Position numbers and translations under genes: made by a program. The notes under the pieces were generated by a model. The model was not told the DNA's origin. It ran no database searches and saw nothing but the letters and a program-made list of their open reading frames with translations. A stretch of 35,941 nucleotides of DNA from Pirellulales bacterium (GTDB taxonomy: Bacteria > Planctomycetota > Planctomycetia > Pirellulales > UBA7805). Shown in pieces: positions 1 through 35,941 of the stretch; within the stretch, counting starts at the first letter, position 1, and every line of letters begins with the position of its first letter. Location of the stretch: contig JASMGX010000015.1 of the NCBI GenBank assembly GCA_030751095.1, forward strand, positions 1 to 35,941, written 5' to 3'.

Positions 1-1110
1 ATTCGGATCCGGTATCAAACGGCTGTAAAGGCGAGTCTTTGTGTAACTGTCACCCCATACAGGAACTCCAAGAACGTAATTGTTGATCTCACCGGCCTCT
101 TCCTGTTCCGCGGGAAGCATTCGGTTAATGAATTCACTGCTCGCTGCAATGCGAAGGTTTGCATTGCGATAATGCATCTCCAACGCTTCACCCAATTGGC
201 GCTGTTCTTCCGCCTCTGAGCAAATTAGCGTTTTGATGGCTTCCGCTATATTGGCCGCATCGCTACCGAGTTGCGTATACTCGTACTGTTCGATCGCGGC
301 TAGTAGGCCGGATACATCGACCGGTTGAGGGTTTTCCTTGGTTTGAGCAGCCGGGTCACCAACGTAGGAAACTGCCAAAAATGGATTGTGAGGATCGGAA
401 ACCAAGTGGGGCGCGTTGCGTGCCAATTGATGGACAGCCTGCCAGATATCGATGCGGCGCAAAATATCGTATGCAACTACATTAAGTTGATAATAAAGGG
501 CACCCGACTCAAGCGCGTTGGCAATGCCTGTCGCATCCTTCGCTGCTGTTTGAAGCCTCTCAAACAGTTCGGGTACTTTGGTTTCCGTGAGGCTTTGTGT
601 GGACGCCAGTTCGGCCAGCAACTCCAGGGTCTTGTCCGCCCATTGCTCTGTTTTCTCATTCCTCTTTAGTAGTTTAAGCCGTGAAGAGAGTTTGGCGCAA
701 TGGGGCCAAAGCGTGGCGTTCCACTGGGGTGCCGGATCTTTTCGCGACAGATCACGACGAAACGCGGCGGTTGGCGGGGCCTTTTCGTTTTGAATGTGTA
801 CCTGGATAAGATCTTCGGCAGGTCCTATTATTTTCAGACCCGAAAAGGCGGTCCCTTCAACGGGTGAGCGTGGCACTTGTTCGCTGCTGGCGATTTGCGA
901 CGAAGATACGTCGCGCATGAGAACCGGAGTGGCTACCGGAGACGATTGCGCAGTCGTTTGTTTTTTTGAGGTTTGATTCCCAAGTGGTTCAATGGGATGC
1001 CGGCCGTGCTGCCGATGCCACGATAGGGGTACAAAAATACCCAGCACAAAAACAAAAGCCAGGAGCAGCAGATGGGGCCATCGGACTTTATTCTGTTGGG
1101 ATTCGTTCAT
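1..1110 (-). CDS. Hypothetical membrane-anchored/exported protein, 3' end truncated by window edge
   Basis: Reverse-complement reading from ATG at 1110 (MNESQQNKVRWPHLLLLAFVFVLGIFVPLSWHRQHGRHP...) stays open for 370 codons to the window edge. N-terminal hydrophobic segment. Not listed in the ORF track, presumably because no stop lies inside the window. Confidence 0.8.
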   Translation of the reverse strand, partial: MNESQQNKVRWPHLLLLAFVFVLGIFVPLSWHRQHGRHPIEPLGNQTSKKQTTAQSSPVATPVLMRDVSSSQIASSEQVPRSPVEGTAFSGLKIIGPAEDLIQVHIQNEKAPPTAAFRRDLSRKDPAPQWNATLWPHCAKLSSRLKLLKRNEKTEQWADKTLELLAELASTQSLTETKVPELFERLQTAAKDATGIANALESGALYYQLNVVAYDILRRIDIWQAVHQLARNAPHLVSDPHNPFLAVSYVGDPAAQTKENPQPVDVSGLLAAIEQYEYTQLGSDAANIAEAIKTLICSEAEEQRQLGEALEMHYRNANLRIAASSEFINRMLPAEQEEAGEINNYVLGVPVWGDSYTKTRLYSRLIPDPN

Positions 1111-1347
1111 GCTCGATTCTTTCCGGCGAAAACGGCAAGTTCCAAAGGGAGGCCGTTATCCTTTAAGAATCGGTCAAATGCTGTCGCTGGGTCGAAGGTT
1201 TCAAAGAAACCAGATGAGCGATATTCCCATAAATGGCCATATCGCCGGGTCCGGCGATAATTTGTACGGTTTGTTCGGATTTTTATGCGATTCAGATTGG
1301 GCGTTCCCGCCGCCGTCCGGCTCGGGAGGAGAACGAAACCCGAACAT

Positions 1348-1740
1348 TCATGGCGAGGAGTCCGCGGCGGGAGGTTCATCCTCAAGGAGGATCGTGTCGT
1401 TGTCCTCATAGGCCGGAACACAGCAACAGAGGAATTTAAGGGGTAGGGGATGCGTATTGATGATCTGGTGCCGTTTGCCGGGGGGAATGGCAACGGCATC
1501 GCCGGGGCCTACATCCGCTTTTTCCGACTCTATTTGAATCTCTCCCCGACCCTCGAGGATGTAGTAGATTTCCTCCGTGTGTGGATGTCGATGGGAAGTT
1601 GTCGCGCAACGGGGAGCAAGACGAGCTTCGGCCAAACTCTGTTTTTGTATGCAAGAGTTACGATAGGCCAAAAGTTCTCGGATTTCAGACCCGTCTTTTG
1701 TGGTAAAAACGGGTACCCGATCAATATTGTGAATGTCCAT
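1348..1740 (-). CDS. Cupin-domain protein (small beta-barrel, mannose-6-phosphate isomerase-like cupin)
   Basis: 130 aa with cupin motif 1 (SHRHPHTEEIYYILEGRGEI) and motif 2 (GPGDAVAIPPGKRHQIIN). Confidence 0.88.
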   Translation of the reverse strand: MDIHNIDRVPVFTTKDGSEIRELLAYRNSCIQKQSLAEARLAPRCATTSHRHPHTEEIYYILEGRGEIQIESEKADVGPGDAVAIPPGKRHQIINTHPLPLKFLCCCVPAYEDNDTILLEDEPPAADSSP

Positions 1741-1813
1741 GGATGAAATGTTCGCTCTCCTTAGTTGGCAGTGCTGTTATTGTGTTTGGAAATCTATTGG
1801 GAGTGGACTGCCG

Positions 1814-2467
1814 CTAACATTCGGTAGATGCCATTTTTCGGTACATAGCAATCGTCGCCGGCGGATAGTGACGCACATCCCAATTGGGCGCATCGGGAAG
1901 TTGGTTTGGAACAAAGCGGTCATCGGCTTCCACGGCAATCGAACTGCCCTCAGGAGACTGTTGTACAAAGTGAGATATTAATCCCAGCATTTGTTCCGAT
2001 TGATCCACATAAAAATCGTAAGGTGGCGAACAGAGCACCAGCCAGGGAGTCGTGGGTAGATCCGGGTTTGTTCGAATCCAGACAAAGGCGTTCGCTCGCG
2101 TTACGGTACACTCCTGGGTAACTCCTAAGTGTTCGATATTTTTCTCAATTACATCGGCGGTTGGAAAGTGCCGTTCTACAAACGTAGCACCCGGAGCGCC
2201 ACGGCTGATCGCTTCGAGTCCGAGTGCACCGGTTCCTGCAAACAGATCTATCGCATGCATCTCTTTCACACCCGGGCCGATGAGATTGAAGATAGCCTCC
2301 CGCACGCGATGCTTCATCGGTCTCGTGATGGGATCGCCATGATAGATCAGCTTGTGTCCCCGAAATCGCCCTCCCACGATCCGTAAAGGCATCGGTGCAG
2401 GAGCCATTTCTGAGAGTTGTTTTTTATTTCTCGCCATTGCTGATGGTCCATTGCCGGATCTGGCCAT
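1814..2467 (-). CDS. rsmD: RsmD-family 16S rRNA (guanine-N2) methyltransferase; true start may be internal (2437 or 2392)
   Basis: LRIVGGRFRGHKL, RPMKHRVREAIFNLIG and DLFAGTGALGLEAISRGA are RsmD signatures. Motif IV reads CSPPYDF. Confidence 0.85.
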   Translation of the reverse strand: MARSGNGPSAMARNKKQLSEMAPAPMPLRIVGGRFRGHKLIYHGDPITRPMKHRVREAIFNLIGPGVKEMHAIDLFAGTGALGLEAISRGAPGATFVERHFPTADVIEKNIEHLGVTQECTVTRANAFVWIRTNPDLPTTPWLVLCSPPYDFYVDQSEQMLGLISHFVQQSPEGSSIAVEADDRFVPNQLPDAPNWDVRHYPPATIAMYRKMASTEC

Positions 2468-2721
2468 TGTCAGAGTCGAGCCATTTTACCGCCCCGATTA
2501 TCTGCCGACGAGACAGGGCAGATCGGTTGCCCGATGGTGTTTTGATTCGGTCTGCGTCTGGAGATTAGTGTCGATTAAGCACTCAGGTGCGTTTCCCCCT
2601 CGGGATTCCCCATCTGCTTTGAAGGGCGTGTTGATATTGAACGTCAGATATTAAACTGTTGTTAACACCTGTAATTGTCTTCTTTATATTTCAGTAGAAA
2701 AGCGCGTTTGGAACAATCGAA

Positions 2722-3867
2722 ATGTTTAGATCATGCCTGTTTCTCATAGTCGTTCTCTCTGGCCTGCCGGGACTGGCAGAGGCTCTCGAGAGTGCGCCCG
2801 ATGATTATCAAGCCGCACTAGGCCAATGGAAACAGCATGTGCAGCAGGTCCAGCAACTGCGTGACAAAATGCAAAATGCCGTTGGTGATCAGCGATCATC
2901 CCTCGAGCGGCAATATGTTACTGCCATCGAAGAGGGAGAAGAAGCACTCGCGCAGTTTACTGCTGCGGCCGAGAACCAGCTGTCTCGAGATAGCGATCAT
3001 CAGGAAGAGGCGGAGAAATTTCTCCGCGCCCGCCTTTTGGATTTAATGGCCCGAGACGATTTTGAACCGATGCTGCATATTAGTCAGACGCTGATTGATC
3101 ACGGTACCCAGACGACGGATGTGTATGAGGCCGCAGCGATCGCTGCCTACATGAACCATCAGACACAACTTGCAACGGGCTATCTCCAAGAGGCTGAAAA
3201 AAAGGGAGTCGTTAGTAACAGCACCCGGCAGCTTCTAATGAATATCCCTTATCTGGAAAAGGCCTGGAGTGAAGAGAAGCGTGTGCGCGAAGCCGAAGCG
3301 GCGGCAGACGATCTGCCTCGCGTGCGGCTTTCGACGTCTAAGGGAGATGTGGTTGTTGAGCTGTTTGAAAACGAAGCCCCCCTATCGGTAGCAAACTTTG
3401 TCCATCTGGTCGATCAAGGATTTTACGATGGTTTGAGTTTTCACCGGGTACTTCCCCACTACGTGGCGCAGGGTGGATGTCCCAAAGGTGATGGAACGGG
3501 CGGGCCGGGTTATACAATACCGAGTGAAGCGGATGGCGAAAATTACCGCCGACATTTCCGCGGTAGCATGAGTATGGCCAAAACATCGGAGCCCGATTCG
3601 GGGGGCTCTCAATTCTTTTTTGCTTTTGTACCTCTTCGGCAGTTGGATGGTGAGTATACGGTGTTTGGCCGAATCCTTGAGGGTATGGATGTGCTGGGAA
3701 AACTCCAACGACGCAATCCGGAAAACCCGAATGCTCCGTCGCCGGATCGTATTCTCAAAGCGGTCGTCGAGCGGCGACGGGATCACGAGTATCGGCCCAC
3801 AACCGCTTCCAAAAAGCCTCTCGACAACTCGGCGCAAAGTAGCGATGCCAAGGCGGATCCGCGTTAG
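2722..3867 (+). CDS. Exported peptidyl-prolyl cis-trans isomerase, cyclophilin type, with N-terminal helical region
   Basis: Signal peptide MFRSCLFLIVVLSGLPGLAEA; cyclophilin core VELFENEAPLSVANFVHLVDQGFYDGLSFHRVLPHYVAQGGCPKGDGTGGPGYTI...GSMSMAKTSEPDSGGSQFFF. Confidence 0.93.
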   Translation: MFRSCLFLIVVLSGLPGLAEALESAPDDYQAALGQWKQHVQQVQQLRDKMQNAVGDQRSSLERQYVTAIEEGEEALAQFTAAAENQLSRDSDHQEEAEKFLRARLLDLMARDDFEPMLHISQTLIDHGTQTTDVYEAAAIAAYMNHQTQLATGYLQEAEKKGVVSNSTRQLLMNIPYLEKAWSEEKRVREAEAAADDLPRVRLSTSKGDVVVELFENEAPLSVANFVHLVDQGFYDGLSFHRVLPHYVAQGGCPKGDGTGGPGYTIPSEADGENYRRHFRGSMSMAKTSEPDSGGSQFFFAFVPLRQLDGEYTVFGRILEGMDVLGKLQRRNPENPNAPSPDRILKAVVERRRDHEYRPTTASKKPLDNSAQSSDAKADPR

Positions 3868-5003
3868 CTGAGGGCCAGCATCCGATTGAGTGCCTCAAGG
3901 GACCATCGGGAGGTCTCGTGATCGACCTCAATCAATCCGACAGGTGTCCCCGCGGCCAGATTTTCTAGAGACCAGCAAAGATGGGGCAGATCGATGCGAT
4001 ACATAGTGGCGCACATGCAGACGATTGGCGAGAGGAAATGGATTTCCTGTTCGGGATGCTCCTGCTGAAGACGATTCACCAGATGAAGTTCGGTACCGAT
4101 CGCCCATTTTGTGCCCGGGGGAGCGGCACAGACAGTTTCAATGATTTTTCCAGTCGATCCCGATTCATCTGCGGCCTCAAAGACTTCTAACGGGCATTCT
4201 GGGTGGACCAGAATTTTTATCCCGGGATATTTTTCTCGAAATTGTTGAATGTGTGTCGTTGTGAATATCTGGTGGACACTGCAATGTCCTTTCCACAACA
4301 AGACCCGACTCGACTCCAACGCAGCGAGGCTGTTGCCGCCACGAATCTCGGCATAGGGATCCCAAAGTGGCATCTGATCGAGTTCGATGCCCATTGCTCG
4401 GGCCGTATTCCTGCCGAGGTGCTGGTCTGGAAAAAACAGAACACGGCGCGTTTGTTCCAGTGCCCACTTGAGTACCGCTGCCGCGTTACTGGAGGTACAG
4501 ACGACTCCTCCATGACGACCACAAAAGGCCTTGAGCGAAGCAGCCGAGTTGATGTAGGTCACCGGTGTGATTTCATTAGTGTCGATCGCCTCGGCTAATT
4601 CCTCCCATGCCGCTTCCACTTGATCAATCTCTGCCATATCGGCCATCGAGCAACCGGCCGCCATGTCTGGAAGCACAACAGAGATCCGCTGGCCATCCCG
4701 CTGGGCCAATGTTTTGGATTGGTTTGCCAGAATGTCTGCGGTCTCCGCCATGAAATGAACCCCGCAAAAAACAATGGCCCGACACGCATCGCTAGCGGCT
4801 GCCATCTGGCTCAGTCGCAGCGAGTCACCACGGATATCGCTATGTGCGATGACCTCATCCTGCTGATAATGATGGCCCAGAATCAAAAGTTTTCGTCCCA
4901 AATCAGCGCGAACACTATCAATGCGGCTGGAAAGCTCGTTGTTGCTCAGCTGCCTGTAGGGCTCAAGTTCGTACACAGGTGCTGCTTCGATTCCGCTTGC
5001 CAT
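3864..5003 (-). CDS. nadA: Quinolinate synthase NadA
   Basis: ILGHHYQQDEVIAHSDIRGDSLRLSQ, FCGVHFMAETADILAN, HPECPLEV and the C-terminal Cys-containing segment CMCATMYRIDLPHLCWSLENL. Confidence 0.95.
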   Translation of the reverse strand: MASGIEAAPVYELEPYRQLSNNELSSRIDSVRADLGRKLLILGHHYQQDEVIAHSDIRGDSLRLSQMAAASDACRAIVFCGVHFMAETADILANQSKTLAQRDGQRISVVLPDMAAGCSMADMAEIDQVEAAWEELAEAIDTNEITPVTYINSAASLKAFCGRHGGVVCTSSNAAAVLKWALEQTRRVLFFPDQHLGRNTARAMGIELDQMPLWDPYAEIRGGNSLAALESSRVLLWKGHCSVHQIFTTTHIQQFREKYPGIKILVHPECPLEVFEAADESGSTGKIIETVCAAPPGTKWAIGTELHLVNRLQQEHPEQEIHFLSPIVCMCATMYRIDLPHLCWSLENLAAGTPVGLIEVDHETSRWSLEALNRMLALS

Positions 5004-5338
5004 CCTATTTTGTCCTAAGCAGCCGACCGGGAAGGGCTGTCATTTAAAGCCTCTAAAGCGTTCTTTGAATTTTGAAGGGGGTGTTTCTTCAAATGCCGAG
5101 ATATCTCACTATTGTATGCGTTGAAGTGCTCTGTGGGGTAGCCATCTGAAAAAGTTTCACAGCCAAGAATCAGGATTCTAGTTGGGTGGACGGCTACATT
5201 TTTCCCGTAAGGGCAGAGAGGCGATCCCGCATGATGGCATAGGACCAAGAAAGAATTACTAAGAATACAGACTTGGCGAAGGTCAAAGGATGCGGGATAA
5301 TCGCGTGCTCAAAATGTCTTGGCGACGAGGATGGTGCA

Positions 5339-5926
5339 ATGATTCTGTTAATCGACAACTACGATTCCTTTACGTACAACTTGGTACAGCGCCTTGGCGA
5401 GCATGATCCGAGTTTGGAAATTGTCGTCCATCGAAACGACAAAATCTCAGTGGCTGACATTATCGCCTTGGCACCGAGTCATGTTATTATCTCTCCCGGA
5501 CCTTGCACACCTAATGAAGCAGGTATTTCACTCGAGGCTGCCCGCCAATTAGCTGGAAAAATACCACTCTTGGGCGTCTGTCTCGGGCATCAGTCGATTG
5601 CCCAGGCGTTTGGAGCCAGCATTGTGCGTGCGGGGCGTTTGATGCACGGCAAAACAGATCAGATTTATCACGACCAATCTGGGCTTTTTACCGGTTTGCC
5701 GAACCCGATTATAGCCACCCGTTACCACAGTTTGATTATCGATCCTCCATCGCTGAGTGACGAATTTGAAGTGACCGCCTGGTCCGATGCACCCGATGCA
5801 TCACGTGAGATCATGGGTATTCGCCACCGCCAACACCCGCTCTTTGGGGTACAGTTTCATCCGGAGAGTTTTCTGACTCGGGAGGGCGGCAACATACTCA
5901 GTCAGTTTCTTTTGACAGCGGTTTGA
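5339..5926 (+). CDS. trpG: Anthranilate / aminodeoxychorismate synthase glutamine amidotransferase subunit (TrpG/PabA)
   Basis: [57 protein letters not shown] at 5339 preferred over the upstream TTG (5273) used by the ORF track. Confidence 0.92.
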
Positions 5927-5972
5927 TTGGCTTCCGGGCAACAGAATACGTGAACCACCGAGAAATGGCTGA

Positions 5973-7250
5973 ATGATTACCGTTGAACAAGCAACCGAAT
6001 ATGTTGCCCAATATGCCTGGCCCAAGGTTCCTCAGAGTGTGCCCCTTGAAGATGCGCTGAACCGATTTCTCGCAGAGGACATTTTCAGCGATCTTGATGT
6101 TCCCCCGAATGATCAATCGTTAGTCGATGGCTATGCCGTACGAGCGACCGATTTTTCTCAGCGGGTATTTAGAGAAAAAGGGGTAGAGGGCGGTGTCGAG
6201 CTTGAGGTTGTCGAAGAGGTCACTGCCGGGAATGTGCCAGCATCTCGAGTGGAATCGGGGCGAGCGGTTCGCGTGATGACCGGTGTCCGCGTTCCTGATG
6301 GTGCCGATGCGGTAGTCATGGTAGAAGAATCGAGTTGGCAACGGGAAACCGGTCTCCCGCTGGGCGTGGTACATTTCAATACCCGCGAAGTTGTTGTGGG
6401 GCAGAATATTATGCCACGGGCAACATCGGTGCGTTACGGACAACTGGTTTTATCATGCGGAAAGAGAATTCGCCCGGCCGAGATCGCGGTGCTTGCCCAG
6501 GTCGGTCGTACCGATGTGAGGGTGTTTGGACGTCCACAGGTTGCCGTATTGCCTACCGGAAATGAACTCGTCGATGGTGGATTTGTTCCTGGACCTGGAA
6601 AAATTCGTAACACCAACGGTCCCATGCTGATCGCTTGTGGCAGACAACTCGATGCGGATGTGTTGGACCTGGGAATCGGCCGTGACGAACCGCAGCAGTT
6701 GCGGAATTTAATAGAGCGGGGTCTCTCGGCAGATGTTCTGGTACTCTCAGGAGGTGTGTCAGCGGGCACCCTGGATCTCGTTCCCGCGGTGCTTGAGGAA
6801 CTAAAAGTCCGGCAAGTTTTTCATAAGGTCAGCATGAAACCAGGCAAGCCGCTCTGGTTCGGTATAGCGGGCGGTAACAAAGACGATTCCAATGACGATC
6901 GTTCGACGCTGGTATTCGGTCTCCCGGGCAACCCGGTGAGCAGTTTTGTCTGTTTCCATCTGTTCGTCCGTCCCGCGATCAGGCGGCTGTGTGGCCAGGC
7001 GGCTGGCGAGGCCGCCGCTCCAAAATGCTCGGCCCTTCTGGCTCATCCTTTTGAGGTCACTACGGATCGGGCGACCTACCACCCGGCATGGATTGACTGG
7101 TCTGAGACGGGACCGACGATTGCTCCGGTTCTCTGGCATGGGTCGGGAGATAGTCGCGGGTTGGCAGATGCCAATGCGCTGGCTATTTTTCCCGAGGGAG
7201 CACGATATTACGAGGCAGGACAGAGGATTTTTTGCCATCCGTTGGACTAA
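5973..7250 (+). CDS. moeA: Molybdopterin molybdenumtransferase MoeA
   Basis: VPPNDQSLVDGYAVRATDF, VRVMTGVRVPDGADAVVMVE, VLPTGNELV, VLSGGVSAGTLDLVP, KPLWFG, VFGLPGNPVSSFVCF. Confidence 0.95.
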   Translation: MITVEQATEYVAQYAWPKVPQSVPLEDALNRFLAEDIFSDLDVPPNDQSLVDGYAVRATDFSQRVFREKGVEGGVELEVVEEVTAGNVPASRVESGRAVRVMTGVRVPDGADAVVMVEESSWQRETGLPLGVVHFNTREVVVGQNIMPRATSVRYGQLVLSCGKRIRPAEIAVLAQVGRTDVRVFGRPQVAVLPTGNELVDGGFVPGPGKIRNTNGPMLIACGRQLDADVLDLGIGRDEPQQLRNLIERGLSADVLVLSGGVSAGTLDLVPAVLEELKVRQVFHKVSMKPGKPLWFGIAGGNKDDSNDDRSTLVFGLPGNPVSSFVCFHLFVRPAIRRLCGQAAGEAAAPKCSALLAHPFEVTTDRATYHPAWIDWSETGPTIAPVLWHGSGDSRGLADANALAIFPEGARYYEAGQRIFCHPLD

Positions 7251-7320
7251 AAATTCCTCTGGTGGCGAAGCGCTCCCCACTTTAGGCTCTGTGGGTCTGT
7301 TTCTATTCATTGCCGACAGA

Positions 7321-9069
7321 ATGTACCTGATGTCTATTGCCGAGGGACAATCTTCCGTAGCTGCTGCGGGTGGCCGAGTCGGTTCCCGTTGGTATGAATC
7401 GACCTTTTTTTTGGGACTCTCGGGTGCCTTTTTGCTCTGGCTCTCGATGCCTCCCGTCGACTGGGGATTTTTGGCCTGGGTCGCGCCCATTTGTTGGCTA
7501 CTGCTCATCCGTCGCACCGCGCTCGCCGGATGGCGTCCTTTTCTGACGTTGTATCTCGTGGGCTGGATCTATTTTGGTGCAACCTTTTACTGGATCATGC
7601 TCCCGCACGCGTTGGCGATCCTCGGTTGGCTTGCCTTGAGTTCGTATTTGGCCTTGTATGTTTTGGCTTTTGTTGGCCTTTGCAGGGTTGCTGTACATCG
7701 ATTGCACATTCCCCTGATTCTCGCCACACCGGTCGTCTGGACTGGCCTGGAGATCATCCGCGCCCACTTGCTCACGGGGTTTCTGATGGCCGCACTGGGA
7801 CACACCCAGTATCGCTGGCTCTCAGTCATCCAACTCAGCGATCTGGTTGGAGCCTATGGGGTTAGTTTTCTGATCATGTTTGTTGCTGCCGCTCTGGCCA
7901 GGGCATTGCCCTTCAATGGCAGGAGATGTACGTTTTGGCCACTGTTGCCTGCAGGATTGGCTGTCTTGGTGGCAGTGATATATGGGCAGCTTCGGCTGCA
8001 GCATGAAGTACTCGAGCAAGGTCCCCGCATTGCGCTGATTCAAGGAAGTATTGATACCGAATTTGATGTTGATCCGGAACAATCCAATCGGAGGATCGAG
8101 AAGCAATATCTGCAGTTGACGAGAAATGTCTTAAAAGAGCATCCAGATATCGATCTGGTGATCTGGCCGGAGTCGATGTGTACGATTCCGCTGATCACCA
8201 TTGAACAGGGCGCGTGGCTTCCGGCAAACCTACTTATCCAACGGTTTATGCAGAAACCTGAAGAGGCACGTCGTCTGGAAAAAGAGCGAAAACTTCCCTT
8301 AGCGATTTATCAATATGCAAAATATAACCAAGCTCGGTTTGGCCAGCTTGTGCAACAGTTGGCATTGGCCCGGGCGGAGCAAAATTCTGCAATCCCCCGT
8401 TTGCTTCTTGGTGTCAATAGCCAGCACTACGGTGCGGGCCATATGAAGAGCTTTAATAGTTCGGTGTATTTGGGAAGTGCCGGAGAAATATTGGGTCGTT
8501 ACGACAAGATGCATCTGGTGATGTTTGGGGAATATATTCCCCTGGGAGATATTTTTCCCGCACTCTATCGGTTCACGCCGCTGGTAGACGGACTGACGCC
8601 CGGTAAGGAGGCGATAATCTACGATGTCGGCGGATGTCATCTGACGCCCAGCATTTGTTACGAGACGGTGTTGCCGCATGTTATCCGTCGTCAACTGTTG
8701 ATGCTTGAGCAAGACGGTACCGAAGCAGATGTATTGGTGAGTCAGACGAACGATGGTTGGTTTTGGGGTTCTGCGGCCTTGGACATGCACATGATCTGCG
8801 GAATCTTTCGGGCGGTCGAATTTCGCAAGCCGCTGTTGATTGCTGCCAACACCGGTTTTTCTGCCTCAATCAATTCGGATGGATTCCTTGAGCATCGTGG
8901 CGATCGGCGGACTGTCGATACGCTAGTTGTACGTCCTCGAATGGATCAGAGAGAGAGTTTCTATCTTTATGCGGGAGACTGGTTTGCTTGGCTATGCGCA
9001 GCATGTTCGGTGGGGCTGCTGTTTTTTGCTCTATTCGAAAAGATGTACCGTGGCCGTGTTGGCAAGTAA
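7321..9069 (+). CDS. lnt: Apolipoprotein N-acyltransferase (Lnt)
   Basis: Multiple N-terminal TM helices followed by a nitrilase-like domain (DLVIWPESMCTIP, YDKMHLVMFGEYIPLG, LTPSICYETVLP, NDGWF). The listed ORF starts at 6946 inside moeA; ATG at 7321 is more plausible. Confidence 0.92.
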   Translation: MYLMSIAEGQSSVAAAGGRVGSRWYESTFFLGLSGAFLLWLSMPPVDWGFLAWVAPICWLLLIRRTALAGWRPFLTLYLVGWIYFGATFYWIMLPHALAILGWLALSSYLALYVLAFVGLCRVAVHRLHIPLILATPVVWTGLEIIRAHLLTGFLMAALGHTQYRWLSVIQLSDLVGAYGVSFLIMFVAAALARALPFNGRRCTFWPLLPAGLAVLVAVIYGQLRLQHEVLEQGPRIALIQGSIDTEFDVDPEQSNRRIEKQYLQLTRNVLKEHPDIDLVIWPESMCTIPLITIEQGAWLPANLLIQRFMQKPEEARRLEKERKLPLAIYQYAKYNQARFGQLVQQLALARAEQNSAIPRLLLGVNSQHYGAGHMKSFNSSVYLGSAGEILGRYDKMHLVMFGEYIPLGDIFPALYRFTPLVDGLTPGKEAIIYDVGGCHLTPSICYETVLPHVIRRQLLMLEQDGTEADVLVSQTNDGWFWGSAALDMHMICGIFRAVEFRKPLLIAANTGFSASINSDGFLEHRGDRRTVDTLVVRPRMDQRESFYLYAGDWFAWLCAACSVGLLFFALFEKMYRGRVGK

Positions 9070-9311
9070 TGCATGACGCTAAGGGTGAATGGGAGATGTG
9101 GTTCTGGTAACTGAGGCTCGGATAAAGTGATTCTGAGGTGGCGGATCCAATCTCAGTCGGCCCGGTAAGTTGCGGACAATAACGGTTTGAACCGGCACGA
9201 GTCCATAAACCTCGGTGATCTAGGGGGTAAAATAGTGGAGTTGCTGGGCCGAAAATGCCGTTTATAAGGACTATGTGGCAGGCTAGAATGTGCAAATCCT
9301 GTGGCCTTTGT

Positions 9312-9341
9312 TTGACAGTCGAATCGGGCCGCAGCTATACT
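9312..9341 (+). promoter_or_regulatory. Sigma70-type promoter candidate TTGACA-N18-TATACT
   Basis: TTGACA at 9312-9317 and TATACT at 9336-9341, upstream of the 9515 gene. Confidence 0.55.
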
Positions 9342-9514
9342 TCAGTTAAGGTGAGTTAGGGGCGGTTTTGGAGTCTTTGAGTGGAACTCTCACCACCAGT
9401 TTCACAAAGCCATTTCGGGCTGTGATTCCATGGGTGATAGAACTTCATTCAGATGGGCGCTGCTTTGAAGGTAGTCTATCTGGTTTGAAACATTGAGAAG
9501 CAAGGAGGGATTCG

Positions 9515-10399
9515 ATGAACCTCGTTGGGAAAATTTTCGTATTCCTGATTTTTTCCATGAGCGTTGTGTTCATGTCGTTTGCAGTCATGATCTACGCGAC
9601 GCACACGAACTGGAAAGATGAAGTGCTGCGGACCGAGCGAGGCAAGCGCGGTGAGAAGTTGGGTTGCAAAAAACGACTCGAGACTGAAGAACATAAGAAC
9701 ATCCAGCTTCAGTCACAAAAGCGAGATTTGGAGTCTAAGATTGCGACCGAGCAGGCGGCCAAACGCCAGGAAATTGCCAAGCTGGAATCCCAATATAGTG
9801 ATTTGAACCAGCATTACGACAATTTAAAAACGCAGTATTCAGAAAATGTCAAGGAACTGAGCGTAAAAATAAAAGAGGTGCAAAACCAGCAAAATATTTT
9901 AGAGAATCTTAGTGCAGAAAATGAGAAGATGAGAGCTGATATCAAGACGGCTCGAGAAGAGATTGACAAAAAATTTAAAAAAATGCTGAAGCTCGTTGAA
10001 CAGAACAATCAGGCGGAGGGCGAGACAAAACGCCTCGCGGAGCGGAAAAAACAGCTGATTGAAGAACTAAAAAGCGCAGAACGTGTCCTCTCGGCGAACA
10101 ATTTGACGAAACACACTCCTGTCGAAAATACGCCTCCGTCCATTGATGGCGTCATCACCAGGGTAAAGAGACTCAAGGATAATATTTACGTCGAAGTGAC
10201 TGTCGGAAGTGATGACGGTATCCGGTTAGGCCACGAGATGGAGGTCTATCGGGGTGGAAAATATCTCGGGCAGATTGAAATTGTGCGTACGACTCCCGAT
10301 AAGTCGGTCGGTAAGGTGGACCCGAGTCGCCAGCAGGGGCAGATCCGCGAACGCGATCGCGTGGAGACGCGACGAAGTCTGAAGCTCACCGCAGGCTAA
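9515..10399 (+). CDS. Membrane-anchored long coiled-coil protein of unknown function with C-terminal beta-type domain
   Basis: N-terminal TM (MNLVGKIFVFLIFSMSVVFMSFAVMIYA), long Lys/Glu/Gln-rich coiled coil, C-terminal GVITRVKRLKDNIYVEVTVGSDDGIRLGHEMEVYRGGKYLGQIEIV; RBS-like AAGGAGG upstream. Confidence 0.85.
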   Translation: MNLVGKIFVFLIFSMSVVFMSFAVMIYATHTNWKDEVLRTERGKRGEKLGCKKRLETEEHKNIQLQSQKRDLESKIATEQAAKRQEIAKLESQYSDLNQHYDNLKTQYSENVKELSVKIKEVQNQQNILENLSAENEKMRADIKTAREEIDKKFKKMLKLVEQNNQAEGETKRLAERKKQLIEELKSAERVLSANNLTKHTPVENTPPSIDGVITRVKRLKDNIYVEVTVGSDDGIRLGHEMEVYRGGKYLGQIEIVRTTPDKSVGKVDPSRQQGQIRERDRVETRRSLKLTAG

Positions 10400-10482
10400 T
10401 CAGCACATAGGAGCGATTGCCGATAGACTTGCATGCACTTCGTGAAGGTCCTCTGCGATTCAAAGTTTAGGAAATCAACATC

Positions 10483-10710
10483 GTGGCAAAGAAGAAACGA
10501 AAGAAAAAGCAAACGGGGCCACTGGCGAAACAGAAGGCCACGGTTTACACGATGATGTTGATTTTTTCTTTTCTGGCCTTGGTGCTGGCCTGTGTTCTGA
10601 TGTACCTGGAATTAAAAGAATACGATTTTGATATTGAGGCCAAGCAGTACCAGTCGGCTTATCTAAATCCCACTGTAGCGACTGATGCCGAAACAGTTGC
10701 TTCCTTCTGA
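10483..10710 (+). CDS. Small single-pass membrane protein (75 aa), unknown function
   Basis: Basic N-terminus MAKKKRKKKQTG followed by one TM (MMLIFSFLALVLACVLMYL). GTG start; same strand and close to the 9515 gene. Confidence 0.7.
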   Translation: MAKKKRKKKQTGPLAKQKATVYTMMLIFSFLALVLACVLMYLELKEYDFDIEAKQYQSAYLNPTVATDAETVASF

Positions 10711-11147
10711 GAGTTGATCGAGCGCGCTGTTCGACTCACAACGACTCCACGGGAGTACATGCTCCGTCAGATTGCAATGTGCTCGTGGGATGAGAGTGCA
10801 GTCGGGCATCGGCGAATCTCTGGTGTGTCCCTTTGGTTTTTGCCGCCTGCAGGCGATCGATGGTAAACTGTGAGGATTAGCCGGTCTTTGCAATGCTGCT
10901 AGCAGTCGCCAGATATCGCAACCGATACGCCTTTTCCAAAGTGCAATATTCAGATGCTCAGAAAAGTCATGGCAGTTGCCCTGCTTTTTCACCCTAGTCT
11001 TTAATTTTCTGGGGGAAATACTTGACACTCGCATATCCCAGAATTAGCCTGACTGTTGGCCTTAATATTTCTCTTGGGAAGATGGCCGAGTTGGTTGGAT
11101 CTATCGGTCCAACACATACCTGCCGAAGAAATCAAATCCGTTAGGGA

Positions 11148-12125
11148 GTGCTTATCGTGATTATTCGTTCAATCGTTGTTGTGTTGGGATTGTTTGTTTC
11201 AGTGATGGTCTGCGAGACTGCGCGGGCAGCCGATGCATGCTGTGATGAAACGGTTGCCAAACCGTGTTATGTCGAGCGGACGGTAATGCGACCGCAGTAT
11301 GTCACAGAGACGCGGATGTGCACTTCGACAGAGTACCGTTATGAAACGCGAGAGCGGACAATCACGGTACAAAAATGTGTTGCTGAAACGGCAGCGCGAA
11401 CATGCGAAGTGACAGTCATGGTGCCCGAGCAGCGAACCCGGACAGTGTCTTACACGGTGAATCGTCCGGTGACGCGGACCGTTTCCCGGCAGTATCAGGT
11501 TCAAGTCCCCGTCTGGCAAAATGTTGAGCAATCCTGCACGGTACAGGTTCCCCATGTAGAAACGCGGCAAGCGCAGCGGATTGAATGTCGTCGTGTTCCC
11601 GTCACTGTGATGAAAACAGTTTGTCGAGATGCCGGTTGCTGGGTCAATCAAACGCTACAGGTACCCGGATGCGATCCCTGTGGTCGAGCGGTCATGCGGA
11701 CAGTCTGTCGTCCGGTGTACGTGCCGAAGACAGTTCAGGAGCAAGTGCCGGTTACCTGCTATAAAACCGAGCGGGTCAGTGTGCCCTATCAATACAAGGT
11801 GACTGTCTGTAAGCCGGAGGTGCGGAAGCGAATGGTGCGGGTTTGCAACTACCGCACCGAGACACGAACGTGTAATGTTCAAGTCTGTGAAATGCAGTGC
11901 GTGCCAATGACTAAGGAAGTCAAATACACTTGCATGATGCCCCAGAAAAAACAGCGTAGCTATAACGTCACCACCTACCGGATGATTCCGGAAAAGCGGG
12001 TAGAGACCTACAAAGTCTGTGTGCCCCATCAGGTGCAAAAACCGGTGAAAGTTCGTGTCTGCCGGATGGTGGCCGAAAAGATTCAGGTGCCGGTTTGCAG
12101 TGACTGCGAGGATTGCTGTTCCTAG
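11148..12125 (+). CDS. Secreted Cys/Thr/Val/Arg-rich repetitive protein resembling planctomycete YTV-type cell-surface proteins
   Basis: Signal peptide followed by degenerate repeats such as CYVERTVMRPQYVTETRMC, RTRTVSYTVNRPVTRTVSRQYQVQVPVW and YKTERVSVPYQYKVTVCKPEVRKRMVRVC. GTG start at 11148 or 11157. Confidence 0.82.
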   Translation: MLIVIIRSIVVVLGLFVSVMVCETARAADACCDETVAKPCYVERTVMRPQYVTETRMCTSTEYRYETRERTITVQKCVAETAARTCEVTVMVPEQRTRTVSYTVNRPVTRTVSRQYQVQVPVWQNVEQSCTVQVPHVETRQAQRIECRRVPVTVMKTVCRDAGCWVNQTLQVPGCDPCGRAVMRTVCRPVYVPKTVQEQVPVTCYKTERVSVPYQYKVTVCKPEVRKRMVRVCNYRTETRTCNVQVCEMQCVPMTKEVKYTCMMPQKKQRSYNVTTYRMIPEKRVETYKVCVPHQVQKPVKVRVCRMVAEKIQVPVCSDCEDCCS

Positions 12126-12448
12126 ATGCCACCTTGGCATCATCTACAATCATTTTGCCTGTCGGGGTTTTATGTGCGCTGGCGGTTCCTCGCGGCTTCT
12201 CGTTTTGCAGCATTCTCTTTCGGTCGCGCCGCTTCTCTGCCGGGCTGCGAAAATCCTACACGGACAATTATCGTTCGGTTGCAACAAAAATCTCGAACTG
12301 GCATCGGGAAACAACTACAGCTCCTCTATAATCATGCAGTTGGTGTCGCCTTGGCTGGCTATGCCCGATTGCCGGCCGCGCAATATAGAGACATTTTGGA
12401 TGTGTACCAATGCACGCAGTTTTGTGGTTGCTTTGAAGAGTCCCATTG

Positions 12449-13387
12449 ATGAAGCCCAAACTGAGATTGAAATACACAGATTTTTACAAGGGCTGGCCGG
12501 TTCGAGAAAATCTATTTTCTCAAATCCTTTCAGAATTGTATGATCTGGAGTTTTCTGAAGATCCGGAGTTGGTGATCTTTCTGCCTTTCGGCCATCAGCA
12601 TCTGAAATACCGATGTCGAAAGATATTTATTACGGGTGAAAATCATCGCCCGAATTTCAATGTCTGTGATTACGCATTTTCTTTTGATTACTTGGACGAT
12701 GCGCGTAATTACCGATTTCCCCTTGCACTGTGGGGTAAGCGAGAGAGACCACCAGATTGGTCCGCAGAGATGGAACTGCAGAAGAAGACCCGCTTTTGCA
12801 ACTTCGTCTTTTCCAATCCGTCCTCCCCCCTGCGGAATCAACTCTATAAGAAACTGAGTCGCTATAAAAAGGTAGATTCTGGTGGGCGTTACAAAAATAA
12901 CCTGGGCTACCGACTCGCGGACAAGCACTCTTTTGTATCGCAGTGCAAATTTACGATTGCCTATGAAAATAGTTCTTACCCTGGTTACGTTACCGAAAAA
13001 ATAGCGGATGCTTTTGCTGCCAATACCATTGGCATCTATTGGGGTAATCCATTAGTCCATCTCGACTTCAATCCGGACAGTTTTATCAACTTCTATGATT
13101 ATGGGAGCAATGAGGCGGTGATCGAGAGGATTATCGAGTTGGATCAGAACGATACGGCTTATCTGGAAATGTTGCGACAACCATGTTATCTCGGCAATGA
13201 ATATCCGAAGGCCTACAGTAGGGAGCGACTCCGGAACCAGTTGCAAACAATCGTCGAATCTGACGAAATTCCGGTGTCGAAAAAGTCGTCCCGCTGGGTA
13301 CACCACTTCCGCCACCGCGCAGACAACATGCAATTCAAATGGGGCAGACGATGGCACCGCTGGAAGTACCGTTTGCTACGGATCTGA
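12449..13387 (+). CDS. Glycosyltransferase family 10 (alpha-1,3-fucosyltransferase-like)
   Basis: CKFTIAYENSSYPGYVTEKIADAFAANTIGIYWG matches the GT10 donor-binding signature; earlier FITGENHRPNFNVCDYAFSFDYL is also GT10-like. Confidence 0.85.
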   Translation: MKPKLRLKYTDFYKGWPVRENLFSQILSELYDLEFSEDPELVIFLPFGHQHLKYRCRKIFITGENHRPNFNVCDYAFSFDYLDDARNYRFPLALWGKRERPPDWSAEMELQKKTRFCNFVFSNPSSPLRNQLYKKLSRYKKVDSGGRYKNNLGYRLADKHSFVSQCKFTIAYENSSYPGYVTEKIADAFAANTIGIYWGNPLVHLDFNPDSFINFYDYGSNEAVIERIIELDQNDTAYLEMLRQPCYLGNEYPKAYSRERLRNQLQTIVESDEIPVSKKSSRWVHHFRHRADNMQFKWGRRWHRWKYRLLRI

Positions 13388-13480
13388 AGCGGACAATACG
13401 CTCTGCGAGCCACGACATTGGTGCTTTTTTGGCTGCAATGTCTCTTGCATCACTGAGCTAGTGAAAACAAATACGAGTAT

Positions 13481-15103
13481 TTACTCAATGTCCTGTTGAT
13501 CCGCCTGATGTGCAGCCTCAATCTGGTCAAAATAGACTTGCGTCTGCTCCGGAGGGATCGGGAGCCGTCGGGCAAGAAAAAAGCAAATCAGAGACCAGAC
13601 TGCAGTGCCTGCCATTCCTTGCAAGTCGGTGATCTTTTGAATGCCTCCATGCCCACCGAGCCAGGTGATCAATACCAATCCTATTAAAAAAGGGGGGATC
13701 CAAAGCGCGGAGGCGAGGTCCGTCTTCTGGCGAAGCAATAACTGTGAAGCGATGAACACCACACCACAAATACAAAACACGAGGCCCAACTTCCACACGA
13801 CCGCCCACCCTGTAATGTAGATCAGCAGTCCGCAGATCATGAACGCCAGGGGGCAAAAGAATTCGGCCCAGGGTAGTCGGAAGGGCCGCTTCTGCTGGGG
13901 TAACTGTCGACGAAGTGCCAACAGACTTAGTGGCCCGAGTGCGTATGCGATGACGACGACAGCCGTGAGAAAGGCGACCAGCTCCTGCCAGCCAGGAAAG
14001 GGAAGAAAGAGAAAGAGTCCGATGGGAAACGACAGGACGATCAAGAGGCCCGGCGAGTGGTAACGACCGACGCGACTGAGTCGACCGGGCAGGTAGCGGT
14101 CGTGGCTCATGCCGCGGGCGATTCGCAGACTCGAACCGAGATTGATCAATCCCGCACCCAACGGCGAGACGATCGCCCCGGCAAAAACAAAATAAAACAT
14201 CCATACGACACCGAGTGTCTTGGCCAATCCGGCAATCGGGCCGACTTGGTCGGTAAAACCAAGCTCTCTCCAGTTGCCCGGCTCGGGAAAATTATCTGGC
14301 CTCAAGCCTCCCAGAAAGGCTATCTGCAGAGCGATGTAACAGAGCATGCAAAAGAGGATCGATGCAATGACTGCAATCGGAACATCCCGATGTGGATTCT
14401 TCGACTCGCCAGCTGCGATTGCCGCATGCTGGAATCCAGTGAATGCATAAATCACACCTCCATACGCCAGAGCGCGGAAGATTCCTCCCGCGCCGTACGG
14501 AGCAAAACCTCCTTCGTTGATATCATCAAACATTTCCCAGCGGAAGGCGAATACAATTAATGAGACCGTAACGACAACCACCAGCGCAATTTTTATCCAG
14601 GTGAGGCTGTTGTTGATATGGGCAAAAAGTTTGACTCCCCGCCAGTTGATCAATGAAAAAAGAATCCAAAGTACGGCGGCACAAAAAAATCCGTACAGGG
14701 TCAGGGGATGGGAAATGGTCTGTCCGTCTTTTCCGAGTTGCTCCTTGGTCAGCCAGGGAAAGTAGATGGAGCCGTACTGCATCACCGCCTGCACTTCGGC
14801 GGCCACAATAACCGTAAAGGTCAGCCAGGAACTTAAGGATGCAAAAAAGCCAGCCGTGCGGCCATACGAGAGGAGCGAATAGCGGGTAATTCCGCCATTG
14901 ATCGGCAACATTGCTCCAAGTTCTGCAAAGGTGACTGCTATGACCATGATTGCCAGGCCACCGATCACCCAGGCAACCAGCGCTGCTGGTCCGGCCAGTT
15001 GCACCGCATAGAGTGGTCCGAAAAGCCAGCCGGAGCCGAGAATACCACCGACCGAAACAAACAGAAGTCCAATGAGGCCGATTTGGCGGTGATGATGGGG
15101 CAT
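13481..15103 (-). CDS. APC-superfamily amino acid permease
   Basis: IGLIGLLFVSVGGILGSGWLFGPLYAVQLAGPAALVAWVIGG; about 12 TM segments; FTGFQHAAIAAGESKNPHRDVP. ATG at 15103 preferred over 15148, which overlaps the palindrome. Confidence 0.9.
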   Translation of the reverse strand: MPHHHRQIGLIGLLFVSVGGILGSGWLFGPLYAVQLAGPAALVAWVIGGLAIMVIAVTFAELGAMLPINGGITRYSLLSYGRTAGFFASLSSWLTFTVIVAAEVQAVMQYGSIYFPWLTKEQLGKDGQTISHPLTLYGFFCAAVLWILFSLINWRGVKLFAHINNSLTWIKIALVVVVTVSLIVFAFRWEMFDDINEGGFAPYGAGGIFRALAYGGVIYAFTGFQHAAIAAGESKNPHRDVPIAVIASILFCMLCYIALQIAFLGGLRPDNFPEPGNWRELGFTDQVGPIAGLAKTLGVVWMFYFVFAGAIVSPLGAGLINLGSSLRIARGMSHDRYLPGRLSRVGRYHSPGLLIVLSFPIGLFLFLPFPGWQELVAFLTAVVVIAYALGPLSLLALRRQLPQQKRPFRLPWAEFFCPLAFMICGLLIYITGWAVVWKLGLVFCICGVVFIASQLLLRQKTDLASALWIPPFLIGLVLITWLGGHGGIQKITDLQGMAGTAVWSLICFFLARRLPIPPEQTQVYFDQIEAAHQADQQDIE

Positions 15104-15128
15104 GACCGTGCAGTTCACTGTGACAAAA

Positions 15129-15150
15129 TTGTGACAACATGTTGTCACAA
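15129..15150. promoter_or_regulatory. 22-bp perfect palindrome TTGTGACAACATGTTGTCACAA, candidate operator
   Basis: Identical to its own reverse complement. A further TGTGACAA half-site lies immediately to its left (..ctgtgacaaaa). Confidence 0.65.
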
Positions 15151-15158
15151 AATTCTAT

Positions 15159-15220
15159 AAGCTCGGTATTCTAATCGAAATTAGGCGCTAAGCTCGGTAT
15201 TCTAATCGAAATTAGGCGCT
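15159..15220. repeat. Perfect 31-bp tandem duplication (AAGCTCGGTATTCTAATCGAAATTAGGCGCT x2)
   Basis: 15159-15189 and 15190-15220 are identical; each copy contains the inverted repeat CTAAT-CGAA-ATTAG. Confidence 0.95.
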
Positions 15221-15393
15221 TTTAGCAGCATTACCCGCCGAGTCTCTTTGTCACGGTCATTATTGCCGGGGTGGACTCTTTTTCTGATTTGTTGCCACGC
15301 CGATTCTCTCAGTCAAACTGCTGGCCCGTCGGCGATAGGGGCATACAGGTTTCACTTGCCGACGGGCTAAAACTTGCAGATAATACTGTTGCT

Positions 15394-16365
15394 ATGCGAA
15401 TTCTCTTTCCATGTTGTCTCTTGTCGGGCTTTTTGCTGTGGACTATTTCCATTGCTTGGTGCGAGCAGGATACGAGACAGACCAAACGACCCAATTCCAA
15501 CGCCCGGCCGACCCGTGCCGAGCCACCGGGCAGTTGGGACCCCGCCACGGAAAAACTCTTTCAGGGAGATCCTTTTCAGGCTGTTCGTGGTTCCCGGCCC
15601 GAAAAGAACACGGCGATTCCCTCGGCGAGTGAGTCTACAGTACCCCAGCGGGGCGCAAGCGGACTCGTTCCCTGGCCCAAACTCATCTCGGAAGCAACCA
15701 TTACCGACGAAATCAAAAATCTCCAGCCTGAGGTGGCCCAAAACGTTCGTCGACCAGGGACCTTTAAAGCAGGTGGTAATCGCAAAGTTGAAAAGCAATT
15801 TGCCGTTATTGCTGCGATGTTTGGCATCGTCGCCGAGTATGGCGAACCGATCCGCTGGCAAGCTGTATCGAGCGGCGCCCGCGATGCCTTTGCCCGCGCG
15901 GCTGCAAATGCAAAAGTCGGAAGCCAAAATGCATATCAGGAATCGAGGACACGTTTTGAGGATCTTGAGGAATTGATTCGCGGTGGCACGGTGGAGTTCG
16001 AAACGACAAAATCGGAGGAGAGTGGTGTATGGAGTCGACTCATTGAACGGCGGCTCTTGATGCAGCGAATTGAAAGAGCCGATAAGGAGCGGATCAAACC
16101 GTGGATTGCAAATGAGTCTGAATTTAAACAGAATCGTGAGTCGTTGTTGCACGAAGCAGAAATGATTGCCGCACTTGCCGAAATCTTTTACCAGAAAGAG
16201 TACGAATTCTATGACGACGATGACTTTGTCGCTTATTGCAAGCAGCTCCAGAAACAGGCCCAAGAACTTGCCCGCGCGATAAAAAACCAAAATCTCCCGG
16301 CGGTGCAGAAGCTCTATGGCGAGATCAGCAAAACCTGCTCCGCGTGTCACGAAGGCTATAAATAA
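15394..16365 (+). CDS. Exported cytochrome c'-like protein with C-terminal haem motif
   Basis: Signal peptide MRILFPCCLLSGFLLWTISIAWC; C-terminal TCSACHEGYK (CxxCH) preceded by a helical bundle-like region. ATG at 15394 preferred over 15271. Confidence 0.8.
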   Translation: MRILFPCCLLSGFLLWTISIAWCEQDTRQTKRPNSNARPTRAEPPGSWDPATEKLFQGDPFQAVRGSRPEKNTAIPSASESTVPQRGASGLVPWPKLISEATITDEIKNLQPEVAQNVRRPGTFKAGGNRKVEKQFAVIAAMFGIVAEYGEPIRWQAVSSGARDAFARAAANAKVGSQNAYQESRTRFEDLEELIRGGTVEFETTKSEESGVWSRLIERRLLMQRIERADKERIKPWIANESEFKQNRESLLHEAEMIAALAEIFYQKEYEFYDDDDFVAYCKQLQKQAQELARAIKNQNLPAVQKLYGEISKTCSACHEGYK

Positions 16366-16584
16366 TACTCCTGCCTATTACATTCACCGTGCGGCAAAGC
16401 TGTGGGTCTCTTTTCACCCTCAATTTGCACATGTATATTGGACGGAGAGAAAGTGATGGTAGTTGTCCTTTCCTTTAGGCGAGCATTCGGCCTCTTGTTT
16501 TAAAGAGGAACGTCTGGAATTCGGATGCTAGTGGGGCAACTCCGAGGCTGTGCCGAGTTTATTCGCTGATTGGTGAAAACGACC

Positions 16585-17091
16585 ATGGGCATTCGATTTT
16601 TTTGTCCCCAGGGGCACAAACTCAACGTCAAATCTTTTCTGGCGGGCAAGACGGGATTTTGTCCCCACTGCAATGCCAGGGTGGAGATACCGCTTACTTC
16701 CACGCGGCCGAGCAGCAAGGCGGCAGCAGAAGAACAAGTTATTCCATTGGCTCATCCTCTCGAAGAGGAAGTTGTCCTTTCAGGACCGCTGCTTGACGCC
16801 TCCGGGCCCGCCGCTGCCCCCTTCCCCGAGCAGGCGACAGGCACCATAGAGGGTCCGGACAAAGGCAAACCGACGGGTCCGGACACCTCCGAGCAGTGGT
16901 GGATCTTGTCTCAAGCCGATAACCAGCAATATGGCCCAGCTCCGACGGATCTGCTGCGACAGTGGATCCAAGAAGGCCGTGTTGTTGCCGAGACGCAGAT
17001 TCGTCCCGTTGACTCACCCAATGACCCCCATCATTGGCAAAAGGCGGTGATGCGGTTTCCGGAATATTTTTCAGGGGATGGTGCTCACTAG
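16585..17091 (+). CDS. Zinc-ribbon plus GYF_2 domain protein
   Basis: N-terminal FFCPQGHKLNVKSFLAGKTGFCPHCNARVEIP; C-terminal WWILSQADNQQYGPAPTDLLRQWIQEGRVVAETQI (GYF_2-like). Confidence 0.82.
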   Translation: MGIRFFCPQGHKLNVKSFLAGKTGFCPHCNARVEIPLTSTRPSSKAAAEEQVIPLAHPLEEEVVLSGPLLDASGPAAAPFPEQATGTIEGPDKGKPTGPDTSEQWWILSQADNQQYGPAPTDLLRQWIQEGRVVAETQIRPVDSPNDPHHWQKAVMRFPEYFSGDGAH

Positions 17092-17116
17092 CTGTCGCAG
17101 CACCAATCATTTTGTC

Positions 17117-18607
17117 ATGAACATCCAGCAGTTTTTTGATCATCACGGCCTGAGTTCCAATCCTTTTGTGGAAGAAGATGCACAGACAGATTTGGTTTTT
17201 AAAGAACACTGTCTGAAAGAGATTTTTCATCCCGCCTGGGACAAGATCTATGGGAATCCCTCAGAGCCGGCGACCTCGCTGGTGTTTGGTGAAAAAGGAT
17301 CGGGTAAGACTGCGATTCGGTTGCAGATTCTCGAGCACGTGAATCAATACAATCGCGAACATGCAGGGGAACGGGTCTTTGTCATTGATTATGTCGACTT
17401 CAATCCGTTTTTGGATCGTTTTCGAGAAACTCTCTCCTCGCGACGCCGCAAGCCGGATCGTGTGCTTTCTGAGTGGAAGCTATGGGATCACATCGATGCC
17501 ATTCTCTCCTTAGGTATTACCGGTCTTGCCGACCGGATTTTAGGGGTATCCCACCCCACAGGAGTTGCCTCGGAGATTGAGAAAAGTGCAATCCGCAGCC
17601 TCGATCGCAATCAAGCGAGGGACCTCTTGTTGCTGGCCGCCTGCTACGACCAATCGACGGCGGAGACATTCAAGGGGCGGTGGCATCGCTTACGCCGGAA
17701 ATTGAGATTCAGGACTTTTTCCACATATTGGGACATTGCGCTTTGTGTACTGGTGACGTGTTCGGTGTTTGGAATGATTTTCTGGCAAGGCTGGTGGGAC
17801 ACCCTGAGAACGCCCTGGCCGTATGCAATCGTTTTAGTGAGCCTCCTGCCACGAGTTGCCCGCATCTGGAAATGGTTCTGGTCCGCTCGCCAAATCGCCA
17901 AACATGTACGGACGGGCAACCACCGGGCATGGCCGTTATGCAAAGTGCTGCTCAATTTTTCCGGATCGGAACTTGGTGGTCAGCCGCTACCAAACAAGGA
18001 TCGCACCGATGATCGCTTTGAGTTGTTCTGCAAACTACAGGCAATCTTACAGACGTTGGGATTTTCGGGTGTTTTGGTACTTGTGGACCGCGTTGATGAA
18101 CCGCATCTGATCAACGGTCGTGCCGATTTTATGAAGGCATTTCTTTGGCCGTTGCTCGATAACAAGTTGCTAAAACACCCGGGGCTTGGTTTCAAACTTC
18201 TCTTGCCGATTGAGGTGGAGCATTACCTCGAACGCGAGGACCGTGCATTTTTTCAACGTGCGCGGCTCGACAAACAGAATATGATCCCTTCACTCGAGTG
18301 GACCGGCGAGGCCTTGTACGATGTTGCCTCTGCCCGTATTCGAGCTTGTGCAAAATCGGGCAGTGAACCGGCGTTACGCGGCTGGTTTGATAGTTCTGTG
18401 AGTGAACAGCGTCTGATTGAAGCCTTTCGCTCCTTGCGGGTTCCCCGCCACCTCTTCAAGTTTCTCTACCGTTTGTTGGTGGAGCATGGCAACGCCCACA
18501 CGGATGACAATCCATCCTGGCAAATCAGCAGCGAGTTGTTTGAATCGGTTCTGGCGGTTTACCTTCGCGATCAGGATCAGGTCGATCGCGGCTTGCGTGC
18601 CGGTTAG
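17117..18607 (+). CDS. P-loop NTPase with a transmembrane segment inserted between Walker A and Walker B (KAP-like topology)
   Basis: Walker A GEKGSGKTA (about 17288-17311); hydrophobic segments YWDIALCVLVTCSVFGMIFW and PWPYAIVLVSLLPRVARIW; Walker B-like GVLVLVDRVDEP (about 18068-18103). Confidence 0.82.
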   Translation: MNIQQFFDHHGLSSNPFVEEDAQTDLVFKEHCLKEIFHPAWDKIYGNPSEPATSLVFGEKGSGKTAIRLQILEHVNQYNREHAGERVFVIDYVDFNPFLDRFRETLSSRRRKPDRVLSEWKLWDHIDAILSLGITGLADRILGVSHPTGVASEIEKSAIRSLDRNQARDLLLLAACYDQSTAETFKGRWHRLRRKLRFRTFSTYWDIALCVLVTCSVFGMIFWQGWWDTLRTPWPYAIVLVSLLPRVARIWKWFWSARQIAKHVRTGNHRAWPLCKVLLNFSGSELGGQPLPNKDRTDDRFELFCKLQAILQTLGFSGVLVLVDRVDEPHLINGRADFMKAFLWPLLDNKLLKHPGLGFKLLLPIEVEHYLEREDRAFFQRARLDKQNMIPSLEWTGEALYDVASARIRACAKSGSEPALRGWFDSSVSEQRLIEAFRSLRVPRHLFKFLYRLLVEHGNAHTDDNPSWQISSELFESVLAVYLRDQDQVDRGLRAG

Positions 18608-18736
18608 TGTGATCGGGGCTCTTTGATCTTGAGAGCTGGCTGGCCCGCCGATATGCGGACAGTTCGTGGGGTACTAGGAAAAGAGTGCGGCAGGAGCCTA
18701 TACTGGGGCCGACAGGAACGCGATACCATAAAAAAA

Positions 18737-18768
18737 GAGAGTTCCTGCTCGCCGGGACAGGAACTCTC
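18737..18768 (-). terminator. Intrinsic terminator oriented to the minus strand
   Basis: 11-bp perfect stem GAGAGTTCCTG/CAGGAACTCTC. On the minus strand the stem is followed by TTTTTTT; on the plus strand no T-run follows. Confidence 0.7.
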
Positions 18769-18989
18769 AAAATAGGCTGTCCGAATTACCAAATATTTTT
18801 GGAGTCCGGAGACCCACAGCCGTAGACTTGGTATCGGAGCGAACGGTGTTCTAACTTTACCCGGCTCATGGGCTGGCTCTTTGAGATGCTGAAATGGGAA
18901 CAGTGTCGAGGTCATCGGCGGTATAAGCGGTACGGTTTAACATGGCTTGTGGCGGATGATTGACGTTGGACAAACAGGCCAACGAGGAG

Positions 18990-20159
18990 ATGTTGGACGT
19001 GATTGAAAAGAAGCTTGCCAAACTCGTGCTCGAGGACGGTACGGTCTTTACGGGCCAGGCGTTCGGTGCGGAAGGAGAAGTCGATGGTGAGGTCTGTTTT
19101 AACACCTCTATGACCGGTTATCAGGAGATCCTTACCGATCCGAGTTATCGTGGTCAGATTGTCACGATGACATATCCCCAGATCGGAAACTATGGAGTCA
19201 ACCAAGAGGACCGGGAAAGTGAACGGCCCCATCTGGCCGGTTTTGTTGTTCGAGAAAATAGCCGTATTCGCAGCAATTTCCGCTCCAGCGAAGATCTCGG
19301 GGTATACCTGAAGGAGTGGGGGGTTGTGGCGATCGACCGGATCGATACCCGGGCCTTGGTGCGGCATATTCGCAGCGCTGGAGCCATGAAAGGGGTGCTC
19401 TCGACGACCGATCTGGACGAAACGAGCTTGGTCACCAAGGCCAAGGCGAGTCCAGGGCTGGTCGGTCGCGATCTGACGCGGGAAGTCATGCCGAGTGAGA
19501 CGTACAGTTGGAGTGAACCGCTCAGCAGTTGGTCTCGGCTAGAATCTGATCCGCATGTGGAGGTAGAGCGTGGGGACCAGAGTTCTTTACCGCATGTTGT
19601 TGCCCTCGATTACGGTATGAAGTGGAATATTCCCCGGCATCTAGTCAGTTGTGGTTTTCGTGTGACGATTGTTCCCGGCTCGGTTTCGGCAACGGAAGTC
19701 CTCGCGCTTGGTCCGGATGGTATTTTTCTCTCCAACGGACCTGGTGACCCGGAACCGCTGGGTGGAGCAATCGAGACAATTCGCGATATATTAGGCAAAA
19801 AACCAATTTTTGGAATCTGTCTCGGACATCAGCTCTTGTCGCTTGCCTGTGGGGCGAAGACATTCAAGATGAAATTCGGACATCGCGGAGCAAACCAGCC
19901 GGTGCAGAATTTAGCGAGCGGGAGCGTGGAAATCACCTCCCAAAACCACGGTTTTGCAGTTTTGGAGGATTGTCTGCCGGAGATTCTTGAGGTTACGCAC
20001 CGCAACTTGAATGACGGAACCATCGAAGGCATCCGACATCGGCAGTTGCCCGCCTTCAGCGTGCAGTACCATCCTGAGGCTTCGGCCGGCCCTCACGACA
20101 GCCAATATTTGTTCGATGTTTTCAGCGAGATGGTGGGCAAGTCCCTCATCCAGGTCTGA
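18990..20159 (+). CDS. carA: Carbamoyl-phosphate synthase small subunit CarA (start could be TTG 18960 or GTG 18999)
   Basis: LVLEDGTVFTGQAFGAEGEVDGEVCFNTSMTGYQEILTDPSYRGQIVTMTYPQIGNYGVN; GATase core ICLGHQLLSLACGAKTFKMKFGHRGANQPV. Confidence 0.95.
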   Translation: MLDVIEKKLAKLVLEDGTVFTGQAFGAEGEVDGEVCFNTSMTGYQEILTDPSYRGQIVTMTYPQIGNYGVNQEDRESERPHLAGFVVRENSRIRSNFRSSEDLGVYLKEWGVVAIDRIDTRALVRHIRSAGAMKGVLSTTDLDETSLVTKAKASPGLVGRDLTREVMPSETYSWSEPLSSWSRLESDPHVEVERGDQSSLPHVVALDYGMKWNIPRHLVSCGFRVTIVPGSVSATEVLALGPDGIFLSNGPGDPEPLGGAIETIRDILGKKPIFGICLGHQLLSLACGAKTFKMKFGHRGANQPVQNLASGSVEITSQNHGFAVLEDCLPEILEVTHRNLNDGTIEGIRHRQLPAFSVQYHPEASAGPHDSQYLFDVFSEMVGKSLIQV

Positions 20160-20190
20160 ACAGCAGGGCATCCTTCAGCAACCTGCCACC

Positions 20191-20232
20191 GCTTGGGCAA
20201 TGTCGCTTGGGCAATGTCGCTTGGGCAATGTC
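20191..20232. repeat. Tandem repeat, 14-bp unit GCTTGGGCAATGTC x3 (perfect)
   Basis: Three identical consecutive copies: 20191-20204, 20205-20218, 20219-20232. Confidence 0.95.
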
Positions 20233-20483
20233 GTTCGCCCCTTCCATCTTGCCGCTTCTCGGATGTGGCAATCTTGATCGGTTGTGGGTGTCTCTCTTTG
20301 CCTGCAAAAACGGGTCAAAAAGTGATCGCCGGAGAGCCCGGGAAAAATCGCATCAAAGACACTCATATGTCAAACTGTGGATTTATGGTGGACCTTGCGG
20401 GTGGGGTCAACAGGGGGTTTTTGTTGGAGTACAATATTCGCAGTAGCCACGGGGACCGCGTATCGTACACCCCCGAGTATTTA

Positions 20484-20505
20484 GGAAACGCATGGTGGCG
20501 TTTCC
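20484..20505 (+). promoter_or_regulatory. 5'-UTR hairpin GGAAACGC-ATGGTG-GCGTTTCC upstream of the Cys-rich gene
   Basis: 8-bp perfect inverted repeat with 6-nt loop, about 30 nt before ATG 20536. Confidence 0.5.
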
Positions 20506-20535
20506 GCACCTAATTTTGAGGAGAGTTTATCTGTC

Positions 20536-20997
20536 ATGAACACGAAATGGATCCTGTTACCAATGACGCTGTTTGTTTTGGGGCTCGTTGTAGCTCCCGT
20601 CGCATTCTCAGCCGAGGGGCAAGCAGAGCGTGAGGTCAGTCTACTTGCGGTTGCTGATGAGGGCGCTGCCGATACGGACTGCGAGAAGGATGTTGCTGAT
20701 GAGTGCTGCGAGAAGCCTTGTATCACCTATCGCCAACGGGGCCGTTGTCGCAAAGTATGTTGCGGTTGCGATCCACCTACCAAGACCACACTCAAAGTGG
20801 ATGACCCCTGCTGCTGCAAAACCTGCTACGACATTCCCATCTGCCTGCCTGCCTGTTGCAAAGGCGACCCGTGTGTCAAAGGCCGTTGCGGCATCTGCTG
20901 TAAGGGAGTTGTTGTTTATGAGTGGTGTTGTGGTTACAAGGTAAAGGTCGTCATCAAGAAGTGTGGCGATATTGTGGTCACCAGCTACCGCTGCTGA
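20536..20997 (+). CDS. Small secreted cysteine-rich protein of unknown function
   Basis: Signal peptide MNTKWILLPMTLFVLGLVVAPVAFSAEG; I count 23 Cys in 153 aa; GAGGAG-type RBS upstream. Confidence 0.82.
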   Translation: MNTKWILLPMTLFVLGLVVAPVAFSAEGQAEREVSLLAVADEGAADTDCEKDVADECCEKPCITYRQRGRCRKVCCGCDPPTKTTLKVDDPCCCKTCYDIPICLPACCKGDPCVKGRCGICCKGVVVYEWCCGYKVKVVIKKCGDIVVTSYRC

Positions 20998-21026
20998 GTC
21001 GCACAATGCGATTTCTAAAATTTTCG

Positions 21027-21062
21027 GGCGTGAGAGACCAAACGGTTTCTCACGCCTTTTTT
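21027..21062 (+). terminator. Intrinsic terminator after the Cys-rich gene
   Basis: GGCGTGAGAGACC-AAAC-GGTTTCTCACGCC followed by TTTTTTCTTT. Confidence 0.88.
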
Positions 21063-21144
21063 CTTTGCCGCTCACTATCAAAATTCAAAGGAGAGATCAC
21101 AATACAGCTGAAAACGAGACGGCAATGGGGTAGCCAGAGCAGTG

Positions 21145-21513
21145 ATGCATCGAAAAAAAAATAACAAAAAGCTGACAGCAACCGGCAGGAAAAGCCCCAC
21201 CCCGTCGGGATTCAGGCCGATCGTTCTCGCCTGGGTCATGTGTACCCTCACAGCGCTACTGGGCGAATTGGCCATGCTCGCCCTCATTCTACTCCGGGCG
21301 ATTGTCGAACCCTCCGAACGCCTAGGGGCATTGGCGGTGATTCTGGTGCTGACGGCCGCATTTTCCGGAATGCTCGGTTTGACCATGCTGCCCTTTGTTC
21401 TGCGGAGCGGCCGGGAGAGAATTCCCCGGCAGGCAGTCATTGTATCTGTGGCGATCAGTCTCTTGCCGCTGCTGGCTCTCGTCGGTCTGTTTCTAGGTGC
21501 CAGCGGCAATTAA
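21145..21513 (+). CDS. Small membrane protein, unknown function
   Basis: Basic N-terminus, then three hydrophobic stretches (IVLAWVMCTLTALLGELAMLALILL; ALAVILVLTAAFSGMLGLTMLPFVL; AVIVSVAISLLPLLALVGLFLGA). Confidence 0.65.
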   Translation: MHRKKNNKKLTATGRKSPTPSGFRPIVLAWVMCTLTALLGELAMLALILLRAIVEPSERLGALAVILVLTAAFSGMLGLTMLPFVLRSGRERIPRQAVIVSVAISLLPLLALVGLFLGASGN

Positions 21514-21538
21514 ATTCTGGTAAAGCCCCAATGAATTG

Positions 21539-21564
21539 CCGGTAAAGACCACCGGTAAAGACCA
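21539..21564. repeat. Tandem 13-bp duplication CCGGTAAAGACCA x2, with a degenerate third copy upstream
   Basis: 21539-21551 and 21552-21564 are identical. Confidence 0.85.
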
Positions 21565-21591
21565 CAGAGCAACCGCATACTGAGGCGGGGA

Positions 21592-23271
21592 TCATTTTTC
21601 GCCCGAGATAGTTTCGGCAATGTTTCGCGAATGATCCCGCACGCGTGCGTACGCATTGAGTGCGGCCAGATAGGCCACGCTCACTTGCGGTCGAATATTC
21701 CCACTAGAGAGGTCGTCCAGGTGCTTGCGCCGGAGCGCCTTGAGCAAATTGCGTATCCTCAGATCAATCGTTTCCAGTTTGGCCATCACATCGATATTAC
21801 GGTGTTTGAGAGAATCGTTGACCATTTCAAGATGTTGCTCCAGGATTTCGTGCAACTCGAGCAGATCTTTTCTTTGTTCTGGAGTAAACCGAAGTTCGAC
21901 ATCACGTAGTTTACGGTCGAACTTATCGAGGTTAGCCAGATAGTCACTGACAGATTCATACTCATCCGCCATCCGCAGTTGGCGCCGGGCTTCTTCGGCT
22001 GCCGCGTGCGGTACGTTGCCGGACAAAAGTGATGTAATAAAAACCGAAAGTTCATCATGGACCGAATCGAGCACGCGCTCTCGATGATGAAGCCTCTCGG
22101 CTAGGGAACGGTCTCGATCATCTTGAGCGTAAAGTGTTTTGAGCCAGTCCATCATCTTGACGCAGCCATCCCCCATCTTCTCGATTTCCTTTTGCGATTG
22201 CTCAATCGCCAGCAAAGGAGTTTCCAGGATCCGGATATCGAGATCTGTCAGGTGCGGTTTCTCTTTATATGCCTTTGCCGGTACGAATTTCTCCAGCAGT
22301 TTCACGAATAGTGGCAAGAAGGGAAGAAACAGGAGCGTATTGGTGATGTTGAATATCGAGTGCGTTGCAGCGATTGTCGCGGTGGTGTTGTAGGTCTCTT
22401 TGCCGTCCACCATGATGACTTTGGTGACATCATCGTCAATGACCCATTGCACGAGATCGATGTACCAATGAAAGATTGCCGTGATCCAGAAAACACCGAC
22501 GAGATTGAAGATGATGTGGAAATAAGCTGCCCGGCGAGCATTGGTGGTCGCTCCGAGCGAGGCGAGACAGGCCGTGACGGTTGTGCCGATGTTTTCACCG
22601 AGGACAAGGGCAGCCGCAGTGGGATAGCTGATGACTCCCTGCGAAGCGAGTGAAATGGTGATGCCGAGGGTTGCCGAAGACGATTGGACCATGATCGTGA
22701 GCAAACAGCCGATGAGGGCACAGCCCAATACCCCAAAGTAATCATTGGCCTGGAAACTCTGGAACCAACTCTCAAAGCTCGGATGCTCTTTGATCAGGCT
22801 GCAGGCATCTTTCATGAGTTCGAGACCAAAGAAGATCATCCCAATTCCCATGATCACCATGGCCCAGAACCGTAAACGATCCCCTTTGGAAAAAAGATAT
22901 GTAATGGCTGCGGCCCCCAAAATCGGCAGTCCATACTTGCCGATCTTCAGCACCAGAATCCATCCGGTAACGGTGGTGCCGATGTTGGCTCCCATAATGA
23001 CGCCGAGGGCTTGGGAAAGCTGCATGACCCCACTGTTGACGAAGCCGACGACCATCACCGTCGTGATTGAACTCGATTGAACCACACAGGTGATGACCAC
23101 TCCGACACCGGTTGCCAGAAACCGGTTGTTGGTCGCCAGGCTAATGAGCCCGCGCAGGCGTGAACCGGCAACGGCCTGCATGCCGTCGGACATCGACTTC
23201 ATGCCGAGCAAAAAGATGCCCAGGCCACCGATAAGCGTAAAGATCAGCTTAGTGAGGACCGCCAGTTCCAC
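21592..23271 (-). CDS. Na+/phosphate cotransporter family protein with C-terminal PhoU-like domain
   Basis: GGLGIFLLGMKSMSDGMQ, VVQSSSITTVMVVGFVNSGVM, GANIGTTVTGWIL, a second QSSSAT repeat, LGENIGTTVTA; helical C-terminal half. Confidence 0.93.
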   Translation of the reverse strand: MELAVLTKLIFTLIGGLGIFLLGMKSMSDGMQAVAGSRLRGLISLATNNRFLATGVGVVITCVVQSSSITTVMVVGFVNSGVMQLSQALGVIMGANIGTTVTGWILVLKIGKYGLPILGAAAITYLFSKGDRLRFWAMVIMGIGMIFFGLELMKDACSLIKEHPSFESWFQSFQANDYFGVLGCALIGCLLTIMVQSSSATLGITISLASQGVISYPTAAALVLGENIGTTVTACLASLGATTNARRAAYFHIIFNLVGVFWITAIFHWYIDLVQWVIDDDVTKVIMVDGKETYNTTATIAATHSIFNITNTLLFLPFLPLFVKLLEKFVPAKAYKEKPHLTDLDIRILETPLLAIEQSQKEIEKMGDGCVKMMDWLKTLYAQDDRDRSLAERLHHRERVLDSVHDELSVFITSLLSGNVPHAAAEEARRQLRMADEYESVSDYLANLDKFDRKLRDVELRFTPEQRKDLLELHEILEQHLEMVNDSLKHRNIDVMAKLETIDLRIRNLLKALRRKHLDDLSSGNIRPQVSVAYLAALNAYARVRDHSRNIAETISGEK

Positions 23272-23477
23272 GTGGAATTATTCCCGGGGATGTGGATTCT
23301 ATATTCGCAATTCGCGGCTGAAAAATGAATCAGGAGTGTGATTCTAACGGCCACAAGTTTGTTTGCAACGCCGTCAAACCAAAGGAAAATGGCCATACGC
23401 GGTGAGGATCGATTTTTGCCCTTCCAAACGCAGAAAAATTTCTCTCGCGCTCAAAATCAGAGCGACCAAACGCAGGC

Positions 23478-24047
23478 TTATTTTTCCGCCAGCAATTCTC
23501 GGATGCGGGGTTCGAGGCTATCGAGCGGCTCGCCCTCTTTCCCGTCTTCAAAAAGAGGGCTGAAGCGAAAGCGCAATTTTCCCTGACGGTCGTAGAGTGT
23601 GAAGTAGGGGATGGCATCGGGGATCCCAAAGGCCTCGACGACGTCCTCGACATCGGGATAGTTGCTGATAAGGTTGTCGAATGTGGCGCCATTCTGGGAG
23701 AGAAACTCGCGGGCCCTTTGTTTGTCGGAGAGTTGGTCAAGGCTCATAGAGACAACCGCAAATCCCTGGCTATGTAATTGCCGGTAGAGGCTCACCGTAT
23801 GGGGAAACAGGGTCCGGCAGGGAGGACACGTCGTGGCCCAGAAGTCGACCAGAACCACCTCACCGGCATGTTCGGCGATCACACGATCAAAGCCGGCTCG
23901 ATCGACGGGCTCAATGGTGATTTGGGATGTATTTCGACCTGCAAGGTTGTCGTTTGAGTTAGCGGGTCCCTGGCGATAGGCATCACAACCAAGGGCCAGC
24001 ATCCCTATCAGGAGACTTGCTGGAAGCGATAGCACATTAGGTCGCAT
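23478..24047 (-). CDS. Thioredoxin-fold lipoprotein (TlpA/AhpC-like)
   Basis: Lipobox-like LLIGMLALGC; VVLVDFWATTCPPCRTLFPH redox motif. ATG at 24047 preferred over 24104. Confidence 0.88.
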   Translation of the reverse strand: MRPNVLSLPASLLIGMLALGCDAYRQGPANSNDNLAGRNTSQITIEPVDRAGFDRVIAEHAGEVVLVDFWATTCPPCRTLFPHTVSLYRQLHSQGFAVVSMSLDQLSDKQRAREFLSQNGATFDNLISNYPDVEDVVEAFGIPDAIPYFTLYDRQGKLRFRFSPLFEDGKEGEPLDSLEPRIRELLAEK

Positions 24048-24125
24048 GATGGTTGTCCTCAAAAAATAGGCGGGTGGGGAAGAGGGTTTTTTGTGTTCTG
24101 CCATACCAATTTCTTCTGTACCGAT

Positions 24126-25082
24126 TTAGTTGTCTACCGCCTGCTGCTCATAGGCTGTGCGATAGTAGTCAATGCTTTTAGCAATACCCTCTTCAAAGGC
24201 GACTTGTGGTTCGTAGCCCAATTGTCGGCGTGCGGCAGAGATATCAGCAAGGCTCTCGAGAATATCGCCGGGTCGCGGGTCGGTAAACTCTGGCTTTACA
24301 TCGGTGTCGAGATATTTATTGAGTACCGCAAGCATCTCCAACAGCGTCACGCTACGACCGGCAGCGACATTGAAGCTTTGGCCGGCCACGCCCTCGGCAT
24401 CGGCGGCAAGAAGATTGCCATGCACCACGTTCTCAATAAACGTGAAATCGCGAGATTGCAATCCATTGCCAAAAATCACCGGTTGGCGATTTTCAAGGAT
24501 GGCGGTGATGAACAGCGGAATCACTGCAGAGTAAGGACTATCCGGATCTTGTCTCGGGCCAAAGACATTGAAGTATCGCAAGGCAACGGTTTCAAATCCG
24601 TAGGTAGCCGTGAATGCGTGACAATAGTATTCTCCGGCAAGCTTGGCGGCACCATAGGGGGAAATGGGATCGGGTACATCGGCTTCGCTTTTTAAACTGT
24701 TCGATTTGTCTCCATAGAGACTGCTCGACGCGGCATAGACCAATCGCCGCACCCCGGCCCGACGGGCAGTATCGAGCAGAGTGACGGTTCCAGTCACGCA
24801 GGCCGCATTCGTGTCCAGCGGCGCTTCGACGCTGCGTGGGACCGATGCCAGGGCCGCTTGGTGGAACACGCAATCGACCCCTTCGACCGCTTGGGCCACA
24901 GCATCTGCATCAAGTACATCGGCTTCGATGAACTCTACAGAATCGGCGATGTGCGCCAGATTGCTCCGATGGCCGGTACTGAGATTATCCAAAACCCGGA
25001 CTCGGTCGCCTCGCTCGACTAGGGCCGTTGCAATGTGGGAGCCGATAAATCCAGCACCTCCGGTGACAAGAAAAGTACGCAT
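24126..25082 (-). CDS. NAD-dependent sugar epimerase (UDP-glucose/UDP-GlcNAc 4-epimerase type)
   Basis: MRTFLVTGGAGFIGSHIATALVERGDRVRVLDNLSTG; SSSLYGD; SPYGAAKLAGEYYCHAF (YxxxK); RYFNVFGPRQDP. Confidence 0.93.
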   Translation of the reverse strand: MRTFLVTGGAGFIGSHIATALVERGDRVRVLDNLSTGHRSNLAHIADSVEFIEADVLDADAVAQAVEGVDCVFHQAALASVPRSVEAPLDTNAACVTGTVTLLDTARRAGVRRLVYAASSSLYGDKSNSLKSEADVPDPISPYGAAKLAGEYYCHAFTATYGFETVALRYFNVFGPRQDPDSPYSAVIPLFITAILENRQPVIFGNGLQSRDFTFIENVVHGNLLAADAEGVAGQSFNVAAGRSVTLLEMLAVLNKYLDTDVKPEFTDPRPGDILESLADISAARRQLGYEPQVAFEEGIAKSIDYYRTAYEQQAVDN

Positions 25083-25307
25083 TCGCAGGATTTCCTTCAG
25101 GTCGGTTTGTCTCGAGAAACAATATTTTGAGGGGATTGGGACCAATCACCGTAAAGGACGCAGCCTCTACAAGTTTACGTGGGGGATGGGTGTTTGTCAT
25201 CCCAGGCCAGAAAGGGTCTGTGGCGATGCAACATTTACCGCAGTGAAGAGGTGCTCCAGAAGAGGTTTCGGAGCAAAAGGAGTTGGTCACCGCTCCACTC
25301 TCTCCGC

Positions 25308-26150
25308 TCAAGCGGTATTCGTGGCGGGTAATGTCGTGATGCAGCCGATGGGTGTTCCGCCCCAGGCCATAATTTGACGGTGGGTGCTTTTGGCCCAGCT
25401 TACAGATGTCAGAGCAAGCCGCAGGAGAAACAACGCTCCTCCCGAAAAAAGTGTAAGCTGATGGAGGGTTTCTCGATTCACGTTGCCACCATCGATAACA
25501 ATCAAACCAAAATGTACATTCATCAGTTCCAATTGGCTTTGAAAATCTGATTTCAAGATGGATGGTTTTCCTAGCGAGAGTGGCATCAGACAGAGGCCAG
25601 GATGGTTCGTTTGTGTGATCGAGCTTTGCCAGTCGTTGTTGGATTTTGTAGGCCGTTTTGTTGCTGTCCGTCCAAAACCATGGAAATATTTTTTGAGTCG
25701 TCCGTCGCCCGCGTCGATCGCAAGGACCGGATCCTCACTGATTTCAGCCAGAGCGACCAGCAATTGTCCTAGAATGTCGACCGTATCGGAATATCCATCC
25801 TCAGAGAGCAACAGTAGCGGGCCTGCCGTTTTGGGAAGGTGCGCAAGTAAGTTGTGGCACGTGCGGTGATACTCATTTTCCGGTGCAGGTGCAGATAGAA
25901 ACTGCGGCGATTCACCGAATCGATGGAGAGGCGCATCAACAGTAGGTGCTGCGGAACGATCGAGAGGCAGTTGGCGTGCAGCTTTGGTGACCGCCTGCTC
26001 GCCACAAAATTCCGGTTTTTCGGAGAGGCCGGGCGACTGGGCCTCTACAGGCAAAGCTTCCGTTGGCTCCTTTGCCCTGCCGGCACCGGTCGCGGCAAAC
26101 GCCGCTGCCTCGGTTTCCACCTGTTTGAGCACGTCATTGAGTTGCATCAT
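25308..26150 (-). CDS. BY-kinase/CpsD-like protein with degenerate P-loop
   Basis: EYHRTCHNLLAHLPKTAGPLLLLSEDGYSDTVDILGQLLVALAE...PVLAIDAGDGRLKKYFHGFG...HFGLIVIDGGNVN follows the order of BY-kinase blocks, but SEDGYSDT replaces GEGKST. Confidence 0.72.
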   Translation of the reverse strand: MMQLNDVLKQVETEAAAFAATGAGRAKEPTEALPVEAQSPGLSEKPEFCGEQAVTKAARQLPLDRSAAPTVDAPLHRFGESPQFLSAPAPENEYHRTCHNLLAHLPKTAGPLLLLSEDGYSDTVDILGQLLVALAEISEDPVLAIDAGDGRLKKYFHGFGRTATKRPTKSNNDWQSSITQTNHPGLCLMPLSLGKPSILKSDFQSQLELMNVHFGLIVIDGGNVNRETLHQLTLFSGGALFLLRLALTSVSWAKSTHRQIMAWGGTPIGCITTLPATNTA

Positions 26151-27718
26151 TGCGGATATCCACTCTCCGCCAGAAACTGCGAAGAATTTGGAGTGTTGCA
26201 GTCGTAGAGTCTGGCCAACAAATCCCGATAGTCACGTTGTCGCACCGGAATCATGGGATGCTCTCGGATCTCGGGCCATGGCTTTTTCTCTGCCGGAGAC
26301 TGCAGAGAAAGCGCATCTGCCAATATGTGTTTCTCGACCGTCTCTTCAGGCAATGACCCGGAGACATCGGTCGCCTCAAGCGGCTCGCTCGGCTGCATCC
26401 GACCGGTTGCCGTTGCCTCGAACGATTCGTTGGGAAAGTTTGCAATGCCTTCCGGGGCGCGCTCGCCAATGTCCAATCTACCCTCGGGGGCGATTTGTAT
26501 GATATTGTTCGCCTCCACCCCTACGAATTGGTCAATCGTGATCTTTTCGCAGCAAGGCACTTCGCTGTGCGCGGGCGCTTCGGTTGCGTCTGCCGGTAGT
26601 TCGGTCTGTTCGAAAACAGCATGCTCGGCAGCCTCTATGGGTGCGGCAGTCTTTGCGCCCATAGTACGATCCACAGGTGATTCGGTTTCGGTATCCAATT
26701 CTGTGCTTGGAGAAACGTCTAGAGGAGTGTCGGTGATTTCAATCGCCGCGCTTTTGCCGATAGCGCCATCAATTTGCACGGGGTCTGTTTCCATTTCTGC
26801 AACGGCGACCGAATCTCCATCAAGGCTGCCAAACTCGATAACGGCTGTGTGGGTCTCTGGGTTTTGATCCTCGCTGGAAGCGACCGTGCCACTGCCGGTC
26901 GGCAGAGGAAGCTGCTGCAAATCTGCCCAGGCAGCATCGATTTCGCTTTCTGTTAGCTGCCTGCAAGACGTGCTGGCCGCTAAAACTAACGCCTGATCGC
27001 AAAGTTGGTTGATCAATCGTGGACAGCCAGTCGCATGCCGGTGGATTGCCCGCAGCGCGGTGTCATTCCATAGTTGGTCGGGGTCTGCGCCAGCACCGGC
27101 CGTTTGTGCCCGTACATATTCGCTCGATTCCTTTGCGGTGAACGGTTCGAGATAACAGCGGGCGGAAATCCGTTGATTGAAAGAAGCCATTCTCGGTTGT
27201 GCAAAGCGCTCTTCGAGTACCGGCCCGCCCGCCATGATCAAACGGATCCGGGGATTTCCATTCCGCACCATATTGGTAAGCAGTCGCAATTCTTCAAATA
27301 AACGAGGCGGCATCGTATGGGCTTCGTCGGCGATTAGCAAGATGCCGTTTGGATGGGCCCCTTCCGGATGCAGGTGGTCAATCAGCGAGAGTCGCAATTC
27401 GCCTTCTTGAAGGCGGCGATGGGGGGCTCCTAATTGATACAGCAGGGCTTGAAGAAGTTCTTTGCAGGTGGTCAATCGCAGGTTGGCCAAAAGCAGCGGA
27501 GTTAACTGGCCAGAAAAATGTTCCGCCAGCACCTCACAAAGAAGGGTCTTCCCCATACCGGTTGCCCCGATGAGGAGTCCACATCCCTCGGCCCGTTCGA
27601 TACAGCGGGTTAGTTTGCTCCTGGCACTTTCAATGGCTGCAGCAGGAAAATAAAGACTCGTTTGTGGCGCAGCAAGAAAAGGACGTGAGGAAAATCCAAA
27701 AAAAGACTCGTACATCAT
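26147..27718 (-). CDS. ExeA/GspA-type AAA ATPase with long acidic C-terminal extension
   Basis: MYESFFGFSSRPFLAAPQTSLYFP, GLLIGATGMGKTLLCEVL, ILLIADEAHTMPPRLFEELRLLTN, CPRLINQLCDQAL. Confidence 0.9.
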   Translation of the reverse strand: MMYESFFGFSSRPFLAAPQTSLYFPAAAIESARSKLTRCIERAEGCGLLIGATGMGKTLLCEVLAEHFSGQLTPLLLANLRLTTCKELLQALLYQLGAPHRRLQEGELRLSLIDHLHPEGAHPNGILLIADEAHTMPPRLFEELRLLTNMVRNGNPRIRLIMAGGPVLEERFAQPRMASFNQRISARCYLEPFTAKESSEYVRAQTAGAGADPDQLWNDTALRAIHRHATGCPRLINQLCDQALVLAASTSCRQLTESEIDAAWADLQQLPLPTGSGTVASSEDQNPETHTAVIEFGSLDGDSVAVAEMETDPVQIDGAIGKSAAIEITDTPLDVSPSTELDTETESPVDRTMGAKTAAPIEAAEHAVFEQTELPADATEAPAHSEVPCCEKITIDQFVGVEANNIIQIAPEGRLDIGERAPEGIANFPNESFEATATGRMQPSEPLEATDVSGSLPEETVEKHILADALSLQSPAEKKPWPEIREHPMIPVRQRDYRDLLARLYDCNTPNSSQFLAESGYPQ

Positions 27719-28621
27719 TTAGCTCCATGGAAGTTTTACGAGGTGTCGCACAGCGTCAGCTAACGCGGAGACAGGTTGGCTGAGAAAATGGTTGGCAAAA
27801 CTTTTGTCGAGCACAGATGCCAAAAGGACGGCAAGGAGCATCCCGCACAGAATCCATTCGCTCATCGATAACAAGACGTCAAACAATTGTGATCGGGCCG
27901 CTGGCGGACTTTGCCGACGTGGATTTGATTCCCCAATGGTTCCTAGCAGCGGTACTTTCCAGAAGGTTTTGGCCATCTGGTTGGTCTCGACCGTGGCAGT
28001 TCGGCCGTTACTGTATACGGCGCAAATCGCGGCTATCACACCGGCAAGACTGGCCGAAAGAAACGTGACTAAAGGGGTGGTGCGGTATGTTCGCTCGGTG
28101 CTCGAGGCGGGAACGATGTGCCAGGCGGTTTCCCCAATCGCGATCTCTTGGGCAAAGGCACGATTTTCAAATCGCTTACAAGTCAGCCAGTTGCCAAGAT
28201 GGTTGACAAAAGCGATGGAGGTGTCGGGATTGTTGCTGGTGAACGAAAGAGAAAAATTGACAAAGAGGGGTGTGGAATCGGGCTGTATTCGAAGAGCAAC
28301 TTGGTCCCTTAACCGCGCTACATCGAGACTCTTTGCGCCAGGGATGCCATCCCGACACAAATCGGCGGCGGTCTGCTCGAGGGGAAGCGCGCGACAGATT
28401 GTCTGCTGTAGGCGCAATCCGTCAGACCAGGGGTTTTGTCGGTTGCTGCAGACCGCCGTCAATTGTGCTACGGCGACAAACCGATCTGAATGCAGTCTGC
28501 CAAAAGCCAATACCAGCAGAAACGCTGCCAAACCGAGTGTGATGGCAATGTATCTGCCGCTCCGCTGCGGACTATGTTTGTCCGACAGATGCCGTTTTGT
28601 TTTCGATCTGCTAGCAGTCAT
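27719..28621 (-). CDS. Wzz/PCP-like polysaccharide chain-length determinant protein without fused kinase
   Basis: N-terminal TM; NNPDTSIAFVNHLGNWL; RTTPLVTFLSASLAGVIAAICAVY (second TM); linker FWKVPLLGTIGES; a third TM (ILCGMLLAVLLASVL) where a kinase would begin. Confidence 0.7.
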   Translation of the reverse strand: MTASRSKTKRHLSDKHSPQRSGRYIAITLGLAAFLLVLAFGRLHSDRFVAVAQLTAVCSNRQNPWSDGLRLQQTICRALPLEQTAADLCRDGIPGAKSLDVARLRDQVALRIQPDSTPLFVNFSLSFTSNNPDTSIAFVNHLGNWLTCKRFENRAFAQEIAIGETAWHIVPASSTERTYRTTPLVTFLSASLAGVIAAICAVYSNGRTATVETNQMAKTFWKVPLLGTIGESNPRRQSPPAARSQLFDVLLSMSEWILCGMLLAVLLASVLDKSFANHFLSQPVSALADAVRHLVKLPWS

Positions 28622-28786
28622 AGAGTGTTTGTACTGGAAGGTCTGACGAGATCACTAAAAATAGAAAGACTTATCCTCCATCGTTCGACATCGACCTGAC
28701 TAGAACGCAACTTGAGAGCGAACAGACGGTCTTGAAAGCTAGCACTGCATGCCTGGAAAGGGAGTTAATGTGCGTTAGCTGCGCAC

Positions 28787-28815
28787 TTGGAATTGGGTCT
28801 TTTCAGCCCTATAAT
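28787..28815 (+). promoter_or_regulatory. Sigma70-type promoter candidate TTGGAA-N17-TATAAT for trpF
   Basis: TTGGAA at 28787-28792, 17-nt spacer, TATAAT at 28810-28815, about 54 nt before the ATG. Confidence 0.65.
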
Positions 28816-28868
28816 CCGACCTGAAATGAGTACGTGGAACTCGGTCCATCAGGTGAGGTGCAACGCGA

Positions 28869-29540
28869 ATGTTTCAAGTCAAAATTTGTGGTATCCGCGA
28901 TGTATCGGATGCTCAGAGTGTGGCTGCGGCGGGTGCCGATGCGATCGGCCTCAATTTCTATCCCGAGAGTTGCCGCTACATATCGATGGAAACGGCAGAA
29001 GAGATTGTCGCGAGCTTGCCGAACGGTTTGGCCCGTGTGGGGCTCTTTGTCAACGCCACGGATGACGAAATCTGCCAGCGCTTTGATCAGTTGGGACTCG
29101 ATTTTATCCAGTTGCACGGCGATGAGCCGCCGGAATTTCTTTTGAGTTTGGGGGGGCGGCCGGTGATCCGTGCCTTCCGGCTCGGGCCGAGTGGTCTGAG
29201 GCCAATGGTTGACTATCTCGATGCCTGTCGATTGCCGGAGGTTAATTTGCAGGCACTTCTGATCGATGCGTACCATGAATCGGCCTATGGAGGGAGTGGC
29301 ATGGTGGCGGATTGGGATCGCTTGCAGTCGGAGCGCGAACTTCTTGAGGGGCTGCCGTTCATCCTTGCCGGGGGACTGACCGCAGAGAATGTTGCCGAGG
29401 CGGTAGGCACTGTTCGTCCCGCTGCGGTCGACACCGCTAGCGGTGTCGAAAAAAGCCCCGGCAAGAAAGATCCGGAGATGGTGCGAAAGTTTGTTACGGC
29501 GGCCCGCCGCGCATTGAGATCTGTCACTGAAGGACCCTAG
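28869..29540 (+). CDS. trpF: Phosphoribosylanthranilate isomerase TrpF
   Basis: FQVKICGIRDVSDAQSVAAAGADAIGLNFYPESCRYIS; VGLFVNATDDEI; FILAGGLTAENVAEAV; AAVDTASGVEKSPGKKD. Confidence 0.95.
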   Translation: MFQVKICGIRDVSDAQSVAAAGADAIGLNFYPESCRYISMETAEEIVASLPNGLARVGLFVNATDDEICQRFDQLGLDFIQLHGDEPPEFLLSLGGRPVIRAFRLGPSGLRPMVDYLDACRLPEVNLQALLIDAYHESAYGGSGMVADWDRLQSERELLEGLPFILAGGLTAENVAEAVGTVRPAAVDTASGVEKSPGKKDPEMVRKFVTAARRALRSVTEGP

Positions 29541-29638
29541 CGATTACCACCGCTAGTCCGTTGTGAGCAAGATGCCATAGGGAGGGACAAAACAGGCTTG
29601 AATTACGGAAGGACTAACCCTTATCATGAGTGGTGTCT

Positions 29639-29698
29639 TGCCAGTCGCCAATCTCCTCTTGGGGATTTTGCCTGCTGAGGATGTTGCCACGGCTGGCA
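29639..29698 (+). promoter_or_regulatory. Structured leader candidate upstream of ahcY
   Basis: Outer 9-bp stem TGCCAGTCG (29639-29647)/CGGCTGGCA (29690-29698) including one G-U; inner hairpin AATCTCC-TCTT-GGGGATT (29650-29667). Confidence 0.45.
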
Positions 29699-29750
29699 GT
29701 CGGCAATTTGCCTGGGATTAGTGTACATATGTATAGAATTGGAGTTTGTT

Positions 29751-31085
29751 GTGTCGCAAGTTGAAACGAACGCGTTGTCGCACAAGGTTGTCGACTGTTC
29801 GCCGGAGGAATTTCAGAATTTGGCGGATTGGGGCCGTAAAGAGATCACTCTTGCCGAAAATGAAATGCCCGGTTTGATGGCGCTGCGAAAAAAATATGGT
29901 GCGACAAAACCGCTAGAGGGCGCGCGGATTGCCGGTTGCCTCCATATGACCATCCAGACGGCGGTTCTCATTGAGACCCTGCTCGAGTTAGGGGCTGAGG
30001 TCACCTGGAGCAGTTGCAATATTTTTTCGACACAAGATCATGCTGCGGTGGCAATCGCTGCGGCCGGTATCCCGGTCTTTGCCTGGAAGGGGATGAGCGA
30101 GGAAGAGTTTGATTGGTGTATTGAACAGACTCTTGTGTTTCCGTCCGGCAAACCGCTGAACATGATACTCGACGATGGTGGCGATTTGACGGCGATGGTC
30201 CACCAGCGTTTCCCCCAATATCTTGCCGAGATCAAAGGGCTGTCTGAGGAGACAACGACCGGCATCAAAGCGCTCTATAAGATGCATCAGGCGGGCGCGC
30301 TGAAGGTCCCGGCGATCAACGTCAATGACTCGGTCACCAAGAGCAAATTCGACAACCTCTATGGTTGTCGCGAATCGCTCGCCGACGGCATCAAACGGGC
30401 TACGGATATAATGATCGCCGGCAAAGTTGTGGTCGTGGCGGGTTATGGTGATGTCGGCAAGGGTTGTGCCCATTCCATGCAGCGGTACGGTGCCCGTGTG
30501 ATCGTGACTGAAATCGATCCGATCAATGCACTGCAGGCGGCGATGGAAGGTTTTGAAGTGATCACCATGGATGAGGCAGCTTCGCAGGGAAATATTTTTG
30601 TGACAACCACCGGCAACCGCGATATTATCACCGGAGCCCATATGCAGGTGATGAAAAATGATGCCATCGTCTGCAATATTGGCCACTTCGATCTCGAAAT
30701 CGATATGGCCTGGCTCAACGGCCAGGAGGATGTCGAATTGGTGGAGATCAAGCCTCAGGTCGATCGTTACACGTTCCCCGATGGCCACTCCATTCTGGTG
30801 CTCGCGCAAGGGCGTCTGGTGAACCTTGGTTGTGCAACCGGCCACCCCTCTTTTGTGATGTCAAATTCGTTCACCAACCAGGTTCTTGCTCAAATTGCGC
30901 TTTGGACAGAATCGGAGAAGTACGATATTGGCATCCATGTGCTCTCCAAAAAACTTGACGAGGAGGTGGCCCGTCTGCATCTGGAGCAATTGGGGGTCAA
31001 GCTCACCAAGCTGACACCCGAGCAGGCGGAGTACATCAACGTACCGGTCGAAGGCCCGTTCAAGCCCGAATATTATCGCTACTAA
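29751..31085 (+). CDS. ahcY: Adenosylhomocysteinase
   Basis: [76 protein letters not shown]-terminal [11 protein letters not shown] start at 29751 with GGAG 6 nt upstream. Confidence 0.97.
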
Positions 31086-31288
31086 GGATGATTTCGGCGC
31101 CATACAAGCGATCTGGCCCAACGGGTCAGCGCTGCGGGCCGGTATCGATTTGCCAGCCGGGGGTTTGACAACAAAACGGGGCTTCGGGATAACAACTCGC
31201 AGCCTGGTTTTTTGGTGACGCGCGGTGCCCGGAAGCGCACCAGGCCTAGTCGGTTCTCTGTTTCTTTGCCCTCAACCATGAAACGGTC

Positions 31289-32623
31289 ATGCCTAAAATT
31301 GAAGCCTTTGCCGGACTCCGCTACGACCTCGGCCACGTCGGCGCGTTGAGCAATGTCGTGGCTCCCCCTTACGACGTGATCGATCCTGCGATGCAGGATA
31401 GGCTTTACAAAAAACACCCGGCCAATGTTGTCCGGCTGATTCTCAACCGGACCGAACCGGGTGATGATGAACATGAAAATAACTACGCCCGCGCAGCACG
31501 CTTTCTTCGCAATTGGCAGCAGGAAGGGGTCCTTTTTCAGGAGCCCGATCCGGCGGTCTATGTCTACCATCAAATTTTTGAGCAGGAGGGTCATTCCTTG
31601 ATCCGCCGAGGTTTCATGGCCCGCTGCGGACTCGAACGGTTTGGTGAGGGGAATATCTATCCGCACGAAGAGACGATGCCCGGTCCGAAAGCGGATCGCC
31701 TGAAACTGACCCGCGCCTGTGGGGCCAATCTGAGCCAGATCTTTGGCCTCTACCCGGACCCGGAATCCGAAGTCCAGGAGATTTTGGAGGAGGCTGTCCG
31801 AGGCGAAAGTCCCCTTGAGGCGACCGATGAATTAGGAGTCATTCACAGGATCTGGCCGATTACCGATGTGGCCGTTCTGAGCCGGTTGACCGCGGCCACC
31901 GGTCCCAAGCCGATGTTTATTGCCGATGGCCACCACCGGTATGAAACGGCCTGTAATTATCGGGATGAACTGGCTGCAGCGGGGAAATTGGGGCCGACAG
32001 ATCCCGCCAATGGTGTTTTGATGATGTGCGTCGGGATGAATGATCCGGGTCTGATCGTCCAGCCGACGCATCGCCTGTTCCGGGGCCTGCCCGAGTTGAG
32101 CGCCGAGGAACTGGCCGAGACGCTGGGCGACCATTTTTCGACGCATGTTGTTGGTGAGGGGACCGGGTTGGCAGAGAGGGTCTGGGAGGAGATAGAGACG
32201 GAAAATAGCCAGGGAACGATCGGATTATTTACAACCAAAGACCAGCGATGGACGCATGCGCGGATTACAGACACCGGCTCCGAGCGGATGGCTCAGCTGG
32301 CGCCGGATCACAGTCCCGACTGGCGGGAGTTGGGGGTGAGTATCCTACATCGGCTCATCGTTGACGACCTTCTCCACGCCGCCGGACACCCCAAGCCGGG
32401 CTACGTCCATACGGTTTCCGAGCTGGTTCAGGGGCTCAACGAAAATAGTGAGCCGGGGGGTGCGGGCGAAATCAGTGAGCCGTACCGCTTGGCGGCCCTG
32501 GTGATGCCCGCGACGATCGAGCATATCCGGAAGATCAGCGAACATGGTGAGCGGATGCCTGCCAAGAGTACCTACTTCTATCCCAAGCTGCTTGCCGGGC
32601 TCGTGATTCACGCCCATCATTAG
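31289..32623 (+). CDS. DUF1015 family protein
   Basis: FAGLRYDLGHVGALSNVVAPPYDVIDPAMQDRLYKKHPANVVRLILNR; ADGHHRYETACNYRDEL; HPKPGYVHTVSELV. Confidence 0.85.
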   Translation: MPKIEAFAGLRYDLGHVGALSNVVAPPYDVIDPAMQDRLYKKHPANVVRLILNRTEPGDDEHENNYARAARFLRNWQQEGVLFQEPDPAVYVYHQIFEQEGHSLIRRGFMARCGLERFGEGNIYPHEETMPGPKADRLKLTRACGANLSQIFGLYPDPESEVQEILEEAVRGESPLEATDELGVIHRIWPITDVAVLSRLTAATGPKPMFIADGHHRYETACNYRDELAAAGKLGPTDPANGVLMMCVGMNDPGLIVQPTHRLFRGLPELSAEELAETLGDHFSTHVVGEGTGLAERVWEEIETENSQGTIGLFTTKDQRWTHARITDTGSERMAQLAPDHSPDWRELGVSILHRLIVDDLLHAAGHPKPGYVHTVSELVQGLNENSEPGGAGEISEPYRLAALVMPATIEHIRKISEHGERMPAKSTYFYPKLLAGLVIHAHH

Positions 32624-32645
32624 CGCCCCGCAACGAGCACCTCTC

Positions 32646-32669
32646 GGGCGAGCGGGCGAGCGGGCGATC
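32646..32669. repeat. Short tandem repeat GGGCGAGC x2 plus GGGCGATC
   Basis: Direct reading of 32646-32669. Confidence 0.85.
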
Positions 32670-32730
32670 TGTCATGTCTGTTTTCCCTACGACACTTCCG
32701 GAGCGAGTAGACCGCATTTGGCAAGATGGG

Positions 32731-32746
32731 TGTTTCACGTGAAACG
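32731..32746. promoter_or_regulatory. parS centromere-like site TGTTTCACGTGAAACG
   Basis: 15 of 16 positions match the well-known parS consensus TGTTTCACGTGAAACA; located 348 bp upstream of parB. Confidence 0.92.
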
Positions 32747-33093
32747 GGATACATGCGATAGAGGGGAACTTGGTGGCTGCTTTGGTAATATTCTGCGTGC
32801 TGTTTCTGCTTCCCGGAGCGAGAGGGCAGCGTCCTGTGCCCGGAAGAATGTTGTAGTTGCAGCGGTGCTGGCCGAAGGCTTTTTCTCTTTTTATCCGCCG
32901 CCCCCCTGTTCTGCTGCGGGTCTGGCCTCGACTCCCGCTCGCCAACTTTGCTAGACTCCGCGGCCGCGCTTGGGGTCCTGCAGGTTTTTGGGGGCCGATG
33001 CGTCGAAGCAACCGACGAAATTTTGGAGCCAGGCGGCTGCAACAGGTGGCTAGGATGCCGCCCGGTGGAAAACGTACAAGGAGCTAGGGCGGA

Positions 33094-34068
33094 ATGACAA
33101 AACCAGAAAAGAAGCCGACCGAACGAAGGCTTGGTCGCGGTCTAGAAGCCTTGCTCGGCCAGCCCGGTGTTCCCGCCGAGGCGTCCGGGAAGGTTCCGCA
33201 GCCGCAGTCGATTCCTGCCGAGCCGCTCGCGGACGGGCATCTCATTAGTCTCAACGTCTACGAAGTCGATACCAATCCCTACCAGCCCCGGACCGAGTTC
33301 GACGAGGACGAGATTGCCTCGCTCGCCGAAAGCTTGGGCGATCATGGCCTTTTGCAGCCGATTGTCGTCCGGCGTGATGGGAATCGCTACCAGCTTATTT
33401 CTGGAGAACGCCGCTGGCGGGCAGCAATCCGAGCGGGTTGGTCGGAGGTGCCGGCGACGGTCCGAGAGGCGGACGACCAGCAAGTCGCAGAAATGACCAT
33501 CGTCGAGAACCTGCAACGCAAGGATCTCGGCCCCCTCGAGAAAGCGGCCTCTTTCCGCCAGTATCTCGATCGTTTTAATGCCTCGCAGGAGGAATTGGCG
33601 CAGCGGCTCTCGATCGACCGGTCTACCGTCGCTAATCTAATTCGCCTGCTGGAATTGCCGGTATCGGTACAGCAGTTGATTCGGGCCGGCTCGTTGTCCG
33701 CCGGGCACGGTCGGGCCTTGTTGCCGCTCGGTGAGGAGCGTGAGCAGATTGCCATAGCCACGCGGGTCCATAAAGAGCAGTTGAGTGTGCGGGCTACCGA
33801 ACGCTTGATTGCGGAGTTGATTCGTGATGCAGATGAACCGCTCCAACTCGCCGATGGCAAAAAGCGCCCCAAACCCTCCGGTTCTAAGAGCCAGCACATA
33901 ACCTCCCTCGAACAACAACTCCGCGTCGCGCTCGGGACCGGAGTCGATATCCGGCAGGTATCTAAAGGCCGTGGCACGATTACCATTCACTTTACCAGTC
34001 CCGAAGAGTTCGACCGCCTGCATACTGACTTGTGCGGTCGCGACGGACGCTCCGCGAAGGCCGGCTGA
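33094..34068 (+). CDS. parB: Chromosome partitioning protein ParB
   Basis: N-terminal RRLGRGLEALLG, NPYQPRTEFDEDEIASLAESLGDHGLLQPIVVRR, CTP-binding GERRWRA, ENLQRKDLGPLEKA, HTH AQRLSIDRSTVANLIRLLELP. Confidence 0.96.
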   Translation: MTKPEKKPTERRLGRGLEALLGQPGVPAEASGKVPQPQSIPAEPLADGHLISLNVYEVDTNPYQPRTEFDEDEIASLAESLGDHGLLQPIVVRRDGNRYQLISGERRWRAAIRAGWSEVPATVREADDQQVAEMTIVENLQRKDLGPLEKAASFRQYLDRFNASQEELAQRLSIDRSTVANLIRLLELPVSVQQLIRAGSLSAGHGRALLPLGEEREQIAIATRVHKEQLSVRATERLIAELIRDADEPLQLADGKKRPKPSGSKSQHITSLEQQLRVALGTGVDIRQVSKGRGTITIHFTSPEEFDRLHTDLCGRDGRSAKAG

Positions 34069-34080
34069 GCAGAACCGCCA

Positions 34081-34104
34081 TATAGTGTACATAGGAACAC
34101 TATA
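34081..34104. promoter_or_regulatory. Inverted repeat TATAGTGT-N8-ACACTATA just downstream of parB
   Basis: 8-bp perfect arms (34081-34088 / 34097-34104); AT-rich and lacking a T-tract. Confidence 0.6.
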
Positions 34105-34181
34105 GGTCCCACGCCGATCATTGAATTTTGCGGTTTGGGGCGATAGGATTGGGCCTCCACAATCGAGGTTATTCACTTGTT

Positions 34182-34256
34182 CGGGGCGTGGCGCAGTCTG
34201 GCTAGCGCACCTGCTTTGGGAGCAGGGGGTCGTAGGTTCGAATCCTATCGCCCCGA
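34182..34256 (+). tRNA. tRNA-Pro (anticodon TGG)
   Basis: Acceptor CGGGGCG/CGCCCCG, anticodon arm CCTGC-TTTGGGA-GCAGG, T arm GTAGG-TTCGAAT-CCTAT; CCA not encoded. Confidence 0.95.
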
Positions 34257-34263
34257 CTCACAG

Positions 34264-34301
34264 AACCGCTCAATCGCCCCTCGGGCAGCGAGCGGTTTTT
34301 T
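34264..34301 (+). terminator. Intrinsic terminator after tRNA-Pro
   Basis: AACCGCTC...GAGCGGTT stem followed by T-run (34296-34301). Confidence 0.8.
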
Positions 34302-34329
34302 GTTGCGCGGTTGTCTGCCGTGACGCGTA

Positions 34330-35514
34330 CTATTTGTTGCCGGCCGTGAGTCCCGCTTCGATCTCGGCGAGCGACACGCCAAGCGTCTGTCGCGCGATCG
34401 CGTCGAGCCCTTCCCGGTCCCCTTCAAAGTGAAAGGTTGTCTGGATGTGTGTGCCAGACGCACCGCTCTCAAGCGGCAGGGCGGGGCTCGAAGTTTCTAG
34501 CTCGTAAAAGGGCCCGAGCGGCGCAGCTCCCACCTCGGCGGGCCCATCGTTGTAGGCGTTGATCACATCGCCCGCGTAGGGCTGCTCCTGCAGTTCCCAC
34601 TTCGAGTTCACGTAGTCGGTCACTTCTGCGGCGGGCTGGTTGTACTGCACCACCGTCAGCACCCCGCGGGCCGCATCGTAGCTGCCGCAGAGCGGGGTCG
34701 ATCGCCGGGGACTCAGGCCGATTTTGCTGCGGTACTGCCCGTCTGCCGCGAAAAACAGCACCCCATCGGAAGCGCAAAGCCGATCAGCGGGAACCTTGCC
34801 AAAGTAGTCGTCGTTGACCACCGGACCGAGCGCCGCGGTGTCGCCCGCTTTGAAGGGAATCACCACTGTCGTCTTGGGGCCATGCTTGTACATCCCGAGC
34901 ATCCAGATCGAGAGCAAGCCCGATGGCTTGGACCAGTCGGTCGAGCCGATGTTCGTGAGCCAGTTCACCGTGCGGTAGGCCACGGCCGTGAGCGGCGTGT
35001 TGTCCAGTTTGAGCGCCCCTCGAATCGCATCCTCCGAAAGTAATTCCACCTCGCGCTCGATGCGAAACTCAAAGCGGGTCCCCGAATAATTCGTTAGCGC
35101 CGCTTCACGGCGGAACGAGGCACTTTGGCTGCTCTTTTCCACCACCGCAAACGGCTCGGTGTCGATCACCGGGGGGGTCCGCCACTCGGAAAAATCGAAC
35201 GTTGCCCCACGGTCAAAAAAGATGCTGAATTGTCCCCCCTCGGGGCCGAGCCAGAACCGTTCTTCGCCCCCAAAGACGTGGATCTGCGGCTGCTCTTTGC
35301 CGCTCTCGATCAGCCCATAGTTGATCCACCCGTAGCTGGTGCCTCCATTGCCGGTGGCACTGGAGGTCATCACCCGGCCCTGGTAGGCCGGCACGATGGC
35401 AACGCGCGGTCCGTCTGGCGAGTTTTCCAGGACGATCGTCTCCACGTGCGCGGCGAGGAATTTGGCATCCTCTCCAAAATTGCGTTCATCCGCTGCGGCC
35501 TGATAGGCAGTCAC
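34330..35514 (-). CDS. Conserved hypothetical protein, predicted beta-rich (possibly DUF6786-like / mutarotase-like fold)
   Basis: 394 aa intact ORF: ETIVLENSPDGPRVAIVPAYQGRVMTSSATGNGGTSYGWINYGLI...NWLTNIGSTDWSKPSGLLSIWMLGMY. The family assignment is from memory and uncertain. Confidence 0.7.
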   Translation of the reverse strand: MTAYQAAADERNFGEDAKFLAAHVETIVLENSPDGPRVAIVPAYQGRVMTSSATGNGGTSYGWINYGLIESGKEQPQIHVFGGEERFWLGPEGGQFSIFFDRGATFDFSEWRTPPVIDTEPFAVVEKSSQSASFRREAALTNYSGTRFEFRIEREVELLSEDAIRGALKLDNTPLTAVAYRTVNWLTNIGSTDWSKPSGLLSIWMLGMYKHGPKTTVVIPFKAGDTAALGPVVNDDYFGKVPADRLCASDGVLFFAADGQYRSKIGLSPRRSTPLCGSYDAARGVLTVVQYNQPAAEVTDYVNSKWELQEQPYAGDVINAYNDGPAEVGAAPLGPFYELETSSPALPLESGASGTHIQTTFHFEGDREGLDAIARQTLGVSLAEIEAGLTAGNK

Positions 35515-35600
35515 GATCGATCCTCCCAGAAAAAAACGCCAAAACTCGGTGTGTCATCCGCATCTGCCTGGGCAAATTGCAAGACATCTCCCGTGCCGCC

Positions 35601-35941
35601 TTAGCGGAACAAGTAATACAGGACTGCCATCCCTCCGAGCAGCAGCACGCTCAGCAGCTTGTAATTGCCGATTCCGGGCCACCCTTTTTCGCGGAGCGGT
35701 TCCAGTGGCGAGGACCAGTATAGTTTGCTCGATCGTTCCCTTTCGCCGGCCGGCCAGATGAGCGAAAAGACCACCTGTATCGCCACGCACGCGCAGAGCA
35801 GATAAAACGCCTTCATCATGAACGGAATCTGCTGCAAAAAGTCAAAAACCGGCTCCCCCTCGGTGCCGATCTTGCCGGCTACATACACCCCGGCCCCGAG
35901 CAGCGAGCCGAGCCAGAGGGTCCACTTGGCCGAGATGGCCG
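35601..35941 (-). CDS. C-terminal part of a sodium:solute symporter-like membrane protein, 5' end truncated by window edge
   Basis: The frame stays open to the edge (...AISAKWTLWLGSLLGAGVYVAGKIGTEGEPVFDFLQQIPFMMKAFYLLCACVAIQVVFSLIWP...). Hydrophobic helices and a tail consistent with SSS-family C-termini. Confidence 0.65.
   Translation of the reverse strand, partial: AISAKWTLWLGSLLGAGVYVAGKIGTEGEPVFDFLQQIPFMMKAFYLLCACVAIQVVFSLIWPAGERERSSKLYWSSPLEPLREKGWPGIGNYKLLSVLLLGGMAVLYYLFR

Follow-up and report, generated by a model that had tools for sequence, protein, structure and literature searches.

A PCP-like protein, an ExeA-type ATPase and a BY-pseudokinase encoded side by side in Pirellulales

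The stretch of Pirellulales DNA analysed here (35,941 nt, hereinafter the window) carries a trio of adjacent genes for a likely PCP-like membrane protein, an ExeA-type AAA ATPase and a stand-alone BY-kinase homologue that has lost both its P-loop and its tyrosine tail. The same gene order recurs across Pirellulales, the genes are under purifying selection in the window's genus, and the trio is probably an old module of this order that takes part in the control of surface-polysaccharide export. We give an even chance to reading it as the Pirellulales counterpart of the XrtA/PEP-CTERM trio, existing as a stand-alone chromosomal module in which a phosphorylation-independent pair of PCP and BY-pseudokinase is accompanied by an added ExeA.

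Results

Gene layout and genomic context

The PCP-like ORF (28621–27719) closes with TAA and an ATG of the ATPase gene begins at the very next base (27718), a second ATG at 27715 probably being the conserved ATPase start. The sequence ATGA at 26150–26147 is common to the ATPase stop and the kinase start, giving a 4-nt overlap (Table 1). The first-pass annotation had placed the three genes and both junctions correctly, and its proposal that they are co-transcribed is supported by the abutting and overlapping arrangement. Its extent for the sugar epimerase needed correction: the ORF was listed as 24126–25145, the true start is the ATG at 25082, which a congener also uses, and the gene stands outside the overlap because this start leaves 225 nt after the kinase gene.

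Table 1 Features of the module and its neighbours in the window.
Feature	Position	Strand	Description
PCP-like membrane protein	27719..28621	(-)	300 aa; predicted TM 25-43, 184-202, 249-267; short form without long periplasmic arm
ExeA-type AAA ATPase	26147..27718	(-)	523 aa; AAA_22 domain 43-172, then ~250-aa low-complexity tail
ExeA Walker A GATGMGKT, intact	27545..27568	(-)	residues 51-58
Degenerate ExeA C-terminal peptide YRDLLARLY	26204..26230	(-)	residues 497-505
Stand-alone BY-pseudokinase	25308..26150	(-)	280 aa; N-terminal helix 4-23, disordered 24-90, kinase-fold domain 93-280
Lost P-loop position SEDGYSDT	25782..25805	(-)	residues 116-123; Wzc counterpart PNEGKT
Nucleotide-sugar epimerase, NAD-dependent, TviC/GalE-like	24126..25082	(-)	318 aa; 225 nt downstream of pseudokinase
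trpF, divergent neighbour	28869..29540	(+)	synteny anchor, outside the module's function
sahH and DUF1015 genes	29721..32623	(+)	remainder of synteny anchor

The epimerase is the only polysaccharide gene near the module in the window. No family match to a flippase, polymerase or glycosyltransferase was found among the scanned window ORFs, and those genes flanking the trio that do have a family match are housekeeping or unrelated; GspB is absent among the annotated neighbours, and no polysaccharide gene is obvious near the module in the few relatives inspected. The earlier statement that neither exosortase nor polymerase lies nearby therefore stands for the window. Elsewhere in the genome, a search for Wza and exosortase, as the first-pass annotation had advised, recovered both: contig C42 carries an exosortase, Wza and an intact Wzc together, the Wzc being a single 798-aa protein with a NEGKT P-loop and a YYTYGYGYG tail. 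Co-location of the trio with this exosortase locus was rejected, the two being on separate contigs, and since C42 holds a canonical system, the trio of the window is additional to it. Other strong ExeA-like proteins of the genome lie on the short contigs C161, C59, C131 and C147. They were rejected as paralogous modules because each adjoins a 460–485-aa transposase-like protein, and they look like mobile-element ATPases, the transposase being read from gene layout.

The third protein is a BY-pseudokinase

Queried alone, the 280-aa protein gave no Pfam or NCBIfam match. When it was combined with 25 relatives, the resulting profile matched BceF, VpsO, CapB, Etk and Wzc (best E = 5.6e-24), and hhalign comparison of the pseudokinase profile with Wzc of the same and related genomes gave E = 1.8e-17. 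The AlphaFold model is good from residue 90 (~90–280 mostly pLDDT >80), and its best PDB matches in Foldseek were the kinase domains of Wzc, Etk, CapB, VpsO and BceF (E ~1e-7). Where Wzc reads SSPLPNEGKT, the window protein reads LSEDGYSDT, and no Tyr-rich tail is present in it or in any of 68 homologues. Both features of an active BY-kinase, a GxxGxGK[ST]-type P-loop and a Tyr-rich tail, are thus missing from the window protein, which is confirmed as a BY-kinase homologue and, by anatomy, a BY-pseudokinase, as its first description as a dead kinase had it; it would not be expected to bind ATP. The Walker A lysine is kept in 10 of the 68 homologues and lost in 58. The ten with an intact P-loop lack the Tyr tail as well, and no Wzy/Wzz locus is obvious around them at the four loci listed, whose neighbours are partly annotated.

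The first protein is probably PCP-like

The 300-aa membrane protein of the window has no credible family match on its own, and Foldseek of its model, which returned no meaningful PDB match, was discarded because the model is too poor (pLDDT 60). About 140 residues separate its first two predicted TM segments. Identity is 84% in the nearest relative, G007, and 29–36% in other congeners, and the sister genus (L028, L031) has a full-length homologue of 480–530 aa with a long TM1–TM2 region. In profile comparison the wider family resembles genuine PCPs with E = 1.9e-6 over 53 columns, and the genus-level family matches PCPs at TM2 and an LLxVPLLGxL linker (E = 7e-4); some order-level homologues also match TIGR03007 weakly. 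Profile comparison and gene order together make it likely that the first protein is PCP-like.

ExeA carries an intact ATPase domain and a conserved C-terminal peptide

The window ATPase scores 63 bits against AAA_22 (cut-off 27), and its best NCBIfam match is TIGR03015, at 138 bits against a cut-off of 324.5. The Walker A motif, GATGMGKT, is intact as previously reported, and so is Walker B (LLIADEAH). A PDB search with ExeA gave no match, and residues 180–523 contain no Pfam domain corresponding to the C-terminal peptidoglycan-binding domain of type II secretion ExeA.

After the low-complexity tail, 89 of 102 order-level ExeA proteins end in a motif of the (Y/F)RQLFA(R/K)LRRG type, with A or S at position 6, also written YRQLFARLRRG; about zero occurrences are expected in shuffled tails, and LFxxLR tails are also present on ExeA in other orders. 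In the congeners whose ExeA lacks the Walker lysine (see below), the motif is eroded beyond the YRDLLARLY of the window. A neighbouring kinase was rejected as the cause of the motif, which is equally common at loci without a kinase (24/28) and with one (61/69). The motif looks like a docking peptide for a conserved partner.

The gene order is shared across Pirellulales

Within the family to which the window belongs, 8 of 10 genomes yielded a match to the kinase-like gene, which on contigs that are long enough occupies the same slot by trpF, sahH and the DUF1015 gene. The gene order is shared with a congener, whose proteins are 84–75% identical, and with whole families of Pirellulales; it is not due to chance. 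ExeA was detected at E ≤ 1e-50 in 272 of 297 Pirellulales genomes, normally as a single copy. Among cultured species, Blastopirellula marina DSM 3645 carries the module (L160), with a dead P-loop in its kinase and an intact one in its ExeA.

The order-level survey comprised 105 distinct ExeA loci. A kinase-like gene lies directly downstream of ExeA in 67 of the 95 with enough DNA and is absent from 28; because part of the 105 loci were picked via the kinase, the fair figure for adjacency is 38 of the 56 loci found by ExeA alone. A PCP-like protein with 2–3 TM segments is encoded directly upstream of ExeA in 53/89 loci (by a rough hydropathy count), trpF or sahH lies divergently upstream in 51/77, and the epimerase follows downstream in 33/83. 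Co-occurrence outside this genome, on which the first-pass annotation had staked its reading, is thus found far more widely in Pirellulales. Across the class, ExeA homologues (E < 1e-30) are present in 250 of 298 genomes, mostly without a kinase; outside Pirellulales most related ExeA genes lack these partners, and one locus, L256, has a P-loop-less kinase-like gene. The locus had been called under-described, and a literature search indeed returned nothing on it in planctomycetes.

Catalytic residues are lost while the genes persist

The kinase lysine changes state at least four times when mapped onto the ExeA tree, or is lost at least ten times if never regained; this tree was built quickly and many of its branches are weak, so both counts are rough. 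The kinase gene itself has been lost repeatedly (16 changes on the tree). The Walker A lysine of ExeA, in comparison, is kept in 101 of 105 loci: in 10/10 with an intact kinase, in 28/28 with none and in 55/58 with a dead one. The four ExeA proteins without it are a truncated gene (L031) and three congeners of the window, which come from three separate MAGs in one starred clade and carry the P-loops GPTGSGIS, GPSGSGVS and GPTGTGIS, in which Lys is replaced by Ile, Val and Ile, respectively.

Between the window and G007, dN/dS (NG86) is 0.21 for the PCP-like protein, 0.26 for ExeA, 0.40 for the kinase and 0.09 for the epimerase; for the ATPase domain of ExeA it is 0.135. YN00 raises the values for ExeA and the kinase above those of NG86. 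After loss of the lysine, the ExeA ATPase domain still evolves at dN/dS ~0.06–0.1, the pair G005 and G006 giving ~0.06 at a dS of ~2 that makes this value rough. The kinase and the ExeA tail evolve fast, with dN/dS of up to 0.4–0.6. Every dN/dS is below 1 by NG86 and the frames are open in all congeners, and from these values we infer that selection maintains the module, while constraint is relaxed for the kinase and the ExeA tail. As judged from the P-loops, enzyme activity is repeatedly discarded while the proteins of the module persist.

Discussion

Proposed mechanism and alternatives

Phosphorylation by a BY-kinase is the textbook switch of capsule and EPS co-polymerases. In our preferred reading, the even-chance counterpart of the XrtA/PEP-CTERM trio, the module would have been separated from the exosortase and polysaccharide-assembly genes and kept on the chromosome. 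The PCP-like protein would sit in the inner membrane, and the pseudokinase may use the cytoplasmic linker of that protein as its docking site, serving as a scaffold that steers PCP assembly without phosphorylation, in the manner proposed for EcpK/EpsV and HfsB/HfsA. ExeA would be the constant core; in most species it would work through an ATP cycle of its own, and the C-terminal peptide would tether it to a conserved partner other than the kinase. The presumed substrate is a surface polysaccharide, possibly that of the Wza/Wzc/exosortase locus on C42. In the window's genus the PCP is short and the ExeA of sister species lacks the Walker lysine, so that the module there seems to be largely a structural complex. 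A bolder version, which we regard as rather unlikely, envisages an ExeA-centred membrane module uncoupled from polysaccharide loci, in which BY-kinase catalysis was lost many times (at least ten if the lysine is never regained). In one clade of the window's genus, where neither the kinase nor ExeA could use a canonical P-loop, the former enzyme complex would keep working as a scaffold independent of nucleotides, with the class-wide ExeA C-terminal peptide holding it together.

The same signs of erosion could mark a relic in decay, with an ancestral trio for EPS control shedding function piecemeal, first in the kinase, then in the PCP arm and then in ExeA: the short PCP is confined to the window's genus, the kinase is dead, its gene is repeatedly lost (the 16 changes noted above), ExeA is lysine-less in congeners, and the kinase and ExeA tail change fast. 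Such decay is quite unlikely given that all dN/dS values stay below 1, frames are open in every congener, the ATPase domain remains constrained after lysine loss and ExeA is retained in 272 of 297 genomes of the order. ExeA is also kept where kinase-like and PCP-like genes were not found (28/95 loci, and most loci outside the order), so it may do something else. It could be the real unit, class-wide, with its own docking peptide and a job other than polysaccharide export, to which the PCP and kinase-like genes were added in some lineages only. The mostly kinase-free homologues in 250 of 298 genomes of the class and the LFxxLR tail, conserved across the class and where the kinase is absent, speak for this; we nevertheless hold it unlikely, since most Pirellulales loci pair ExeA with PCP-like and kinase-like genes and its best family, TIGR03015, is EPS-linked. 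The first-pass proposal that ExeA supplies the nucleotide switch lost by the dead kinase fared worst. It agrees with the intact ExeA P-loop in the window and at 55 of 58 dead-kinase loci, but the P-loop is equally intact beside a live kinase (10/10) or none (28/28), so that no compensation pattern emerges, and three dead-kinase congeners have lost the ExeA lysine too with ExeA under purifying selection. We consider this proposal highly improbable.

Across the order, a near-constant ExeA is accompanied by kinases that are live, dead or missing, and one clade has lost both P-loops. This natural series allows the respective contributions of phosphorylation and ATP hydrolysis to be tested by comparison.

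Comparison with known systems

The XrtA/PEP-CTERM trio likewise comprises an adjacent PCP, ATPase and tyrosine-kinase homologue, and the relationship suggested earlier is borne out: among NCBIfam models, the wider families match TIGR03015 (ATPase), TIGR03018 (P-loop-bearing kinases) and TIGR03007 (PCPs) best. However, the best relatives reach only 172 of 324.5, 71 of 230.65 and 29 of 278.85 bits against the respective cut-offs, and the kinase-like and PCP-like proteins of the window do not match TIGR03018 and TIGR03007. The window trio also has no exosortase, glycosyltransferases or polymerase nearby, and the Pirellulales kinase is mostly dead and lacks the Tyr tail. By cut-offs and locus, the window trio is outside the XrtA trio. 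The Wzc on C42 shares a homologous kinase domain with the pseudokinase (the hhalign match above) but, unlike the trio, is a single protein with an intact P-loop and Tyr tail that adjoins Wza and the exosortase. With ExeA/GspA ATPases, the window ATPase has in common the AAA_22 domain and Walker A and B motifs; it differs from ExeA/GspA of type II secretion in having no Pfam-recognised peptidoglycan-binding domain and no GspB among its annotated neighbours.

To our knowledge, studies of pseudokinase pairs have so far covered just two, EcpK/EpsV of Myxococcus and HfsB/HfsA of Caulobacter, each made up of a PCP-2 and a BY-pseudokinase, the latter proposed to act as a scaffold (PMC12004946). As in these pairs, the BY-kinase fold of the window stands alone and has neither Walker motif nor Tyr tail; its candidate counterpart to their PCP, which has no kinase domain, is a TM protein in the PCP position with a weak profile match to PCPs. 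By contrast, the window module has an ExeA ATPase between both genes, its PCP-like protein has a third predicted TM segment and, in the window's genus, a short periplasmic part, and it lies outside any Wzx/Wzy locus. A parallel to the ATPase comes from the promonan locus of Sphingomonas LM7, where deletion of prmE, encoding an AAA+ ATPase, abolishes EPS and where this gene adjoins those for Wzz and the BY-kinase (PMC11340318). In PrmE-PrmF-PrmG, too, AAA+ ATPase, Wzz-type and CpsD-type genes stand in a row, a likeness of gene order and annotation, while the kinase there is annotated as genuine and the EPS locus is complete. PrmE and the XrtA loci together suggest that ExeA-like ATPases belong to polysaccharide machinery more generally.

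Conserved features of the ExeA-type ATPase

In most of about 100 loci, the ExeA-type ATPase ends in a conserved peptide, (Y/F)RQLFA(R/K)LRRG-COOH, often with an acidic D-LIVVEDDP stretch on its N-terminal side. The peptide is present independently of a kinase neighbour.

Site of the conserved ExeA C-terminal peptide in the window, where its form is degenerate
Feature	Position	Strand	Basis
ExeA C-terminal peptide	26204-26230	-	ExeA C-termini of ~100 loci

Three congeners of the window (G009, G005 and G006; loci L025, L027 and L030, respectively) carry Ile or Val in place of the ExeA Walker A Lys, their P-loops reading GPTGSGIS, GPSGSGVS and GPTGTGIS. Despite this replacement the DEAH box is retained in all three, and purifying selection on the ATPase domain persists in the Lys-less congeners. 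In the sister genus, the ExeA N-terminus including the P-loop is seemingly absent from L031 (6047-6260; genome G002), and the PCP of L028 (3210; G003) seemingly lacks its first TM; both gaps may be assembly artefacts in MAGs.

Genomic context

ExeA lies divergent from trpF, sahH and DUF1015 across many Pirellulales families, an arrangement that survives even where the partners are lost and is an unusually stable, order-wide gene order.

The window's own genome encodes further ExeA-like ATPases on four short contigs (C161, C59, C131 and C147; L104-L107), each with a directly adjoining 460-485-aa protein, transposase-like by gene layout, and a third small gene; these are probably mobile elements of one diverse, ExeA-dependent family. 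Another contig, C42 (L098), carries clustered exosortase, Wza-like, Wzc-like and EpsI-like genes and is the genome's canonical exosortase-linked export locus.
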